Shown: positions 1-64,000 of the stretch, piece after piece | Layout: every line of letters starts with the position of its first letter | How positions within the stretch are numbered: the first letter of the stretch is position 1 | Source of the DNA: Agromyces albus | Lineage (GTDB): Bacteria; Actinomycetota; Actinomycetes; Actinomycetales; Microbacteriaceae | Length of the DNA stretch: 64,000 nt | Assembly (NCBI RefSeq): GCF_004134825.1 | Contig: NZ_SDPN01000001.1 | Location: 124,001 to 188,000 of the forward strand | Reading direction: 5' to 3' | Notes under the pieces: generated by a model | The model's database searches: none | The model's input: only the letters and a program-made list of their open reading frames with translations | Told to the model about the DNA's origin: nothing | Program-made: the position numbers and the translations under genes

Positions 1-122
1 GCAATGACGATCAGGCCGAATCCGAGCAGCGCCCAGCGGAGTCCGGTGCGAAGCGCCGCCCGCCCGGGCGCGAGTCGCGTCGGCGAAGGTCGCGCCGCGA
101 CGTGCGTGATGGTGTCGGTCAT
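1..122 (-). CDS. BMP-type ABC transporter, second permease (partial, N-terminus)
   Basis: Only the first 40 or so codons lie in the window; the gene continues past the left edge. Translation from the ATG at 122 gives MTDTITHVAARPS, then a hydrophobic start (LRWALLGFGLIVI) that looks like a first membrane helix. The ATG overlaps the stop codon of the preceding permease (ATGA), so the two are translationally coupled. Importers with a BMP-type binding protein normally have two different BPD_transp_2 permeases, and this position fits the second one. The function call rests on operon position and the membrane start, not on a full domain. Confidence 0.7.
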   Translation of the reverse strand, partial: MTDTITHVAARPSPTRLAPGRAALRTGLRWALLGFGLIVI

Positions 123-1222
123 CGTGCGGCCTCCGCCCCGTCGGTGGCGAGCGGCATCCGTCGTCTCGCCCTGATCGCCCGCCAGAGGGCGATGCGCTGG
201 TCGGCCTTCTCGGTGAACCAGTAGCCGATCGCCGAGCTCAGGAGGATCACCGCCATGAACACCGACCCGACCTCGGTCGGCAGTTGCACGAGCCCGAGCA
301 CTTGCGAACTGCGCTCGACGAAGGCGAGCAGGAACGCGCCGAAGGCCATGCCGATCGGGTGCATCCTGCCGAGCAGCGCGGCCGCGAGTCCCGTGAACAT
401 GAGGTCGATCGGCAGGGTGCCGTCGAAACGATGGGCCGTGCCGAGCACGTGCGGCATGCCGATGAGGCCCGCGATCGCGCCCGAGCCGAGCATCGCCCAG
501 ATGATGCGATGCTTCACCTTGATGCCCGCCGACTCGGCGGCGTCGGGCGAGCGAGCGGCCACCTGCAGCGTGAAGCCGAACACCGTGCGGTACTGAATGA
601 GGTAGAACAGCACGCCGAGCACGATCGCGACGACGAGAAAGCCCGTGATCGCGGTGCGATTGCCGATGCCGAGGTCGACGAGCACCGGCATCGCGCCGTT
701 CTCGTCGATGATCGCCGTGCCGGTGTCCTGACCGCCGCCGGCGCGGAAGACGTTCGCGAGCAGGATGGCCACGACGGTCGTCGCGATCGCGTTCATGAGG
801 ATCGAGGTGATGACCTCGTTCACTCCGCGGTACACCTTGAGCAGCGCGGGCACGAGCGCCCAGAGTGCGCCGGCCACGCTGCCGACCAGCAGCGAGAGCG
901 GCAGCCGCACGGCGAGATCGAACGGGAGCTGCGCGGCCGCGACCGCGCCGGCGAGCGCTGCGACACGGTACTGGCCGTCGATGCCGATGTTGAAGAGTCC
1001 CATGCGAAGAGCGAACGCGGCGGCGATCCCCGCGATATAGAGCGGCACCGCGTTGTTCAGCGCCGACACGAGTGAGGCCGGCTCGATGCCGTAGTTCCAC
1101 ATGACCTCGTAGGCGGATGCCGCGGAGTAGCCGCTGAGGCTGAGGAACAGGGTGGTCACGAGCAGCGCGAGCAGCACCGAGACCACCGGGCCGCTCAGGG
1201 TGAGCACGATGCGTCGGATCAT
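119..1222 (-). CDS. BMP-type (nucleoside-like) ABC transporter permease
   Basis: This 367-residue inner-membrane permease has about nine or ten hydrophobic segments. The stretch GLFNIGIDGQY near residue 75 and GVNEVITSILMN near residue 132 are typical of the BPD_transp_2 permeases that serve simple-sugar and nucleoside ABC importers (NupP/YufP type). The start codon overlaps the end of the ATPase gene by four bases and the stop overlaps the start of the next permease, so ATPase and both permeases form one coupled operon behind the binding protein at 2791-3837. The likely role is to form half of the channel for a purine, nucleoside or related N-heterocycle. The substrate is inferred from the subfamily and the catabolic genes across the divergent promoter. 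Confidence 0.88.
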   Translation of the reverse strand: MIRRIVLTLSGPVVSVLLALLVTTLFLSLSGYSAASAYEVMWNYGIEPASLVSALNNAVPLYIAGIAAAFALRMGLFNIGIDGQYRVAALAGAVAAAQLPFDLAVRLPLSLLVGSVAGALWALVPALLKVYRGVNEVITSILMNAIATTVVAILLANVFRAGGGQDTGTAIIDENGAMPVLVDLGIGNRTAITGFLVVAIVLGVLFYLIQYRTVFGFTLQVAARSPDAAESAGIKVKHRIIWAMLGSGAIAGLIGMPHVLGTAHRFDGTLPIDLMFTGLAAALLGRMHPIGMAFGAFLLAFVERSSQVLGLVQLPTEVGSVFMAVILLSSAIGYWFTEKADQRIALWRAIRARRRMPLATDGAEAAR

Positions 1223-2772
1223 TCGGCGGCCTCCTGGTCGATCGGTGCCGCAATGCGGTCGCTGCGTACACCGGTCATGTATTCGCCGAGGGTCTCGGCG
1301 TCGGTCGCGCGGGGGTCGAGCTCGCCCACGATCGTGCCGCGGTAGAACACGATCACGCGGTCGGAGAGGGCGAGCAGCTCATCGAGGTCGGCCGAGATGA
1401 GCAGCGTGCCCAGGCCGCGGTCACGCGCCTCGATGAGTTCGGCCCACACCGCCGATTGCGCGCCGATGTCGACGCCGCGGGTCGGATGCGCCGCGATGAG
1501 CACGCGCGGATCGGAGCCGAGCTCGCGCCCGACGATGAACTTCTGCTGGTTGCCGCCCGACAGGGACGACGCGAGGGTCATCGGCCCACCGCCGCGAACG
1601 TCGAATCGTGCGATGATCCGCTCGGCGACCGCCGCTGCGCCCGATCGGCTGAACCACGGCCCGCGCTTCACGGGGCGGTGGGTGTGGTGACCCAGCGCGG
1701 CGTTCTCGCGCAGCGGCATCGAGAGCACGAGACCGTCGTGGTGGCGATCTTCGGGGATGTACGCCATGCCGCCGCCGCGCCGCTGCTCGGTCGACAGCCC
1801 CGAGACATCCGCTCCACTCACCGACACCGTGCCGCGTGCCGCGACCCGGCCGAGCAGGGCGAGCATGAGCTCGGACTGGCCGTTGCCCTCGACCCCGGCG
1901 ACGCCGAGGATCTCGCCGGCCCGCACCGAGAACGACACGTCGTCGAGCGCGGGCACCTCCCCCTCGTCGCCGACCGTGAGCCCTCGGCCCTCGAGCACGA
2001 TCTGCTCACCTGGGGGTTCGATGCGAGGTTCGACCGATGGCATCGCCACCTTCACCATGAGCGAGGCGAGCTCGCGTGCGCTCGTCTCGGCCGGCATCCG
2101 GTGCCCGACGACCTCGCCGGCGCGGATCACGGTGATCTCGTCGGCGAAGTCGAGCACCTCGTCGAGCTTGTGCGAGATGAAGATGACGGATGCCCCGGCC
2201 TCGGTGAACGCGCGCATCGCCGCGAACAGCGACTGCGCCTCGCTCGGCACGAGCACGGCGGTCGGCTCGTCGAGGATGATGATGCGCGCGTCGCGGTAGA
2301 GCACCTTGAGGATCTCGACCCGCTGCCGCGCCCCGACGCCGAGGTCGCGCACGACGGCGTCGACGTCGACCGAGAATCCGTTGGCCGCGGCGAGCTCGCC
2401 GACGCGGCGGCGGGCGCCCGCCGTGTCGAGCCGGAGCGCCGACCCCGGCTCGTCGGCGAGCACGACGTTCTCCCATACGCGAAGCGCGTCGGCGAGCAGG
2501 AAGTGTTGGTGCACGATGCCGACCCCGGCTCGCTGCGCCTCCCGAGGGGACCGGAACGAGCGCTCGACGCCCTCGATCTCGATCGTGCCCTCGTCGGGGT
2601 TCTCCTCGCCGGCCAGGATCTTCATGAGAGTCGACTTGCCCGCGCCGTTCTCCCCGACGATCGCGTGCACCGTGCCGGCCTTCACCGACAGGTCGATGCG
2701 ATCGTTGGCGACGAAGGTGCCGAACCTCTTGACGATGCCGGTGAGTCGCACCAGCTCTTTCCGCTCCACCAT
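1219..2772 (-). CDS. BMP-type ABC transporter ATP-binding protein (two ABC domains)
   Basis: The 517-residue cytoplasmic ATPase contains two fused ABC domains, as in RbsA, MglA and the nucleoside importer NupA/YufO. The first domain has a Walker A GENGAGKS at residues 40-47 and a Walker B with IIILDEPTAVL near 165. The second domain has a degenerate P-loop (VEGNGQSE, near 290) and a clear signature LSGGNQQK near 405, which is the family pattern. It follows the binding-protein gene by 18 bases and overlaps the first permease by four. It energises import of the substrate captured by the lipoprotein encoded upstream. Confidence 0.92.
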   Translation of the reverse strand: MVERKELVRLTGIVKRFGTFVANDRIDLSVKAGTVHAIVGENGAGKSTLMKILAGEENPDEGTIEIEGVERSFRSPREAQRAGVGIVHQHFLLADALRVWENVVLADEPGSALRLDTAGARRRVGELAAANGFSVDVDAVVRDLGVGARQRVEILKVLYRDARIIILDEPTAVLVPSEAQSLFAAMRAFTEAGASVIFISHKLDEVLDFADEITVIRAGEVVGHRMPAETSARELASLMVKVAMPSVEPRIEPPGEQIVLEGRGLTVGDEGEVPALDDVSFSVRAGEILGVAGVEGNGQSELMLALLGRVAARGTVSVSGADVSGLSTEQRRGGGMAYIPEDRHHDGLVLSMPLRENAALGHHTHRPVKRGPWFSRSGAAAVAERIIARFDVRGGGPMTLASSLSGGNQQKFIVGRELGSDPRVLIAAHPTRGVDIGAQSAVWAELIEARDRGLGTLLISADLDELLALSDRVIVFYRGTIVGELDPRATDAETLGEYMTGVRSDRIAAPIDQEAAE

Positions 2773-2790
2773 GTTCGCGCCCGACCGCGC

Positions 2791-3837
2791 CTACAGGGCG
2801 CTCGGCACCGTGATGTCGCCGTCGATGATGGCTTGCCTGGCCTCTTCGATCTGCGCCTCGAACTCGTCGAGGAACCCGCCGCTCGTCGAGTAGCCGACGC
2901 CGTCGTTCGAGAGGTCGAACAGCTGCTCGCCCGGCTCGAGAGTGCCGTCGAGGAAGGCGGCGATGCTGTCCTCCACGGCGACGTTGACGTTCTTGATCGC
3001 CGAGGTGAGGATGTACGGCTTGATCGACTCGTCGACCTGCTGGTACACATCGCCGTCGACGCCGATCGCCCACACCTTGGCGTCGGGCGTGCTCGACGCG
3101 AGGGCCTGCTCGTAGACGCCGAGGCCGGAACCACCGGCCGCCGCGTAGATGACGTCGGCACCGCCCGCGTACATCGAGGTGGCCGCCTCCTTGCCCTTGG
3201 TGGGGTCGGAGAAGCCCGTGAAATCGCCGAGCGGTGAGAGGTAGGTGCTGTCCACCACGATGTCGGGGTTCACCGATTTCGCCCCGGCCTCGAAGCCGAC
3301 GAAGAAGTTCTGGATGCTCGGCTGGTCGACGCCGCCGATGAACCCGACGTGCCCCGTCGTCGAGGCGAGTGCCGCGGCGACGCCGACGAGGTACGAGGAC
3401 TGCTCGGCCGCGAACGAGATCGTCGTGACGTCGGGGATCGTGGTGCCCTTGTCGATGTCGACCGCGACGAAGGCCGTGTCGGGGTGGTCGGTGGTCTCGG
3501 CCATGGGCGTGGCGTACTGGAACCCGATGCCGATCGCGAGGCCAGCGCCCTCCGACATGGCGAGATCGATGCGGTCCTGGAAGTCGTCGGTGTTCGGACT
3601 CGAGAAGTCGAGGGGCGTGAAGTCGTATTTCTCCTGGGCTTCGGTGAAGCCCTTGTAGGCGCTGTCCATGAACGAGAAGTCGCCGGTGGTGCCGTAGATC
3701 ATGGCGATCTTCGGCGCATCGGGGTCGCCGCTCGGCTGGGTGGCCGCCGTCTGGCCGGAGCACGCGGAGAGCACGAGAGTGGCGGCGAGCACTGCGCCGC
3801 CGACCGAGATCACTCGGGAGGTTGCTGAACTGGACAC
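2791..3837 (-). CDS. BMP family ABC transporter substrate-binding lipoprotein
   Basis: A surface lipoprotein of 348 residues. I chose the GTG at 3837 because it has a good ribosome binding site (AGAAGGAG, five bases before) and starts directly before a signal peptide ending in the lipobox VLSAC at about residue 26. The open frame runs further upstream but the extra 56 codons have no signal-peptide character. Motifs IAMIYGTTGDFSFMDSAYKG and GFIGGVDQPSIQNF match the BMP/PnrA family of purine-nucleoside binding proteins. It is the first gene of the importer operon and faces the LacI-type regulator gene across a 199-bp intergenic region. Confidence 0.9.
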   Translation of the reverse strand: MSSSATSRVISVGGAVLAATLVLSACSGQTAATQPSGDPDAPKIAMIYGTTGDFSFMDSAYKGFTEAQEKYDFTPLDFSSPNTDDFQDRIDLAMSEGAGLAIGIGFQYATPMAETTDHPDTAFVAVDIDKGTTIPDVTTISFAAEQSSYLVGVAAALASTTGHVGFIGGVDQPSIQNFFVGFEAGAKSVNPDIVVDSTYLSPLGDFTGFSDPTKGKEAATSMYAGGADVIYAAAGGSGLGVYEQALASSTPDAKVWAIGVDGDVYQQVDESIKPYILTSAIKNVNVAVEDSIAAFLDGTLEPGEQLFDLSNDGVGYSTSGGFLDEFEAQIEEARQAIIDGDITVPSAL

Positions 3838-3877
3838 ACTGGCTCCTTCTGCTGTGGGGGTCTTCGAGAAGCTACGC

Positions 3878-3893
3878 CGCAAAAGGCTTTGCG
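3878..3893. promoter_or_regulatory. Inverted repeat in divergent region, candidate LacI-type operator
   Basis: Arms CGCAAA and TTTGCG are separated by AGGC, 41 bases upstream of the binding-protein start and within the 199-bp region shared with the LacI regulator at 4037. A symmetric site here would let that regulator control the importer. No other long dyad was seen in the region. Functional assignment is inference. Confidence 0.35.
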
Positions 3894-4028
3894 CGATTTC
3901 ACGGATGTTACATTTCCGATACGTCTGCGGCAACTGTCCTGATATTTCCGGGCAGATCAGACCTGTGGGCCGCGCAGTCGGCACCAGATCGCAGCCCGAG
4001 TGCACAAAACGTTCAGGAGGCGGCTAGC

Positions 4029-4040
4029 ATGCAGGCATGA
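4029..4040 (+). other. Three-codon leader reading frame overlapping the LacI regulator start
   Basis: The strong Shine-Dalgarno sequence AGGAGG at 4015-4020 is 8 bases from an ATG at 4029, but 16 bases from the regulator ATG at 4037. The first ATG opens ATG CAG GCA TGA, and the stop overlaps the regulator start as ATGA. This would make regulator translation depend on reinitiation after a minimal peptide. It may equally be chance. Confidence 0.3.
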
Positions 4041-5050
4041 GCGACGAGAACCGCAAGCCCGCGGCCACGATCCGCGACGTGGCGCGGGTGGCGCAGGTCA
4101 GCATGACGACGGTGTCGCATGCGTTGTCGGCCAAGCGGCCGGTGAGTCCAGAGACCGCTGAGCGGATCCAGGCCGCCATCGAACACCTCGGCTATGTGCC
4201 GAGCTCGGCGGCGAGAAGCCTGCACGCGGGCAAGTCCCTCATGCTGGGGCTCGTCGTGCCCGACGTCTCCGATCCGTTCTTCGGACGCCTCGCTGCGAGC
4301 GTCGAACGTGCAGCCGACGAGGCGGACTACGGCGTCGTGCTGGGCAGCTCGAGCGGAGCCTCGACACGAGAGGCGCGATACTTCAACCTCCTGCGCTCCC
4401 GGTCGATCGACGGACTGATCTACGTGGCCGGCGCCCCGCGGTACGACGATCGGCTCAGCCGGCTCGCGCGGAGACACCCGATCGTGCTCGCCGACGAGTG
4501 GGTCGAGGGGCTCGACGGCATCCCGCTCGCGGCGGCCGACCACGAGCAGGGCGGACGCCTCGCCGCCGAACACCTCGCCGCGCTCGGGCACCGCGATGTT
4601 GCGGTGATCACGGGTCCGCGCGGACTGCGCTCGGCCGACGAGCGGGTCGCGGGATTCCGTTCGGTCTTCCCCGACGCCCGTGTCGTCGACGGCGACTTCA
4701 CCGAAGAGGTCGCCTACCACCGCACCGCGAAGCTGCTCGGGCGGGGCGGCGCCCCGACCGCGATCTTCGCCTCGAACGACCTCTCGGCATTCGGCGTGCT
4801 CGACGCCGCACGCGACCACGGCCTCGTCGTGCCGCGCGACCTCTCGGTCGTCGGCTTCGACGATGTGCCGCTCGCGCAGCGCGTCTCGCCGCCGCTCACG
4901 ACCGTGCGGCAGCCGATCGACGAGATAGGCCGCCTCGCGACCGCGACCCTGTTCGAGGTGATCGCCGGCCGCGATCCCGGCGAGCTCGAGCGCTGCCCCG
5001 TCGAGCTCGTCGTGCGCGAGAGCACCGCCCCATCCGCCCGAACCGACTGA
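4037..5050 (+). CDS. LacI family transcriptional regulator
   Basis: The 337-residue protein has the LacI helix-turn-helix at residues about 10-60 (TIRDVARVAQVSMTTVSHAL, then the hinge GYVPSSAARSL), followed by a periplasmic-binding-protein-like effector domain (LMLGLVVPDVSDPFF near residue 70, VVGFDDVPLAQ near 273). It sits divergent from the BMP-type importer and nine bases before the first catabolic gene, so the obvious role is repression of both units until the substrate or a breakdown product binds. Its own start overlaps a three-codon leader frame. Confidence 0.93.
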   Translation: MSDENRKPAATIRDVARVAQVSMTTVSHALSAKRPVSPETAERIQAAIEHLGYVPSSAARSLHAGKSLMLGLVVPDVSDPFFGRLAASVERAADEADYGVVLGSSSGASTREARYFNLLRSRSIDGLIYVAGAPRYDDRLSRLARRHPIVLADEWVEGLDGIPLAAADHEQGGRLAAEHLAALGHRDVAVITGPRGLRSADERVAGFRSVFPDARVVDGDFTEEVAYHRTAKLLGRGGAPTAIFASNDLSAFGVLDAARDHGLVVPRDLSVVGFDDVPLAQRVSPPLTTVRQPIDEIGRLATATLFEVIAGRDPGELERCPVELVVRESTAPSARTD

Positions 5051-5059
5051 AGGAGCCAC

Positions 5060-5815
5060 GTGGCCCGCGTCCTGCTCATCGGCGAATCCTGGTTCGTCCA
5101 TTCCATCCACCAGAAGGGCTTCGACTCGTTCACGACGTCGGAGTACACGCTCGGCGGAGCGGAGTTCGTCGCGGCCCTCCAGGCGCACGGGCATGAGGTC
5201 ACCCATGTGCCGGCACACGAGGTGCCCACTCGCGTTCCCACCACGATCGAGCTGCTGCAGTCGATCGCCGACGTCGTCGTGATCTCGGATGTCGGTGCGA
5301 ACACGTTCCAACTGCCGCCGCAGACCTTCTCGGCGTCGATCGCCGAGGTCGACCGCACCGAGGTGCTGCGCGCCTTCACCGAGCGCGGCGGGGGACTGCT
5401 CATGGTGGGCGGATACATGACGTTCTCGGGCATCGACGCCAAGGCGCGCTGGGGCCGCACGCCGCTCGCGGAGGCACTGCCGGTCACGCTCCTCGACCGC
5501 GACGACCGGGTCGAGCTTCCGTCGGGGATGCTCCCCCGGGTCGCCGCGGCACACCCGATCACGCGCGGCCTCGACGCGGAGTGGCCCGCCCTGCTCGGGC
5601 TCAACGAGGTGAAGCTGAAGGAGACGGCCGTCGGCTTGGCGACGTGCGCGGGGCATCCGCTGCTCGCCGTCGGCCTGTACCGCGCGGGCCGCGCCGCCGC
5701 GTTCACCTCAGACCTCGCGCCGCACTGGGCGCCGCCCGCCTTCCTGACCTGGAGCGGCTACGGCACGCTCTTCGATCGCACCATCCGCTGGCTCGCAGGA
5801 GAGGAACTGCCGTGA
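5060..5815 (+). CDS. GATase1-like (PF07090-type) protein
   Basis: The 251-residue protein starts with GTG at 5060, with AAGGAG just upstream. Features such as LIGESWFVHSIHQKGFDSF at the N-terminus, VPAHEVPTRVPT near residue 55 and VVISDVGANTFQLPP near residue 75 resemble the putative glutamine amidotransferase family, a class I GATase-like fold without an established reaction. I see no convincing Cys-His-Glu triad of a working amidotransferase. It is co-transcribed with the regulator upstream and overlaps the amidohydrolase downstream (GTGA), so it probably acts in the same pathway. Exact role unknown. Confidence 0.75.
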   Translation: MARVLLIGESWFVHSIHQKGFDSFTTSEYTLGGAEFVAALQAHGHEVTHVPAHEVPTRVPTTIELLQSIADVVVISDVGANTFQLPPQTFSASIAEVDRTEVLRAFTERGGGLLMVGGYMTFSGIDAKARWGRTPLAEALPVTLLDRDDRVELPSGMLPRVAAAHPITRGLDAEWPALLGLNEVKLKETAVGLATCAGHPLLAVGLYRAGRAAAFTSDLAPHWAPPAFLTWSGYGTLFDRTIRWLAGEELP

Positions 5816-7221
5816 CCGACGCCACCACCATCGACACCGTGATCACGGGAGCGACCGTGCTCTCGCACACGACCCGCCCCGCGCCCGACTACCCCTCGTT
5901 GCCGCGCGACGATCGCGAGGCCCGGGGCACCGCCGTCTTCCTGCCCGACCACGCGATCGGCATCGCCGATGGTGCGATCGCCTGGGTCGTGCCGACGAGC
6001 GAGGTCGACGCGGCGTCGCTCGCGGGGGCGACCGTGATCAACGCCCAGGGGCAGGTGGCGATTCCCGGCCTCATGAACTCGCACACCCACTCGCCGATGA
6101 CGATGTTCCGCGGCTCGGCAGAGGATGTGCCGACGAACGAGTGGTTCAACAAGCACATCTGGCCGATGGAGGTGAACCTCACCGATCGCGACGTCGCACT
6201 CGGCGCACAGCTCGCGATCGGCGAGATGCTCCTCGCCGGCGTGACGAGCTTCGCCGACCACTACTTCGCGACCGACCGCATCGCCGAGGCCGTCGAGGCG
6301 AGCGGGGCACGGGCCCTGCTCGCCTCGACGTTCTTCTCGTCGGAGGGCGCAGAGGGAATGCGCAGGTCTGCCGAGTTCGCCGAACGCTGGAACGGCGCCG
6401 CCGACGGTCGCATCACGACCGCGATGGGTCCGCATGCCACCTACACGGTCGACGACGCCGACCTCGAGCAGACCGCCGAGCACGCGCGGCGACTCGGGGT
6501 GCGCACGCACATCCACGCCTCCGAGGCGCCGGCCCAGACGGCGTCGAGCCTCGCCCGGCGCGGCGTCACGCCGATCCAGGTGCTGCACGACACGGGCATC
6601 CTCGAGACCGGGGCGATCATCGCCCATGGCGCCGGCATCATCGAAGACGACCTGCGGTGGCTCGTGCCGTTCGCCGATCGCGTGGCCGTGGCATCCTGCA
6701 GCAAGGTCTACCTGAAGCACGCCCAATCGGGCGGCACCCCCGTGCGGATGCTGCACGACGCGGGCATCACCGTGGGCGTCGGCACCGACGGACCCGCCTC
6801 CCACAACACCCTCGACGTGCTCGAGAGCATGCGGTTCCTCTCGCTCGTGCAGAAAGACGTGCACAGCGACGCCACATGGCTCACCTCCCAGCACGCGCTC
6901 GACCTTGCCACACGGCAGAGCGCCGACGCGTTCGGCCTCGGCGGCCGGCTCGGGCAGTTGCGCCCCGGATACCGCGCCGACATCGTGCTCATCGACACCA
7001 TGGGGCCTCACATGCAGCCGATGCACGACCTCGCGGCTGCGCTCGTCTTGAGCGTCAAGTCGAGCGATGTGCGCACGGTGCTCGTCGACGGCCGGGTCGT
7101 CGTCGAGAACGGGCGGCTGACGACGATCGACGTGAGCGGGGCCATCGAGGAGCTGAACCGGCGCATCCCCGAGCTCACCGACACCTCGCACGGCAGCGCG
7201 ATCCAGGACTACGCGCCGTGA
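5812..7221 (+). CDS. Amidohydrolase, ATZ/TRZ (SAH/MTA deaminase-like) family
   Basis: The 469-residue metal-dependent hydrolase starts at the GTG at 5812, which overlaps the previous stop; the frame is open further upstream but that part lies inside the previous gene. Metal-ligand motifs are present in order: HTH at residues 91-93, HIH at 233-235, AHGAG with His272, and GTDGPASHN with Asp326. This layout is that of deaminases and dechlorinases acting on purine, pyrimidine or triazine rings. Neighbours are a BMP-type importer and a creatininase-family hydrolase, which suggests that an imported ring compound is deaminated here and opened by the next enzyme. The substrate cannot be read from the sequence. 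Confidence 0.9.
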   Translation: MTDATTIDTVITGATVLSHTTRPAPDYPSLPRDDREARGTAVFLPDHAIGIADGAIAWVVPTSEVDAASLAGATVINAQGQVAIPGLMNSHTHSPMTMFRGSAEDVPTNEWFNKHIWPMEVNLTDRDVALGAQLAIGEMLLAGVTSFADHYFATDRIAEAVEASGARALLASTFFSSEGAEGMRRSAEFAERWNGAADGRITTAMGPHATYTVDDADLEQTAEHARRLGVRTHIHASEAPAQTASSLARRGVTPIQVLHDTGILETGAIIAHGAGIIEDDLRWLVPFADRVAVASCSKVYLKHAQSGGTPVRMLHDAGITVGVGTDGPASHNTLDVLESMRFLSLVQKDVHSDATWLTSQHALDLATRQSADAFGLGGRLGQLRPGYRADIVLIDTMGPHMQPMHDLAAALVLSVKSSDVRTVLVDGRVVVENGRLTTIDVSGAIEELNRRIPELTDTSHGSAIQDYAP

Positions 7222-7988
7222 TCGAGGCGGTGAACGCGGCGTGGACGGATGTCGCGGCGCACATCGCCGGCGGGTCCGGCGGCTCCGGCGGCTCCGGCCT
7301 CGCGATACTGCCGTTCGGCGCGCTCGAGCAGCACGGCCCGCACCTGCCGCTCGGCACCGACACGGTCACCGCAGCCGAGGTGGCGCGTCGCCTCGCCCAA
7401 CGGCTCGACGCCGTGCTCCTGCCGCCGCTGCACTACGGGGAGACGTGGAACAACGCGGGCTACCCCGGCACGCTCTCGCTGTCGCCCGCCACGGTCACGG
7501 CGATCGCGGTCGACCTCGGACGCTCGCTCGCGGCATCCGGCGCCCGCGCCTTCGTCGTCGTGAACGGCGATTGGGGCAACCGGATGCCGCTGCACGCCGC
7601 GATGCGTACCCTCAACGCCGAGGGCGTGATCGCCGCCATCACCCTCGACTACCCGGGCATGGATGCCGCCATCGACGAGCTCCGCGAGAGCGCTGCCGCC
7701 GCGCCCGGCCTCAACCACGCCGACGAGATCGAGACCTCGATCATGCTCGCGATCGCGCCCGAGCACGTGCGACCCGAGCGGTACGTGGCGGAGTACCCGA
7801 CGTTCCCGAGCGACTTCGGCACCCGCCCCATGCAGCTGCACCCGTTCTCACCGAGCGGCGTGTTCGGCGACCCGAGCACGGCGACCGCCGCGAAGGGAGA
7901 GGCAATCCTCGCCGCGACCGTCGAGGCGTCGCTCCGCGTGCTCGCGGACTTCATCGCGGGGGTCGCACAGACGCGCAAGCATTCGTAA
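7218..7988 (+). CDS. Creatininase family hydrolase
   Basis: The 256-residue protein starts at a GTG overlapping the amidohydrolase stop. The family hallmark LEQHGPHLPLGTDT lies at about residues 35-48, and VVVNGDWGN near 115 and LNHADEIETS near 172 match the metal-binding core of creatininase and related cyclic-amide hydrolases such as MftE and the FAPy deformylases. The family opens cyclic amides. An unusual feature is a GGS-GGS-GGS-G run at residues 18-27, directly before the core. It is the last gene of the catabolic operon. The reaction is assigned at family level only. Confidence 0.88.
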   Translation: MIEAVNAAWTDVAAHIAGGSGGSGGSGLAILPFGALEQHGPHLPLGTDTVTAAEVARRLAQRLDAVLLPPLHYGETWNNAGYPGTLSLSPATVTAIAVDLGRSLAASGARAFVVVNGDWGNRMPLHAAMRTLNAEGVIAAITLDYPGMDAAIDELRESAAAAPGLNHADEIETSIMLAIAPEHVRPERYVAEYPTFPSDFGTRPMQLHPFSPSGVFGDPSTATAAKGEAILAATVEASLRVLADFIAGVAQTRKHS

Positions 7989-8008
7989 CCGGCACTGCTA
8001 GTTACCGG

Positions 8009-8653
8009 CTACCGATCGGCGTCGGCGCGCACCCGGTACCGCAAGTGCGTGGCGAGCGCACCCTGCTGGACCCCGAGCGGATCGAGCTCGATGCGGTGTG
8101 GAGAGGAGTCGGGGAACAGCCTCGCGCCGCCGCCGAGCAGCACGGGCGCCAGGTGGAGGCGCACCTCGTGCACGAGTCCGAGCGCGAGCGCCTGGCGTGC
8201 GACATCCGCTCCGCCCATGATGCAGACGGATGCCGCGGCGGCCGCGTCGTCGGCCCGGGCCACCGCCTCGGCGACCCCGCCGGTCACGAACTCGTACCGC
8301 GATCCGCCCCGCTCGAACGGCTCGCGGTCACGGGTCGTCACGACGAAGACCGGGCGACCCTCGAACACCGGGTCGTCGCCCCACGGACCCTCGCCGACGT
8401 CGAACGTGCGGCGTCCGATCACGAACGCGCCCGTCGACTCGAACATGCGAGCGGCGACGCTGCGGTCGATCTCGTCGGGTGAGGCATCCGGTGCCCCCTC
8501 GGTGCCCCCGCCGCTGAATGCGCCCACGAAGTTGCCACCGAGCCACTCCTGCACGCGCTCGCCGCCCACGCCGAGCGGATCCTCGAGGCTCACCGCGGGT
8601 GCGGCCGTGAAGCCGTCGAGCGTCATCGTCATCTCGAGGAAGATGTGCGACAC
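8009..8653 (-). CDS. Dihydrofolate reductase family protein (RibD C-terminal fold)
   Basis: The 214-residue cytoplasmic protein begins with GTG, three bases after the prpC stop. The start IFLEMTMTLDGFTA, the segment FVIGRRTFDVGEG (about residues 75-90) and CIMGGADVARQALALGLVHE (about 140-160) are the NADPH-binding pattern of the RibD_C/DHFR-like reductases, such as the YwjB and YyaP group. These are not the main DHFR of the cell, and their substrate is usually unknown. Co-transcription with the methylcitrate genes is possible from the spacing, but no functional link is evident. Confidence 0.85.
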   Translation of the reverse strand: MSHIFLEMTMTLDGFTAAPAVSLEDPLGVGGERVQEWLGGNFVGAFSGGGTEGAPDASPDEIDRSVAARMFESTGAFVIGRRTFDVGEGPWGDDPVFEGRPVFVVTTRDREPFERGGSRYEFVTGGVAEAVARADDAAAAASVCIMGGADVARQALALGLVHEVRLHLAPVLLGGGARLFPDSSPHRIELDPLGVQQGALATHLRYRVRADADR

Positions 8654-8656
8654 CGC

Positions 8657-9793
8657 TCAGCCCTTCGCCGGGACGTGCCGTTCGTCGGGACCGTTGTAGA
8701 CGGAGAGCGGGCGGATAAGGGCGTTCGACGCCGCCTGCTCCATGATGTGCGCCGTCCACCCCGTGATACGGCTCGCCACGAAGAGCGGCGTGAACGTCTC
8801 GGTGTCGAAGCCCATGACGTGATAGGTCGGGCCGGTCGGGTAGTCGAGGTTCGGCTTGATGTTCTTGCGCTCGGCCATGCCCTTCTCGAGCGCCTCGTAG
8901 AGCTCGAGGAGGTCGCGGCGATCGTAGTGCTCGAGCATCCGCTCCATCGCATCGCGCATGGTCGGCACCCGGGAGTCGCCGTTCTTGTAGACGCGGTGCC
9001 CGAAGCCCATGATCTTGCGCTTCTCGGCGAGCGCGGCGTCGAGCCACGCCTCGGCGCGGTCGGCGGTGCCGATCTCGCCGAACGCGTGCATGACCGCCTC
9101 ATTCGCCCCGCCGTGCAGTGCACCCTTGAGGGCGCCGATCGCACCCGTGACCGCGGAGTACAGGTCGGCGAGCGTCGACGTGATGACGCGCGCGGTGAAG
9201 GTCGAGGCGTTGAAGGAGTGCTCGGCGTAGAGGATCATCGACACGTCGAACGCGTTGACGACCGCGAGCTCTGGGGCTTCGCCGAACGCCTGCCAGAGGA
9301 AGTTCGCCGAATAGCCGAGGTCGGCGCGGGGCTCCACGAACTCGAGGTCGTGACGGCGACGCTGGTCGTAGGTGATGATCGAGGGGAGCTTCGCGAGCAA
9401 GCGGATCGACTTGTCGAGGTTTGCCTCGAGGGAGTCGTCGGGCGTGTTCGGGTCGCTCGCGCCGATGACGCTCACAGCGGTGCGCACGACGTCCATCGGG
9501 TGCGCCGTGAGCGGGATCTCGTCGACGATGCGCTTCACCTCGTGGTCGAGCCCGCGGTGCGAGCGCTCGAGCTCCTCGAACGCGGCGAGCTGCGCGTCAT
9601 CGGGAAGCTCGCCGTACCAGAGCAGGTAGGCGACCTCTTCGAAGGTGACGGATGCCGCGAGCTCTTGCACCGGGTACCCGCGGTAGAGCAGCGAGTTCGT
9701 GTCGGAGTTGACCTTGGAGACGGCCGTGTAGTCGACCGGCACTCCAGCCAGGCCCTTGTAGATGACGGGCTCTGCCCCCTGCTGATCGCTCAT
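8657..9793 (-). CDS. prpC: 2-methylcitrate synthase
   Basis: The 378-residue enzyme condenses propionyl-CoA with oxaloacetate, the first step of the methylcitrate cycle. The short citrate-synthase form is clear: YRGYPVQELA near the N-terminus, ALHGGANEAV near residue 227 with a catalytic His, GFGHRVYKNGDSR near 263, and DYPTGPTYHVMG near 312. The length fits the bacterial PrpC/citrate synthase 2 class. A strong GAGGAG ribosome binding site precedes the ATG at 9793. Clustering with prpB and prpD distinguishes it from a housekeeping citrate synthase. A TAGGCT box at 9843-9848 (complement) could drive it with a short leader. Confidence 0.93.
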   Translation of the reverse strand: MSDQQGAEPVIYKGLAGVPVDYTAVSKVNSDTNSLLYRGYPVQELAASVTFEEVAYLLWYGELPDDAQLAAFEELERSHRGLDHEVKRIVDEIPLTAHPMDVVRTAVSVIGASDPNTPDDSLEANLDKSIRLLAKLPSIITYDQRRRHDLEFVEPRADLGYSANFLWQAFGEAPELAVVNAFDVSMILYAEHSFNASTFTARVITSTLADLYSAVTGAIGALKGALHGGANEAVMHAFGEIGTADRAEAWLDAALAEKRKIMGFGHRVYKNGDSRVPTMRDAMERMLEHYDRRDLLELYEALEKGMAERKNIKPNLDYPTGPTYHVMGFDTETFTPLFVASRITGWTAHIMEQAASNALIRPLSVYNGPDERHVPAKG

Positions 9794-9866
9794 CGTGCTC
9801 CTCGCGTGACGATGCGGCCGCTGCGGCGCGACCGCTCCCCCAGCCTACGACCTGCGGAGGGTGTCC

Positions 9867-9913
9867 GGTGGTCGAGTAGCGCCCGCCGCAGGCGGACGCG
9901 TATCGAGGCCACT
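9867..9913. repeat. Variant member of the interspersed REP-like palindrome family
   Basis: The sequence starts GGTGGTCGAGTAG and ends CGTATCGAGGCCACT, matching the ends of the 41-bp elements at 18258-18851, with a longer, altered centre. It lies between prpB and prpC, and its end coincides with the prpB stop codon. Confidence 0.7.
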
Positions 9914-10812
9914 CAGCGAGCGACGCGGAAGTTGAAGATCGAGGTGTCGAAGCGGTTGTAGCCCTCGTAGTCGATGAGCTCGTACAGGTCGGCACGATGC
10001 TGCATCTCGCCGAGGAGGCCGTTCAGGCTTCCGGATGCCTCGAGCTCGTCGAGCCCGCGGACGGCCGAGCCCATCGCGAGACGCAGCAGCGACACGGGCC
10101 AGATCACGAGGTTCATGCCGACATCCGCCAGCTGCTGCACCGTGAAGAGCTCGCTCTTGCCGAACTCGGTCATGTTGGCGAGGAGCGGCACGTCGACGGC
10201 GGCGCGGATCGCCGCGAACTCCTCGAGCGAGGCCATCGCCTCGGGGAAGATCGCGTCGGCGCCCGCGTCGACGAGCTTCTTCGCGCGGTCGACCGCGGCA
10301 GGAAGACCATCGACGGCACGGATGTCGGTGCGCGCCATGACGAGGAAGTTCGGGTCGCGGCGGGCGTCGACGGCGGCACGGATGCGCTGCAGGGCCGTGG
10401 ACTCGTCGACGACCTGCTTGCCGTCGAGGTGGCCGCAGCGCTTCGGGTTCACCTGGTCTTCGATGTGGAGGCCCGCGAGGCCCGCATCTTCCATCTCCTG
10501 CACGGTGCGGGCGACGTTCATCGGCTCGCCGAACCCGGTGTCGGCGTCGATGATCGCGGGCAGCTCGGTCATCCTGGCGATCTGCTTGCCGCGCCCGGCG
10601 ACCTCGGTGAGCGTCGTGAGGCCGATGTCGGGCAGTCCCAGGTCGGCCGAGAGCACGGCTCCCGAGATGTAGACGCCGTCGAAGCCCTTCTGCTCGATCA
10701 GCCGCGCGGAGAGCGGGTTGAACGCGCCTGGGAAGCGGAGGATCTCGCCGCTCGCGAGCCGTTCGCGGAAGAGCCGGCGCTTCTCGGCGGGCGCCGTGGT
10801 GGCGTACAACAT
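9913..10812 (-). CDS. prpB: 2-methylisocitrate lyase
   Basis: The 299-residue enzyme of the ICL/PEP-mutase fold cleaves 2-methylisocitrate to pyruvate and succinate. The catalytic loop KRCGH is at residues 124-128, preceded by IDADTGFG (88-95) and HIEDQVNPK, which bind the magnesium and substrate; length and motifs are typical of PrpB. It is separated from prpD upstream by 150 bases that carry a large symmetric operator. Its TGA stop abuts a REP-like element. Loss of carbon from propionyl-CoA as pyruvate completes the cycle begun by prpC and prpD. Confidence 0.95.
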   Translation of the reverse strand: MLYATTAPAEKRRLFRERLASGEILRFPGAFNPLSARLIEQKGFDGVYISGAVLSADLGLPDIGLTTLTEVAGRGKQIARMTELPAIIDADTGFGEPMNVARTVQEMEDAGLAGLHIEDQVNPKRCGHLDGKQVVDESTALQRIRAAVDARRDPNFLVMARTDIRAVDGLPAAVDRAKKLVDAGADAIFPEAMASLEEFAAIRAAVDVPLLANMTEFGKSELFTVQQLADVGMNLVIWPVSLLRLAMGSAVRGLDELEASGSLNGLLGEMQHRADLYELIDYEGYNRFDTSIFNFRVAR

Positions 10813-10851
10813 GGTGCGACTCTCTCTCAGCGCGATTCAGTCCAGGGGGCG

Positions 10852-10925
10852 TTTGCATGACATTCGCCCATTTGCATGACGTTCTCGCGCGTAAACGTCA
10901 TGCAAACCACCCCATGTCATGCAAA
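10852..10925. promoter_or_regulatory. Four-copy nested dyad operator upstream of prpB
   Basis: Two direct copies of TTTGCATGACRT (10852-10863 and 10871-10882) are mirrored by two inverted copies (10895-10906 and 10914-10925). The gaps are 7, 12 and 7 bases, so the whole array is symmetric around 10888/10889. It lies 40 bases upstream of the prpB ATG. Such an array fits cooperative binding of a dimeric or tetrameric repressor or activator of propionate catabolism. The TTTGC core recalls the TTTGCAAA sites of actinobacterial PrpR, but the TGAC extension does not. The cognate regulator is not in the immediate cluster. Confidence 0.8.
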
Positions 10926-10942
10926 CAGGGCCACTGCAGGAT

Positions 10943-10966
10943 CTGATGGAAGCAGGCCTCCATCAG
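10943..10966. other. Hairpin over the prpD stop codon
   Basis: Perfect 8-bp arms CTGATGGA and TCCATCAG with an 8-base loop span the prpD stop (10963-10965). There is no T tract on either side, so it may be an mRNA-processing or attenuation stem between prpD and prpB rather than a strong terminator. Confidence 0.45.
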
Positions 10967-12501
10967 AAGAGGCCCTGCGGGATGTCGATGCCGACGAGCG
11001 CACCGGGCGCCGCCGTGATCGTGAGGCCGCCGAGCTCGTCGGGGCCGAGTTCGGGCAGGCGCTGCGCGAGCTCGAGGAACCGCTCGATCTCGGCCTCCTC
11101 GAGCACCCACTCGGCGAGCGAGCGGAACTTCTGCACGTACTGCTCGCGGCCGAACGGACGGGCACCCAGCGGGTGCGCGTCGGCGACGGCGATCTCGTCG
11201 ACGATCTCGCCGCCGTCGGCGAGCTTGATGACGACCCGGCCGCCGAACGCCTTCTCGGCCATGTCGAGCGAGTGGTAGCGGCGCGTCCACTCGGGGTCTT
11301 CGACGGTCGTGACCTTCTTCCACAGCTCGACCGTGTCGGCGCGGTGGGCCCGCTCGGGCGAGTAGGAGTCGGCGTGGTTCCACGCGCCGTCCTGCAGGGC
11401 GACCGTGAAGATGTACGGGATCGAGTGGTCGAGCGTCTCGCGCGAGGCGTCGGGGTCGTACTTCTGCGGGTCGTTCGCCCCCGAGCCGATCACGAAGTGC
11501 GTGTGGTGCGAAGTGTGCAGCACGATCGACTCGATGCGTTCGGGGTCGTCGAGGATGAGCGGGTACTCCTCGTGGAGCTTGCGCGCGAGGTCGATCCACG
11601 CTTGCGCCTGGTACTCCGCCGAGTGCTCCTTCGTGTACGAGTCGAGGATGGCGCGCTTGGGCTCGCCCTCGTCGGGAATCGACACCTCGTAGGAGGCATC
11701 CGGCCCCCCGAGGAGCCAGGCGATCACGCCGTCTTCACCCTCGTAGATCGGCACGGGGCTCGTCTGCCCGCGCATCGCGCGGTCGACCGCTTCGACGGCC
11801 ATCTTCCCGGCGAACGCGGGGGCGTGCGCCTTCCACGTGGAGATCTCGCCCTTGCGGGACTGGCGGGTCGCCGTCGTGGTGTGCAGCGCCTGGCCGATGG
11901 CCTGGAAGATCGTCTCCTGGTCGAGGCCGAGGAGCGTTCCGATGCCCGCGGCGGCCGACGGACCGAGGTGCGCGACGTGGTCGATCTTGTGCTCGTGCAG
12001 CGAGATCGCCTTCGCGAGGTCGATCTGCACCTCGTAGGCGGTCGCGATGCTGCGCACGATGTCACGGCCGCTGAGCCCGCGGTTCGCAGCGAGGTGCTGG
12101 GCGACGGCGACGATCGGCGGGATGTTGTCGCCGGGGTGCGAGTACTCGGCGGCGAGGAACGTGTCGTGGAAGTCGAGCTCGCGCACGGCGACCCCGTTCG
12201 CCCACGCCGCCCACTCGGGAGACGTGCGGCGCGCGGCATCCGCGCCGAAGACGGTGGCGCCGTCGCCCCCGATCGAGACCGGGTGGGCGAGCGCCTGGCT
12301 CCGCGCCGACACCACCGGCCCGCGCCCGAGTGAGGCCGCCGCGACCGCAGCATTGTCGATGACCCGGTTGACGACCATCTCGATGACGTCGTCGTCGAGT
12401 TCGACTGGATCGACCGCGACGCCGGCCAGCTGCCAGGCGAGCTGGCCCTCGCGAGCGAGGTTCTCGTCACTCCGGTGTGTGCGCAAATGGTGGGTCTTCA
12501 C
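10963..12501 (-). CDS. prpD: 2-methylcitrate dehydratase
   Basis: The 512-residue protein of the MmgE/PrpD family converts 2-methylcitrate to 2-methyl-cis-aconitate. Supporting segments are [19 protein letters not shown] near residue 215, [15 protein letters not shown] near 375, and [20 protein letters not shown] near 405, all typical of PrpD. I place the start at the GTG at 12501: the frame stays open upstream, but the added 53 residues are arginine- and alanine-rich without similarity, and a TAGCGT box lies exactly seven bases before this GTG. Next in line are prpB and prpC on the same strand. Confidence 0.93.
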
Positions 12502-12508
12502 CCGTCCA

Positions 12509-12514
12509 ACGCTA
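12509..12514 (-). promoter_or_regulatory. Leaderless -10 box for prpD
   Basis: TAGCGT on the minus strand is followed by seven bases and the GTG start of prpD. This is the actinobacterial leaderless layout and supports the chosen start. It also lets prpD be expressed separately from the upstream gene. Confidence 0.6.
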
Positions 12515-12569
12515 GCGGGTGGGGTGCCGGATGCCGCGGCGGAACACGTTCTCCCAGCGCTTGCGCGGC

Positions 12570-13700
12570 TCAGCTCGGCCAGACCGGCTCGTGCACCTGC
12601 TCCTCGAGCACGCGTGCCGCGAGCCCGCGGTCGACCTCGCCGAGGGTCGCCGGACGCCACTTCGGCGAGCGGTCTTTATCGATCACCTGCGCTCGAATGC
12701 CCTCGCGCAGGTCGTGCTGCTCCATGAACCACGACACGAGCCGGAACTCCTGCTCGAGCGCGTCTTCGAGGCGCGGCAGGGTGCGGGCGCGGCGCACCGA
12801 CTCGAGCGTCAGCGTGAGCGCGGTCGGCGAGAGCGTCTCGAGCTCGTCGGCGGCAGCTGCGGCGTATGCGGAGGCGGCGGGGTCGAGCGGATGCCGCAAC
12901 AGCTCGGTCGCCGCCGGGTCGCCGATCCGGCCCGCGGCATCCGCTCGGCCCTCGGAGAATGCGCGCAGGCGCTCGATGATCTCGGCGACCGTGGGCGCGG
13001 AGTAGCAGGCGTCGACCCAGTCGCGTGAGAGGGCGAGTGTTGACGGGCCGGGCGTCTCGTCGAAGAGCATGACGATCTCGTAGGGACTGCCCGGGTCGGC
13101 GCGCTCGGTGAGGGCCTGCAGCAGGTGCGGAATGAGTTCGGAGGTCACGAACGCGTCGGCGAATCCCGCGTGCAGGGCGTCGGCGGCGTCCATCGTGCGG
13201 GAGTTGAGGCCGACGTGCACGCCGAGCTCGCCGGGCGCCCTGCCGAGCAGCCACGATCCGCCGACGTCGGGCGTGAATCCGATGCGGGTCTCGGGCATCG
13301 CGACGCGCGACCGCTCGGTGACGATGCGGATCGACGCGTGCCCGGCGAGGCCGATGCCGCCACCCATCGTGATGCCGTCCATGATCGCGACGACCGGCTT
13401 CGGGTAGCGGGCGATCATCGCATCGAGGCGGTACTCCGCCCGGAAGAAGGCGCGCGCCTCTTCGTGCCGGTCATCGGTCGCGTATCCGTAGAGCTCGCGG
13501 ATGTCGCCGCCGGCCGAGAAGCCGCGCTCGCCTGCGCCGTCGAGCACGACGAGCTCCACCTGGGAGTCGTGTCGCCAGTCCACGAACACCTCGGTGAGCC
13601 GCCGGATCATCTCGTAGCTCAAGGCGTTGAGCGCCTGGGGCCGGTCGAGCGTGACGTGGCCGACACCGTCGGCGACGCTCGTGGAGATATGGTCGCTCAC
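12570..13700 (-). CDS. Enoyl-CoA hydratase/isomerase family, 3-hydroxyisobutyryl-CoA hydrolase-like
   Basis: The 376-residue crotonase-fold enzyme has [14 protein letters not shown] near the N-terminus, an oxyanion segment [11 protein letters not shown] near residue 62, and [24 protein letters not shown] near residue 107. [26 protein letters not shown] then matches the long HIBCH subgroup that hydrolyses 3-hydroxyisobutyryl-CoA in valine catabolism. Length (about 340-380) also fits that subgroup rather than simple hydratases. It lies 68 bases upstream of prpD on the same strand. Valine breakdown yields propionyl-CoA, so placing it ahead of the methylcitrate genes makes metabolic sense. Confidence 0.85.
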
Positions 13701-13707
13701 GAGTCAC

Positions 13708-13713
13708 ACCGTA
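13708..13713 (-). promoter_or_regulatory. Leaderless -10 box for the HIBCH-like gene
   Basis: TACGGT (minus strand) is followed by seven bases and the GTG at 13700. It marks the likely first promoter of the HIBCH-prpDBC run. Confidence 0.55.
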
Positions 13714-13758
13714 GCGGCATCCCGCCCGGCGGCGTAGCCTCCCCTTCGAGGAGGGGTC

Positions 13759-14136
13759 ATGATCGAATCCGCGTTCCCGATTCTCGAAGTGCCCGACGTT
13801 GAGGCCGCGCTCGGCTTCTACCGCGACGGGCTCGGTGCCATGGTGGTCTACCGGTTTCCACCCGAGGGTCCGCCGGCGTACATCTCGCTACAGGCCGGCT
13901 CCTCCTCGATCGGCATCGGCTTCGCCGAGACGGTGACGCCGCCGTCGAACATGCTCCTGTGGTTCTACGTCGACGACGTCGATGCCGTCACGGCCGCGCT
14001 CGCCGCCCGCGGCGCCGAGGTGATCGAGGAGCCCGTCGACCAGGAGTGGGGCGAGCGCACGTCGCTCGTCACCGATCCGTTCGGCACGCGCGTGCGGTTG
14101 GGTGCGGCGATCTCGCCGCCGCCCGACGAGGAGTAG
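13759..14136 (+). CDS. VOC (glyoxalase/bleomycin-resistance) family protein
   Basis: The 125-residue protein starts at an ATG preceded by GAGGAGGGG. It has the two beta-alpha-beta-beta-beta modules of the vicinal oxygen chelate fold: FPILEVPDVEAALGFYRDGLG at the N-terminus, then LLWFYVDDVDAVTAALAARGAEV and TSLVTDPFGTRVRLG in the second half. Only some metal-ligand positions are evident, so it could be an antibiotic-binding or lyase-like member. It stands alone between the HIBCH-like gene and the GNAT/MarR pair; no specific function can be assigned. Confidence 0.85.
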   Translation: MIESAFPILEVPDVEAALGFYRDGLGAMVVYRFPPEGPPAYISLQAGSSSIGIGFAETVTPPSNMLLWFYVDDVDAVTAALAARGAEVIEEPVDQEWGERTSLVTDPFGTRVRLGAAISPPPDEE

Positions 14137-14150
14137 GGCCGGCCGTTTGC

Positions 14151-14852
14151 TCAGGTAGCCGGCGCGCTCGACGGTGCCGGCTCGAGCGCGAGCACCTCGA
14201 CGGGCGTGCGCAGCTCGAAACCGAGCCGTTCGTAGAGCCCAATGGCGGCCCGATTGGTCGCGTAGACGTGCAGGAACGGCGTCTCGCCTCGCGTCACGAT
14301 GCGGTCGGCCATCGCGGCGGAGAGCATCGCCGCGTACCCGTGACCCCGGTGATCGGGATGCGTGCACACGCCACTCACCTCGGCGAAGCCCTCGGGCTTC
14401 ATCCGCTCGCCCGCCATCGCCACGAGGCGTCCGTCGACGCGAACGCCGAGGAAGCCGCCGAGCTCGGGCGTGCGCGACTCGAACGGACCGGGCACGGTGA
14501 GCTTGGCCAGCGCGACCATCTCGGCGGCGTCTGCCGCGGTGAGCGGCACGAGGTCGGATGTCGCAGGCACGGCGCGCAATCGGTCGAGCACGAGTTGCAA
14601 GCCCCGGGCCGCCAGACGTGTGGTGGTGCCGGGCGGCAGCGGAATCGCGTCGCGCTGCAGCAGCACGACCGGACCGTGAGCGGCGACGAGCTCCCCGAGC
14701 CGCGCGAGGTGCTCTGGGTCGTCAGCGGCGACGGCCGCGAACGGCCCGATCTCGGGATCGAAGCGCCGGGCGAGGTCGTCGCCGACAGCGAGGTCGCGCT
14801 GGCGCGTCGTGAGGGCGCTCCACACCGGGCGATCGAGCGGATGCCGCGTCAT
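14151..14852 (-). CDS. GNAT family N-acetyltransferase, coupled to MarR
   Basis: The 233-residue protein has an N-terminal extension of about 120 residues, followed by a GNAT core with VSGVCTHPDHRGHGYAAML (acetyl-CoA-binding R/Q-x-x-G-x-G/A loop, near residue 170) and VYATNRAAIGLYERLGFELR near the C-terminus. The start codon overlaps the stop of the MarR gene as ATGA. MarR plus GNAT pairs, often fused, are common in actinobacteria and act in drug or metabolite detoxification. The acetylated substrate is unknown. The longer open frame upstream on this strand is an out-of-frame shadow of the MarR gene. Confidence 0.85.
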   Translation of the reverse strand: MTRHPLDRPVWSALTTRQRDLAVGDDLARRFDPEIGPFAAVAADDPEHLARLGELVAAHGPVVLLQRDAIPLPPGTTTRLAARGLQLVLDRLRAVPATSDLVPLTAADAAEMVALAKLTVPGPFESRTPELGGFLGVRVDGRLVAMAGERMKPEGFAEVSGVCTHPDHRGHGYAAMLSAAMADRIVTRGETPFLHVYATNRAAIGLYERLGFELRTPVEVLALEPAPSSAPAT

Positions 14853-15352
14853 CGCGTCGCCTCGGCAGCGTCGCGCACCGCGGCCGCCCGCCGGTCGAGC
14901 GGCACGAGGGCGAGCCGCGCCTCGATCTCGCCGAGCTGGCCGAGGAGCGGCCCCTCGAGGTCGCCGCAGAGATCGGCCACGGCGCGGTCGACGTGCGGCC
15001 ACACCGACCGTCGCGCCACCTCGACGACGCGCTCGCCCTCTGCGCTGAGCTGCACCGAGCGGCGTCGCCGGTCGCTCGACCCGGGCTGCACGGTGATGAG
15101 CCCGAGGTCGGCGAGGCGCGTGACACTGCGGGTGATGCCGGGCTGGCTCACGCCCACGGCTTCGGCGAGCTCGCCGATCGTGAGCCCGCCGGGGCGGTCG
15201 AGCGCGGCGAGCAGGGGGAACTGGCTCGCCGGCAGCGAGAGCCCGCTCGCCTCGATGAAGCGCGTCGTCTCGGCCTGCAACCGTTCGCCGAGCCGTTTCA
15301 GCCGGGAACCGAGCGCGAGATGACCGAGACCCTCGACGACGTCTTCGACCAC
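14849..15352 (-). CDS. MarR family transcriptional regulator
   Basis: The 167-residue protein has a winged helix (LTIGELAEAVGVSQPGITRSVTRLADLGLI, about residues 55-85) and the wing SSDRRRRSVQLSAEG. I prefer the GTG at 15352 because GAGGAGGA lies just before it; the ATG six codons upstream (15370) lacks a site and overlaps the inverted repeat that I take as the operator. The gene is divergent from a LysE-type exporter and is followed by a coupled GNAT gene. Likely role: ligand-relieved repression of its own operon and the exporter. Confidence 0.88.
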   Translation of the reverse strand: MVEDVVEGLGHLALGSRLKRLGERLQAETTRFIEASGLSLPASQFPLLAALDRPGGLTIGELAEAVGVSQPGITRSVTRLADLGLITVQPGSSDRRRRSVQLSAEGERVVEVARRSVWPHVDRAVADLCGDLEGPLLGQLGEIEARLALVPLDRRAAAVRDAAEATR

Positions 15353-15367
15353 GATTCCTCCTCGTTC

Positions 15368-15393
15368 CATAACAGGATATATAGCGCGTTATG
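15368..15393. promoter_or_regulatory. Candidate MarR operator between marR and lysE
   Basis: CATAAC (15368-15373) and GTTATG (15388-15393) form an inverted repeat with a 14-base A/T-rich spacer, an unusually AT-rich patch in this GC-rich region. It lies directly upstream of the MarR start and 23 bases before the -10 box of the exporter gene. The position supports autorepression and control of the exporter. Confidence 0.6.
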
Positions 15394-15415
15394 AATGTGC
15401 AAAGCGCCGCGGGAG

Positions 15416-15421
15416 TAGCAT
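15416..15421 (+). promoter_or_regulatory. Leaderless -10 box for the LysE-type exporter
   Basis: TAGCAT is followed by six bases and the ATG at 15428. No Shine-Dalgarno sequence is seen, consistent with a leaderless transcript. Confidence 0.6.
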
Positions 15422-15427
15422 CGCTCC

Positions 15428-16072
15428 ATGGTCCCCGTCGAGAACCTCTGGGCGTTCGCCCTGGCATCCGTCGTGCTCATCCTGATCCCCGGTCCGAGCG
15501 TGCTGTTCGTGATCGGTCGCTCGCTCGCGCTCGGGCGCCTCGGCGGCCTGCTCAGCGTGCTCGGCAATGCGATCGGCATGCTGCCGCTCATCGCCGCCGT
15601 GGCGCTCGGCGTCGGCGTGGTCGTCGCGCAGTCCGTTGTGATCTTCACGATCATCAAGTTCGTCGGAGCGCTCTACCTCGTCTACCTCGGCATCCAGGCG
15701 ATCCGGCACCGAGCGGATGCCGCTGCCGGCGTGAACGGCGAACTCCCGTCGCGGTCGCACTGGCGCCAGCTCGGCGAGGGGTTCATCGTCGGCGTCACGA
15801 ACCCCAAGACCATCGCGTTCTTCGTCGCCGTGCTCCCGCAGTTCGTCGACTTCAGCGGCGGACCGATCCCTCTGCAGTTGTTCGAACTCGGCGTCGTGTT
15901 CGTCGTGCTCGCACTCCTCTGCGACTCGGTCTGGGCTCTCGCCGCGAGTGGGGCCCGCACCTGGTTCGCCCGCTCACCGAGGCGCGCCTCGCACCTCGCC
16001 GCGACCGGCGGCGTCATGATGATCGGGCTCGGGGGCGTGCTCGCGTTCAGCGGCAACGGCAGCAAGCACTGA
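15428..16072 (+). CDS. LysE/RhtB family exporter
   Basis: The 214-residue membrane protein has about six hydrophobic segments. The family signature near the start (LIPGPSVLFVIGRSLALGR, about residues 17-35) and GEGFIVGVTNPKTIAFFVAVLPQF (about 118-141) are typical of LysE/RhtB amino-acid and small-metabolite exporters. It is transcribed away from a MarR gene with a shared inverted repeat in between, so export is probably induced by the MarR ligand. The substrate is not predictable from sequence. Confidence 0.9.
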   Translation: MVPVENLWAFALASVVLILIPGPSVLFVIGRSLALGRLGGLLSVLGNAIGMLPLIAAVALGVGVVVAQSVVIFTIIKFVGALYLVYLGIQAIRHRADAAAGVNGELPSRSHWRQLGEGFIVGVTNPKTIAFFVAVLPQFVDFSGGPIPLQLFELGVVFVVLALLCDSVWALAASGARTWFARSPRRASHLAATGGVMMIGLGGVLAFSGNGSKH

Positions 16073-16074
16073 CG

Positions 16075-16088
16075 GCGCCTGCAGGCGC
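16075..16088. terminator. Palindrome between convergent genes, possible terminator
   Basis: GCGCCTGCAGGCGC is a perfect 14-base palindrome a few bases after the exporter stop and before the convergent PEBP gene ends. It could fold into a short GC stem in either transcript. There is no T tract. Confidence 0.35.
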
Positions 16089-16103
16089 GGGAGTCGGCGG
16101 GGT

Positions 16104-16640
16104 TCAGTCGCCTGAGGCGGTGCCCACGAGGATGCCTCGGCCGAGCCCGTGGAAGAAGAGCTGCATGCCGAGGGTGGCGAGCGCGGCATCCGTCGACACG
16201 TCGACGTGCGGCACGTCGAGCGCGTGCACGACGAAGAAGTAGCGGTGCACTCCCGTTCCGGGCGGCGGCGTGGGGCCCGAGTAGCGGCGCTCGCGGTCGT
16301 CGTTCAGCAGCATGAGGGCGCCCTCGGGGAGGTTGTCGCCGCTCGCGGCGCCGGCATCCGTCGGCAGGCTCGTCTGGGTCGCCGCGAGGTTGACGACCGC
16401 CCAGTGCCACCAGCCTGAGGCGCTCGGGGCGTCGGGGTCGAAGCACGTGACGGCGAAGCTGCGGGTCTCAGCCGGGAAGCCGGTCCAGCTGAGCTGCGGC
16501 GACCGGTCGAGGCCGCGGTGGCTCGACCCCACTTGCGCTCGGTCGAGGGCGCCGTCGCCCCGCACATCGCTGCTCACGAGACTGAACGCCTCGACGGGCT
16601 TCAATCCCTGCAGGGCCTCGTACGGGTTGTAGTCGAACAT
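16104..16640 (-). CDS. YbhB/YbcL family (PEBP-like) protein
   Basis: The 178-residue protein starts at the ATG at 16640, with GAGGAG seven bases upstream. The frame is open further upstream but without a ribosome site. SPQLSWTGFPAETRSFAVTCFDPDAP (about residues 48-73), WWHWAVVNL and GVHRYFFVVHALDVP are characteristic of the phosphatidylethanolamine-binding protein fold, called Raf kinase inhibitor-like in bacteria. The biological role in bacteria is unclear. It is monocistronic and convergent with the LysE-type gene. Confidence 0.92.
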   Translation of the reverse strand: MFDYNPYEALQGLKPVEAFSLVSSDVRGDGALDRAQVGSSHRGLDRSPQLSWTGFPAETRSFAVTCFDPDAPSASGWWHWAVVNLAATQTSLPTDAGAASGDNLPEGALMLLNDDRERRYSGPTPPPGTGVHRYFFVVHALDVPHVDVSTDAALATLGMQLFFHGLGRGILVGTASGD

Positions 16641-16896
16641 CACGATCTCCTCGAGTCGGACGCCATCACGACGGTGCACCACGCCACAGGGGCGCAGGTC
16701 TCTCGCGACCAGCGTACGTCGCACGCTCTTTGGGCGACAGGCGTTGCCCGGCGATCCAGGACGTGCTCGGCCTTAACCTGAACTGATCGCGACGGAGCCG
16801 CCTGCCGTCCCGGCCGTCGGGTCGTCGCCGGCGAGACGAATCAGACCAGGTTCCTCGATCCACTCGATCATTTGTGGCGATGGAGCCATGGGTCGG

Positions 16897-17292
16897 CTAG
16901 TCCGGCACTCCCGTGATCCATTCGTCAATGCTGATTCCAAAGAGTGCAAGTGGTGCATTCCCGAACCAAAGCGCAAAGAACGAGATCAACACGAAGACCG
17001 CTGCAGCCGTGACCGCGACGATAACGGCACCGCGCTTCTCGGGTGCAGCTCTCAGGCTCAATGCCACTGCCCCGGACACGACTGCGACGATGGCCGCGAT
17101 CTCCAGCACCAACCAAACGCTGAGAAATGCCGGGTAGAAGAAGAGTGTGAACGACTGTCTCCAGACATAGACCGGGAGCCACCACACCAGCCACAGAATC
17201 GCAAACGAGACCCAGACGCCGACGGTTGCATAGACTGCCACGCTTGCCAGCCATCGGCGTGTGGCGTTCGGCGCCACGGTGTCCTCACTCAC
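16897..17292 (-). CDS. Small membrane protein, function unknown
   Basis: The 131-residue protein starts with GTG at 17292 and has three to four hydrophobic segments (about residues 18-42, 50-76, 85-108), with many tryptophans around WLVWWLPVYVW. I do not recognise a family. Base composition is lower in GC than in the neighbours, and codon choice is less biased (more A- and T-ending codons), which may mean a recent arrival. It is divergent from trhO. The 256 bases between it and the PEBP gene hold no gene I can support. Confidence 0.6.
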   Translation of the reverse strand: MSEDTVAPNATRRWLASVAVYATVGVWVSFAILWLVWWLPVYVWRQSFTLFFYPAFLSVWLVLEIAAIVAVVSGAVALSLRAAPEKRGAVIVAVTAAAVFVLISFFALWFGNAPLALFGISIDEWITGVPD

Positions 17293-17355
17293 GGGACGAC
17301 TCTATGCCTCGACCACGTGCTCCACGCACGACAGCGACCACCCAGCGAGCGCCCG

Positions 17356-17361
17356 TAAAAT
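17356..17361 (+). promoter_or_regulatory. Leaderless -10 box for trhO
   Basis: TAAAAT is followed by six bases and the GTG at 17368, with no ribosome binding site. This is one of the clearest leaderless layouts here. Confidence 0.65.
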
Positions 17362-17367
17362 CTGCGG

Positions 17368-18270
17368 GTGGCCGTCGCCAAGATCCTGCTCTACTACGTC
17401 TTCACGCCGCTCGCCGACCCCGAGGCGATCCGCGTGTGGCAGCGTGACCTCGCCGACTCGCTCGGCCTGCGCGGTCGTATCCTCATCTCGAAGGACGGCC
17501 TGAACGGCACCCTCGGCGGCGAGCTCGACGCGCTCAAGCGCTACGTGCGCAAGACGCGCGACTACCCCGCGTTCAAGGACATCGACTTCAAGTGGAGCGG
17601 CGGCACCGGTCTCGATGACGAGGGCGGCAGCCTCGACTTCCCCAAGCTCAGCGTGAAGGTGCGCGACGAGATCGTGAGCTTCGGTGCACCCGGCGAGCTC
17701 GAGGTCGACGCCGGTGGCGTCGTGGGCGGCGGCACGAAGCTCTCGCCCGAGGCGCTGCACGAGCTCGTGGCCGAACGCGGCGACGAAGTGGTCTTCTTCG
17801 ACGGACGCAATGCGCTCGAGGCGGCGATCGGGCGATTCCGAGGGGCCGTCGTTCCCGACGTGGCGACGACGCGCGACTTCGTGGCCGAGCTCGACTCGGG
17901 CAAGTACGACGAGCTGAAGGGCAAGCCCGTCGTCACGTACTGCACCGGCGGCGTGCGCTGCGAGGTGCTCTCGAGCCTCATGACGAGCCGCGGGTTCGGC
18001 GAGGTGTACCAACTCGACGGCGGCATTGCCCGCTACGGCGAGCGCTACGGCGACGACGGCCTCTGGGACGGCTCGCTCTACGTCTTCGACGCGCGCGGCG
18101 CGGTCGACTTCAGCGATCACGCTGCGGTCATCGGTCGCTGCGAGATCTGCGGTTCGCCGGCGAGTCGAACTTCCGATTGCACGGATGCCGCCTGCCCCAC
18201 GCAGCTCGTCGCGTGCGAGGCCTGCGCCCCTGCCCCGTGCGCCGAGCACGCCCGCCTGGTGGTTGAGTAG
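17368..18270 (+). CDS. trhO: Rhodanese-type tRNA uridine hydroxylase
   Basis: The 300-residue protein of the YceA/TrhO family hydroxylates uridine 34 in tRNA on the way to 5-methoxy- or 5-carboxymethoxyuridine. An N-terminal acylphosphatase-like part ([18 protein letters not shown], about residues 32-50) precedes the rhodanese domain with the active-site loop [10 protein letters not shown] (Cys192, second Cys198). A C-terminal Cys-rich tail ([10 protein letters not shown] and CEACAPAPC) may bind zinc. The last codons, LVVE and the TAG stop, are supplied by a 41-bp repeat, so the original C-terminus may have been different. Confidence 0.9.
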
Positions 18271-18298
18271 GCAGCGAAGCAGGTGTATCGAAACCACC
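18258..18298. repeat. REP-like palindrome, copy 1
   Basis: This 41-bp element starts GGTGGTTGAGTAG and ends GTATCGAAACCACC, with terminal arms GGTGGTT/AACCACC. It overlaps the 3-prime end of trhO and provides its stop codon. It has the same orientation as copy 2, 12 bases downstream. Confidence 0.85.
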
Positions 18299-18309
18299 CC
18301 GCGTGCCCC

Positions 18310-18350
18310 GGTGGTTGAGTAGCCAGCGAAGCAGGTGTATCGAAACCACC
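18310..18350. repeat. REP-like palindrome, copy 2
   Basis: Nearly identical to copy 1 (GTAGCCAGCGAAGCAGG in the centre) and in the same orientation. It lies upstream of the GIY-YIG gene. A frame running into the GIY-YIG domain opens at the GTG inside this element (18335). Confidence 0.85.
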
Positions 18351-18456
18351 CTGCGCATCCTTGTCTCCTCCTCAACACCCGGCCGCCGCAGCCGCGCACC
18401 GCGAGCCCTTCACCGGCCCCGGTTGCACCAGCACCCGCCGGCCCACACTCGACTGC

Positions 18457-18811
18457 ATGCCGCACATCTGCATTCCTCGAATGTGCCGACGGCTCCACCT
18501 ACGTCGGCAGCACCAACGACCTTGCTCGCCGACTCCTCGAGCACGAACGCGGGGAGGGGTCCGTGTACACCAAGTCCCGCAGGCCGGTGAAGCTCGTATA
18601 CGCCCATGAGGTGGATCGTTTCGACACGGCGTTCGCACTCGAGAAGCAGGTGCAGGGATGGAGCCGGGCGAAGCGTCGGGCACTCATTGAAGGTCGGCTC
18701 GAGCTCCTGCCTGAGCTCGCTCGCAAGGCGCCGAGGGCGCGGGTGGTCGGCCAGATCCGCGGTGGTGGTTTCGATACGCCTGCTTCGCGGGCTACTCAAC
18801 CACCGGAGTGA
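18457..18811 (+). pseudogene. GIY-YIG endonuclease domain gene, apparently frameshifted
   Basis: The domain (LECADGSTYVGSTNDLARR, then LLEHERGEG, VKLVYAHEVDRFDTAFALEKQ and GWSRAKRRALIEGRLELLP) belongs to the small YhbQ-like GIY-YIG nucleases. These normally start with M-P-H-V-Y-I-L-E-C-A-D-G. Here the ATG at 18457 gives MPHICI in one frame and LECADG continues in another. Dropping one C of the pair at 18475-18476 restores a perfect family N-terminus. The only in-frame start for the rest is a GTG inside repeat copy 2, giving a proline-rich non-native lead. The last 15 residues (GGFDTPASRATQPPE) are encoded by repeat copy 3. A broken gene, a base-call error or a real fused protein are all possible. 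Confidence 0.75.
18764..18804. repeat. REP-like palindrome, copy 3 (inverted)
   Basis: The reverse complement of copies 1 and 2, with small changes (GCGGGCTACTCAACCACC end). It overlaps the 3-prime end of the GIY-YIG frame and encodes its last residues. Confidence 0.85.
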
Positions 18812-18851
18812 GTGGTTTCGATACGCCTGCTTCGCGGGCTACTCAACCACC
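18811..18851. repeat. REP-like palindrome, copy 4 (inverted)
   Basis: In the same orientation as copy 3, it begins at the last base of the GIY-YIG stop codon (TGA then GTGGTTTCGATACG). It overlaps the end of the convergent gene at 18843-19367 and provides that gene's last Gly-Gly and stop. Confidence 0.85.
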
Positions 18852-19367
18852 GGAGCGGCGGGGTCGAGGGCGGCGGGCGTAGGCGCGAGCGTTGTGGCTC
18901 GAGAGTGCGAGTAGCACGAGGATGTCGAGGGAGAGGGTGATCAGCGTCGTTCGCAGCGTGATCTCGGCGTCATCGCTGAAGTAGTCGATCGCCGCGACCG
19001 TGATGCTGATCGTCGCGAAGACCATGACGGTGATGCGGGCCCAGTTGCTGCCGCGATACACAAGCAGGGCCATGGCGAGCACCGCCAGCAGGATGACGGC
19101 GCCGATGATGAGCACCACGGTGAGGATGACAGCGGATGCCGCGGTCTCATCGGTGCCCGGCTCGAGCTCGATGTCCAGGTCCTCGGTGACCACGCGGTCC
19201 CACTCCAGGGCGAGCGCGATGAGCCACACCACGCCCGCGAGCGCGCGAAGCACCACCAGCACCGCGCCGAACGACGTGGCGATCGGCCGGCGCATCTGCG
19301 GCGGCGGCGTCTCGCGCTCCAGGAGCACGGCGGGAGGCTCGAAGGCCGGACGCTTCTCGACGCTCAT
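18843..19367 (-). CDS. Membrane protein of unknown function, partner of the LssY_C gene
   Basis: The 174-residue protein has four predicted membrane helices (about residues 32-52, 80-108, 112-130, 140-158) and an acidic extracytoplasmic loop (EDLDIELEPGTDE). No family is recognised. Its start overlaps the stop of the LssY_C-domain gene by four bases, so the two are coupled. The stop codon (TGA at 18845-18843) and the last two glycines lie inside repeat copy 4. Confidence 0.7.
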   Translation of the reverse strand: MSVEKRPAFEPPAVLLERETPPPQMRRPIATSFGAVLVVLRALAGVVWLIALALEWDRVVTEDLDIELEPGTDETAASAVILTVVLIIGAVILLAVLAMALLVYRGSNWARITVMVFATISITVAAIDYFSDDAEITLRTTLITLSLDILVLLALSSHNARAYARRPRPRRSGG

Positions 19368-20287
19368 GACGTCTTCACCCCCGGCACCACGCGAACGCGC
19401 TCAGGAGCGGCATCCGATATATCCGACTCCTCGATCGCAGCGACCCGCTCCTCGCGCACGTCGCTCACGTCGAGCACCGGCAGGTCGCCGTCGGTGCGCA
19501 CGGAGTCGCCGCCGCCGTTGCGCGAGTGGTAGCCGGTCGAGAAGTCACGCAGGATGACGACGCGCGCGTCGGGGTTCGCGGCGAGCACGGTGCTCACGAT
19601 GTGGTCGCGCTCGACGTCGATGTCGGCGTCGATCTTGTGCGTGACCTGCAGCGTGAAGAGCGAGAACCCGACGGCGCGGTCGAACGTGCCGGCCGCGAGC
19701 CAGTCGACCCGGCGACCGCCCGGCAGGAGCCAGCCGTCGGGGGTGCGCCAGAAGCGCACGTGATGGCGCCTCGCGGGATTGCCGAGCACCTCCTGCTGGT
19801 AGGCGAAGTCCTGCTGGCGGCCGAAGAGGAACAGCGGGCTCACGGGCGCCTCGTCGTAGCTGCGGCGCGTGATCGTCGAGGTGACGATGCGCCAGCTCGA
19901 GGCGAGGGTCACGTCGTCGGCGCGGGTCCAGGCGGCGGCCCGCATCGCGGCGTGCACGGATGCCTCGTCGCCGTCGAGCGCGAGGTTCACCGGGTCGCCG
20001 AGCAGGCCGTCGCTCGTGCGGGCCCGCCCGATGAAGTAGTCGGGCACGTAGATCGTCGTGAGGATGCGGTGCAGACGCGGCAGCACGAGGTAGGCGAGCA
20101 CGAGCCAGAACACGACGAAGAACGCGATGCCGAACCAGCCGAACGCGAACGTCTCGCTGAGCACGAGCCACGCCAGCCAGACCGCCGCGAGCCCGGCGTA
20201 GACGAAGAAGAATCCGTCGAGGGCGGCGTTGATCGAGAATCGCCGCGGTGGCGGCGGCTCGGATGTGTCGGCGCCCGGCTCGCCCAT
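19364..20287 (-). CDS. LssY C-terminal domain membrane protein
   Basis: The 307-residue protein has two membrane helices at about residues 25-75, then a soluble domain with IYVPDYFIGRARTSDGLLGDPVNLAL (about 80-105), FGRQQDFAYQQE and HHVRFWRTPDGWLLPGGRRVDWLAAGTFD. These match the LssY_C domain found at the end of PAP2/DedA-type lipid phosphatases. Here the phosphatase part is absent and the domain stands with its own helices. The gene overlaps a small membrane protein downstream. Role unknown; an envelope function is plausible. Confidence 0.78.
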   Translation of the reverse strand: MGEPGADTSEPPPPRRFSINAALDGFFFVYAGLAAVWLAWLVLSETFAFGWFGIAFFVVFWLVLAYLVLPRLHRILTTIYVPDYFIGRARTSDGLLGDPVNLALDGDEASVHAAMRAAAWTRADDVTLASSWRIVTSTITRRSYDEAPVSPLFLFGRQQDFAYQQEVLGNPARRHHVRFWRTPDGWLLPGGRRVDWLAAGTFDRAVGFSLFTLQVTHKIDADIDVERDHIVSTVLAANPDARVVILRDFSTGYHSRNGGGDSVRTDGDLPVLDVSDVREERVAAIEESDISDAAPERVRVVPGVKTS

Positions 20288-20336
20288 GTGTGCATGCTAT
20301 CGCCCGGCTGCCTCGCTCGGCCTCGATGTCAGAGGA

Positions 20337-21992
20337 TCAGAGGAGGCCCGTGACGAACAGGTGGTGCTCGATGGCGTACGTCGCCGCTGCGGTGCGCGAG
20401 CGCACGCCGAGCTTGTCGAAGATGTTGCTGACGTGGCGGTCCACGGTGCGTTCGCTCAGGAACAGCTCGGATGCGATCGCATGGTTCGTCTTCCCGTTCG
20501 CCACGAGGCGGAGCACTTCCATCTCGCGAGCACTCAGCCCGTGCGTCCCTGCACCTTCGCCCGGTGCAAGGAGGCGCTCGACTCGGTGCAGGTCAGGCAG
20601 CGCCCCGAGCCGGGCGAACGTCTCGGCGGCCGAGCGCAATTCGAACACGGCGGCCTCCTCGTCGGAGAGGTCGCGGCAGGCGGCCGCGATGAGCACCGAC
20701 GCCTTGGCTGTCTCGTAGGGCGCATCGAGGTCGCGCCACGTCGTGGCTGCGGCCCGCAGCAGGGGCAGCGCGTCGGCGGCGCGTGCTTCGGCCAACGCAA
20801 CACCCGCCCGGGCGAACGCGAGCTCCGCACGCATCGCCGCGGTGGGAAAGCCGTCGGCGACCATGACGAGTTCATCGAGTGCGCGCTTGGCCTCCTCGAC
20901 CTCTCCGGCCGCCAGCAATGCCGTCACCAGGTCGGGGAGGAGCCGGCATCGGTCGAGGTCGCTCCCGGCCTCTGCGAGCGCACGCCGCATCCCCGTGACG
21001 GCCGTGCCGACCTCACCCTGGGCGAGCCGCAGCAGCGCGAGGCCCGGCTGGATCGGCTCCCCGTAGTCGCTCGCACGGCGGTAGGCGTCCTCGGCCTCAG
21101 CAACGTCTCCGAGCAGCCGATGCATCTCGGCGAGGTGGTAGTACGCGTGGCCGACCACGCGGCGGCCGTAGCCCTCCGCGAGTTCGATGCACACGTCGTC
21201 GAGCTCCTCGACGGCCGCGTGCCACGAGCCCTGCAGCCGCAGGAGCAGGGAGCGGTAGATGCGGCAGTTGCCGAAGTACGCGCCGTGAAGCGGGGGCAGT
21301 GTGTTGAGCCATCCGTCGAGGGACCGACCCCACTCCCTGACCCGGCCCAGCTCGAGCGCTTCGTGGCACGTCGCGATCGCGGAGCAGTACAGCATGCTCG
21401 TCACGCGTGGTGACGTGGCCCCCTCGGTGACCGACAGCATGCCCTCGTCCATGCGGCCCAGTCCCTCTTCGAGCCGGCCCGCCTTGAGCAGGGCGCGGCC
21501 GCAGATCGTCGTGGCGAACGCGAAGAGGTCGACCACTCCCTGCCGTGCACCGAGCTCCGCCGCGCGCCGCGCGAGCCCGACCGCATCCTCGTACTCCCCC
21601 GCAGCCACCTGGCCGTAGGCCTGCGTGATGAGCAGCCACCCCTGTTCATGACCTTCGGGATGCTCCGCCACCATCTGTCGCACCCGGGCCGCCCAGCCGC
21701 CCGCTCGCGCGAACTCGCCGTCCAGTATCAGTGCCTGCCACAGCCAGAACCCAGCGGTCACCGCGGCGTCGAGCTCGCCGGCGCTGACGCGCGCATGGTA
21801 GACCCGCTCGAGGGCGCGAACCGCGTCATCGCCGCGCCCGAGGATCTGGGCGCTCTCGGCGAGGAGTTCTAGGTCGTCGACGCCGAGAGGCTCGGCGTGG
21901 TCGGCGAGCAGGAATTCGTCGCAGGCCTCCGCCCACCGGGACTGCCGATGCAGGTCTCGGGCGTGGATCACGAGGGCTGCGACGTCCTCCAT
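20337..21992 (-). CDS. LuxR family transcriptional regulator with TPR-like N-terminus
   Basis: The 551-residue protein has a C-terminal LuxR helix-turn-helix (LSAREMEVLRLVANGKTNHA, then SELFLSERTVDRHVSNIFDKLGV, about residues 485-545). The first 470 residues are alpha-helical repeats rich in Ala and Leu pairs, resembling TPR modules. There is no P-loop ATPase as in MalT/LAL proteins, so it is a short, ATP-independent relative. GGGAGGG lies upstream of the ATG at 21992. It is divergent from a small ABM-like gene across 196 bases, which it may control. Confidence 0.85.
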   Translation of the reverse strand: MEDVAALVIHARDLHRQSRWAEACDEFLLADHAEPLGVDDLELLAESAQILGRGDDAVRALERVYHARVSAGELDAAVTAGFWLWQALILDGEFARAGGWAARVRQMVAEHPEGHEQGWLLITQAYGQVAAGEYEDAVGLARRAAELGARQGVVDLFAFATTICGRALLKAGRLEEGLGRMDEGMLSVTEGATSPRVTSMLYCSAIATCHEALELGRVREWGRSLDGWLNTLPPLHGAYFGNCRIYRSLLLRLQGSWHAAVEELDDVCIELAEGYGRRVVGHAYYHLAEMHRLLGDVAEAEDAYRRASDYGEPIQPGLALLRLAQGEVGTAVTGMRRALAEAGSDLDRCRLLPDLVTALLAAGEVEEAKRALDELVMVADGFPTAAMRAELAFARAGVALAEARAADALPLLRAAATTWRDLDAPYETAKASVLIAAACRDLSDEEAAVFELRSAAETFARLGALPDLHRVERLLAPGEGAGTHGLSAREMEVLRLVANGKTNHAIASELFLSERTVDRHVSNIFDKLGVRSRTAAATYAIEHHLFVTGLL

Positions 21993-22188
21993 GGAGTTCC
22001 CTCCCGAATTCGATCATCCCACCGGTGCCGCCCGAGCGCCCGCCCTTGCGCCCGCACGTGCACCCGGCGCGAAGTACCCATCCGCCCGGTCAGGAACGGC
22101 GCGTTCTGCGGATGTCGCATGCAGGCGCCACGGCGCACGATGAGCGCATCGCCCCGAACACGGGGCCCATCCCGACAAGGAGGCCATC

Positions 22189-22584
22189 ATGTCCGAGCCG
22201 TTCATCTTCATCGGAACGCACCGCGCTCGCGAAGGCAAGCTCGAGGAGTTCCAGGAGTACTTCATCGACTTCTGCAAGACCGTCGTCGAGCCCAACGAGC
22301 CCAGGCTGCTGTCGTTCCACGGCTACGCCGACGCTCCGGCCAACGAGGTCACCGTGGTGCAGATCCACCCCGACGCCGAGTCCATGGCCCACCACATGTC
22401 GGTCATCACCGAGCACGTCACCGTCGCATACCGCGATCTCCTCGAGCCGAAGAGCCGGTTCCAGGTCTACGGGGTCGCACGCGGCCCGGTGCTCGACATG
22501 GTGCGGGAGATGGGGCGCACCGACGGTGACGCCCTCACCGTGAGGCAGGCGTTCACGGGCTTCGAGCGGCTCCCGCGCGTGTGA
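22189..22584 (+). CDS. Small protein of dimeric alpha-beta barrel (ABM-like) fold
   Basis: The 131-residue protein begins after AAGGAGG. The pattern FIFIGTHRAREGKLEEFQEYFIDFCKTV, then LLSFHGYADAPANEVTVVQIHPDAESMAHHM resembles antibiotic-biosynthesis-monooxygenase-like proteins of the ferredoxin-like dimeric barrel. No catalytic residues can be named. It is divergent from a LuxR-type regulator and followed by a strong stem-loop, so it is probably monocistronic. Confidence 0.65.
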   Translation: MSEPFIFIGTHRAREGKLEEFQEYFIDFCKTVVEPNEPRLLSFHGYADAPANEVTVVQIHPDAESMAHHMSVITEHVTVAYRDLLEPKSRFQVYGVARGPVLDMVREMGRTDGDALTVRQAFTGFERLPRV

Positions 22585-22623
22585 ACCCGGCACACGTGCG
22601 AGCGCCCGCAACCCGCCGCCCGT

Positions 22624-22652
22624 CGCTTCCGCCGAGGCCTTCGGCGGAAGCG
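22624..22652 (+). terminator. Strong stem-loop after the ABM-like gene
   Basis: Perfect 12-bp arms (CGCTTCCGCCGA and TCGGCGGAAGCG) with a five-base loop lie 40 bases after the stop. There is no T tract, as is common for actinobacterial terminators. Confidence 0.7.
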
Positions 22653-22662
22653 GCGCCTGTTC

Positions 22663-22668
22663 TAGGCT
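22663..22668 (+). promoter_or_regulatory. Leaderless -10 box for the PLP enzyme gene
   Basis: TAGGCT is followed by seven bases and the ATG at 22676. It lies directly after the upstream terminator stem. Confidence 0.6.
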
Positions 22669-22675
22669 CGTCCGC

Positions 22676-23887
22676 ATGGCCTACGACGTGTCGCGCATCC
22701 GTTCGGAGTTCCCCTCGCTCGAGAGCGGGTGGGCGCACTTCGACGGACCGGGCGGCACGCAGACTCCGCGGGCGGTGGGCGACGCCGTGGCATCCGTGCT
22801 CACCGGTCCGCTCTCGAACCGCGGCACGATCGGCGTATCCGAGGAACGCGCCGAAGCGGCGGTGCACGGGTTCCGGCTCGCGATGGCCGACCTCGTGAAC
22901 GCCCACCCGCGCGGCATCGTGCACGGGCGCAGCGCGACGCAGCTCACCTATGACTTCTCGCGGCACCTCTCGCGAGAGTGGGGGCCGGGCGACGAGGTCG
23001 TGGTCACGCGGCTCGACCACGACGCGAACATCCGCCCGTGGGTGCACGCGGCCGAGCGGGCAGGGGCGAGGGTGCGCTGGGTCGACTTCGACCCCGCCAC
23101 GGGCGAGCTGTCGACGGATGCCGTGACGGCGGCGCTCACCGACCGCACTCGCCTGGTCGCGGTCACGGCGGCCTCGAACCTCATCGGCACGATGCCCGAC
23201 ATCCCCGCGATCGCAGCCGCGGTGCACGACGCCGAGGCGCTGCTCTTCGTCGACGGCGTGCACTACGCAGCGCATGAGCTGCCCGATGTCGTCGCGCTCG
23301 GCGCCGACTTCTTCACGTGCTCGCCCTACAAGTTCCTCGGCCCGCACTGCGGAGTGCTCGTCGCCCGGCCCGAGTTGCTCGACACGATCTCCCCCGACAA
23401 GCTGCTGCCGGCCACGAATGTCGTGCCCGAGCGATTCGAGTTCGGCACCCTCCCCTACGAACAGCTCGCGGGCGTCACGGCGGCCGTCGACATGCTCGCT
23501 TCGCTCGACCCCGAGACGACGGATGCCGCGAGCTCCCGCCGCGACCGGCTCGTCGCGTCGTTCGAGGCGCTGCGCGAGCACGAGTCCGCGCTGCTCGAAC
23601 AGCTCGAGGCGGGCATCTCGGCGCTGCCCGGCGCGACGACCTGGTCGCGGGCGGCGCGCCGCACGCCCACGCTGCTCGCGACGTTCGACGGCCACGCGGC
23701 ATCCACTCTCACGGCGGCGCTCGCCTCGCGGCAGGTGCTCGCACCGAGCGGCAGCTTCTACGCGCTCGAGGCCTCGCGGCACCTCGGGTTCGGCGACGCC
23801 GGCGGCTTGCGCATGGGACTCGCGCCCTACTCCGACGCCGGCGACGTCGAGCGGCTGCTGGCCGGTCTCGCCGACGCGCTCGGCTGA
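22676..23887 (+). CDS. Cysteine desulfurase-like class V aminotransferase
   Basis: The 403-residue PLP enzyme has HFDGPGGTQTPRAVGDAV near the N-terminus, GRSATQLTYDFSRHLSREW near residue 84, VTRLDHDANIRPWVHAAERAG near 110, FVDGVHYAAHELPDV near 190 and the PLP lysine in TCSPYKFLGPHCG near 219. This matches the cysteine desulfurase-like subgroup that stands apart from IscS and SufS. The physiological substrate of this subgroup is not established. It is expressed alone, from a promoter right at its start. Confidence 0.88.
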   Translation: MAYDVSRIRSEFPSLESGWAHFDGPGGTQTPRAVGDAVASVLTGPLSNRGTIGVSEERAEAAVHGFRLAMADLVNAHPRGIVHGRSATQLTYDFSRHLSREWGPGDEVVVTRLDHDANIRPWVHAAERAGARVRWVDFDPATGELSTDAVTAALTDRTRLVAVTAASNLIGTMPDIPAIAAAVHDAEALLFVDGVHYAAHELPDVVALGADFFTCSPYKFLGPHCGVLVARPELLDTISPDKLLPATNVVPERFEFGTLPYEQLAGVTAAVDMLASLDPETTDAASSRRDRLVASFEALREHESALLEQLEAGISALPGATTWSRAARRTPTLLATFDGHAASTLTAALASRQVLAPSGSFYALEASRHLGFGDAGGLRMGLAPYSDAGDVERLLAGLADALG

Positions 23888-23938
23888 GAGTCGAGGCTGA
23901 AAGCCCAGAGGTCGAGCGAATCATCGGCTGAGCGGTCA

Positions 23939-23944
23939 TAGGCT
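23939..23944 (+). promoter_or_regulatory. Leaderless -10 box for the PEP mutase-like gene
   Basis: TAGGCT is followed by six bases and the ATG at 23951. Confidence 0.55.
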
Positions 23945-23950
23945 GAACGG

Positions 23951-24724
23951 ATGACTCTCGCCGACACCGCCGCCGAACTCCGCCGCCTGCACACCGCCCC
24001 CGAGCTCCTTCAGGTGGTGAACGTGTGGGACGTCGTGAGCGCGAAAGCCGTCGCCAGCCTCCCCGAGACCCGGGCGCTCGCCACGGCGAGCCACTCGATC
24101 GCGTCGACGTTCGGCTACCCCGACGGCGAGCAGATCCCGGTCGAGATCATGCTCGACATGGCGGGCCGCATCGCGCGCGCCGTCGACGTGCCCGTGAGCG
24201 CCGACCTCGAGGCCGGCTACGGCGACCCCGGCGAGACCGTGCGCCGTGCGATCGGCGAGGGCATCGCGGGCGCCAACCTCGAAGATGAGCTCAAGCCGCT
24301 CGCCGAGTCGGTCGCGGCCGTCGAGGCAGCGGTCGCCGCCGCCGACGCCGAGGGCGTGCCCTTCGCACTGAACGCCCGCACCGACGCGTTCCTCCGCGGC
24401 AACGACCGCCCCCGAGAGGTGTGGATCGCCGACGCGATCGAGCGCGGCCGCGCCTACCTCGACGCGGGCGCGACGTGCGTCTTCGTTCCCGGCATCTTCG
24501 GCGAAGACGAAGTCGTCGAGCTCGTCGACGGCATCGGTGCGTTCCGGGTGAGCCTCATCGGGCTGCCGGGCGTGCCCACTCCCGCGAGGCTCGCCGAGCT
24601 CGGCGTCGCCCGGTTGTCGTACGGCCCCACCACGCAGCGCGTCGCGCTCGGTGCCCTGCAGGACCTCGCGGCCGAGCTCTACGCCGGGGGCGTGCTGCCC
24701 AGCGGCATCCGCGCGCTCAACTGA
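23951..24724 (+). CDS. Isocitrate lyase/PEP mutase family protein
   Basis: The 257-residue protein has LLQVVNVWDVVSAKAVASLP at the N-terminus, ALATASHSIASTFGYPDGE (about 42-60), VSADLEAGYGDPGETV (about 82-97) and GANLEDELKPL (about 108-118), followed by NARTDAFLRG. These are the metal- and substrate-binding segments of the short PEP mutase/phosphonopyruvate hydrolase-like group. The KKCGH-type loop of isocitrate and methylisocitrate lyases is absent, so it is not a second PrpB. Substrate unknown. Confidence 0.87.
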   Translation: MTLADTAAELRRLHTAPELLQVVNVWDVVSAKAVASLPETRALATASHSIASTFGYPDGEQIPVEIMLDMAGRIARAVDVPVSADLEAGYGDPGETVRRAIGEGIAGANLEDELKPLAESVAAVEAAVAAADAEGVPFALNARTDAFLRGNDRPREVWIADAIERGRAYLDAGATCVFVPGIFGEDEVVELVDGIGAFRVSLIGLPGVPTPARLAELGVARLSYGPTTQRVALGALQDLAAELYAGGVLPSGIRALN

Positions 24725-24891
24725 GCCATCATCTGGGCCGCGCATCTGGGACCATGCGCGAATCCCCCGCGCGAGGGATGCCCCGAACCGGCCGCGGTCG
24801 CTAGGGTGAGCCGTATGGCGGTTCCGGCCGTCGGGTCGTGCGGGGGTGCGACCCAGCGCGGCCCTGCTCGCCCCCGACAGGAGGAGAGCGC

Positions 24892-25788
24892 ATGCAGAGC
24901 GGCATCCCCATCGAGATCACCGGTCTCAGCAAGCACTTCGGTCAGGTCGTCGCGGTCGACGACCTGACGTTCACGGTGCATCCCGGGCGGGTCACCGGCT
25001 TCCTCGGCCCGAACGGCGCCGGCAAGACCACGACGCTGCGCGTGCTGCTCGGGCTCGTGCATCCGAGTGCCGGCACCGCGACGTTCGGCGGCACGCCTTA
25101 TGCAGCGCTGCCCCGGCCGCTCGAGACGGTGGGCGCCGCGCTCGACGCGAACTTCCATCCGGGCCGCACGGCTCGCGACCACCTCAAGGTGTACGCGACC
25201 GCGACCGGTCTTTCGAAAGCGAGAGTTCCGGTGGTGCTCGAGCAAGTGGGCATGACCGAGTTCGCCGACCGGCGGGTCGGCGGGTACTCGCTCGGCATGC
25301 GCCAGCGACTCGCGCTCGCCTACACGCTGCTCGGCGACCCCGGCGTGTTCGTGCTCGACGAGCCGATCAACGGCCTCGACCCCGAGGGCATCAAGTGGAT
25401 CCGCGGCTTCCTGCAGAACCTCGCCCACGAGGGCCGCACGGTGCTCGTGAGTTCGCACCTCCTGAGCGAGGTGCAGCAGAGCGTCGACGAGGTCATCATC
25501 ATCTCGAAGGGCAGGCTCGTGAAGAGCGGCACGCTCGTGAGCCTCGAGCTCGACGCGGCCCCGCGCACGATCGCCGACTCACCCGACCGCGAGGCGCTCT
25601 CCGCCGCGCTCGACGAAGCGGGCCTCGAGTACACCGAGGGTCGCAACGGCTTCATCGTCAACGAGCCCGACCCGGGCCGCGTCGGCCACGCGGCGTTCCT
25701 CGGCGGTGTCGAGCTGAACACCCTGCACCGGCTGAAATCGGGGCTCGAAGAGTCGTTCCTCTCGCTCGTCGGTGGGGGTGAGCAGTAG
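24892..25788 (+). CDS. ABC-2 type transporter ATP-binding protein
   Basis: The 298-residue ATPase starts at the ATG at 24892, with GGAGGAGAG upstream; the frame is open for 18 more codons without a site. It has Walker A GPNGAGKTT near residue 37, signature YSLGMRQRLALA near 128 and Walker B VFVLDEPINGLDPEG near 148, then a C-terminal extension typical of DrrA/BcrA-like exporters. The permease follows with no gap. Likely role: energising export of a lipophilic compound or drug. Confidence 0.92.
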   Translation: MQSGIPIEITGLSKHFGQVVAVDDLTFTVHPGRVTGFLGPNGAGKTTTLRVLLGLVHPSAGTATFGGTPYAALPRPLETVGAALDANFHPGRTARDHLKVYATATGLSKARVPVVLEQVGMTEFADRRVGGYSLGMRQRLALAYTLLGDPGVFVLDEPINGLDPEGIKWIRGFLQNLAHEGRTVLVSSHLLSEVQQSVDEVIIISKGRLVKSGTLVSLELDAAPRTIADSPDREALSAALDEAGLEYTEGRNGFIVNEPDPGRVGHAAFLGGVELNTLHRLKSGLEESFLSLVGGGEQ

Positions 25789-26619
25789 ATGTCGTTCCTC
25801 CGCGCGATCGCCTCCGAGTTCCAGAAGGTCTTCACCACGCGCATGTGGTGGCTGCTCGCTCTCCTGCTCGCCGGCTATGTCGCCCTCATGTCGGGCGGGT
25901 TCGGCGCCTTTCTCGGCTGGGCGAGTGAGAATCCGGATGCCGCGGCCTCCGCGGGCGGTGGCACGGCCATCCCGCCGGGGCTCGACATCGCCCCGCTCGT
26001 CTACAGCTTCGCGACATCGATCGGCTACGTCTTCCCGGTGCTCCTCGGCGCGCTCGCCGTCACGGGCGAGTTCCGGCACAAGACCCTCACGCCCACGTTC
26101 CTCGCCGAGCCGCACCGCACGACCGTGCTCACCGCGAAGTTCCTCTCGCAGCTTGCGATGGGTGCAGGGCTCGGCGTGATCGCGTTCGCCGTCTCGGTCG
26201 GCACCGGAGCGGCTGCCCTCGCGGGCTTCGGCCTCGACACGGGCCTCGACGACCCCGACACCTGGGCGCTCATCGGACGCGGCGTGCTCGCGATGGCGCT
26301 CTGGGGCGCGATCGGCGTCGGGCTCGGCGCGCTCGTGCCCAACCAGGTGGCCGCGATCGTCATCGTCATCGCGTTCACCCAGTTCGTCGAGCCGATCCTT
26401 CGGTTCACGGCCTCGCTCAACGAGGTCACCGCGAACATCGGCAAGTTCCTGCCGGGTGCCGCGAGCGACGCCCTCGTCGGGGCGTCGTTCTACAACATCG
26501 CCTCGCTCGGTGCCGCAGCCGCCCTCGAGTGGTGGCAGGGCGGGGTCGTGCTGCTCGGCATCGCCGTGGTCGCGACGTTCATCGGGGCGGCGACCACCTG
26601 GCGAGGGGACGTGTCGTAG
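25789..26619 (+). CDS. ABC-2 type transporter permease
   Basis: The 276-residue permease has six hydrophobic segments, with the ABC-2 pattern SEFQKVFTTRMWWLLALLLAG at the N-terminus and TGEFRHKTLTPTFLAEPHR near residue 90, the cytoplasmic coupling loop of this family. The ATG abuts the ATPase TAG stop. Together they form a two-gene exporter. No regulator is adjacent. Confidence 0.9.
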   Translation: MSFLRAIASEFQKVFTTRMWWLLALLLAGYVALMSGGFGAFLGWASENPDAAASAGGGTAIPPGLDIAPLVYSFATSIGYVFPVLLGALAVTGEFRHKTLTPTFLAEPHRTTVLTAKFLSQLAMGAGLGVIAFAVSVGTGAAALAGFGLDTGLDDPDTWALIGRGVLAMALWGAIGVGLGALVPNQVAAIVIVIAFTQFVEPILRFTASLNEVTANIGKFLPGAASDALVGASFYNIASLGAAAALEWWQGGVVLLGIAVVATFIGAATTWRGDVS

Positions 26620-26621
26620 GC

Positions 26622-27743
26622 GTGGACCTGGCAAGGCTCCGGCAGTTGCGGCTCCACGTGCAGGGAGTGCGCGAGCCGGTCGCCGCCTCGGCGCCCGAGG
26701 TCGTCGAGCGCTTCGTCGCCGTGCAGTCGCAGGAGTTCGTGCCGGCCCAGTGGGGCCTCGCGGCGCGGGTGCGCTCCGAGCACCGCCCCGACGCGGCATC
26801 CGTCGCCGCCTCGATCGACCGCGGCGAGATCCTGCGCACGCACGTGCTGCGACCGACGTGGCATTTCGTGAGCCCCGCGGATGCCAGGTGGCTGCTCGAG
26901 CTCTCGGCAGATCGCGTGCACCGGCTGAACGCGACGTACTACCGCCGGGTCGGTCTCGAAGGTGAAGCGGCCGCTCGCGGCCTCGATGTCGTGGCCCGCG
27001 CACTCGAAGGCGGACACCGCACCCGGGCGCAACTGACGGCGGCGCTCGACGAGGCCGGGTCGCCCATGGCGGGCCTCGCCTTCGGCTACCTGCTCATGCT
27101 CGCCGAGCTCGAACGCGTCGCGATCAGCGGCGCGAACGTCGGCAAGCAGCGCACCTACGCGGCGTTCGACGAACGGGTGCCGGCTTCGGCGCCCAAGCCG
27201 CGTGACGAGGCGCTCGCCGAGCTCGCCGAGCGCTTCATCGGCTCACGTGGGCCGGCGAACGAGCGCGACTTCGCGGCCTGGTCGGGCTTCACGCTCGGCG
27301 ACGCACGACAGGCGTTCGCCGACGCCGCCGACCGAAGCGACGGACGCATAACGACCGTCGACGTCGACGGCGCGGCCCAGTGGCTGGATACCTCGACGGT
27401 GCCGGATGCCGCGGCGGCAGCCTCGGCGACCGACAGCGACACCGACCGCGTCGACCTGCTGCAGGCCTACGACGAATACATCATGGGCTACGCGGCGCCC
27501 CGCGCGTACCTGCAGTCGCCGGAGCGGCCGGCCCCCGTGGGTGCAGAGTTCCCGCTGCACGCGCTCATGATCGGCGGGGTCATGTGCGGCCGGTGGGCGC
27601 CGGTCGTGAACGCGAAGCATGCGGTGGTGCGCATCGTGCCGTGGCGCACGTTCTCACCTGCCGAGGAGCGCTCGCTCGCGGCATCCGTCGCCGAGCTCGA
27701 ACGGTTCCTCGGCCTGCCCGTCACCGTCGACCGGAACTCATGA
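26622..27743 (+). CDS. Winged-helix DNA-binding protein, AlkZ-like (HTH_42)
   Basis: The 373-residue protein starts at a GTG two bases after the permease stop. It has VERFVAVQSQEFVPAQWGLAAR near residue 30, whose Q-x-Q motif corresponds to the catalytic motif of AlkZ-type glycosylases that unhook interstrand DNA crosslinks, and RPTWHFVSPADARWLLEL near residue 80. AKHAVVRIVPW near the C-terminus also matches. Spacing suggests co-transcription with the ABC-2 exporter, an arrangement expected for self-protection against a DNA-alkylating compound. The catalytic role is inferred from family motifs. Confidence 0.82.
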   Translation: MDLARLRQLRLHVQGVREPVAASAPEVVERFVAVQSQEFVPAQWGLAARVRSEHRPDAASVAASIDRGEILRTHVLRPTWHFVSPADARWLLELSADRVHRLNATYYRRVGLEGEAAARGLDVVARALEGGHRTRAQLTAALDEAGSPMAGLAFGYLLMLAELERVAISGANVGKQRTYAAFDERVPASAPKPRDEALAELAERFIGSRGPANERDFAAWSGFTLGDARQAFADAADRSDGRITTVDVDGAAQWLDTSTVPDAAAAASATDSDTDRVDLLQAYDEYIMGYAAPRAYLQSPERPAPVGAEFPLHALMIGGVMCGRWAPVVNAKHAVVRIVPWRTFSPAEERSLAASVAELERFLGLPVTVDRNS

Positions 27744-28127
27744 GGCGCTGATCATCCGGCGGTGCTTCACCTCGGCCATGTTGGCGTCGGCCCAGTCCTT
27801 CATGTGCCACACGATCGGCATCAGGCTCTCGCCCAGCGCGCTGAGCGAGTACTCGACGTGCGCCGGGTACACCTGCTTCACCTCGCGACCGACGATGCCG
27901 TCGCGCTCGAGCAGCCGCAGCGTCTCGGTGAGCATCTTCTGGCTGGCCCCGGGTATCCGTGTGCGCAGTTCGGAGTGGCGCAGCGGATGCCCCGACAACT
28001 CGAGCAGCACAAGCGTCGTCCACTTCGTGGCGAGGATCTCGAGCACCTGGCGCGAGGGACACTCGGCCAAGTAGTCCGCGTAGGCGTTCTTCGCGACGGC
28101 GCGCCTCTGGTCGGCGGTGAGGGTCAC
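27738..28127 (-). CDS. HxlR family transcriptional regulator
   Basis: The 129-residue protein starts at the GTG at 28127 with GGAGG just before it. The family pattern is ECPSRQVLEILATKWTTLVLLELSGHPLRHSELRTRIPGASQKMLTETLRLLERDGIVGREV in pieces from residue 24 to 86, including the N-terminal Cys. Its end overlaps the end of the AlkZ-like gene by six bases, tail to tail. It is divergent from an azoreductase gene, the usual HxlR target, and a 16-base palindrome lies between them. Confidence 0.92.
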   Translation of the reverse strand: MTLTADQRRAVAKNAYADYLAECPSRQVLEILATKWTTLVLLELSGHPLRHSELRTRIPGASQKMLTETLRLLERDGIVGREVKQVYPAHVEYSLSALGESLMPIVWHMKDWADANMAEVKHRRMISAS

Positions 28128-28173
28128 TCGTCCTCCATGATCTCGGTCGGGGTGGGCACCTTCAGCACCCGAC

Positions 28174-28189
28174 GGCACTTCGAAGTGCC
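28174..28189. promoter_or_regulatory. Perfect 16-base palindrome, candidate HxlR operator
   Basis: GGCACTTCGAAGTGCC lies midway between the HxlR start (28127) and the azoreductase start (28300). The perfect symmetry and location suggest an operator for the divergent pair. Confidence 0.5.
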
Positions 28190-28299
28190 TGCTGTTGCGG
28201 ATGCCGCAGCGCTGTGAGTATCGAAACCGCCGCGCGGCCCGAACCATTCCGGGCCTGGCGGCGAGAGGTCCGCGACATCCGCTTCACCAGAGGAAACCC

Positions 28300-28932
28300 A
28301 TGACTCACCTGCTGCACGTCAACGCATCCGCCCGGGGCGACGCCAGCCGCTCGCTCGAGCTGGCGACCCGCTTCATCACTGAGCTCGAGGCGACCGACGA
28401 TGGCCTGACCGTGGACCGGCTCGATGTCTTCGACGGCTCGCTTCCGGAGTTCGGCACGGTTGCCGCGGGCGCGAAGATGGCGGTCTTCGCCGGCCAGGAC
28501 CAGACGACCGAGGAGCGCCGCGCCTGGGACGACGCCCGCGCGGTGTTCGATCGGTTCGCCGCGGCCGACGTCTACGTGTTCAATGTGCCCTTCTGGAACG
28601 CCGGCGTGCCGTACGCACTGAAGCAGCTCGTCGACGTGATCACCCAGCCCGGCTGGACGTTCGCCTTCGATCCCGAGCACGGCTACCGCGGCCTCCTGGA
28701 GGGGAAGCGGGCGTTCGTGGTCTACACGAGCGGCGTGTACGCCGACGGGCGGCCGCCGTCGTTCGGCGCCGACTTCACGACCACCTTCTTCCGGGACTGG
28801 CTGGAGTTCATCGGCATCGCCGACGTGCACGAGGTGCGATACGGGCCGACCGTCGTCAATGCCGACGTCGAGGGCACGCGCCGCGCGGCGATCGACGCGA
28901 CCGTGACGGCCGCGCGGCGATTCGCGGCGTGA
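28300..28932 (+). CDS. azoR: FMN-dependent NAD(P)H oxidoreductase, azoreductase family
   Basis: The 210-residue flavoprotein starts at an ATG after AGAGGAAA. It has the phosphate-binding start LLHVNASARGDASRS, VYVFNVPFWNAGVPYALKQLVDVITQPGWTF in pieces from residue 90 to 120, and VVYTSGVYADG near 142, which define the AzoR/quinone reductase group. It is divergent from an HxlR-type regulator, as for yodB/azoR-like stress systems. Probable role: two-electron reduction of quinones or electrophiles. Confidence 0.9.
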   Translation: MTHLLHVNASARGDASRSLELATRFITELEATDDGLTVDRLDVFDGSLPEFGTVAAGAKMAVFAGQDQTTEERRAWDDARAVFDRFAAADVYVFNVPFWNAGVPYALKQLVDVITQPGWTFAFDPEHGYRGLLEGKRAFVVYTSGVYADGRPPSFGADFTTTFFRDWLEFIGIADVHEVRYGPTVVNADVEGTRRAAIDATVTAARRFAA

Positions 28933-29042
28933 TCGTCGAATGACGTCACAACTCCGGAGACGCGTACCGACGCGCCGGCGAGCCGACCGAGTCGCGCGGC
29001 GTGTCGCACGGTATCTCCGGAGTAGTGCATCGAGCCGCTCGA

Positions 29043-29048
29043 TACGAT
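29043..29048 (+). promoter_or_regulatory. Leaderless -10 box for the DUF1304 gene
   Basis: TACGAT is followed by six bases and the ATG at 29055. Confidence 0.55.
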
Positions 29049-29054
29049 CGCGGC

Positions 29055-29435
29055 ATGGCCGTCATCGCGAGCATCATCGTCGCCCTCGCCGCGCTCCTGC
29101 ACGGCTACATCTTCCTGCTCGAGAGCGTGCTGTGGGCGAAGCCCGCCACGTGGAAGCGGTTCGGCGTCGCCGACCAGGCGAGCGCCGATGTGACGAAGCC
29201 CATGGCCTACAACCAGGGGTTCTACAACCTGTTCCTCGGGCTCGGCGCAGCCCTCGGGCTCATCCTGTTCTGGACGGGAGCCGACTCGGTCGGGAAGGCG
29301 CTCGTGCTCTTCACGACGGGGTGCATGGTGCTCGCCGCTGCGGTGCTCATCACGACCGGGCGCGGCTACCTGAAGCCCGCGCTCATCCAGGGCACGCTGC
29401 CGCTCATCGGCTTCGTACTGTTCCTCTTCACCTGA
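29055..29435 (+). CDS. DUF1304 family membrane protein
   Basis: The 126-residue protein has four membrane helices. The helix-1 end HGYIFLLESVLWAKPATWKRFGV and the segment NQGFYNLFLGLGAALGL are the conserved features of the DUF1304 family. No function is established for the family. The ATG at 29055 is favoured over an upstream start because a -10 box lies six bases before it and the extra residues are not hydrophobic. Confidence 0.88.
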   Translation: MAVIASIIVALAALLHGYIFLLESVLWAKPATWKRFGVADQASADVTKPMAYNQGFYNLFLGLGAALGLILFWTGADSVGKALVLFTTGCMVLAAAVLITTGRGYLKPALIQGTLPLIGFVLFLFT

Positions 29436-29472
29436 GCCGGGCTGCCGGCCGCGCGGGCGCTGAGACGCCGGC

Positions 29473-29868
29473 TCAGTCGGCTTCGGTTTCGGCGTCGCCG
29501 TCGGGTGCCGCCGGCGGCGGCGAGTTGAGCTTCAGGCGGTCGATGAGCGCACCGGCGTGATTGGTGCTCACGATGAGCCGCGTGAACTCGCCCGCGGCGA
29601 GCTCGATCACGACGGCGGGCCGCTTGCCCTTGGCGATCACGAAATCGCTGCCGCCGTGGTATTTCCAGACGCCCACCGCGACGACGAGCGGGATCGCCGA
29701 GCCGCGTACGCGGATGCCGCGGATCCAGATCCACGGGTCGTCGGTGATCGTGGCCGACTTGATGTCATCACGCTGCACCACGATGTCATCGGCGCGCAGC
29801 GCGAGCGACTTCTCGGCCGGAGTGAGGTGAACCTCGATCCGGTCGGTGTGCACGCGGAGGTGGGCCAT
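29473..29868 (-). CDS. Conserved hypothetical protein, PH-like beta domain
   Basis: The 131-residue protein starts at the ATG at 29868; the frame is open upstream but without a ribosome site. It is mostly beta-strand, with a pattern like IEVHLTPAEKSLALRADDIVVQ and IRVRGSAIPLVVAVGVWKYHGGSDFVIAKGKRPAVVIEL in pieces, which suggests a PH-like fold. It ends in an acidic Ala/Pro tail. It lies downstream of the hem operon terminator on the same strand and is probably transcribed separately. Function unknown. Confidence 0.65.
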   Translation of the reverse strand: MAHLRVHTDRIEVHLTPAEKSLALRADDIVVQRDDIKSATITDDPWIWIRGIRVRGSAIPLVVAVGVWKYHGGSDFVIAKGKRPAVVIELAAGEFTRLIVSTNHAGALIDRLKLNSPPPAAPDGDAETEAD

Positions 29869-29945
29869 GGTTCCATCCTGCCCGAGTCGGCGGCCCGCCG
29901 TGGTGTCGATGCCCGACAAACCCGCAAACGATTCATGCACGATTC

Positions 29946-29994
29946 CTTGCGGCACCACCTCAACCGGTTACGCCCGGTGAGCGGATGCCGCAAG
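29946..29994 (-). terminator. Nested stem-loop after hemL
   Basis: Outer 9-bp arms CTTGCGGCA (29946-29954) and TGCCGCAAG (29986-29994) enclose an inner stem ACCGG/CCGGT with a six-base loop. It starts six bases after the hemL stop, in the right place to end the hem transcript. Confidence 0.65.
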
Positions 29995-29999
29995 CCCGA

Positions 30000-31363
30000 T
30001 CAGGCAGGGCGAGCGGATGCCGCGGCGCGAGCCGCCCCCGGCAGCGCGTCGAGCACGCGGCCGATCGCGGCCTCGTCGTGCGCCGCCGTGACGAACCACG
30101 CCTCGAACACGCTCGGCGGCAGGGAGACCCCCGCCTCGAGCATCGCGTGGAAGAACGGCGAGTACCGCCACGACTCCTGGCGCAGCACGCCGGCGTAGTC
30201 GTGCACTCCCCCGGCGACCGCCTCGCCGAACACGAAGCTGAAGAGGTTGCCGGCGTGCTGCGTACGGTGCGCGACGCCTTCTGCGGTGAGCGCTGCGGAG
30301 ACCGCGTCGCTGATCGTCGCGGCAGTGGCGTCGAGCTGCTCGTACACCGCGGCATCCGCTGCCCTGAGCGTTGCGATGCCCGCCGCGACCGCGACGGGGT
30401 TGCCCGAGAGGGTGCCCGCTTGGTAGACCGGCCCGAGCGGCGCGAGCTGGTCCATGATCTCGGTGCGGCCGCCGAGCGCGGCGACGGGCATTCCGCCACC
30501 GATGACCTTGCCGAAGGTCAGGAGGTCGGGGGTGTAGGCGGAATCGGTGCCGTTCTCGAGCCCCCACCAGCCGGCGGCCGAGACGCGGAAGCCCGTGAGC
30601 ACCTCGTCGGAGATGACGAGCGCGCCGTGCGCATGGGCGAGGTCGACGAGCGCGCGGTTGAAGCCGGGAAGCGGCGGCACGACGCCCATGTTCGCCGCGG
30701 CAGCCTCGGTGATGACGGCGGCGATGCGGTCGCCGTGCTCGGCGAAGACGGCGCGCAGGGCGTCGAGGTCGTTGTAGGGCGCCACGAGGGTGAGCGCGGC
30801 GATCTCGCGGGGCACTCCGGCCGAGCCGGGCAGCGCGAAGGTCGCGAGGCCCGAGCCGGCCTCGGCGAGCAGTCCGTCGGAGTGGCCGTGGTAGTGACCG
30901 GAGAACTTCACGAGCAGATCGCGGCCGGTGAATCCGCGAGCGAGACGGATGGCGCTCATCGTCGCCTCAGTGCCCGTCGAGACGAGGCGCAGCTTCTCGA
31001 CGGGGGCGATGCGTTCCTCGACGAGCTCGGCGAGTTCGGTCTCGGCGGGCGTGGAGGAGCCGAACGAGAGACCACGTGCCGCGGCATCCGTCACCGCCTC
31101 GACGACCCTGGGGTCGGCGTGCCCGAGGATCGCGGGGCCCCAGCCGGCGACGAGGTCGACGTACTCACGGCCCTCGGCGTCGGTGACGTACGGGCCCCGC
31201 GCCGAGACGAGGAAGCGCGGCGTGCCGCCGACCGAGCGGAACGCCCGCACGGGCGAGTTGACGCCACCGGGGATCGCTGCCTGGGCGCGGGCGAAGAGCC
31301 CGGCGTTCGTCACTTCCGCCGGTTGAGTGGCCATAGAAGCAGGCGTCTCGAAACCCTCGGCGC

Positions 31364-31367
<4 letters not shown>
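30000..31367 (-). CDS. hemL: Glutamate-1-semialdehyde 2,1-aminomutase
   Basis: The 455-residue PLP enzyme makes 5-aminolevulinate from glutamate-1-semialdehyde. [19 protein letters not shown] marks the N-terminus of the family; the PLP lysine is in [11 protein letters not shown] (Lys287 from this start), with [15 protein letters not shown] after it. I start at the GTG at 31367, which overlaps the hemB stop and has AAGGGAG before it. The first 18 residues then include [14 protein letters not shown], encoded by a repeat element; an internal ATG at residue 12 or GTG at residue 19 are alternatives giving a more usual N-terminus. Confidence 0.95.
31321..31355. repeat. Degenerate REP-like element at the hemL start
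   Basis: GGTTGAGTGGCCATAGAAGC and the end GTCTCGAAACC match the 41-bp family with several changes. It lies inside the hemL reading frame just after the start codon and is translated. Confidence 0.7.
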
Positions 31368-32362
<995 letters not shown>

Positions 32363-32369
32363 ACGACCA

Positions 32370-32375
32370 AGCCTA
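32370..32375 (-). promoter_or_regulatory. Leaderless -10 box for hemB, internal to the hem operon
   Basis: TAGGCT (minus strand) is followed by seven bases and the GTG of hemB, in the 50-base gap after hemD. It would give a separate hemB-hemL transcript. Confidence 0.55.
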
Positions 32376-32412
32376 CGGTGCGGCACCGGCGACCCGAGCG
32401 TCGAGCGAGCGG

Positions 32413-33225
32413 TCAGGCGTTCGCCGTCGCCGCCGTCACGACGGCATCGATGAGGGACTCGGCGGTGCGCTCGCGCGCGACGACGTCGACGCGAAGGCCG
32501 AGCTCGGCAGCGTCGCGCTGCGTCTGCGGGCCGATCGCCGCGACGAGGATCGACTCGGGAATCGGCCCGAGTTGCTGCTGCACCTGCTCGGCCACGCTGC
32601 CGGACGTCACGAGCACGGCGTTCACGCGGCCGGCCCGAACGTCGGCTGCAACCTTCGACGCCACCGGCACACCCACGGTGCGGTAGGCGACGACGGCCTC
32701 GACGTGGTGCCCGGCGCGAGCCAGGCCGAGGGAGAGCACTTGCTTCGCGATCGCCGAACGGAGCGCCAGAATCCGGAGCGGGGTGACGCCGCCGGTCGCG
32801 GCCTCCCACTCCTCGAGCAGGCCCTGTGCCGAGTTGTCTTCGGCCGGCACGATGTCGACGTGGTAGCCGGCGGCGAGGAGTGCGGCGGCCGTGGTCTCAC
32901 CGACGGCGGCGACCTTGGTCGCTTCGGGGATCACCGCGCCGTACGACGACAGCACGTCGACCGTCGTCGCGCTCGTGACCGTGAGCCAGTCGAAGCCGCC
33001 GGCGGCGAGCTTCGCGAGCGCCGCCTCGAGGGCGGGCTGGTCGTCGGTCGGCGCGAAGTTGATGAGCGGGGCCACGATGGGTGTTGCGCCGCGCGCACGA
33101 AGGGCCGCTGCGACTCCGTCGCCCCAAGGCCCGCCGCGCGGGACGAGCACTCGCCATCCGGCCAGGGGCTTGCCCCCGCCCGAAGGCAGATTGATCGCGC
33201 CGGTCATCGGCTCGAATTCGCTCAC
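32413..33225 (-). CDS. hemD: Uroporphyrinogen-III synthase
   Basis: The 270-residue protein has the two-lobed HemD fold: [25 protein letters not shown] near residue 23, [15 protein letters not shown] near 78, LLLRS-like [13 protein letters not shown] near 150 and [14 protein letters not shown] near 202. HemD is poorly conserved, and position in a hem cluster is important for the call. The start overlaps the hemC stop by four bases. It cyclises hydroxymethylbilane with inversion of ring D. Confidence 0.9.
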
Positions 33226-34175
33226 TGCGACTCCTCAGGTGGTGCGAGTTCGGCGGCGCCGTTGCCGAGGAGTTCTGCGACGGCCCGTTCGGCGACGTCG
33301 CGTGCCGCATCCGCCAAATCGGCGGCCGAGCGGCTGTCGGGGGTGGCCGCGTGCGAGCTCGTGAGCTGCCGCGTCCCGTCGGCACTGTACACGGTCGCCG
33401 TCAGGAACAGAAGTTCCCCATCCACAAAGGCGGTCGCGCCCACCGGGGCGGTGCAACCCGCCTCGAGGCCCGCGAGCACGAGCCGTTCGGCGAGCACCGT
33501 GGCACGGCTCGTGCCGTGGTCGATCGAGTCGAGTGCGAGTTCGAGCTGGCGGTCTCCGCGCTCACGGCGCACCTCGATCGCGAGGGCGCCCTGACCCGGC
33601 GCGGTGGGCCAGTCGCTGAGCTCGAAGAGCTCGGTCACCGCCTCCATGCGCCCGAGCCGGCCAAGCCCGGCGGCGGCGAGCACGACCGCGTCGAGCTCAC
33701 CGGTCTCGACCTTGCCGAGGCGGGTGTCGATGTTGCCGCGGATGTCGACGGCGACCACGTCGGGCCGGGCCGCGGCGAGCTGGGCGATGCGCCGCGGCGA
33801 ACCCGTGCCGATGCGCGCACCGGCGGGGAGGGTCTCGAGCGTCAGCCCGTCGCGCGCACAGAGGGCGTCGCGGGCGTCGGCGCGCTTCGGCACCGCACCG
33901 AGCCGGAGCTGCGGGTGGTCGGCCGTCGGGAGGTCTTTCAGGGAGTGCACGACGACGTCGCACTCGCCGGCGATGAGCGCTTCACGGAGCGCGGCGGCGA
34001 AGACGCCGGTGCCGCCGAGCGACGAGAGCGACGCCCGCGAGGTGTCGCCCTCGGTCGTGACCGGCACGAGCTCGATCTCGGCGCCCGTGGCCTTCGCAAG
34101 CCGATCGGCGATCTGGCGCGTCTGGGCCATCGCCAGGGCGCTCGCCCTGGTGCCCACCCGGATGACCGCGGTCAT
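33222..34175 (-). CDS. hemC: Hydroxymethylbilane synthase (porphobilinogen deaminase)
   Basis: The 317-residue enzyme starts at the ATG at 34175, overlapping the ferrochelatase stop (ATGA). It has IRVGTRASALAMAQTRQIAD at the N-terminus, VVHSLKDLPT (near 82), ARIGTGSPRRIAQL (near 128), and the cofactor-binding cysteine in LEAGCTAPVG (Cys241). Together these define HemC. It polymerises four porphobilinogens for HemD. Confidence 0.96.
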   Translation of the reverse strand: MTAVIRVGTRASALAMAQTRQIADRLAKATGAEIELVPVTTEGDTSRASLSSLGGTGVFAAALREALIAGECDVVVHSLKDLPTADHPQLRLGAVPKRADARDALCARDGLTLETLPAGARIGTGSPRRIAQLAAARPDVVAVDIRGNIDTRLGKVETGELDAVVLAAAGLGRLGRMEAVTELFELSDWPTAPGQGALAIEVRRERGDRQLELALDSIDHGTSRATVLAERLVLAGLEAGCTAPVGATAFVDGELLFLTATVYSADGTRQLTSSHAATPDSRSAADLADAARDVAERAVAELLGNGAAELAPPEESQ

Positions 34176-35248
34176 CGAGTCGTCGCCTCCACTGCCGGCA
34201 CCGCGGCGTCGGACGGGACGACCGCCCCGCTGGTGACACGCGCATGGTCGGGCCAGGGGCCGAGGCTGGTGAGGTGCGGTCGCTCGTCGGCCGGCACGTC
34301 GTCGACGCGTTCGAGCACGAGGTCGACGAGGCCGCCCACGAATGCCGGGTGCACGCCGGGTGTGGGCACGCGGCGCACTTCGAGTCCGTGTTCGCCGGCT
34401 GTCGCGACCGCTTCGTTGTCGAGGTCCCACATGACCTCCATGTGGTCGCTCACGAACCCGAACGGCACGATCACGACGGCGTCGGCGCCCCCGCCGGCGG
34501 CGAGCTCGCCGATCGCGTCGTTGATGTCGGGCTCGAGCCACGGGGTTCGCGGGTCGCCCGATCGCGACTGGTAGACGAGCGACCACGGCGCGGCGGGCGC
34601 GGCGGCCTCGCTGATGACGGATGCCACGGCGAGGTGCTGCGCCACATACGCGCCGCCGTCGCCGAACTCGGGACCCGAGGCGAGGGCCGCGGCGGTCGGG
34701 ATGGAGTGCGTGACGTAGAGCACGTGGATGCGGTCGGGCGCGACGCCCGCCGCGACGAGGGAGGCGGCGGCATCCGTCACCCCCTCGACGAACGGCTGCA
34801 CGAACCCGGGGTGATCGAAGAACTCACGGATGCGATCGATCGAGACGCTCGTGCCGGCGGTGGCCTTCTCGAAGTCTTCGCGGTACTGCCCGACGCCCGA
34901 ATACGAGGTGTAGGCGCTCGTGACGAGTCCGAGCAGCTCGGTGTGGCCGTTCGCCTCGGCCTCGGCGACGACGTCGCGGAAGTACGGCGCCCAGTTGCGG
35001 TTGCCCCAGTACACGGGCAGGTCGATGTGGCGCGCGGCGAGCTCGGCTTCGAGCGCCGCCTTCAGCTGGCGGTTCTGCTCGTTGATCGGGCTCACGCCGC
35101 CGAAGTGGCGGTAGTGGTGCGCGACCTCTTCGAGTCGATCGTCGGGGATTCCGCGACCGGCCGTGACGTTGCGGAGGAACGGGATCACGTCGTCTTGGCC
35201 CTCGGGCCCGCCGAAGCTCGACAGGAGGATCGCGTCGTAGTGCGTCAC
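34172..35248 (-). CDS. cpfC: Coproporphyrin III ferrochelatase
   Basis: The 358-residue enzyme inserts iron into coproporphyrin III in the monoderm pathway (older name hemH). Support includes AILLSSFGGPEGQDDVIPFLRNVT near the start, YWGNRNWAPYFRDVV near 83, LVTSAYTSYSGVGQYREDF near 110, HVLYVTHSIPTAA near 178 (catalytic His), and VPFGFVSDHMEVMWDLD near 265. The GTG start at 35248 shares its G with the HemQ TAG stop. Neighbouring hemQ shows that the coproporphyrin branch is used. Confidence 0.93.
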   Translation of the reverse strand: MTHYDAILLSSFGGPEGQDDVIPFLRNVTAGRGIPDDRLEEVAHHYRHFGGVSPINEQNRQLKAALEAELAARHIDLPVYWGNRNWAPYFRDVVAEAEANGHTELLGLVTSAYTSYSGVGQYREDFEKATAGTSVSIDRIREFFDHPGFVQPFVEGVTDAAASLVAAGVAPDRIHVLYVTHSIPTAAALASGPEFGDGGAYVAQHLAVASVISEAAAPAAPWSLVYQSRSGDPRTPWLEPDINDAIGELAAGGGADAVVIVPFGFVSDHMEVMWDLDNEAVATAGEHGLEVRRVPTPGVHPAFVGGLVDLVLERVDDVPADERPHLTSLGPWPDHARVTSGAVVPSDAAVPAVEATTR

Positions 35249-35985
35249 TACTGCAGCACCTCCACGAGCTCGGCCGTCGAGATGCGGCGGCCGGTGAAGA
35301 ACGGCACCTCTTCGCGCACGTGCATGCGTGCGTCGGTGGCGCGCAGGTCGCGCATGAGGTCGACGAGGTCGGTGAGCTCGTCGGCCTCGAGCGGCAGCAG
35401 CCACTCGTAGTCGCCGAGCGCGAACGACGCGACGGTGTTCGCGACGACCCCGCGGAAAGCGGCGCCCTTGCGGCCGTGCTCGGCGAGCATGCGGCTGCGC
35501 TCATCAGGCTCGAGCAGGTACCAGTCGTAGCTGCGCACGAACGGGTAGACGGTGAGCCAGCCCTTCGGCTCGACGCCGCGCAGGAACCCGGGCACGTGCG
35601 CCTTGTTGAACTCGGCGTCGCGGTGCACGCCCATGGCGTTCCACGTGGGGAGCAGCGCGCGCAGGAGCCGGGCGCGGCGCAGCTCGCGGAGCGCCCACTG
35701 CAGCCCTTCGGCCGTCGGGCCGTGGAGCCAGAGCATCACGTCGGCGTCGGAGCGGAGGCCCGACACGTCGTAGATGCCCCGCAGGGTGATGCCCTCGTTC
35801 TCGACGAGCGTGATCACGCCGTCGAGCTCGTCGACGAAGCGCGGCACGTCGTGTCCGTCGAGGTCGTCGGGTCGCACGGGGTCTCGACGGAGCACGGCGA
35901 ATACCGTGTAGCCCTCGAGAATCTGCTCGGCGTCGGAATCGGTCTGGAGCGCGTCGGCTGCCGCTTCGGCAGCGGGGGAAGACAT
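35248..35985 (-). CDS. hemQ: Coproheme decarboxylase (HemQ/ChdC)
   Basis: The 245-residue protein starts at an ATG with GGGGAGGATAGGAG before it. It belongs to the chlorite dismutase-like family. GYTVFAVLRR near the N-terminus, PFVRSYDWYLLEPDERSRMLAEHGRKG (about residues 140-166) with the catalytic Tyr region, and SFALGDYEWLLPLEADEL near 180 are family features. It converts coproheme to haem b, the last step in actinobacteria. It heads the hemQ-cpfC-hemC-hemD-hemB-hemL unit. Confidence 0.94.
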   Translation of the reverse strand: MSSPAAEAAADALQTDSDAEQILEGYTVFAVLRRDPVRPDDLDGHDVPRFVDELDGVITLVENEGITLRGIYDVSGLRSDADVMLWLHGPTAEGLQWALRELRRARLLRALLPTWNAMGVHRDAEFNKAHVPGFLRGVEPKGWLTVYPFVRSYDWYLLEPDERSRMLAEHGRKGAAFRGVVANTVASFALGDYEWLLPLEADELTDLVDLMRDLRATDARMHVREEVPFFTGRRISTAELVEVLQ

Positions 35986-36088
35986 GCTCCTATCCTCCCC
36001 CTTCCCCGCTGTACCGCCAAAAGCGCTACGCAGACGCATCGATGCAGAGACACGCCAGGGGACGGATGCCGGATGCCGCCCGCCGGCG

Positions 36089-37213
36089 TCAGCGCACGAG
36101 CCGCGTGAAGCGGAAGCTGGCGAAGCCCTCGATCGGCAGCTCTTCGATGCCCGAGAAGCCGGCTTCCCGCGCGTAGCCCTCGAGCGTCGACTGGCGCATC
36201 ACCGTTCCCGTGCCAACCGAGCCCGGGCTCGAGAGGCTGTCGGGCAGGCACACGACGAGGCTGAAGCCGTACATGTAGCGCTCGACCTCGTCGCCGTCTG
36301 GGGCGAATCGCTCGGCGACGGCCTCGTCCATGATGACGACCTGGCCGTCATCGCGCACCGCTCGGCGGATCGCTGCGAGCACCTCGACGGGGCGGGGCAT
36401 GTCGTGCACGGCCTCGAACACGAACGCGGCGTCGAAGCGGCCCTCCGCGGCCAACTCCTCGCCGCCGGCGAGGTGGAACCTGACATGTTCGCCGAGCCCC
36501 GCCTCCGCCGCGTGCCGGCGTGCCGCCTCGATCGACGGCTGGTCGACGTCGAAGCCCTCGACGCGAGCATCGGGGTAGGCACGGGCGAGTGCGAGCGTCG
36601 ACCAGCCGTGACCGCAGCCGACATCGGCGATGTGCGCGCCGGGCCGTGACAGCACCTCGTGCAGTGAGCCCACCGAAGCGAGCGCGGGTGCGAGCCGCTT
36701 GTCGAACCACGGCCGGTTCATGTCGCCCTGCGACTCGTGCGCATCGGCACCGAGTTCCTGCCACGAGACGCCGCCCCCGGTGCGGTAGGCGTCGAGGAGC
36801 TGCGGGAGTTGAGCCGCGGAGGCGGCGAACATGCGGACGGAGGGCGCGAGGTAATCGAGCGAGGTGTCGTCGGTCAGCACCTCCGCGTGGGCGGCCGGCA
36901 GAGAGAAGCGGCGGTCGGATGCGGCGACGGGTGCGGCATCCGCGTCATCCGGGTCATCCGTCTCTTCGACGGTGAGGATGCCGCTCACCGCCTGCTGCTC
37001 GAGCCATTCACGCGCGTAGCGCTCCTGGGTCGCAGTGCGCCGGGCGAGCTCGGTCGAGCTGAGCTGCCCGGCCTCGGCGAGCGCCCGGTACCAGCCGAGC
37101 CGATCGCCGAGGTAGATGCTGAGAATGTCGAGGGCGCCGACGGCCGAGCCGAACACCCGGCCCGCGAAGTCCGCGACAGCGTCGCCTCGGCCTTCATTCG
37201 AATCATCGGACAT
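36089..37213 (-). CDS. Class I SAM-dependent methyltransferase
   Basis: The 374-residue protein starts at the ATG at 37213 after AAGGGAA. The first 90 residues look like a winged-helix dimerisation domain (YRALAEAGQLSSTELARRTATQERYAREWLEQQ). The SAM-binding motif is IADVGCGHGWSTLALARAYPDARVEGFDVD in pieces from about residue 185, followed by FDAAFVFEAVHDMPRP and DGQVVIMDE. This architecture is usual for small-molecule O- or N-methyltransferases. It sits 34 bases downstream of a GntR gene, which may control it. It interrupts the usual hem gene order. Confidence 0.85.
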   Translation of the reverse strand: MSDDSNEGRGDAVADFAGRVFGSAVGALDILSIYLGDRLGWYRALAEAGQLSSTELARRTATQERYAREWLEQQAVSGILTVEETDDPDDADAAPVAASDRRFSLPAAHAEVLTDDTSLDYLAPSVRMFAASAAQLPQLLDAYRTGGGVSWQELGADAHESQGDMNRPWFDKRLAPALASVGSLHEVLSRPGAHIADVGCGHGWSTLALARAYPDARVEGFDVDQPSIEAARRHAAEAGLGEHVRFHLAGGEELAAEGRFDAAFVFEAVHDMPRPVEVLAAIRRAVRDDGQVVIMDEAVAERFAPDGDEVERYMYGFSLVVCLPDSLSSPGSVGTGTVMRQSTLEGYAREAGFSGIEELPIEGFASFRFTRLVR

Positions 37214-37247
37214 GAATCGTTCCCTTCGGTGCACGCTCGGATGTCGG

Positions 37248-37934
37248 TCAGCCGTCGACGAGCAATCGCGTCGAGTGCTCGAGGTGTTCGCGCAGGGCCG
37301 ACGGGCCGCGGGAGGGCAGCTCGTCGAGCAGGGCGCGGTGCTCGGCGATGAGGCTCCCGAGCGTGTAGTGCGGGCGCACGTGCAGCAGGAACAGCAGCAG
37401 TTCGCTGCCGAGTGCCGTGTGCGTCTCGATGATGCGGGGGCTCGCAGATGCCGCGACGAGCGCCCGGTGGAAGTCCGCATGGATGCGCTCCACCTCGAGC
37501 CAGTCGACGGGCTCGCCGAACTCCTCCCGTTCGCGTATCGCGTCGAGGCGGTCGAGCGCGTCGCGCGCGGGCGCGAGCACCGACGCGGGCCACTCCTCGC
37601 CGAGACCGAAGCGCTCCCCGGCGATGCGCACCGCCTCGACCTCGAGCGCCGCGCGCAGCTGCTGCAGGGCGATCACCTGGTCGCGGTCGAAGCTCGTCAC
37701 CCGCACGCCGCGGTACGCCTCGGCGACCGCGAGCCGCTCGGCGACGAGGCGCTGGAACGCGGCTCGCACGGTGTGCCGCGACACCGCGTAGTGCTCGGCG
37801 GCGGATTCCTCGCGCAAGGGCGAGCCGGGCGCGAGCGCGCCGCTCAGGATGTCGGCGCGAACGGCGGCGGCGACCCGGTCGACGGCGGACTGGGCGACCG
37901 GGGCGTGCGCGGGGGCTGCGGCACTCGTGGGCAT
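37248..37934 (-). CDS. GntR family (FadR/FCD-type) transcriptional regulator
   Basis: The 228-residue protein has a GntR winged helix (VRADILSGALAPGSPLREESAAEHYAVSRHTVRAAFQRLVAERL, in pieces from about residue 25 to 68) and a C-terminal all-helical FCD ligand domain with the metal-type residues in DFHRALVAAS and HRALLDEL. The start is uncertain: the ATG at 37934 and an upstream GTG at 37976 are both possible; neither has a strong ribosome site. It is followed closely by the methyltransferase gene. Confidence 0.87.
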   Translation of the reverse strand: MPTSAAAPAHAPVAQSAVDRVAAAVRADILSGALAPGSPLREESAAEHYAVSRHTVRAAFQRLVAERLAVAEAYRGVRVTSFDRDQVIALQQLRAALEVEAVRIAGERFGLGEEWPASVLAPARDALDRLDAIREREEFGEPVDWLEVERIHADFHRALVAASASPRIIETHTALGSELLLFLLHVRPHYTLGSLIAEHRALLDELPSRGPSALREHLEHSTRLLVDG

Positions 37935-37956
37935 CGCAGCATCCGCTCGCTCGCCG

Positions 37957-38250
37957 CTACCGGTCGAGGTTCGCACGCACGACGAGCCAGACCGTCACCC
38001 CGACGGCCGCGACCGCCGCCACGGCGACGCCGATCGCGACGACCGGCTGCTCGTCGGCGAACCTGCGCAGGCGCACCTTGGCCTCGGCCGTCTTGATCTT
38101 GAACTGCCTCGGCACGTTGAGCTTGTCTTCGAGCGCGCTGAGCGTCGAGACGAGATCGGCTCTCGCGGCCGCGGCGTTGTCGTGCGCCTGGATGCGGGTG
38201 AGGTTGCGTTCGGTCTTCTTGTTCAGCCGGGGCCGGTCAGTAGCGGTCAT
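37957..38250 (-). CDS. DUF3618 family small membrane protein
   Basis: The 97-residue protein has a charged N-terminal half with LVSTLSALEDKLNVPRQFK, the conserved core of DUF3618, and one C-terminal membrane helix (VVAIGVAVAAVAAVGVTVWLVV in pieces). Its start overlaps the end of the holin-like gene by 14 bases. DUF3618, holin-like and YtxH-like genes usually occur together in actinobacteria. Role in the envelope is presumed. Confidence 0.88.
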   Translation of the reverse strand: MTATDRPRLNKKTERNLTRIQAHDNAAAARADLVSTLSALEDKLNVPRQFKIKTAEAKVRLRRFADEQPVVAIGVAVAAVAAVGVTVWLVVRANLDR

Positions 38251-38641
38251 AGTCGCCGGCTCCCTTCACTGCGTCGAGATCTTGGCGAACGCTCTCGATG
38301 GTTTCGAGCGGTTCGCTGCCGCGTTTGAAGCTCAGCCAGGCGATGCCGAGCAGGATCAGCACGATGAGCAGCAGCACGCCCGAGACGATGAGGGCGGCGG
38401 CCCAACCGGGCAACACGAGCGAGAGCGCGAGGATGCCGGTGGCGATGAGCGTGCCGAGCAGGAAGATGCCGACGAAGCCGGCGATCACGACGAGCGCGGC
38501 GCCGATGCCGAAGTGCTTCGCCTTGTAGCCGAGCTCGGCCTTGATCTGGTCGATCTCGGCGCGAATGAGGGTCGAGAACCGCTCGGGGAGCTCACCGATG
38601 AGGGTGAGCAGTGAGCGCTCGTCGTTCACTGGTGCAGCCAT
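38237..38641 (-). CDS. Phage holin family (DUF1469-like) membrane protein
   Basis: The 134-residue protein has an amphipathic N-terminus (LTLIGELPERFSTLIRAEIDQIKAEL) and two strong membrane helices at about residues 47-72 and 80-103. This matches the Phage_holin_3_6/DUF1469 group, which is widespread in actinobacterial chromosomes and not evidence of a prophage. It lies between YtxH-like and DUF3618 genes in one operon. Confidence 0.85.
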   Translation of the reverse strand: MAAPVNDERSLLTLIGELPERFSTLIRAEIDQIKAELGYKAKHFGIGAALVVIAGFVGIFLLGTLIATGILALSLVLPGWAAALIVSGVLLLIVLILLGIAWLSFKRGSEPLETIESVRQDLDAVKGAGDYDRY

Positions 38642-38663
38642 CGCGTGGTCACCTTCCGCGCGA

Positions 38664-39086
38664 TCAGGAGTCGGATGCCGCGGTCGACCCGCGGGGCTTC
38701 GTGGCGGGTTTCACGGTCTTCGGCTGGGCTTTCTCGCCCGTGGAGCCCGGCCCGCCCGTCGGCTCGTCGCCGACTCTCGTCGGCCCTGAGGACGTCTTGC
38801 CGCTGGCCGACGACTTCGGCTTCGTGGAAGCCGAGGACTTCGCGCCGCTCTCGCCCTTCGTGACGGTGCGGACGAACGACTTCACGTTGTCGAGCACGAC
38901 GTCGCTGAGGTCGCCCACCCGTGACGCGGCGAATTCCTTCGCGGTGTCGACGCCCTCCTGCACGGCGGGCGTGTTCCAGATCTTCTCCGCGCCCCTGCGG
39001 ATCTGCTCATAGCGTTCTCGGCCGGCTCGCGTGCCGAGCACGTAGCCGACTCCCAACCCGACGACGAAGAGGATCTTGCCCTTCAT
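38664..39086 (-). CDS. YtxH-like envelope protein
   Basis: The 140-residue protein begins KGKILFVVGLGVGYVLGTRAGRERYEQI, a single membrane helix followed by the typical GTRAGRERYE motif of YtxH-like proteins. The C-terminal 60 residues are low-complexity Ser/Lys/Thr/Pro/Gly. The start could also be the ATG four codons upstream (39098). It is the first gene of the small three-gene envelope set. Confidence 0.78.
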   Translation of the reverse strand: MKGKILFVVGLGVGYVLGTRAGRERYEQIRRGAEKIWNTPAVQEGVDTAKEFAASRVGDLSDVVLDNVKSFVRTVTKGESGAKSSASTKPKSSASGKTSSGPTRVGDEPTGGPGSTGEKAQPKTVKPATKPRGSTAASDS

Positions 39087-39174
39087 GTGAAACCCCATTC
39101 CATGTAGGCGTCTAACCAGAGTAGACCCCGCGCCGCGGCGCGCAAGGGGGTTGCGCTGCAATATTCCCCTCGGG

Positions 39175-40674
39175 CTATGCGATGTCGCCGGGGTGCACTG
39201 CGTCGTGCCGGATGCGTCGTGCGGCCGCGAGCGCGTGCGGAATCACCGACGCCAGGCCCGTGCCCGAGACCCACGAACCGGTCGCCTCGATGCCCGGCTC
39301 CGCAGCGAGCGCTTCGTCGAGTGCGCGCACCCGATCGCGCTGGCCGAGCGCCGCGTGCGAGAGCGCGTCGCGCCACGCGGTGCGCGCCGAGGCCCTCAGC
39401 ATGGACTCGTCGAGGGCAACGCCGAGCAGCGCCGCGGCGTCGGCGAGCGCGAGACGCGCGACCTCGTCGTCGTCCAGGCCATCAAGCGGGTTGGGTTCGC
39501 CCGCCCGCCCGTAGGAGAGGCGCACGACGTGGCGCCCGCCCGCGGCCTCGGCGAGCCACGACCACTTCGCGGTCGCGTGGGTGAGTGCCTTCGCGGTCAC
39601 GCCGGGGGTTCCGGATGCCACGAGCACGCCCGTTCCGCGCGGGGCGGCGTCGAGTGCGGGTGCGTCGAGCACGAGGGTCACGAGTTCGACGGATGCCGCG
39701 GCTGGCCAGCTCGAGGCATCCGCCCATCCCTCGACGGCGTCGCCGAGCAGGCGGCGCGAGGTCTGCGCCGGTGCAGCGAGCACGACGTAGCGGGCGTCGA
39801 CGATGAGCTCGGCCACGGGAGTCGTCGCGGTGACGCGCCACTCGGGTGCCTCGTTGTGCGATCGCTCGAGTCCGTTCACCTCGGCGAAGACGACCACCGT
39901 CACGCCGAACCGCTCGAGCTCGCGCCGCAGCGCGTCGACGAGGCGGTGCATGCCGCCGCGAAGGCCCAGCACGGCGCTGCCGGCCTTGCGCGCCTCGACG
40001 AGCTCGCCGACGCCGCCCGAGAGCGATCCGGCGCGGGTCATCGCCTCGTTGAGGCCGGGCGCCACCACGTCGAGATCGAGGTCGTCGGGATCGGCCGAGT
40101 ACACGCCGGCCGAGATCGGGGTCACGAGCCGGTCGAGCACGGCTTGCCCCATGCGCGAGCGCACGAGTTGCCCGAGGCTGTGGGCGCGGCCGATGCGCAC
40201 GATGGGCATGATCCGGTCGGCATACGCGCGGATCGCGCCGCCCCAGCCGATGATGCGCCGCACGTCGTCGCCGAGCGGGTTCGCGGGAATGCCGAGCACG
40301 CCCGTGCGCGGTAGGGGCGCTGCCGTGAGAGTGCCGCTCGAGCCGGGCATGGCGAGCCACGCGCCAGCCGGGTTCGGTCGCTCGATGTCGCCCGCAAGGC
40401 CGAGCGCGCCGAGGAGCTCCTCGACCGAGCCGCCGCGGGTCGCGAAGGACTCGGCGCCGCTGTCGAGCGTGAGGCCGTCGAGCTCGACGCGGCCGACGCA
40501 TCCGCCGACCTCCTCGCGCCGTTCGAGCACCGTGACGCGCAGGCCGACCTTCGCGCACTCGAGTGCCGCCACGAGGCCCGCGACGCCGCCACCGACCACG
40601 ACGACATCGGCTTCGAGGCTGATGGTCTCGAGGTCGTCGTCGGAGCCGAGCGACACGTTCGGCTCGTCGCTCAT
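39175..40674 (-). CDS. cgoX: Coproporphyrinogen III oxidase (HemY/CgoX type)
   Basis: The 499-residue FAD enzyme starts at the ATG at 40674, overlapping the hemE stop. It has the dinucleotide site [19 protein letters not shown] near residue 24 with ERREEVGGC after it, [22 protein letters not shown] near 185, and the C-terminal [16 protein letters not shown], typical of PPOX-family enzymes. With HemQ present, the physiological substrate should be coproporphyrinogen III. The longer open frame upstream on this strand is a shadow of hemE. Confidence 0.92.
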
Positions 40675-41864
40675 GCGCCCGCCTCGTGCACGAGCTCGAC
40701 CACCCGGGTCAGCACGGCCGGATCGGTCTCGGGCGGCACGCCATGGCCGAGATTGAAGATGTGGGCGGGAGCGACCTGCCCGCGGCGCAGCACCTCGCGC
40801 ACGGCGCCCTCGAGCACCGGCCACGGCGCGGCGAGGAGCGCGGGGTCGAGGTTGCCCTGCAGGGGAACGCCCGCGCCGACGCGCCGGGCGGCGACGTCGA
40901 GGGGCACCCGGTAATCGACGCCGACGGTGTCGACGCCGACGCCCTCCATCGCGCCGAGCAGTTCGCCGGTGCCGACGCCGAAGTGCACGACCGGCACGTG
41001 GCGGGTCACGGCCGTGCCCGCGGCATCCGTCGCCGCGTACTCGAGGTCGTGCACGAAGCTGAGTGCCTTCGCCGAGGCGGGCGCGACGTGCCGCTCGTAG
41101 TCCTCGAGCGAGAGGGCGCCGGCCCACGAGTCGAAGAGCTGGGCGGCGGATGCCCCGGCGAGCACCTGGGCGCGCAGGAATCGTCCGCTGAGCTCGGCCG
41201 TCCAGTCCATGAGCGCGCCCCATGCACCGGCGTCGGCGTGCATGAGCGTGCGGGCGGCGAGGTGGTCTTTCGACGGGCCGCCCTCGGCGAGGTACGCCGC
41301 GAGCGTGAACGGCGCCCCCGCGAACCCGATGAGCGGCGTCGCCGTGCCGGTGGTTGAGCCGGCCCCTCCGGTGGTTGAGCCTGTCGAAACCACTCCCCCG
41401 GGCACCGTCGTCGCAAGCTCCGCAATCACCCGCCCGACCGCCTCCGAAATCGGCCCCGATGCCTCATCGAGCCGAGCGGGGTCGACCTTCGTCAACTCCG
41501 CGACCCCCGCGGCATCCGCATACCCCCTGCCGAAGACGGGCCCGCGGCCCGGCTGGATCTCGACGTCGACGCCCACGAGCTTCAACGGCACGACGATGTC
41601 GCTGAAGAAGATGCCCGCGTCGACCTTGTGCCGGCGCACGGGCTGCAGCGTGATCTCGCTCGCCATCTCAGGGTCGAGGCACGCGTCGAGCATGCGCGTG
41701 CCGACGCGCAGGTCGCGGTACTCGGGCAGCGACCGCCCAGCCTGCCGCATGAACCACACGGGCGTCGTGTCGGAACGCTCTCCCCTATATGCGCGCACGA
41801 GGCGCGAGTCAGACGTGAGGCCGGCGGAGAGCGGATGCTGGGGGGAGAGGATCACGCGAGACAT
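40671..41864 (-). CDS. hemE: Uroporphyrinogen decarboxylase with a repeat-encoded insertion
   Basis: The 397-residue enzyme has the family motifs [19 protein letters not shown] near residue 35, [18 protein letters not shown] near 86, [20 protein letters not shown] near 178 and [10 protein letters not shown] near 295. It is longer than the usual 340-355 residues. The excess lies just before [11 protein letters not shown], where residues about 156-175 ([18 protein letters not shown]) are encoded by a repeat at 41348-41393. The insert is in frame and at a loop position, so the enzyme may stay active. A RelE-type module lies just upstream and cgoX overlaps downstream. Confidence 0.95.
41348..41393. 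repeat. REP-like element inside hemE
   Basis: CCGGTGGTTGAGC occurs twice, 20 bases apart, the second followed by CTGTCGAAACCACT. The arms GTGGTT/AACCAC match the interspersed palindrome family, in a shorter subtype. It is translated as part of HemE. Confidence 0.75.
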
Positions 41865-41906
41865 TGTCTCGTATCGGGCTGGGCGAACCGATTCACGCTT
41901 CGACGA

Positions 41907-42173
41907 CTACCTCACTCGATAGACGTCCGCGCGGTGATCCACGCGAAGGATGACGATCCGCTGTTGGTCCTCGTGGATGTCGTAGAGAACTCGATACGAT
42001 CCACGGCGGGCGCTGTATGAGCCTGCGAGCTCGCGCTCGAGCGGCTTGCCGACTCGACGTGGGGATGCCGCGAGATCTCCGTAGACGAACTCGACGATCG
42101 CCGGCACGATCCGGGGCGGGATGCTCTGCATGTCCCGCCTGGCGGTCGGCGAGAAGATCACCTCGAAGCTCAC
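41907..42173 (-). CDS. RelE/ParE family toxin
   Basis: The 88-residue protein has FEVIFSPTARRDMQSIPPR at the N-terminus, GKPLERELAGSYSARRGSYRVLYDI in pieces (residues 42-66) and the end VDHRADVYRVR, which is the standard RelE fold with basic active-site residues. The start overlaps the antitoxin stop (ATGA). mRNA interferase activity is expected from the family. It lies between the haem genes and an accessory segment, 42 bases upstream of hemE. Confidence 0.92.
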   Translation of the reverse strand: MSFEVIFSPTARRDMQSIPPRIVPAIVEFVYGDLAASPRRVGKPLERELAGSYSARRGSYRVLYDIHEDQQRIVILRVDHRADVYRVR

Positions 42174-42445
42174 CGCTTCGGAACGCCGAACTCATTGCGG
42201 ATCTGCTCTTCGGTGATCCCTTCACCGGCGGCGATCTCGGCGCGCGCCGCTTCGATGGTTGCTTTGGTGCCGGGCTGTGAGAGCCAGAAGAGCGTTTCCT
42301 GCAAGGACTCCCATTCGTCTGCGCCGATGAGGACCGCCGCCGGGGATCCGTTCTTCGTGATGGTGATTTGCTCATGCGTCACCGATGCCGCGTCGACGAG
42401 CTCGTTCAACCGGTCCTTGACCTTGGAGATCGGCAGTGTTTGCAT
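42170..42445 (-). CDS. Phd/YefM family antitoxin
   Basis: The 91-residue protein starts MQTLPISKVKDRLNELVD and continues QITITKNGSPAAVLIGADEWESLQETL in pieces, the Phd/YefM DNA-binding and dimerisation core, with a C-terminal toxin-binding tail. The ATG at 42445 is supported by a TACACT box seven bases upstream. It is the first gene of the module and probably represses it together with the toxin. Confidence 0.9.
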   Translation of the reverse strand: MQTLPISKVKDRLNELVDAASVTHEQITITKNGSPAAVLIGADEWESLQETLFWLSQPGTKATIEAARAEIAAGEGITEEQIRNEFGVPKR

Positions 42446-42452
42446 AGAGTCA

Positions 42453-42458
42453 AGTGTA
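42453..42458 (-). promoter_or_regulatory. Leaderless -10 box for the YefM-type antitoxin
   Basis: TACACT (minus strand) is followed by seven bases and the ATG at 42445. Confidence 0.6.
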
Positions 42459-42601
42459 GCCTGAAAAGCGGCCCCGCATAGGCTCGAATAAAGGCCCATC
42501 ATAGCCCTCGCGCATTTTGACCGACCGACGTCTTTCCGACGTCGTCCCGCGATCCTCTGCCAGATCGCCGACGGCGCCGCGGTGACGCCCGCACGCCCAA
42601 C

Positions 42602-42607
42602 TAGCGT
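42602..42607 (+). promoter_or_regulatory. Leaderless -10 box for the EamA transporter
   Basis: TAGCGT is followed by six bases and the GTG at 42614. Confidence 0.55.
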
Positions 42608-42613
42608 CAGTCT

Positions 42614-43564
42614 GTGACCACTGCGCAACGCACGAAGACCGTGACCCCGCTCGTCTACATCGCCATCGGCGTGACGATCCTCGCGTGGGCCAGCGCGTTC
42701 ATCGTCGTTCGGAGCACCGCGCCGCACTTCACCGCCGGCGGGCTCGCGCTCGGACGGCTCATCGTCGGCTCCATCCTGCTGGCGCCATTACTGCTGCGGC
42801 ACAAGTGGATCGCGCCCACGCGTCGCGAATGGTTGCTCCTGGTTGGTTTCGGCGCCCTGTGGTTCGGCGCCTACAGCATCCTGCTCAACCTCGCCGAGCA
42901 GACGCTCGACGCCGGCACGACCGCGATGATCGTCAACATCGGCCCGATCCTGATCGCCCTCGGCGCCGGGATCTTCCTCGGCGAGGGCCTTCCGAGGTGG
43001 CTCCTGATCGGCACGGCGGTCGCGTTCCTCGGGGTCGTGCTCATCGGCGTCGGCACGGGCGGCACAGTGCTCGGCGCGGGCATCGGAGTGTTCTGGGCGC
43101 TGCTCGCGGCCCTCACCTACGCGGCCGGCGTGCTGTTCCAGAAGCCCGTGCTCGCGAGGCTTCCCAATGCGCAAGTGGTCTGGCTCGGCTGCGTCATCGG
43201 AATGGTCGTCTGCATCCCGTTCACCGGTGAGTTCATCGCGGGCATCCAGGCCGCCCCGGTCGAGGGTCTGATCGGCATGATCTGGCTCGGCGCGATTCCC
43301 ACCGCGCTCGGCTACACGACGTGGTCCTATGCGCTGTCGCGGATGCCCGCGGGCCAGCTCGGCGTCTCGACCCACATCGTCCCGCCGGTGACGATCGTGC
43401 TCAGCCTCATCCTGTTCGCCGAAGTGCCGGCCCTTCTCGCGATCGTCGGCGGCGTGATCGCGCTCGTGGGCGTCGCGCTGTCGCGGCGAAGGGTGCCGAG
43501 CCCCGAGCCGGCAGAGGTTCCGGCTGCGCGGCCTCCCGAACCGGTGGGCCGCTCCCGGGAGTGA
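42614..43564 (+). CDS. EamA/DMT family transporter
   Basis: The 316-residue membrane protein has ten hydrophobic segments in two EamA repeats (first WASAFIVVRSTAPHFTAGGLALGRL, second ALTYAAGVLFQKPVL and PTALGYTTWSYALSRMPAGQ). DMT proteins export or import small metabolites or drugs. It is convergent with nothing, divergent from the YefM-RelE module and followed by a GNAT gene 30 bases on. Substrate unknown. Confidence 0.9.
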   Translation: MTTAQRTKTVTPLVYIAIGVTILAWASAFIVVRSTAPHFTAGGLALGRLIVGSILLAPLLLRHKWIAPTRREWLLLVGFGALWFGAYSILLNLAEQTLDAGTTAMIVNIGPILIALGAGIFLGEGLPRWLLIGTAVAFLGVVLIGVGTGGTVLGAGIGVFWALLAALTYAAGVLFQKPVLARLPNAQVVWLGCVIGMVVCIPFTGEFIAGIQAAPVEGLIGMIWLGAIPTALGYTTWSYALSRMPAGQLGVSTHIVPPVTIVLSLILFAEVPALLAIVGGVIALVGVALSRRRVPSPEPAEVPAARPPEPVGRSRE

Positions 43565-43594
43565 CGATCTCAAGCTGGGTTGCGACAATCGACC

Positions 43595-44137
43595 ATGGCC
43601 CTTGAACCACGGATGCTGCACCCACCGATCGAGCTCCCATCCGACGCGGCCCTCCCACGCGGCCTCGTGGTGCGTCGCCCTCGCGTCGCCGACCACCCGG
43701 CCGTCGTCGCCGCAATCCCGGACTGGTGGGGCATGCCCGACACCTCGATCCACCTGCTGCTTCCGCCGCTGTTCTTCCAGCACTTCAGCGACACGAGCTT
43801 CCTCGCTGAAGACGCCGACGGCATGGCCGCCTTCCTCATCGGCTTCCACTCCCACGCCCAACCGGACGCCGCCTACATCCACTTCGTCGGCGTGCGCCCC
43901 GACCTCCGCCACCTCGGCCTCGCTCGCACGCTCTACGAGACGTTCTTCGCCGAGGCTCGCGCCGCCGGATGCCACCGCGTCGACGCGATCACCGGGGTAC
44001 CGAATCGCCGCTCCCAGGCGTTCCACGCGGCGCTCGGCTTCGAGGCATCCGGCGACACCGATTACGACGGGGTGCGCGCGTGGCGCGACTACGACGGCCC
44101 GGGCGAGCACCGCGTCGCGTTCTCGCGGAAGCTCTGA
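43595..44137 (+). CDS. GNAT family N-acetyltransferase
   Basis: The 180-residue protein starts at the ATG at 43595 (a second ATG at 43613 is possible). The GNAT core is FVGVRPDLRHLGLARTLYETFFAEARAAGCHRVDAIT in pieces, with the acetyl-CoA loop R-H-L-G-L-A at about residue 114, followed by NRRSQAFHAALGFEASGD. It may be co-transcribed with the EamA gene. Substrate unknown. Confidence 0.87.
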   Translation: MALEPRMLHPPIELPSDAALPRGLVVRRPRVADHPAVVAAIPDWWGMPDTSIHLLLPPLFFQHFSDTSFLAEDADGMAAFLIGFHSHAQPDAAYIHFVGVRPDLRHLGLARTLYETFFAEARAAGCHRVDAITGVPNRRSQAFHAALGFEASGDTDYDGVRAWRDYDGPGEHRVAFSRKL

Positions 44138-44175
44138 CTGGCCCCAGACGAGCATCGTCTGCGGAGTTCGTGCCT

Positions 44176-44436
44176 CTACCGCTCGTAAACGTCGCGTCGA
44201 TGTCCCAGAGCGACCACGACGACCAGAAGGACACCGTCGTCGACGGTGTAGATGATCCGGTAGTCGCCGATGCGGACGCGTAGACCGGGGCGCCCCTGGA
44301 GGGCACGCGCGCCGGGTGGGCGTGGGTCTTCAGCAAGCAAAGCGATGGCGCCCTGAATGCGAGTCCGATCGTTCGGGTGCACCTGTCGCAGCGCCTTTGC
44401 TGCCGCCGGACGCAGTTCGATTCGATAGCGACTCAT
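44176..44436 (-). CDS. RelE family toxin (second module)
   Basis: The 86-residue protein has the pattern YRIELRPAAAKALRQVHPNDRTRI at the start, ALQGRPGLRVRIGDYRIIYTVDD in pieces (residues 44-66), and the end HRRDVYER, a typical RelE toxin. The start overlaps the antitoxin stop by four bases (ATGA). It is not closely similar to the toxin at 41907, so the two modules are independent rather than duplicates. Confidence 0.92.
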   Translation of the reverse strand: MSRYRIELRPAAAKALRQVHPNDRTRIQGAIALLAEDPRPPGARALQGRPGLRVRIGDYRIIYTVDDGVLLVVVVALGHRRDVYER

Positions 44437-44681
44437 TCCCAGCCCAGGTCGGCTTTGACCTGGTCCCACGGAATGTTCGGACCCTCGTCTGCCATCGCGT
44501 CGTCGAATGCGGCGGCATCCTCCGCGTCCTCAAGCGCCTCGACCATGCGCTGGTACTGCTCGGGACTAATGACTACAGCCTCGAGCTTGCCGCGCCTCTC
44601 AAGGAACACGGCCTCGGTGCGGGCTCGCTCGATCAGCTCGGGCAGCGTGCTGCGCGCGGCAGTTACAGAGACGGTGGACAT
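44433..44681 (-). CDS. Phd/YefM-type antitoxin (second module)
   Basis: The 82-residue protein has SVTAARSTLPELIERARTEAVFLERRGKLEAVVISPEQYQRM in pieces, the Phd/YefM DNA-binding fold, and an acidic C-terminal tail (EDAEDAAAFDDAMADEGPN) for toxin capture. The ATG at 44681 is chosen because a TACAAT box lies six bases before it, overlapping an operator half-site. Confidence 0.9.
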   Translation of the reverse strand: MSTVSVTAARSTLPELIERARTEAVFLERRGKLEAVVISPEQYQRMVEALEDAEDAAAFDDAMADEGPNIPWDQVKADLGWE

Positions 44682-44687
44682 GTCTGA

Positions 44688-44716
44688 ATTGTACATTTGC
44701 GGAGACGAGATGTACA
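44688..44716 (-). promoter_or_regulatory. Leaderless promoter and paired TGTACA operators of the second toxin-antitoxin module
   Basis: TACAAT (complement of 44688-44693) is six bases before the antitoxin ATG. Palindromes TGTACA at 44690-44695 and 44711-44716 are 21 bases apart, two helical turns, and the first overlaps the -10 box. This fits autorepression by the antitoxin-toxin complex. Confidence 0.65.
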
Positions 44717-44778
44717 GTCCGCCAACCCGATCCAACTGTGGCAACCGGCCGGATCGGATGCCGCAGGGCCATAGAAGC

Positions 44779-44798
44779 GAGGCCGCTGGGCCGGCCTC
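44779..44798 (-). terminator. Stem-loop after the small membrane gene
   Basis: GAGGCCG and CGGCCTC form 7-bp arms with a six-base loop, about 40 bases after the stop of the gene at 44840-45079 and upstream of the antitoxin operator. Confidence 0.4.
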
Positions 44799-44839
44799 AA
44801 TCGAGGCCGCTTGAGTCATCTCAATCCGACCCACAGCGA

Positions 44840-45079
44840 CTACAGGTTGCGTTGGATGAAGAGCGCCAGGAACCCAGCGCCCATGAGAACCCAGAAGCTC
44901 CCAACAAGTGCGATCGTCGCGCTGTTGAACGCGCGGGCAGGTCGCCGGCTCGAGTTGCCGAATGTCTGTCGGTACCTGGCCGTGTACCATCGCGCGATCG
45001 TGACGCGGAAGACGATGATCATCGCTCCGGCAACTATCAAGAGCGATGCCACCACGACAGCTGCAACCAGTGTTCCCAA
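44840..45079 (-). CDS. Small two-helix membrane protein, unknown
   Basis: The 79-residue protein has a helix at about residues 3-26 and another at 54-75, with a basic cytoplasmic loop (RWYTARYRQTFGNSSRRPARAFN). It has the look of the RCK-lacking small membrane proteins common in actinobacteria, but no family is recognised. Codon use is slightly less GC-biased than in the hem genes. It lies in the accessory segment between hemE and hemA. Confidence 0.55.
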   Translation of the reverse strand: MGTLVAAVVVASLLIVAGAMIIVFRVTIARWYTARYRQTFGNSSRRPARAFNSATIALVGSFWVLMGAGFLALFIQRNL

Positions 45080-45144
45080 TGCCTATCCATTCCCAGGGGC
45101 AATCGACTCCAACGTTGCAACCTTAAGCGAGCTCTGAACCGCTC

Positions 45145-45150
45145 TACGGT
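45145..45150 (+). promoter_or_regulatory. Leaderless -10 box for the VOC gene
   Basis: TACGGT is followed by six bases and the ATG at 45157. Confidence 0.55.
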
Positions 45151-45156
45151 TGACCC

Positions 45157-45507
45157 ATGCCACGGATCACCACCGCGTTCATCCCCGTCGAGAACCCGAA
45201 GAGCTCCGCCGCTTGGTATCGCGACACCTTCGCCTTGACGATCCGGGTGGCGGGCGAGGCGAGTGCCGTGCTCAGAGGCGATGATGGCACGGCCATCACC
45301 CTGCTCGGGCCGGCAAGCGGGATCGCCCAGCGCCCGGGTCTCGATTGGGCGACGTGCAACTTCCTGGTGTCCGACCTCGATGGCACACGGGAGTCGTTTG
45401 TCGCGGCCGACATGGACGTCTCCGAGATCACAGGAGACCCCGATCGGTGCCGGTTCTTTACGACACGCGACCCGGATCGCAACATGCTGCTCATCACCGA
45501 TCGCTGA
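45157..45507 (+). CDS. VOC family protein
   Basis: The 116-residue single-domain VOC protein has TTAFIPVENPKSSAAWYRDTFAL at the start, WATCNFLVSDLDGTRESFVAADMDVSEI in pieces near the middle, and FFTTRDPDRNMLLIT at the end. The second half has the DPDGN-like motif of the family (DPDRN). Substrate or ligand unknown. It is not similar in detail to the VOC protein at 13759. Confidence 0.82.
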   Translation: MPRITTAFIPVENPKSSAAWYRDTFALTIRVAGEASAVLRGDDGTAITLLGPASGIAQRPGLDWATCNFLVSDLDGTRESFVAADMDVSEITGDPDRCRFFTTRDPDRNMLLITDR

Positions 45508-45593
45508 CCGCCGGTCGGCCCACGCCGAAGCCGCCCTCCGTCGCGCCCGCGCACGCACCATGTGGGTCAAGCGCCCCAGAAAATACTGTCGCT

Positions 45594-45615
45594 GAGAGCG
45601 CTCTCGCGCTACAGT
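45594..45615 (+). promoter_or_regulatory. LacI-type palindrome GAGAGCGCTCTC with overlapping promoter
   Basis: The perfect 12-base palindrome at 45594-45605 has the central CG and the shape of LacI-family operators such as CebR sites (GGGAGCGCTCCC). A TACAGT box follows at 45610-45615. The site would block the promoter of the small open frame at 45686 and the membrane protein behind it. Confidence 0.6.
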
Positions 45616-45685
45616 CGGTTCCGTCGTGTTCACCCAAACATGACGACGCGCCCGATGACGCGCCTCCGCCCCCCACGGAGAAGAC

Positions 45686-45781
45686 ATGCCCAATATCGTG
45701 CTGTGCCCCCAACCCGTTGAATCACGCCTGACCTCGCCGCCCGGCGCGCCCGTGTCAAGACGACGGGCGGTCGAGCGATGA
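45686..45781 (+). CDS. Short leader peptide or small protein (31 residues), coupled to the next gene
   Basis: The frame MPNIVLCPQPVESRL continues to 31 residues, ending in a basic tail (SRRRAVER). GGAG is five bases before the ATG, a good ribosome site in a region with few others, and the stop overlaps the next start as ATGA. It is too short to classify. It may serve to deliver ribosomes to the downstream gene, or be a real small protein. Confidence 0.45.
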   Translation: MPNIVLCPQPVESRLTSPPGAPVSRRRAVER

Positions 45782-46497
45782 ACGTCGCCGCGCCCCACCG
45801 TCGCGGCCTCACCGCGGTGATCGCGGCCGCCGCGGCGCTCCTCGTCGGCGGCATCATCGCGGGCTCGTCGTTCCTCGATCGGCTGATGACCCTGCTGCCA
45901 CCGGTGCCCGGTGCTCGTGCGGCCGCCGGCTTCGTCGCGATCGTGGCGATCGGCGCGTTCGTCTGGCTGTTCGTGCACCTCAGCGATCTTGCCCGCGCCC
46001 GTTCTCGACGAGCGGCGCTCGAGCAGACGATGCGCGGCGAGGTGAGCTGCGGCATCCGGAGCCGGATGCTCGTGCGCAGCCTCAACGAGCTTCTGCCCGA
46101 AGGGTCGCGCGAAGTGCAGCTGGCGCGACGCTATTCGATCGTCGTCGACCCCTCCGGCATCTCGTTCTGGAACGGCGGCCGCCGGCCGCGGCGCGCGATC
46201 CATTTCCCCTGGCGCGAGGTTCGCAACATCCGCAGCGACACGATCGTGGTGGGCACCTCACTGGTGCCGGTGCTCGTGATGCGGGTGCGCCGCGGCGGCA
46301 CGAGCGTCGAGTTGCCGATCATGCTCGGCACCGAACGCCCGGGTTCGTTCGCGCTCAGCGAGGCCCCGTTCTACGCGGTCGTGCGCAGCTGGAAAGCCAA
46401 GCACCGCGACGCGCTGAGGGCAGAGGGCCTCGACCTGAGCCCCACGACGGCGCCGACCTCGCTGGGTCGGTCGAGGTCGCAACTGGCGCTGCGCTGA
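45778..46497 (+). CDS. Membrane protein with PH-like domain, unknown function
   Basis: The 239-residue protein has two membrane helices at about residues 10-35 and 48-72, then a beta-rich domain (YSIVVDPSGISFWNGGRRPRRAIHFPWREVRNIRSD in pieces) that resembles bacterial PH domains. The start overlaps the stop of a 31-residue frame. Upstream lies a LacI-type palindrome, so expression may respond to a sugar-linked regulator encoded elsewhere. No function can be named. Confidence 0.68.
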   Translation: MNVAAPHRRGLTAVIAAAAALLVGGIIAGSSFLDRLMTLLPPVPGARAAAGFVAIVAIGAFVWLFVHLSDLARARSRRAALEQTMRGEVSCGIRSRMLVRSLNELLPEGSREVQLARRYSIVVDPSGISFWNGGRRPRRAIHFPWREVRNIRSDTIVVGTSLVPVLVMRVRRGGTSVELPIMLGTERPGSFALSEAPFYAVVRSWKAKHRDALRAEGLDLSPTTAPTSLGRSRSQLALR

Positions 46498-46561
46498 GCT
46501 GCGCGACATCCGCTCGATACACCCGATGACGCCCCACGGCAAAAGCGGATTCGACGGCGGG

Positions 46562-46567
46562 TAGAAT
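46562..46567 (+). promoter_or_regulatory. Leaderless -10 box for hemA
   Basis: TAGAAT is followed by six bases and the GTG at 46574, with no ribosome binding site between them. Confidence 0.7.
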
Positions 46568-46573
46568 CTTCTC

Positions 46574-47905
46574 GTGCTCATCTGCCTCACCGCGAGTCAC
46601 AAGAACGCCGGGTTCGACACACTCGAGCGTCTTTCGGCGAACGCGGAACACGCCGCGCCGCGCATCCTCGCGGTCGACGATGCGGTTCAGGGCGCCGTTG
46701 TCGTGGCCACGTGCAATCGCTTCGAGGCCTACCTCGACCTCGACGCGCCTGAGGGCTCGTCGCCGGTTCCGGTCGTGCACGAAGCGATCCGCGCGGTGGG
46801 CACTGCTGCCGGCCTCGAACCCGATGAGCTGCGCACGACCTTCGGCTTCGTGCATGGCAACGCCGTGGCCGGCCACCTGTTCGCCGTGGCATCCGGGCTC
46901 GAATCCGTCGTCATCGGCGAGGGCGAGATCGCCGGCCAGGTGCGCCGTTCGCGCGAACGCGCCCGCGCCGAGGGCACGACGACCCCCGATCTCGAGCGTC
47001 TCTTCCAGCGCGCCTCGCAGACCTCGCGCCGCGTCAAGAACCAGACCGGCATCGGCGGCGCAGGCCGCTCGCTCGTGCGCCTCGCCCTCGACCTCGCCGA
47101 GAGCCGCGTTCCCGACTGGGCCGAGGCCCGGGTGCTGCTCGTCGGCACCGGCCGCTACGCCGGCGCGTCGCTCGCGGCACTGCGCGAGCGCGGGGCGACC
47201 GACGTGCGCGTGTACTCCCCTTCGGGCCGCGCGGGCAAGTTCGCGACCAGCCACGCGATCGCCGCCGTCACCAAGGCCGACTACGCGGTCGCCGCGGCGA
47301 GCGCCGACGTCATCGTCACGTGCACCACGGTCGAGCACCACGTGGTCGACAAGGCGGTGCTCACCGAGGGGCGCGCCGTGCTCGCGGCATCCGCTTCCGA
47401 CGGCCTCAAGCCCGGCGCCCGCCAGCTCATCGTCGATCTGGGCCTGCCCCGCAACGTCGCCCCCGACGTGGCCGAGGTGCCCGGCGTCGACCTGCTCGAC
47501 CTCGAGACCATTCGCATCCACGCTCCGCTCGAAGAGCTCGGAGCCACGGATGCCGCGCGCGAGATCGTCGGCCGCGCCGCCCGCACGTTCGGCGAGTCGC
47601 GCGAAGAGCTCGACGTCGCCCCAGCGGTGGTCGCCCTGCGCAAGCACGTGTTCGGAATCCTCGAAGACGAGATCGAGCGCGCTCGCGCCCGTGGCGACGA
47701 AGACGGCCGCACCGAGGCCGCGCTCCGCCACCTCGCCGGCGTGCTGCTGCACACCCCGATGGTGCGCTCTCGCGAGCACGCGCGCGCCGGCGAGCAGCGC
47801 GCGTGGGTCGATGGTGTCGCGGCGGTCTTCGGAGTGACCCCGGATGCTGCGGTGTCCGAGGTTTCGCGGCCGCAGTCGGCGACCGGGGCGGCCGACGCGT
47901 CCTGA
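46574..47905 (+). CDS. hemA: Glutamyl-tRNA reductase
   Basis: The 443-residue enzyme reduces glutamyl-tRNA to glutamate-1-semialdehyde, the first step of C5 haem synthesis. The catalytic cysteine is in VVVATCNRFEAYLD (Cys47); GLESVVIGEGEIAGQVRRS near 110 and the NADPH site VLLVGTGRYAGASLAALRERGA near 190 follow. It is on the strand opposite to the other hem genes and separated from hemE by about 4.7 kb of accessory genes. A leaderless promoter lies at its start. Confidence 0.95.
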   Translation: MLICLTASHKNAGFDTLERLSANAEHAAPRILAVDDAVQGAVVVATCNRFEAYLDLDAPEGSSPVPVVHEAIRAVGTAAGLEPDELRTTFGFVHGNAVAGHLFAVASGLESVVIGEGEIAGQVRRSRERARAEGTTTPDLERLFQRASQTSRRVKNQTGIGGAGRSLVRLALDLAESRVPDWAEARVLLVGTGRYAGASLAALRERGATDVRVYSPSGRAGKFATSHAIAAVTKADYAVAAASADVIVTCTTVEHHVVDKAVLTEGRAVLAASASDGLKPGARQLIVDLGLPRNVAPDVAEVPGVDLLDLETIRIHAPLEELGATDAAREIVGRAARTFGESREELDVAPAVVALRKHVFGILEDEIERARARGDEDGRTEAALRHLAGVLLHTPMVRSREHARAGEQRAWVDGVAAVFGVTPDAAVSEVSRPQSATGAADAS

Positions 47906-47957
47906 CGCTCGCCCCGCCGCGAGATCGTTTCGCCGCGGCATCCGCTCGTGGACTCAG

Positions 47958-47963
47958 TAGATT
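47958..47963 (+). promoter_or_regulatory. Leaderless -10 box for the GNAT gene
   Basis: TAGATT is followed by seven bases and the GTG at 47971. Confidence 0.55.
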
Positions 47964-47970
47964 TGTAAAC

Positions 47971-48687
47971 GTGTACGAGACAGCGGGCCCCGCCGTGGAT
48001 GATGAGCGCACGAACCTCGCGGCTGCCGACGGGCCGCCCGCCCTCGCCGTGCCGTACGACGCGACGCATCTCGGCGCGAAGCCGCTTCGCACCGAGCGCA
48101 TGGTGCTCCGACCGCTCCTGCCGACCGACGCCGACGATGTCTACGAGTACCAGCGACTGCCCGAGGTGCTGCGGTTCATCCCGTGGCCGGAGCGTGACCG
48201 CGAAGAGGGCCGCCAGCACACCGAGAAGCGCGCCGCCTGGCGCACGATCGCCGACGACGATGACGCGCTGATCTTCGCGATGGTGCTCGTGGGTGAGCCA
48301 TCGGTTTCGTTCTCGCGCGAAGGCGTCAGGGGCGACCGCGTCATCGGCGACCTGATGGTGCGCGTGTCGAGTGCGGAGCATGCGCAGGTCGAGATCGGAT
48401 GGGTGCTCCATCCCGCCTTCCAGGGCCGCGGCCTTGCGTTCGAGGGCGCGCGCGAGGTGTTGCGATTCGCGTTCGAGTCGCTCAACGCCCACCGCGTGCA
48501 GGCCCTGCTCGCATCACGCAACCTCGCTTCGGCGGCACTCTGCGAGCGCCTCGGAATGCGTCGCGAGGGAACGATGGTCGAAGAGGAGTACCACTACGGC
48601 GAGTGGGAGGACACCGCGGTCTACGGCATCCTGCGGCGCGAGTGGGCCGCCGCCGCCGACAGCGCAACCGCCGCACGACTCAGTTGA
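47971..48687 (+). CDS. GNAT family N-acetyltransferase (RimJ/RimL type)
   Basis: The 238-residue protein has a variable N-terminus of about 45 residues, then LRTERMVLRPLLPTDADDVYEYQ, the usual start of RimJ/RimL-like enzymes, EIGWVLHPAFQGRGLAFEGARE with the acetyl-CoA loop near 150, and ALLASRNLASAALCERLGMRREG near 185. The GTG start is supported by a -10 box. The upstream frame overlaps hemA and is not coding. Its end overlaps the convergent ccdA gene by eight bases. Confidence 0.87.
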   Translation: MYETAGPAVDDERTNLAAADGPPALAVPYDATHLGAKPLRTERMVLRPLLPTDADDVYEYQRLPEVLRFIPWPERDREEGRQHTEKRAAWRTIADDDDALIFAMVLVGEPSVSFSREGVRGDRVIGDLMVRVSSAEHAQVEIGWVLHPAFQGRGLAFEGAREVLRFAFESLNAHRVQALLASRNLASAALCERLGMRREGTMVEEEYHYGEWEDTAVYGILRREWAAAADSATAARLS

Positions 48688-49420
48688 ACCCGAGGAACTC
48701 CTCGAGCCGCGCGATCGGCTCGTACCAGCCGAGATCGAGGATGAGGGCCTGCAGTTGCTTGTCGAGGCCCGCGACGACCGCGACGCCGACGAGGATGAAC
48801 ACGACGCCGATGGTGCGCCGGAACCATCCGTTGGGGTTCGCGAGCCAGCCGAGCCGCCGCACGAAGGCGCGCCCGAGGAGCGCGATGAGCAGCAGCATCC
48901 CGGCGAGGCCGACCGCGTAGGCCACGACGTAGCCGAGCCCTTCGCCGAACGAGACGGGCAGCACCGCCGCGACGATGAGGGCGTAGGTGGGGCTGCAGCT
49001 GCTGAACACCGGCCCGAGCGCCGCGCCGGTGAGAATGTCGCCGGCCACGCTCTGCCGCCGCACCGATCGATCGAGCATCTCGCCGCTGCGCGACTGCAGG
49101 CGGAGCGCGCTCGAGAGTCGATCCCAGAGGACGGGGAAGATCAGGTCGACGCCGAGCAGGATGATGATGCCGCCGGCGATCACCTGCCAGACCTGCGGGG
49201 GAATGCCGAGCAACGCGGTCGTCGCCTTCAGCAGCAGGGTGAAGACCACGACGCTCACCGCGAGCGAGCCCGCGATGACGAAGGGACGCCATTGGGCACG
49301 CCGTTCGTCGCCGTCGCGCACGATCGAGCCGCCGATGATCACGGGCAGGAGCGGCAGCACGCACGGGGCGGCGACCGTCAGCACGCCGGCGGCGAGGGCG
49401 AGGAAGAGCGAGGCGGTCAT
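48680..49420 (-). CDS. ccdA: CcdA-type thiol-disulfide transporter (cytochrome c biogenesis membrane protein)
   Basis: The 246-residue membrane protein has six helices. The conserved LTVAAPCVLPLLPVIIGG at the start (first cysteine-proline motif) and GPVFSSCSPTYALIVAAVLPV near residue 135 (second cysteine) are hallmarks of the CcdA/DsbD membrane domain, which passes electrons from cytoplasmic thioredoxin outward. The start overlaps the stop of the thioredoxin-like lipoprotein gene. The pair should form a local extracytoplasmic thiol-reduction system. Confidence 0.9.
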   Translation of the reverse strand: MTASLFLALAAGVLTVAAPCVLPLLPVIIGGSIVRDGDERRAQWRPFVIAGSLAVSVVVFTLLLKATTALLGIPPQVWQVIAGGIIILLGVDLIFPVLWDRLSSALRLQSRSGEMLDRSVRRQSVAGDILTGAALGPVFSSCSPTYALIVAAVLPVSFGEGLGYVVAYAVGLAGMLLLIALLGRAFVRRLGWLANPNGWFRRTIGVVFILVGVAVVAGLDKQLQALILDLGWYEPIARLEEFLGFN

Positions 49421-49923
49421 GGGCCCGCGGCGACGAGCGAGGCGACCGACGGCTCGTCGTAGATCACGGCGCTCGAGAGCATCTCGCCGGCGTCGTCGAC
49501 GTAGACGACGGTCGTCTGCAGGGTGACGCCGTAGCGCTGGCGCAACTCGGTCATGCTGTCGTAGTCGACCTTGATGACGGTGAGCCCGTCGGGCACGCCC
49601 TGGGTGCGCAGCTCCTCGTCGAGGGCGCGGCACTGCGGGCACCAGCTCGCGTGGAAGAACAGCGCCTTCTGGCCGGGGGTCGTCGCGATGACGTCGTCGG
49701 TGTAGTCGACGTAGGCGCCCGGGGCATCCGCCGCCGGTTCCTCGGTCGGCTCCTCGGTCGGCTCAGCGGTGGGCTCGTCGGTCATCGGCTCGTCGGTCAT
49801 CGGCGATTCCGTCATCGGCGCCGTGGTGGCGGGCGCCTCGGTGCCGCCCGCACACCCTGCGAGCGTGAATGCGGCGAGCGCGATCGCGATCATCGCACCG
49901 GTCGTTCGTGCCTGCTGCAGCAT
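49417..49923 (-). CDS. Thioredoxin-fold lipoprotein
   Basis: The 168-residue lipoprotein has a signal peptide ending in the lipobox TLAGC (Cys24). A linker of Pro, Thr, Glu and Met with near-repeats (SPMTDEPMTDEP and EPTEEPTEEP, about residues 38-63) precedes a thioredoxin domain with the WCPQC active site near residue 93. A short C-terminal half lacks the full fold length. It is coupled to ccdA downstream, which probably reduces it. Targets outside the cell are unknown. Confidence 0.87.
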   Translation of the reverse strand: MLQQARTTGAMIAIALAAFTLAGCAGGTEAPATTAPMTESPMTDEPMTDEPTAEPTEEPTEEPAADAPGAYVDYTDDVIATTPGQKALFFHASWCPQCRALDEELRTQGVPDGLTVIKVDYDSMTELRQRYGVTLQTTVVYVDDAGEMLSSAVIYDEPSVASLVAAGP

Positions 49924-49963
49924 CTCCGCCTCGATTCGCGAGTCACTGCGACTCTGCTCCTCT

Positions 49964-49980
49964 CACGCTAACCAAGCGTG
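49964..49980. terminator. Short hairpin between glyS and the thioredoxin lipoprotein gene
   Basis: CACGCT and AGCGTG form 6-bp arms with a five-base loop in the 123-base gap. It lies 67 bases past the glyS stop and directly upstream of the lipoprotein gene, so it could terminate glyS or lie in the leader of the next gene. Confidence 0.35.
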
Positions 49981-50046
49981 CGTGCGCAGACCCGGCGCAG
50001 ACCTTACGGAATGCGGACGGGATGGAGCACGACGGCGCAGCGAACG

Positions 50047-51432
50047 CTACGCGCCGACGAGTCGCGACGCGAGGTATCCCTGCAGCTCGGCGAGCGGCAC
50101 GCGCTCCTGCTGCATGGAGTCGCGGTCGCGCACCGTCACCGCGTTGTCATCGAGCGAGTCGAAGTCGACGGTGATGCAGAACGGCGTGCCGATCTCGTCT
50201 TGACGACGGTAGCGGCGTCCGATGGCGCCCGCATCGTCGAAGTCGACGTTCCAGTTCTGCCGAAGGGATGCCGCGACCTCGCGAGCGAGCGGCGAGAGCC
50301 GTTCGTTGCGCGACAGCGGGAGCACCGCGGCCTTCACCGGAGCGAGGCGCGGGTCGAGGCGGAGCACCGTGCGGGTGTCGACGCCGCCCTTCGCGTTCGG
50401 CACCTCTTCGACGTCGTAGGCGTCGATGAGGAAAGCCATGAGCGCTCGAGTGAGGCCGAACGCGGGCTCGATGACGTAGGGGGTCCAACGCTCGTTCTTC
50501 GACTGGTCGAAGTAGGAGAGGTCTTTGCCCGAGTGCTTCGAGTGGGTGGAGAGGTCGAAGTCGGTGCGGTTCGCGACGCCCATGAGCTCGCCCCACTCGC
50601 CGCCGGTGAACCCGAAGCGGTACTCGATGTCGATCGTGCGCTTCGAGTAGTGCGACAGCTTGTCTTTCGGGTGTTCGAAGTAGCGGATGTTGTCGGGCTT
50701 GAGGCCGAGGCCCGTGAACCAGTCCCAGCAGTGCTGGATCCAGTAGTCGAACCACTCCTCGTCGGTGCCGGGCTCGACGAAGTACTCCATCTCCATCTGC
50801 TCGAACTCGCGCGTGCGGAAGATGAAGTTGCCGGGCGTGATCTCGTTGCGGAAGGACTTGCCGATCTGGCCGATGCCGAACGGCGGCTTCATGCGCGCCG
50901 TCTGCAGCACGTTCGCGAAGTTCACGAAGATGCCCTGCGCCGTCTCGGGGCGGAGGTAGTGCAGGCCGGCCTCGTCTTCGACCGGGCCGAGGTAGGTCTT
51001 CAAGAGGCCCGAGAATGCGCGCGGCTCGGTCCACTGGCCGCGCGTGCCGCAGTTCGCGCACGCGATCTCGGCGAGGCCGCCGACGGGCTCGCGGCCCTTC
51101 TTCTCCTCGAACTCCTCGATGAGGTGGTCTTCGCGGTAGCGCTTGTGGCATTGCAGGCACTCGACGAGCGGGTCGCTGAAGACCTCGACGTGACCGGATG
51201 CCTCCCACACCTGCCGAGGCAGGATGACGCTCGAGTCGAGCCCCACGATGTCGTCACGGCTCTGCACCATGTAGCGCCACCACTGACGCTTGATGTTCTC
51301 CTTGAGCTCCACGCCGAGGGGCCCGTAGTCCCACGCCGAGCGGGATCCGCCGTAGATCTCGCCGGCTTGGAAGACGAAGCCCCGGTGCTGGGCGAGGGTG
51401 ATGACAGAATCGAGACGGCTGGGTGCGGCCAC
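50047..51432 (-). CDS. glyS: Glycyl-tRNA synthetase (single-chain, class II)
   Basis: The 461-residue enzyme is the alpha-dimer type used by actinobacteria. Class II features include motif 1 around [24 protein letters not shown] near the N-terminus, a zinc-type Cys cluster (CLQCHKRY and CANCGTRG near 85-130), motif 2 ([25 protein letters not shown] in pieces near 195) and the C-terminal anticodon-binding domain. The start is a GTG with GGAG upstream. It charges tRNA-Gly and stands as a single gene. Confidence 0.96.
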
Positions 51433-51612
51433 GGTGGCTCCAATGGTCCTGGGGGGAATCGGGCGAGGGCCCGGAAACGTACGGAGTCCATCTTATGGGC
51501 GGGCGCGAGCACCGCCGTGTCCCCCCGACTCGGGGCATCCGGTTCATAGGCCGCGGCCCGTGCGAGCACTACGCTGGCGTCATCGTCACTCCTTGGGGCG
51601 AGGGGGCGCACT

Positions 51613-52920
51613 GTGTGGGATTTCCTGCTCGACGTGAACGTGATCGACGGTCCGTTCATCGTGGTCATGTACGGGCTGAGCGCGCTCGTGGCGATCTACC
51701 TGCTCGGCCGCGAGGCATCCGTATCCTGGGGGCTCACGGCGATCGTGCTGATCATCGTCGGCGCGATGGTCGGCGCGGGCGTGCTGTGGGCCGCGGTATA
51801 CGTGCTCAACTGGTTCGGCGGGCCCGTGACGGATGCCGCGTGGTTCTGGGTTCCAGCGGTGTTCGCCGGCGTCTTTCTCGCGATCTGGAACCTGTGGTTC
51901 ACCCGGTGGTGGCGCAAGCTCGTCGCGATGCTCGCGATCCCGATCTTCGCGCTGACCGCCGTGTTCGGCATCAACGCGGCATACGGACTGAACACGACGC
52001 TCGGGGCGATGATCGATGCCTCCACTCTCCGCTCGATCGATCCGGAAGCCCCGGACCCGGCCGTGGCCGACCCTGTCGACCCCCTCTACCTCACGTGGCT
52101 CGCGCCGGAGGGGATGCCGGCCAAGGGCGAGATCGGGACCGTCGCGGGCGGGATCCCGAACACGAACTCGGGGTTCCCCGCCCGGGCGGCGCAGCTCTAC
52201 CTGCCGCCGGCAGCCCTGGTCGACGACGCCCCCCGGCTGCCCCTCGTGATCATGATGATGGGCCAGCCGGGCGGTCCCGACGCGACCTTCATCGCCTCGG
52301 TGCTCGACGAATACGCCGCGCAGCACAACGGCCTCGCGCCGATCGCCCTCGTCGTCGACCAACTCGGCGACCCGACCGAGGACCCGCTGTGCCTCAACAC
52401 GGATCGCGGCAACGCCGAGACCTACGTGATGGGCGACGTGGTGCCCTGGGCGATCCAGGAGCTGAACGTGCTGCGAGGGCGCCAGTTCTGGACGGTCGCG
52501 GGCTACTCCAACGGCGGCCAGTGCGCGGCGTACTTCGGCTCGAAGTACTTCGAGACCTTCGGCAACATCCTCGCGATCTCCCCCGAGGAATTCGCCGGCG
52601 CCGAGCACGCCGACGAGGTGCTCGACACGATCTTCGGTGGCGACCAGGCGGCCTACGACTTCGTGAAGACGACGAGCATCATGGCGGCGAAGGCACCGTA
52701 TCCCGACACGACGGCGATCTTCACGGTCGGTGCGAATGACGAGGGCTTCGGCCCCGGAACACAGCGGCTGGCGGATGCCGCGGCGCTGGCCGGCATGCGC
52801 ACGACCTACTTCGCCGTGCCGGATGCCGACCATGGCGTGAGCGGCTTGAACGGCGGCCTGCAGAAGGGCTTCGAGGTGCTCTACCCGCGGCTCGGACTCG
52901 CAGCACCTCCACCGGCTTAG
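51613..52920 (+). CDS. Membrane-anchored alpha/beta hydrolase (esterase-type)
   Basis: The 435-residue protein starts at a GTG after GCGAGGGGG. Four membrane helices at about residues 12-125 precede a linker and a hydrolase domain facing outside. The nucleophile elbow is GYSNGG with Ser299, and DADHG carries the likely catalytic His407; GDVVPWAIQEL precedes the elbow as in antigen-85/esterase D-like hydrolases. Ten bases separate it from a DUF2156 aminoacyl-lipid synthase gene. The context suggests that it hydrolyses aminoacylated lipids or transfers acyl groups in the envelope. Confidence 0.82.
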   Translation: MWDFLLDVNVIDGPFIVVMYGLSALVAIYLLGREASVSWGLTAIVLIIVGAMVGAGVLWAAVYVLNWFGGPVTDAAWFWVPAVFAGVFLAIWNLWFTRWWRKLVAMLAIPIFALTAVFGINAAYGLNTTLGAMIDASTLRSIDPEAPDPAVADPVDPLYLTWLAPEGMPAKGEIGTVAGGIPNTNSGFPARAAQLYLPPAALVDDAPRLPLVIMMMGQPGGPDATFIASVLDEYAAQHNGLAPIALVVDQLGDPTEDPLCLNTDRGNAETYVMGDVVPWAIQELNVLRGRQFWTVAGYSNGGQCAAYFGSKYFETFGNILAISPEEFAGAEHADEVLDTIFGGDQAAYDFVKTTSIMAAKAPYPDTTAIFTVGANDEGFGPGTQRLADAAALAGMRTTYFAVPDADHGVSGLNGGLQKGFEVLYPRLGLAAPPPA

Positions 52921-52930
52921 GAGTGCACGC

Positions 52931-55495
52931 ATGAGCGACACCGATCGCGTCGCGGAGTCGGCGGGCGGCCCGGCCGAGGCCGATGTCGAGCCCGCCGGCC
53001 GGCTCCGCTCGACCGCGTCGGCGATCGCCGGATTCGCGAAGCGGGTTCCGTTCAGCCTCACCTTCGCGGTGCTCCTCGTCGCCACGGCGGTGACCACGGG
53101 TTCGATCTTCGGCGCCGCGAGCGCGAACACCGAGTCGACCTGGGCAGCCGGTGTCGGCACGACGATCGAGCGCGGGCACTGGTGGAGCGTGCTCACAGCG
53201 CTCGCCATCCCCGAGGATCCGTTCCAGCTCGTGGCCGGCGTGGTGCTCGCGGCGACCCTGCTCGGCATCGCCGAGCTCCGGCTCGGCACCGCGCGGGCGA
53301 TCCTCGCGTTCATGGTCACGGGCGTCATCGGCGTGACCATCGGCGTGCTGCTGCAGTGGATCGGCAGCCTCGCCGGCGAATGGTGGGCGACGGGCACCTC
53401 GGTCGACCTCACGCTCGATCCGCTGACGGGCATCGTCGGCGCGCTCATCACCGCCACGGCGTTCATGACGGCGCTCTGGCGCCGACGCATCCGTATCGTC
53501 GCCTTCGCCTTCGTGCTCGTGTTCGTGCTCTACGACGGTGACTCCTCGAACGTCTACCGGCTGATTGCGGGCCTCGCCGGACTCGCGCTCGGCGCGGTGC
53601 TCGCCCGCAGTCCGTCGCCGCTGGCACCTCGCCGCAGCTCGCACCGGGAGACGCGCACCCTCATCGCGACGGCGGTGGCGATCACGGCGATCGGCCCGAT
53701 CGTGTCACTCATCAACGGCGAGGAGCTCACGCCGTTCGCGTTCTCGGCGAGCCTCTTCGGCGCCGACGTGCCCGACTCCGACGCCGTGCTCGCCGAGTGC
53801 GCGAGCGTCGCCTCCGCGTTCTGCGACCGGCAGCTCGCACTGCTGAGCGCGCAGGGGCCCGGCGTCATCCTGCTCTCGTTCCTGCCGCTCGTGCTCCTGC
53901 TGCTCGCGGCGTGGGGGCTGCGGAACGGCCGGCGCTTCGCGCTCATGCTCGCCGTCGCGGTGAACATCGCGCTCGCCCTGCTGGCGTGGTTCTCGTTCGA
54001 CCTCGCGGCGACGATCGCCGACGGCGAGGAGTGGACCGGCTTCGACGTCGGCGAGCTCATCGTCTGGACGGTCGCCGCCGTGCTGCTGCCGGTCGTCATG
54101 GCGTTGGTGCTGCTCGTGTTCCGGCGGCAGTTCGCCATTCGTGCCCCGAACCGCGCCGTTGCGCGCTTCACGAGCGTGGTGGCCGGCTCGTTCGTGGTGC
54201 TCGCCGGCGCGTATCTCATCACCGCGCTCGTGACGATCGAGGAGTTCGTTCCGGATGCCACGCCGCTCGACGTGCTCATCGACACCGTCAAGCGGTTCGT
54301 GCCGGTGCACTTCGTGGCCGCGTTCGACCCGATCGTCGTGCCCGTGCACGACGTCACGTTCGTGCTGTACCAGCTCGTCGGGCCGCTGTTCTGGGCGATC
54401 TTCGTGATCGCCGCCGTGCCCTTCCTGTCGGCGACGGCCGATCGCTCGCATGCGCGCGACCGCGCCCGCGTGCTCGCGAACCTGCAGCGCGGCGGCGGCG
54501 GTTCGCTCGGCTTCATGGCGACCTGGCCGGGCAACGACTACTGGTTCAGCGACGACGAGCAGGCCACGGTGGCCTACCGCGTGGTGAACGGCATCGCGAT
54601 CACGATGTCCGACCCGATCTGCCCCGAGGGGCGCGATGCGCAGACGATCCGCGAGTTCGCAGCGTTCTGCGACCGCAACAGCTGGGTGCCCGTGTTCTAC
54701 AGCGTGCACGACCGCTACCTGCCGGTGTTCGAGGCGCTCGGCTGGCAGCACATGCCGGTCGGCGAGGAGACCGTGGTGGCGACGACCGGTCTCGAGCTCA
54801 CGGGCAAGCCGTGGCAGAAGGTGCGGCAAGCGCTCAACCGCGGCATCAAGGAGGGCCTCACGACAGTGTGGACGACGTGGGACGAGCTCCCGATCGCGAC
54901 GGTCGCCGAGATCAACGCGATCTCGGAGGAGTGGGTCGCCGAGAAGGAGCTGCCCGAGATGGGCTTCACGCTCGGCGGCATGGAGGAGCTGAAAGACCCC
55001 GAGGTGCGGCTCATGCTCGCGGTCGGCCCCGACGGGCGACCGCAGGCCGTGACGAGCTGGCTGCCGACGTACCGCGAGGGCGTGCCGATCGGCTGGACGA
55101 TCGACTTCATGCGCCGAGCCGACGGCTCGATGAACGGCGTGATGGAGTTCCTCATCGCCTCGGCGGCGCTGCACATGAAAGAGGAGGGCGCCGAGTTCCT
55201 GAGCCTCTCGGGCGCTCCGCTCGCGACGAAGCCGCTCGCTCCCGGCGAGGAGCCGCCGCCCGCGACGGTGATGACCCGCTTGCTCGACTGGCTCGGCAAG
55301 ACCCTCGAGCCCGCCTACGGCTTCACGTCCCTCTTCCGCTTCAAGGCCAAGTTCAATCCCGAGTACCACACCATCTCGATGGCCTATCCCGATCCGCTCG
55401 CCCTGCCCGCGATCGGCGTCGCGATCGGCCGCGCGTACCTCCCCGAGGTGTCGCCGAGAGAGGCAGTCGCGCTCGTGCGCACCCTCACCAGGTAG
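52931..55495 (+). CDS. Aminoacyl-phosphatidylglycerol synthase-like protein with rhomboid-like membrane part (DUF2156)
   Basis: The 854-residue protein starts at an ATG after AGGAG. Residues about 40-235 form helices resembling a rhomboid fold (GHWWSVLTALAI, LTGIVGALI) but without the catalytic GxSG. More helices run to about 505. The cytoplasmic C-terminal half (FMATWPGNDYWFSDDEQATVAYRVVNG near 530, WQKVRQALNRGIKEGL near 630, YGFTSLFRFKAKFNPEYH near 795) is the LPG_synthase_C/DUF2156 domain of MprF. It should transfer an amino acid from tRNA to phosphatidylglycerol or diacylglycerol. The amino acid cannot be predicted. Confidence 0.87.
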   Translation: MSDTDRVAESAGGPAEADVEPAGRLRSTASAIAGFAKRVPFSLTFAVLLVATAVTTGSIFGAASANTESTWAAGVGTTIERGHWWSVLTALAIPEDPFQLVAGVVLAATLLGIAELRLGTARAILAFMVTGVIGVTIGVLLQWIGSLAGEWWATGTSVDLTLDPLTGIVGALITATAFMTALWRRRIRIVAFAFVLVFVLYDGDSSNVYRLIAGLAGLALGAVLARSPSPLAPRRSSHRETRTLIATAVAITAIGPIVSLINGEELTPFAFSASLFGADVPDSDAVLAECASVASAFCDRQLALLSAQGPGVILLSFLPLVLLLLAAWGLRNGRRFALMLAVAVNIALALLAWFSFDLAATIADGEEWTGFDVGELIVWTVAAVLLPVVMALVLLVFRRQFAIRAPNRAVARFTSVVAGSFVVLAGAYLITALVTIEEFVPDATPLDVLIDTVKRFVPVHFVAAFDPIVVPVHDVTFVLYQLVGPLFWAIFVIAAVPFLSATADRSHARDRARVLANLQRGGGGSLGFMATWPGNDYWFSDDEQATVAYRVVNGIAITMSDPICPEGRDAQTIREFAAFCDRNSWVPVFYSVHDRYLPVFEALGWQHMPVGEETVVATTGLELTGKPWQKVRQALNRGIKEGLTTVWTTWDELPIATVAEINAISEEWVAEKELPEMGFTLGGMEELKDPEVRLMLAVGPDGRPQAVTSWLPTYREGVPIGWTIDFMRRADGSMNGVMEFLIASAALHMKEEGAEFLSLSGAPLATKPLAPGEEPPPATVMTRLLDWLGKTLEPAYGFTSLFRFKAKFNPEYHTISMAYPDPLALPAIGVAIGRAYLPEVSPREAVALVRTLTR

Positions 55496-55513
55496 CGGCT
55501 GCGGGCCCCCCAG

Positions 55514-58390
55514 TCAGGGAATGGTCGTGGCGGAGAGGTCGTCGTAGCTGACGATGACGGGGCCGTTCGTCGCCGACGAGCTCAGGTACGTGCTGAAGCG
55601 CAGGCTCCCCGGACTCTGCAGGGCCGCCGTGGCATCCGTCGCCGTGAACTGCCACGCCGACGGCTCAGTCGCACTCGCCAACCACGCCCGGGCGCGGATC
55701 GTGGTGGGGTTGGTGCCCTCGACCTGCACCCGCAGCCGCACCTGCGTGCCCGCAGCCACGGTGATCCCCGACAACGTGCCGCCCGACAGGGCCGTGCTGT
55801 CACGCACGACGTGCAACACCACCGAGCCGTTCGGGTTCACCCGTACACGTGCGCCGTACAACGACGCGCCCACCGCCCGCCCGGCGACGGTCGCATTGAG
55901 CACCTGGTTCGGAAGCTTGTCCACCGCGAGGCTCGTCTGCACATCGATCGCCGACGACGAAACCTGGCCCAGCGACGCATTGAGCGTCGACCCCGCATTC
56001 GCCGAGACCCGGCCCGCGCCGCCCGAGACCGAGAACTTCGTCGTCGAGTTCACCGACCAGGGCCCACCGGTCTCGGCCGAACCCCACCCCGACGCCACCG
56101 TTCGACCGAACGCATCGGCCGCCAGCACGCCTGCCACCGGCGGCTGCGACACCGTCACCGACTGGGTGACGCTGTGCGAGGCGCCGTCGTCGTCGGTCAC
56201 GGTCAGGGAGACCGGGTAGGTACCCGCGGCGGAGTAGGTGTGCGATGCGGTGATCCCAGTCCCACCGGACTGGCCGCCGAAGTCCCACGACCTCGACACG
56301 ATGGTGCCGTCCGAGTCCGTCGACGACGACGAGTTCGCGTTCACGGTCAGCCCGTCGGCCGACCACGTGAAGGCGGCCGTCGGCGGCACGTTCGCCGGCG
56401 GTGGCGGTGGCGGCGGCCCGCCGATGGTAGTGGCGGTGAGGTCGTCGTAGCTGACCACGACCGGGCCATTCGTCGCCGACGAGCTCAGATACGTGCTCAA
56501 GCGCAGGCTCCCCGGACCCTGCAGGGCCGCGGTCGTGTCGGCCGCGGTGAACTGCCACGCCGACGGCTCGCTCGTGCCGACCCGCCACGCTCGGGCACGG
56601 ATCGCCGTGGGGTTGGTACCCACGACCTGCACCCGCACCCGCATCTGCGTGCCCGCGGCCACCGTCACGCCCGCCAACGTACCGCCCGACAAGGCGGTGG
56701 CGTCGCGCACGATGTGCAGCTGCACCGAGCCGTTCGGGTTCACCCGCAGTCGGGCGCCGTAGAGCGACGCGCCGACCACGCGCCCCGCGACGGTCGCATT
56801 GAGCAACTGGTTCGGAACCTTGTCGACCGCGACGCTCGCGTGCGCGTCGATCGCCGACGACGACACCTGACCGAGAGACGCATTCAGCGTCGACCCCGCA
56901 TTGGCCGCGACCCGCCCAACGCCGCTCGCGACCGAGAACTTGGTCGTCGAGTTCACCGACCAGGGCCCACCGGTCTCGGCCGAACCCCACCCCGACGCCA
57001 CGGTGCGACCGAACGCATCCGCTGCCAGCACGCCTGCCGGCGGCGGCTCCGACACCGTCACCGACCAGGTCGGACCGCGCGTCACGCTCGTGCCATCGTT
57101 CACAGTCGCATACCAATCGAAGACGGTCCCGGGGGCGAGCTCCGGAAGTGGAACGGAGCCGGACGCGCCCGAAGCCACCGTCTGCACGCCCAGTTGCGGC
57201 AGGGCGGGCGGCGCCGCCATCTCATAGGCCACGGCGAAGGAACTGTCGGCGTCTGTCTCGTACTGGTTGAGCCACGGCGAGTAGGTCGTCGCCCGGATCT
57301 CGTTGGCGGCGGGGGTGAACGTGTAGTAGCGCAGCCAACCGTCGCCGCCGTTCGGCCTCCCCTGGAAGTCCGAGAGGGCTGCGTGCACAGGCTTGCCGCA
57401 CGCGTTCGGATCGGTGCGGTTCGCCTCACCGTCGAGTCCCTGCGTGAAGTGCCCGTTGACCACGAGGAAGATGTTGCAGTTGGGATAGACGAGCTTCTGC
57501 CAGATCGCGGCACCGCTGTTGCCCGGGACATCCGTGCGCTGCACTTGTGCGCTGTGCTCCCCGGCGACGTTCACATACGCGTGCGTGGCGACGATCGCCC
57601 GCCGTGCCGGGTGGGCATCGAGCACGCGTTGCGCCCACGCCAGCACCCCGTCGGGGGCGTTGAGCTCGATGTTCACGAGAAGGAAGTCCAGTCCTCCTGC
57701 CGTGAACAGCGCGTAGTTGTTCATGTTCTGCCGGTCGGCGGCGTCGACCCCGAACTGGTTCTGCCCGTAGTACCCGCCATACGACGCGGCGGGTGAGTTC
57801 CAGGACGCATCGCGGTAGCGGCTCACGGGGAGGTACTGGTTGTACTTGCTGAAGTCGCCTGTGGTGAGGTCGAAGTCGTGGTTGCCCGGGAGCACGGAGT
57901 TCGGCACCCCGCCGGCGTCCATGATCGCGAGGTTGTCCGACGCGCGCACCCAATCCTCGTCTGACGTGTGGTTGTCGACGATGTCGCCCACGCCCGCGAC
58001 GAACGCCATGTCGAGGGCGTTGCGCTGGGCGACGATCCACTGCATCTGCGCCGTCATGACATGGTTGAAGGTCGGCTCGATGACGTAGTTCTGCGTATCA
58101 GGGAGCACGACGAACGTGAAGGGGTCGCCGACACCCGGAGGCGGAGTGGCTGGACGCGGCGCTCCGTGGAACGCGACCTGCAGCGAGGCGTCGTCGGGGT
58201 CGCTCACCTGGACGGTGAGCGGTGTTCCGGACGGTGCGGTCGCCCCGTTGGCCGGCGAGACGAGCACTGGCGCCGCCGGTGGGGCACCCGCCGCGAATGC
58301 CGCGGTCGGGATCGATGCCGCACCGATGGCGAGCACGAGCGCGGCTGTGATCGCAGTGGCGCGGATGCGCATGATCGAGCGGGTTCGCAT
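55514..58390 (-). CDS. Secreted metallophosphoesterase with duplicated C-terminal modules and a PKD domain
   Basis: The 958-residue protein starts at the ATG at 58390 with GGAGG before it. A Sec signal peptide (ITAALVLAIGAASIPTAAFA in part) leads to a calcineurin-like domain with VVLPDTQNY, GVGDIVDN, LPGNHDFD and VNGHFTQG (about residues 85-370). Two copies of a beta-sandwich module of about 205 residues, some 84 percent identical by eye, flank a PKD domain (PTAAFTWSADGLTVN, WDFG). There is no cell-wall anchor, so it is probably released. Phosphodiesterase or nucleotidase activity is expected from the motifs. It converges on the DUF2156 gene. Confidence 0.88.
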   Translation of the reverse strand: MRTRSIMRIRATAITAALVLAIGAASIPTAAFAAGAPPAAPVLVSPANGATAPSGTPLTVQVSDPDDASLQVAFHGAPRPATPPPGVGDPFTFVVLPDTQNYVIEPTFNHVMTAQMQWIVAQRNALDMAFVAGVGDIVDNHTSDEDWVRASDNLAIMDAGGVPNSVLPGNHDFDLTTGDFSKYNQYLPVSRYRDASWNSPAASYGGYYGQNQFGVDAADRQNMNNYALFTAGGLDFLLVNIELNAPDGVLAWAQRVLDAHPARRAIVATHAYVNVAGEHSAQVQRTDVPGNSGAAIWQKLVYPNCNIFLVVNGHFTQGLDGEANRTDPNACGKPVHAALSDFQGRPNGGDGWLRYYTFTPAANEIRATTYSPWLNQYETDADSSFAVAYEMAAPPALPQLGVQTVASGASGSVPLPELAPGTVFDWYATVNDGTSVTRGPTWSVTVSEPPPAGVLAADAFGRTVASGWGSAETGGPWSVNSTTKFSVASGVGRVAANAGSTLNASLGQVSSSAIDAHASVAVDKVPNQLLNATVAGRVVGASLYGARLRVNPNGSVQLHIVRDATALSGGTLAGVTVAAGTQMRVRVQVVGTNPTAIRARAWRVGTSEPSAWQFTAADTTAALQGPGSLRLSTYLSSSATNGPVVVSYDDLTATTIGGPPPPPPPANVPPTAAFTWSADGLTVNANSSSSTDSDGTIVSRSWDFGGQSGGTGITASHTYSAAGTYPVSLTVTDDDGASHSVTQSVTVSQPPVAGVLAADAFGRTVASGWGSAETGGPWSVNSTTKFSVSGGAGRVSANAGSTLNASLGQVSSSAIDVQTSLAVDKLPNQVLNATVAGRAVGASLYGARVRVNPNGSVVLHVVRDSTALSGGTLSGITVAAGTQVRLRVQVEGTNPTTIRARAWLASATEPSAWQFTATDATAALQSPGSLRFSTYLSSSATNGPVIVSYDDLSATTIP
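55520..56145. repeat. Intragenic repeat, C-terminal module copy
   Basis: About 626 bases repeated at 56423-57048 with a constant offset of 903 bases. The stretch around 56041-56120 is almost identical to that at 56944-57023. Confidence 0.85.
56423..57048. repeat. Intragenic repeat, N-terminal module copy
   Basis: Partner of the repeat at 55520-56145. The 277 bases between the copies encode the PKD domain. Confidence 0.85.
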
Positions 58391-58520
58391 CGAGTAACCT
58401 CCAGAGGGAGATACGACGCTGGGTGACTGGAGCCTATCACCGAAGCACCCCTGTTCGTGAGGATTCGTCATGTTCGCCTGCCCCCCGTTGTGGGCGCCGG
58501 ATCGTGTCTCGATGCTCACT

Positions 58521-58526
58521 TAGGGT
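58521..58526 (+). promoter_or_regulatory. Possible leaderless -10 box for the Nudix gene
   Basis: TAGGGT is followed by seven bases and the ATG at 58534. The spacer GGAACGG could also act as a weak ribosome site. Confidence 0.45.
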
Positions 58527-58533
58527 GGAACGG

Positions 58534-58941
58534 ATGCCGCACCTGCCCGACCTCCTCGTCGCCGCGATCGCCCTCGTGCGCGAGCGCCGCGTGCTCATGG
58601 TCACCGCTCGCGACCGCGACGTCTACTACATGCCCGGCGGCAAGATCGACGACGGCGAGAGCGCAGCGGATGCCGCGGCACGCGAAGCCCGCGAAGAGGT
58701 CGCCCTCGACCTCGACCCGAGCTCGCTCCACGAGCTCTTCGAGGTCGTCGTGCAGGCCCACGGCGAGCCCCATGGCCGGCTCGTGCGCATGCGGGTGTTC
58801 CGAGCCGAGACGGATGCCGCGCCAGCAGCCTCGGCCGAGGTCGGCAGCGTGCACTGGGTGACCACGGCCGACGCGCACCGCTGCCCGCCGGCGGGAGCCG
58901 AGGTACTCGCCCGGCTCGCGGCATCCGGCGTCATCGACTGA
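58534..58941 (+). CDS. Nudix hydrolase
   Basis: The 135-residue protein has the Nudix box GGKIDDGESAADAAAREAREEV (given in two parts: GGKIDDGE then REAREEV, about residues 38-59). The N-terminus LVAAIALVRERRVLMVTARDRD is typical of the fold. The ATG at 58534 is preferred over upstream starts because of a -10-like box seven bases away. It hydrolyses a nucleoside diphosphate-linked compound; the substrate is unknown. It converges on the peptide-importer operon. Confidence 0.9.
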   Translation: MPHLPDLLVAAIALVRERRVLMVTARDRDVYYMPGGKIDDGESAADAAAREAREEVALDLDPSSLHELFEVVVQAHGEPHGRLVRMRVFRAETDAAPAASAEVGSVHWVTTADAHRCPPAGAEVLARLAASGVID

Positions 58942-58961
58942 CTCGGCCGAAGCGGAACCGA

Positions 58962-58973
58962 GCGCAGCTGCGC
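58962..58973. terminator. Palindrome between convergent Nudix and dppF-like genes
   Basis: GCGCAGCTGCGC, a perfect 12-base palindrome in the 35-base gap between the two stops, could act for both transcripts. There is no T tract. Confidence 0.35.
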
Positions 58974-58976
58974 GCG

Positions 58977-59753
58977 TCAGCCCGGCAGCACACCCAGACC
59001 GTCGACGACGGGGATGGCCGCGAGCAGGCGCTGCGTGTACGGATGCTCCGGCGCCGACCAGACCCGGTCGACCGGCCCGCGCTCGACGATGCGACCCGCG
59101 CTCATCACGGCGACGTCGTCCGCGATCACCCGCACGACCGAGAGGTCGTGGCTGATGAACAACAGGGCCGCGCCCGTCTCGACGGCGAGGTTGCGCATGA
59201 GGATCGCGATGCGGGCCTGCAGCGACGCATCGAGTGACGCGATCGGCTCGTCGCCGATGAGCAGCTCGGGGCCGGCCGCGATGGCGCGAGCGATCGCGAC
59301 CCGCTGGCGCTGGCCGCCCGAGAACTGGTGCGGGAACCTCGAGCGGCTCGCCGGGTCGAGCTCGACGTGCTCGAGCAGGTCGGGCACGCTCCACGCGTCG
59401 CGGTCGGGATTCACCCGCAGTCCGTCCTCGATCTGGCTGCCGATCGTTCGCCGCGGGTTGAGCGAGGCGAACGGGTTCTGGAACACCATCTGGATCCGCA
59501 TGAGCGCGGGGTCGCGCTTCCGCAGGCCGAGCTTGCCGACGGGCCGGCCGTTGAACGAGATCGAGCCACTCGAAGCGGGCTCGAGGCCGCACACCGCCCG
59601 CGCGAGCGTCGACTTGCCGCATCCGGATTCGCCCACGAGCCCGAGCACCTGGCGTGGTTCGAGGTCGAAGCTCACGCTGTCGACCGCCTTGAGCGAGCCG
59701 CGACCGGGCAGTTTGTACGAGACCTCGAGGTCGTCGAGCTTCAAGAGGGTCAT
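58977..59753 (-). CDS. Dipeptide/oligopeptide ABC transporter ATP-binding protein (DppF/OppF type)
   Basis: The 258-residue ATPase has Walker A GESGCGKST near residue 42, MVFQNPFASLNPRRTIG near 88, signature FSGGQRQRVAIARA near 143, Walker B LLIGDEPIASLDASLQA near 164, and the C-terminal SAPEHPYTQRLLAAIP of peptide-importer ATPases. The start overlaps the DppD-type stop (ATGA). It is the last gene of the importer operon. It lacks the long zinc or iron-sulphur tail seen in many DppF proteins. Confidence 0.92.
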   Translation of the reverse strand: MTLLKLDDLEVSYKLPGRGSLKAVDSVSFDLEPRQVLGLVGESGCGKSTLARAVCGLEPASSGSISFNGRPVGKLGLRKRDPALMRIQMVFQNPFASLNPRRTIGSQIEDGLRVNPDRDAWSVPDLLEHVELDPASRSRFPHQFSGGQRQRVAIARAIAAGPELLIGDEPIASLDASLQARIAILMRNLAVETGAALLFISHDLSVVRVIADDVAVMSAGRIVERGPVDRVWSAPEHPYTQRLLAAIPVVDGLGVLPG

Positions 59754-60622
59754 GATTCGGTCCCGTCGCTCGAGCGCGCGCCGGATTCAGGCAGTGCGTC
59801 GATGAGTGCCTTCGTGTACGGATGTCTCGGCGCGGTGATGACCTCGTACCGATCGCCGTGCTCGACGATCTCGCCCATGCGCATCACCGCGATCGTGTCG
59901 GCGAGCGCCGACATCACCCCGAGGTCGTGCGTCACGAGGATGATCGCGATGCCGAGCTCGTCGCACAGCTTTCGCAAGAGACGGAGGATGCCGGCCTGCA
60001 CGGTGACGTCGAGCGCGGTGGTCGGTTCGTCGGCGATGAGCACCGACGGCTCGCACATGAGCGCCGACGCGATGGCGATGCGCTGCAGCTGGCCGCCCGA
60101 GAACTGGTGCGGATACTTCCGCAGTGCAGCCTCGGGGTGCGGCACGGCGACGAGTCCGAGCATCTCGAGCGCGCGTTCGCGCCCAGCCCGCTTCGACGCA
60201 CCGGTGTGATGGCGGTAGTGGTCGACGAGCTGCGCCTCGATCGTGAGCATCGGGTGCAGGCTCGCCGAGGGGTCCTGGAAGATCATGGCGATCTTCGCTC
60301 CGCGGAAGCGGTTCATGCTGCGCTGCTTGAGGCCGATGAGCTCGGTGTCCTCGAAGCGGATGCTGCCGCCGAGGTCGGCGCCGGCCGGGAGCAGTCCGCA
60401 CACGGCCAGGCCCGTCATGGTCTTGCCCGAGCCCGACTCGCCCGCGAGACCCGTGATCTTCCCGGCGGGCACGTCGAGGTCGATGCCTCGCAGGATCTCC
60501 TTGCGCGCCTCGCCGCGGCCGAAGCTCAGGGTGAGACCCGAGATGACGACGCCGCCGCGGGGCGCGCCGCCCGGGTCGGTCGCCTCGAGTCGGTTCGTTG
60601 TGCCCACCGTGTTGTCGCTCAC
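59750..60622 (-). CDS. Dipeptide/oligopeptide ABC transporter ATP-binding protein (DppD/OppD type)
   Basis: The 290-residue ATPase starts at the GTG at 60622, overlapping the permease stop. It has Walker A GESGSGKTMTG near residue 61, MIFQDPSASLHPMLTI near 112, signature FSGGQLQRIAIA near 170, Walker B VLIADEPTTALDVTVQA near 189 and the typical end TAPRHPYTKALIDALP. The reading frame continues upstream, but that part is a shadow of the permease gene. Confidence 0.92.
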   Translation of the reverse strand: MSDNTVGTTNRLEATDPGGAPRGGVVISGLTLSFGRGEARKEILRGIDLDVPAGKITGLAGESGSGKTMTGLAVCGLLPAGADLGGSIRFEDTELIGLKQRSMNRFRGAKIAMIFQDPSASLHPMLTIEAQLVDHYRHHTGASKRAGRERALEMLGLVAVPHPEAALRKYPHQFSGGQLQRIAIASALMCEPSVLIADEPTTALDVTVQAGILRLLRKLCDELGIAIILVTHDLGVMSALADTIAVMRMGEIVEHGDRYEVITAPRHPYTKALIDALPESGARSSDGTES

Positions 60623-61515
60623 AGTGCCCTCCCCTGCACGGCCTCTTGCGACCGCGGATCGAGGGCGTCGCGGAGGGCGTCGCCGAGGAAGTTGAAGGCG
60701 AGCACCACCGTGAGAATGGCGAGGCCCGGGAATGCCGCGATCCACCACGACGAGAACTGCTGCACGCCGTCGGCGACCATCGAACCCCAGTCGGGCGTGG
60801 GCGGCACCGCGCCGAGGCCGAGGAACGACAGCCCGGAGAGCAGGAGGATCGCCGTTCCGACGTCGAGCGTCGCGAGCACGACGACGGGCGAGATGACATT
60901 CGGCAGGATGTCCTTGCCGAGCGACGTGAACGGGCCGTTGCCGAGCAACCGCCCCGCGATCACGTACTCGGCGTTGCGCGCACCCAGCACGAGCGACCGG
61001 GTGACGCGGGCATAGGCCGGCCACGACACGATGAGCATCGCGATGACGGCATTCGTCAGGCTCGGGCCGAGCGCCGCCGCGATCACCATCGCGAGGATGA
61101 TCGTCGGGAACGCGAACACGAGGTCGGCGATCCGCATGATCATCTCGTCGATCGCCTTGCCGAAGTAGCCCGCGATCGCCCCGAGCACCGAGCCGATGAG
61201 CATCGCGAACACGACGAGCATGAGAGCGAGCGGGATCGACACCTGCGCACCCGAGACGACGCGCGACAGCACGTCACGACCGACCTGGTCGGTGCCGAAC
61301 CAGTGCTCGGCGCCCGGAGCCTGCAGCCGCTCGAAGTCTTGGGCGAGCGGATCGTATGGACTGATCGACGGCGCGAGCAGCGCGATGACCAGCCAGAACA
61401 CCACGATGGCCCCACCCGTGATGGCGAGCGGCGTGCGGAGCTGCTTCGAGATGCGCAGCCGACCCTTGCGACGGGTCTGGACGGCGAGCACGTCGGTCAT
61501 GCCACGTTCGGTCAT
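60619..61515 (-). CDS. Dipeptide/oligopeptide ABC transporter permease (DppC/OppC type)
   Basis: The 298-residue permease starts at the ATG at 61515, which overlaps the DppB-type stop; another ATG five codons later (61500) is possible. It has APSISPYDPLAQDF and HWFGTDQVGRDVLSRVVSGAQVS (about residues 50-100), the classic DppC pattern, and the EAA-like loop REN-AEYVIAGRLLGNG near 195. Six helices. It forms the channel with the DppB-type protein. Confidence 0.93.
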   Translation of the reverse strand: MTERGMTDVLAVQTRRKGRLRISKQLRTPLAITGGAIVVFWLVIALLAPSISPYDPLAQDFERLQAPGAEHWFGTDQVGRDVLSRVVSGAQVSIPLALMLVVFAMLIGSVLGAIAGYFGKAIDEMIMRIADLVFAFPTIILAMVIAAALGPSLTNAVIAMLIVSWPAYARVTRSLVLGARNAEYVIAGRLLGNGPFTSLGKDILPNVISPVVVLATLDVGTAILLLSGLSFLGLGAVPPTPDWGSMVADGVQQFSSWWIAAFPGLAILTVVLAFNFLGDALRDALDPRSQEAVQGRAL

Positions 61516-62585
61516 GCCACCCTCACCCTCGGGTCGATGAAGCCGTAGAGCACGTCGACCAGGAAGTTCAACCCGATGTAGACGCATCCGACGACGAGGC
61601 CGACGCCCATGATGGCGGGCAGGTCGAGCTTGGTGGCAGCCGAGTAGGCGTACTCACCCAGCCCGTGCCAGGAGTAGACCTTCTCGACGAGCACCGTGCC
61701 CGAGAGCAGCGAGCCGAACGCGACGCCGAGCACCGTGATGATCGGCACGAGCGCGCCGCGCAGCACGTACCGGCTGACGACCACGCGGCCCGGGAGCCCC
61801 TTGGCGCGGGCGGCACGCACGTAGTCGAGGTCGAGCACCTCGAGGATGGCCGACCTCGCGAAGCGCGTGAGGAGGCCGATCGTGTAGAGCGCTAGCACCG
61901 CGGCCGGCAGGATCAGGTGCGCGACCGCGTCGCCGAACGTGGCCCACTGGCCCGCGAGCAGGGAGTCGACGGTGTACATGCCGGTCACCTTCGGCGGCGG
62001 GATCGCCGCGGGCGAGAGCCGTCCGGAGCCCGGGAACCAGCGCAATTGCGAGAAGAACACGAAGTAGACGACGAGGGCGAGCCAGAACGACGGCACCGAG
62101 ATGCCAATGAGGCTCACGACGCGGATCACTTGGTCGGTGATCGTGCGCCGTCGCAGCGCCGCCCACATTCCGAGTCCGACCCCGAGGACGATGGAGATCA
62201 GGATGGCGGCGAGCGCGAGCTCCGCGGTCGCCGGGAACGCCTTGCCGAGGTCATCGGCGACGGGCGCACGCGTCTGCTGCGACACCCCCAGGTCGCCCTG
62301 GAGGACGTTGCCGAGGTAGGTCACGTATTGCACTGGGAGGGGCTGGTCGAGACCTGCGTTCGCGCGGAACTGCGCCACGATCTCGGGGTTCGCGGCGGCC
62401 TGCTCGCCGAGCGCCGCCTGCACCGGATCGGCGGGCACGAGGTTCGTGAGGGTGAACGTGACGAGCGTCACCCCGAAGAGCAGGAGGATCGTCAGGCCCG
62501 CCCTGACGCCGAGGTAGCGCGCGAGCGGGTGGATGCCCGCTCGCGCGCCCTGCTTCTCGGGAGCCGCGCTACTCGATTCCGGCAA
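61512..62585 (-). CDS. Dipeptide/oligopeptide ABC transporter permease (DppB/OppB type)
   Basis: The 357-residue permease has TLVTFTLTNLVPADPVQAALG near residue 40, YLGNVLQGDLGVSQQTRAPV near 92, and the coupling loop LDYVRAARAKGLPGRVVVSRYVLRGALVPIITVLG near 255-290, characteristic of DppB. The start is uncertain: the only plausible codon is a TTG at 62585 that overlaps the binding-protein gene by 17 bases, with no strong ribosome site. Six helices are clear. Confidence 0.9.
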   Translation of the reverse strand: MPESSSAAPEKQGARAGIHPLARYLGVRAGLTILLLFGVTLVTFTLTNLVPADPVQAALGEQAAANPEIVAQFRANAGLDQPLPVQYVTYLGNVLQGDLGVSQQTRAPVADDLGKAFPATAELALAAILISIVLGVGLGMWAALRRRTITDQVIRVVSLIGISVPSFWLALVVYFVFFSQLRWFPGSGRLSPAAIPPPKVTGMYTVDSLLAGQWATFGDAVAHLILPAAVLALYTIGLLTRFARSAILEVLDLDYVRAARAKGLPGRVVVSRYVLRGALVPIITVLGVAFGSLLSGTVLVEKVYSWHGLGEYAYSAATKLDLPAIMGVGLVVGCVYIGLNFLVDVLYGFIDPRVRVA

Positions 62586-64000
62586 GATCGACGGTCCAGG
62601 TGGGGTTGAGCGGCACCGCGGTGATGCTCGTCGCGGTCACCACGTTCTGCGCCGGCTGGAGCAGCGGGATGAACGGCCCGCTCGCGTTCTGCGCCTTCTG
62701 CAGCTCTCCATACGCGGCGGCGCGCGCGTCGGGGTCGGTCGCCGTCACGGCAGCGGTCGCCAGCTCGGTCACCATGGGGTCGGCGCCGGGTGCCCAGCCG
62801 GCCCGCAGGCCCACGAGCTCGCCCGGCGTGAAGGCCAGGTAGTTCGACGGGTCGGGGAAGTCGGGACCCCAGTACCAGAGGCCGACCGTCTCCTTGCCGT
62901 CGCGGTAGGCGTCGAGCTCGGTGGCGACGGGTGCGGGGGCGAGCGTGATGTTGATGCCCACCTCCTTGAGCTGCGCCTGAACCGACTCCGCGACGCTCTG
63001 GAGGGAGAGCCCCTGCACGGTGATGTCGTTCGGGAAGTTCAGCGTGACCTCCTCGCCGGCATAGCCGGACTCGGCGAGCGCCGCCGCTGCCGCGTCGGCG
63101 TCGAACTGGTTGCCGTCGGCCGCGTCGAGGGCCCCGTTGAAGATCGACGGGATGAAGCCGCCCGGACGAATGGAGCCCTCACCGGCCAGATCGACGATCT
63201 TGTCGTAGTCGATGCCGAGCTTGAACGCCTCGAGGAACTTCGGGTTGCTCGTGATCTCGTTGACCGCGGGGTTCTGGTTCAGGAACAGGAAGATCATGTA
63301 CCGCGAGGGGTTCGCAATGATCGAGACCTTCGAGGTGTCGAGCTCGGAGACCTGGTCGGGATTGAGGTCCAGCGCCACTTGCGAGTCGCCGGCCTCGACG
63401 TTGAGCTTCTGCGTCGGACCCTGCACGTTGCGGAGCACCACTCGCTCGTACGCGGGCTTCGTGCCGGTGTACTCGGGGTTCGCGGTGAACACCACCTGGG
63501 ATGCCGCGTCGAAGGACTCGAGGATGTAGGGGCCCGAGCCCGCCGACTCGGTGTTGAGGAACGTCTCGGCGTCGTCGTCGGTGGTGGCGCTGCCGCCGTT
63601 CTCCTCGACGACCTCCTGGTTGACCACGCCGAGCGCCGGATTCGGCAGGATGAACGGAAGCGCCGGGTTCGGCGACTCGGAGGTCAGCGTAAGCGTCGTC
63701 TCGGAGGTCTTCTCGATCGTCACGCCGTCGAGCAGGAACGATGGGTTGCCCTTGAGGCCCTGTACGCGCTGCAGTGAGAACACCGCGTCGTCGACCGTCA
63801 CATCCGAACCGTCGGAGAACTTGTGGCCCTCGTTCATGGTGAGCGTCACGACCGTGTTGTCGTCGCTGATCTCATAGCTCGCGAGCCCGTCGACGGGCGC
63901 CGTGACGTCGTCGCCGTCGAACGTGAGGAGCGTCTCGTAGAGGGCCTTCGCGACGATCCCCCCGGTGGTCTCGTACTCCCGGTTGGGGTCGGCGGTCTTC
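62569..64000 (-). CDS. Peptide/solute-binding protein of the ABC importer (partial, N-terminus missing)
   Basis: The visible 476 residues continue past the right edge, where they read EYETTGGIVAKALYETLLTFDGDD. This is the SBP_bac_5 family (DppA/OppA): LTMNEGHKFSDGSDVTVDDAVFSLQRVQ is the usual signature in the first half, with YILESFDAASQVVF and IDYDKIVDLAGEGSIRPGG later. The signal peptide and lipobox must lie outside the window. It is the first gene of the importer operon. The ligand is not predictable; nickel, dipeptides or other solutes are possible in this family. Confidence 0.93.
   Translation of the reverse strand, partial: KTADPNREYETTGGIVAKALYETLLTFDGDDVTAPVDGLASYEISDDNTVVTLTMNEGHKFSDGSDVTVDDAVFSLQRVQGLKGNPSFLLDGVTIEKTSETTLTLTSESPNPALPFILPNPALGVVNQEVVEENGGSATTDDDAETFLNTESAGSGPYILESFDAASQVVFTANPEYTGTKPAYERVVLRNVQGPTQKLNVEAGDSQVALDLNPDQVSELDTSKVSIIANPSRYMIFLFLNQNPAVNEITSNPKFLEAFKLGIDYDKIVDLAGEGSIRPGGFIPSIFNGALDAADGNQFDADAAAAALAESGYAGEEVTLNFPNDITVQGLSLQSVAESVQAQLKEVGINITLAPAPVATELDAYRDGKETVGLWYWGPDFPDPSNYLAFTPGELVGLRAGWAPGADPMVTELATAAVTATDPDARAAAYGELQKAQNASGPFIPLLQPAQNVVTATSITAVPLNPTWTVDLAGIE

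Follow-up and report, generated by a model that had tools for sequence, protein, structure and literature searches.

A conserved actinobacterial gene pair encoding a membrane-anchored esterase and a DUF2156 synthase with a predicted rhomboid-fold domain

MprF-type enzymes both make and flip charged lipids. In Corynebacterium glutamicum, the gene for the synthase AlaDAGS is reportedly linked to the esterase gene PesT, a linkage attributed to Smith et al. in 2015. PMC8131360 gives the subdomain limits of MprF, with Subdomain 2 formed by TM9-14, and describes Subdomain 1 as required for translocation in the Staphylococcus aureus enzyme. PMC13197417 presents AcvB as a soluble periplasmic aminoacyl-PG hydrolase that partners a DUF2156 synthase, and PMC13123819 presents AhyD as another hydrolase partner of such a synthase. 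For actinobacteria, PMC10580965 names a C. glutamicum double mutant of pesT and alaDAGS, gives six predicted transmembrane (TM) helices for both AlaDAGS and LysX of C. pseudotuberculosis, and indicates that known enzymes of this group also aminoacylate neutral diacylglycerol.

The gene pair and its conservation

The window, a stretch of 64,000 nucleotides from Agromyces albus, carries a hydrolase gene and a synthase gene on its forward strand, with the following features:

50047..51432, minus strand: glyS (glycyl-tRNA synthetase, putative from reading of the protein), a divergent neighbour whose link to the pair is uncertain
51613..52920, plus strand: hydrolase gene, a membrane-anchored esterase of 435 aa with a GTG start (sequence, Pfam, AlphaFold2 model)
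52507..52509, plus strand: codon of Ser299, putative catalytic nucleophile (GYSNGG), conserved in 24/24 rows of alignment A2 and 50/50 of A4
52738..52740, plus strand: codon of Asp376, putative triad residue, 24/24 A2 rows and 49/50 A4 rows, the remaining row gapped
52831..52833, plus strand: codon of His407, putative triad residue, 24/24 A2 rows and 49/50 A4 rows, the remaining row gapped
52920..52923, plus strand: GGAG, resembling a ribosome-binding site, overlapping the hydrolase stop codon and 7 nt 5' of the synthase ATG
52931..55495, plus strand: DUF2156 aminoacyl-lipid synthase gene, 854 aa (sequence, Pfam, model)

With the hydrolase stop codon at 52918-52920 and the synthase ATG at 52931, re-reading of the sequence reproduced the coordinates, strand and 10-bp gap of the sequence-only reading that first drew attention to this locus. 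The synthase gene is the single PF09924 gene of the whole genome. Promoter, terminator and Rfam scans found no features.

The hydrolase has four TM helices (residues 14-124) according to both hydropathy and the AlphaFold2 model (pLDDT 95.1), followed by an alpha/beta-hydrolase domain at about residues 173-426. It matches PF00756 at 24.6 bits against a cut-off of 22, and the same profile matches all 24 rows (E<=0.1) of alignment A2, which adds 23 of the other 29 hydrolase loci (L003-L031) to the window. Alignment A4 holds the window and 49 synthase-linked copies (50 rows; L141, at 88 bits, was left out). The N-terminus is predicted to lie outside, as is the catalytic domain, and a positive-inside trend (basic residues inside, acidic outside) runs through the 50 hydrolase rows, as it does for the synthase. 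The multi-helix esterase with an extracytoplasmic Ser-His site envisaged from the sequence alone holds up, with four helices, a conserved Ser299-Asp376-His407 triad and a predicted outside placement. Hydrolytic esterases are the best fold matches of the model in a structure search; since feruloyl esterases and esterase D have this fold too, it does not reveal the substrate.

The synthase and hydrolase form a conserved unit. Because gene calling around the loci recovered the hydrolase family in only 28 of them, pairing was counted from direct match searches. The sequence-only reading had named a lack of conserved pairing as one result that would refute its proposal, and the pairing is conserved. 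Of the 80 named loci, 50 have a hydrolase beside the synthase, the hydrolase being upstream in 36, downstream in 12 and on the opposite strand in 2. In 120 genomes of the family, counting the window, 38 of the 50 near-full-length synthase matches lie no more than 2.5 kb from a hydrolase match. These counts are of non-independent events common to related species. Both genes occur in 45 of the 120 genomes, the hydrolase only in 1, the synthase only in 7 and neither in 67 (Fisher p 2.5e-24, a value that ignores relatedness). Across the class, a hydrolase relative stands beside 49 among the 150 DUF2156 genes listed, against about 0.3 expected, the counts being made among the first 150 matches of longer lists for each of the synthase and hydrolase searches. 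Paired hydrolases occur with different kinds of synthase. The occurrence of such pairs is also wider than the few Gram-positives to which they had been ascribed, extending to many actinobacterial genomes and to Agrobacterium, where lpiA-acvB is an operon (PMC13197417).

One of the two opposite-strand hydrolases is a weak partial frame of 88 bits. An adjacent hydrolase is missing from 30 of the 80 named loci, one of which (L064) lies at a contig edge. The 12 unpaired near-full-length synthase matches are spread over nine of the 120 family genomes. A hydrolase match is present elsewhere in eight of the nine, five of which also have a paired synthase. That leaves four genomes without any pair, three of them with a hydrolase. 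In genome G079, of the same genus as the window, the hydrolase lies beside glyS with no adjacent synthase.

The synthase and its rhomboid-fold domain

The sequence of the synthase places it in the MprF-type aminoacyl-lipid synthase superfamily (PF09924, 278 bits against a cut-off of 27.5), and tRNA-dependent transfer to a lipid would be its activity by family. Its model (pLDDT 90) consists of a rhomboid fold, a part resembling MprF Subdomain 2 and a C-terminal transferase, the last with solved relatives in A-PGS (4v34), L-PGS and MprF:

53042..53614, plus strand: predicted rhomboid-fold domain without catalytic residues, residues 38-228 (fold match, hhalign, Pfam PF01694 in relatives)
53423..53425, plus strand: codon of Leu165, which occupies the catalytic Ser column of rhomboids (LDPLTG versus VGASGA, from aligning 10 genuine rhomboids; GxSG in active proteases)
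53558..53560, plus strand: codon of Arg210, in the column of the TM6 catalytic His of rhomboids (81/81 A3 rows and 23/26 A1 rows have Arg)
53636..54445, plus strand: second membrane domain, about residues 236-505, corresponding to MprF Subdomain 2 (TM9-14)
54482..55387, plus strand: LPG_synthase_C/DUF2156 tandem GNAT-like transferase, residues 518-819 (Pfam E 1e-82), predicted to be cytosolic

About 12 TM helices can be read from the model, and the positive-inside pattern predicts that both termini lie inside: in the 81 close synthase rows (alignment A3), basic residues exceed acidic ones on 7/7 predicted inside segments and acidic exceed basic on 6/6 outside segments. Cys290 and Cys298, in a loop of the second membrane domain predicted to lie outside, are invariant (81/81 rows).

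The N-terminal domain, as modelled, has the six-helix rhomboid fold without the protease catalytic residues. Residues 38-228 superpose on GlpG (5f5k) with Z 17.5 and rmsd 3.0 over 170/178 residues, and on iRhom1 with Z 16.8. Profile-profile comparison by hhalign with 27 genuine rhomboids gave E 1.7e-5 and probability 78 over 54 columns, and three other segments used as controls gave E 0.19-0.44 and probability <1. The Pfam Rhomboid profile PF01694 matches 16 of 32 domain rows (E<0.01), only 9 of 26 full-length synthase rows (E<=0.1) and the whole window synthase at E 0.65; the window's domain alone reaches E 0.0032 and 18.1 bits, under the 22.6-bit cut-off. No rhomboid appeared among the first 50 Foldseek matches of the full synthase. 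Despite the weak Pfam match of the window's own domain, a chance resemblance is ruled out by the domains of relatives, the controlled profile-profile comparison and the fold. Two rhomboid motifs are retained, namely E...G after TM2 and the W..LT loop.

For the catalytic columns, the alignment used 10 rhomboids out of the 27 and excluded L207 and L208, whose rhomboid hits were weak and partial. Ser165 and His210 never occur together, either in the 81 A3 rows or in the 26 rows of A1, which adds to the window 25 of the other 29 synthase loci (L033-L061, leaving out L047, L048, L054 and L057). In 5/81 close rows the Leu165 column holds serine, but each of the five has Arg in place of the His. Asp163, two positions N-terminal to where the Ser would be, occurs in 81/81. 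Val169 was at first taken for the catalytic Ser position, but genuine rhomboids, together with the sister short form, put the column at Leu165. The sequence-only reading had described a rhomboid-like membrane part without catalytic serine and suggested structure prediction of residues 40-235; the predicted fold lies at 38-228, and the His is replaced as well as the Ser.

Among the 29 proteins of the sister short form that were examined, 21 retain both Ser and His; the 29 were picked from search matches and not at random. A tree of 71 domains, including 17 of the 81 A3 rows and 10 of the 26 A1 rows, separates rhomboid-bearing synthases from LysX-like and short ones, with two LysX-like and nine short actinobacterial synthases outside the rhomboid-bearing group (support 100/100).

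Proposed mechanism and competing explanations

The gene pair is probably a tRNA-dependent module for lipid aminoacylation and de-aminoacylation, with a synthase from a branch of the MprF superfamily that bears a rhomboid domain. The cytosolic DUF2156 domain would take an amino acid from aminoacyl-tRNA and esterify an inner-leaflet lipid (PG or diacylglycerol), as expected from its family. The membrane part appears, from computation, to be a chimera that keeps the Subdomain-2-like half and has the rhomboid fold without catalytic residues in place of the flippase half. The aminoacylated lipid would then reach the outer leaflet, where the 4-TM esterase, with its triad predicted to face outside, would hydrolyse the aminoacyl ester and reset the lipid, a step suggested by the conserved pairing and by characterised synthase-hydrolase pairs. 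Which lipid and which amino acid are used, and what the rhomboid domain does, is inferred. The synthase machinery, the esterase site predicted outside and the conserved unit all favour the earlier proposal of an add-and-remove pair; its further description as a charge switch presumes an anionic lipid such as PG, and since such enzymes also modify neutral diacylglycerol, any change in charge would depend on the lipid used.

It is unlikely, though the anatomy would suit either reaction, that the outside partner is a transferase for which the outer-leaflet lipid is a carrier, its aminoacyl group being passed on to a glycopolymer of the wall or membrane, as in teichoic acid D-alanylation or antigen 85. 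Antigen 85 mycolyltransferases are PF00756 members, the partner matches the same family, and its membrane-anchored catalytic domain is predicted to face the wall. However, the closest folds belong to hydrolytic esterases, and to our knowledge all characterised partners of DUF2156 synthases are hydrolases. These include AcvB (PMC13197417) and AhyD (PMC13123819). The amino acid might be sought in the neighbouring glyS; glycine is a lead only, as hemA travels along with glyS, and glyS is absent from the retrieved stretch around each of four rhomboid-bearing long synthases of other families (L142, L143, L204, L205). Near the synthase, glyS occurs in 26 of 80 loci and hemA accompanies it in 13 of those, so local synteny exists. 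That the synthase and hydrolase are neighbours merely by shared descent of a glyS locus, with unrelated functions, is nevertheless highly improbable. Pairs also turn up where glyS is missing and in further families of the class, take upstream, downstream, convergent and divergent arrangements, and far exceed the number expected by chance.

For the rhomboid domain, two roles were weighed. The domain possibly serves regulation or protein binding, as iRhoms and derlins do, by recruiting or controlling either the synthase or a different membrane protein, and has no part in lipid movement. Known rhomboid pseudoproteases bind protein clients (PMC12615303), and relatives of the hydrolase also stand next to LysX-like and short synthases in which no rhomboid was detected, so the module works without the rhomboid. 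Against this, the rhomboid occupies the place of MprF Subdomain 1 in the domain order, and the PF03706 flippase domain was not found in the genome by profile search (E<=0.001). More speculatively, and to us doubtfully, the domain may be a rhomboid pseudoprotease turned lipid translocator, in which the membrane-thinning fold, with Arg210 and Asp163, moves the aminoacyl lipid outward in place of Subdomain 1 and the hydrolase resets it. If the translocator reading is true, the Ser-His-bearing sister form would be an active intramembrane protease fused to a lipid-aminoacylating enzyme. A functional swap would give rhomboid pseudoproteases a bacterial role in lipid biology, supply a second solution to aminoacyl-lipid translocation, and offer a natural experiment on whether lipids can be moved through membrane thinning by a rhomboid.

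Comparison with known systems

Synthase-hydrolase pairing is already a known kind of arrangement (AhyD, AcvB, PesT-AlaDAGS), and the present counts extend it beyond the few cases characterised so far, to a module that recurs in actinobacteria. For the rhomboid half, no description joining a rhomboid domain to DUF2156 or to aminoacyl-lipid synthesis was found among the best matches of the literature searched; PMC6656915 refers to both rhomboid and MprF-like proteins, each as a protein of its own.

Compared with the MprF structures (R. tropici 6lvf/7duw, P. aeruginosa 9goe), the C-terminal DUF2156 transferase aligns, and the Subdomain-2 membrane half aligns more loosely. In VIA-align, model residues 236..837 correspond to 339..860 of 6lvf (rmsd 8.1), and across 6lvf, 9j8s and 9goe, residues 236/240/241..837 align from 339/355/356 onwards with rmsd 8-10. 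Three of the six full-length MprF alignment rows begin inside Subdomain 1. The NCBIfam model bifunc_MprF (NF033480) aligns synthase residues 383-830 to its positions 414-833 at 170.5 bits against a cut-off of 600. Unlike MprF, the synthase has no match to the PF03706 flippase domain (E<=1), and its predicted rhomboid fold stands at the Subdomain 1 position.

The synthase resembles the lysyl-DAG synthase LysX in its DUF2156 domain and in having a membrane part like Subdomain 2 (hhalign E 4e-5 and probability 70 for two LysX-like rows), and at L145, the one LysX-like locus with a hydrolase that was examined in detail, a hydrolase frame directly follows the LysX-like synthase. However, it ends at 854 aa after DUF2156 without a LysRS domain, and the two LysX-like proteins show no rhomboid. 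The C. glutamicum AlaDAGS/PesT system is similar in its actinobacterial DUF2156 synthase, said to be linked to an esterase gene, and differs in that the window synthase has about 12 TM helices against six predicted in the related AlaDAGS and LysX of C. pseudotuberculosis. Like AcvB/PA0919 and AhyD of Enterococcus, the hydrolase is linked to an aminoacyl-lipid synthase; it is a 4-TM-anchored PF00756 enzyme, whereas AcvB is soluble and periplasmic. Finally, the predicted six-helix fold and the E...G and W..LT motifs relate the synthase domain to the rhomboid superfamily (GlpG, iRhom, derlins), from which it differs in having lost the catalytic Ser and His and in being fused to a putative lipid-modifying transferase.

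The gene pair and its setting

The hydrolase and synthase genes lie in an assembly of 111 contigs (4.29 Mb, completeness 99.98%), and their nearest named loci are those of Agromyces, Agromyces sp. ISL-38 being 93% identical for the synthase and 81% for the hydrolase.

Features of the gene pair
50047-51432, - strand: glyS, upstream of the pair and divergent
51613-52920, + strand: hydrolase gene (435-aa membrane esterase), from the sequence
+ strand, on top of the hydrolase stop codon: GGAG, from the sequence
52931-55495, + strand: synthase gene (854-aa DUF2156 protein), after a 10-bp gap behind the hydrolase gene

The glyS gene is found near the module, in two orientations, in the window and in 26 of 80 relatives' loci, 13 of the 26 also having hemA nearby; this nearness could hint that the amino acid donated is glycine, or it could reflect mere synteny. 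Convergent with the synthase, 55514-58519 (-) encodes a large secreted protein, read by eye as calcineurin-like phosphatase, PKD-like and repeated C-terminal domains, with zero blastp matches at E<=1e-20 among the frames of the 80 loci. By reading, 48680-49923 was assigned to two products, a membrane protein of DsbD/CcdA-like type and a lipoprotein resembling thioredoxin.

Folds, active sites and topology

The hydrolase was modelled (AlphaFold2, 50 sequences; pLDDT 95.1, pTM 0.92) as four membrane helices followed by an alpha/beta-hydrolase domain, whose top solved matches belong to the feruloyl esterases; the matches further include esterase D/S-formylglutathione hydrolases. Pfam Esterase (PF00756) barely exceeds its cut-off (24.6 bits vs 22), and was found in 24/24 family hydrolase rows (E<=0.1). 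The triad Ser299, Asp376 and His407 is conserved in all 24 family rows; among 50 synthase-linked rows, Ser299 occurs in 50 and Asp376 and His407 in 49, the remaining row being gapped there. The active site is predicted to lie outside the cell, because K+R counts average 2.4 and 3.3 for the two loops assigned to the inside, versus 0.3 for the N-terminus and 0.1 for the outside loop.

In the synthase model (AlphaFold2, 81 sequences; pLDDT 89.7, ten-residue blocks between 21 and 240 each reaching 81-98), residues 38-228 adopt a rhomboid fold, matching E. coli GlpG (Z 17.5, rmsd 3.0, 170/178 residues aligned) and the pseudoproteases iRhom1 (Z 16.8) and iRhom2 (Z 15.3). Sequence comparison agrees with this fold. 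A profile of the 73 N-terminal rows retained by the program matched a second profile, built from 27 genuine rhomboids of 25 genomes (E 1.7e-5, probability 78, 54 columns), whereas three control segments gave E 0.19-0.44 and probability <1. The Rhomboid family PF01694 was found with E<0.01 in 16/32 domain rows, the best value being 3.6e-6. When 25 genomes were searched with it in six frames, four proteins of this rhomboid-second domain-DUF2156 build exceeded the curated cut-off, and GlpG was the top, albeit weak, hit of the domain profile in the PDB (E 0.007). In the alignment, VGASGA and QAHLGG of genuine rhomboids correspond to LDPLTG and VYRLIA in the window, replacing the catalytic Ser with Leu165 and the catalytic His with Arg210. 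Arg occupies position 210 in 81/81 close and 23/26 wider rows, and Ser and His occur together in none of these 81 and 26 rows, while the structural motifs Glu115 (81/81), Gly119 (78) and Trp85 (78) are retained in the close rows. Judged from the alignment, the rhomboid active site is lost in the window synthase.

From ~236 onward, the model with its transferase superposes on MprF (6lvf 339-860, 9goe 356-872, 9j8s 355-870), and residues 383-830 match positions 414-833 of the NCBIfam MprF model in sequence. The membrane part fits loosely, since rmsd is 8-10 and three other MprF rows (7duw, 7f47, 9j8q) begin inside Subdomain 1. According to PMC8131360, R. tropici MprF comprises Subdomain 1 (24-325) and Subdomain 2 (334-530), and efficient translocation by S. 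aureus MprF requires Subdomain 1. Given these limits and the superposition, the window synthase differs from MprF in that a rhomboid occupies the place of Subdomain 1. PF09924 is represented by a single gene in this genome. About 12 helices with N-in, C-in and a cytosolic transferase are predicted, because basic residues exceed acidic ones on 7/7 inside segments and acidic exceed basic on 6/6 outside segments. Use of aminoacyl-tRNA needs the transferase in the cytosol. Cysteine pairs in predicted outside regions, synthase 290/298 (window 53798-53824; 81/81 close rows) and hydrolase 260/304 (50/50 synthase-linked rows), are possible disulfides.

Pairing across genomes and kinds of synthase

Across 120 family genomes, the hydrolase was matched in 46, the synthase in 52 and both in 45 (Fisher p 2.5e-24, genomes counted irrespective of relatedness). 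With the window counted, a hydrolase match lies no more than 2.5 kb from 38/50 near-full-length synthase matches, in 36 cases upstream on the same strand. The 12 unpaired synthases fall in nine genomes, eight of which hold a hydrolase elsewhere, five of these eight also containing a pair; four genomes with a near-full-length synthase have no pair at all, three of them with a hydrolase. An adjacent hydrolase frame occurs in 50/80 named GTDB loci (36 upstream, 12 downstream, two on the opposite strand, of which L141 is a weak 88-bit partial frame), and the 30 loci without one include Herbiconiux, Rathayibacter and several Leifsonia. Class-wide, the hydrolase profile matches 94/296 genomes and PF09924 (DUF2156) is present in 152/296; among 150 DUF2156 places listed, at least 49 lie no more than 3 kb from a listed hydrolase (~0.3 expected), and 23 of these 49 pairs among the matches listed are same-strand. 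The hydrolase frame lies directly upstream of a rhomboid-bearing synthase in relatives' loci L142, L143 and L204. In Arthrobacter sp. StoSoilB13 (NZ_AP024648.1, 1186121-1188611), a gap of 58 bp separates a hydrolase (47% identical) from a DUF2156 synthase match; as this record sits in a plasmid collection, the module may be carried on plasmids.

Thirteen short and two LysX-like synthases show only the Subdomain-2-like part, aligning (hhalign) with the window second domain at E 8e-8 and 4e-5, versus 0.011 and 0.12 (probability <4) with the rhomboid domain. In the loci examined, short synthases have the hydrolase divergent or on the same strand, and at L145:1974-6779 a LysX-sized DUF2156 frame reaches its stop codon immediately before a hydrolase relative's open frame, an arrangement whose spacing and strand are shared, among the matches listed, by nine further genomes of the f10 family. 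In a maximum-likelihood tree of DUF2156 domains (71 tips), a 100/100 branch parts 60 rhomboid-bearing synthases from 11 others, so known LysX or AlaDAGS substrates are, on this phylogeny, not simply transferable to the former.

A shorter sister form was examined in 29 proteins, whose rhomboid and DUF2156 domains are 139-211 aa apart, and 26 of them fall in one group of the tree (support 100/99). Since 21/29 (L192-L197, L199-L201, L209-L211, L213-L217, L220-L223) carry a GxSx Ser and TM6 His like active rhomboids, this fusion possibly joins an active intramembrane protease to an aminoacyl-lipid synthase. Within fetched stretches of varying length, a hydrolase domain accompanies three of the 29 (L203, L224, L225), none of which has the Ser-His dyad, which counts as one comparison of two forms; in L224 and L225, the domain lies just downstream, and the rhomboid Ser is present with His replaced by Arg.

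Proposed mechanism and known systems

Building on the computed folds, predicted topology, triad, lost rhomboid catalytic residues and pairing, we propose that the synthase would draw on aminoacyl-tRNA and pass the amino acid to a lipid, which would move outward, where the hydrolase would cleave the aminoacyl-lipid ester. We hypothesize that the rhomboid domain is the lipid translocator of the synthase, as suggested by its position in the place of MprF Subdomain 1 and by the genome, which has zero matches to the MprF flippase domain PF03706 at E<=0.001 (the search was positive in 11/14 control genomes). Also in its favour, rhomboids, including pseudoproteases, are reported in PMC12615303 and PMC8641752 to thin the bilayer, and GlpG to hold PE and PG. 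However, the hydrolase also adjoins synthases without a detectable rhomboid, and known pseudorhomboids are mostly protein binders. Moreover, aminoacyl-diacylglycerol may cross the membrane unaided, which likewise argues against a translocating rhomboid.

Pairing of a synthase with a hydrolase is already known. PesT and AlaDAGS reportedly form such a pair. A C. glutamicum PesT/AlaDAGS double-mutant strain is named in PMC10580965, and AcvB-LpiA (PMC13197417) and AhyD, a hydrolase co-induced with mprF2 (PMC13123819), likewise represent synthase-hydrolase pairs. No description of a rhomboid half in such a synthase was found in the open literature searched, with most subscription papers outside its coverage; by that literature, the new element relative to these known pairs is the rhomboid half within an aminoacyl-lipid synthase.
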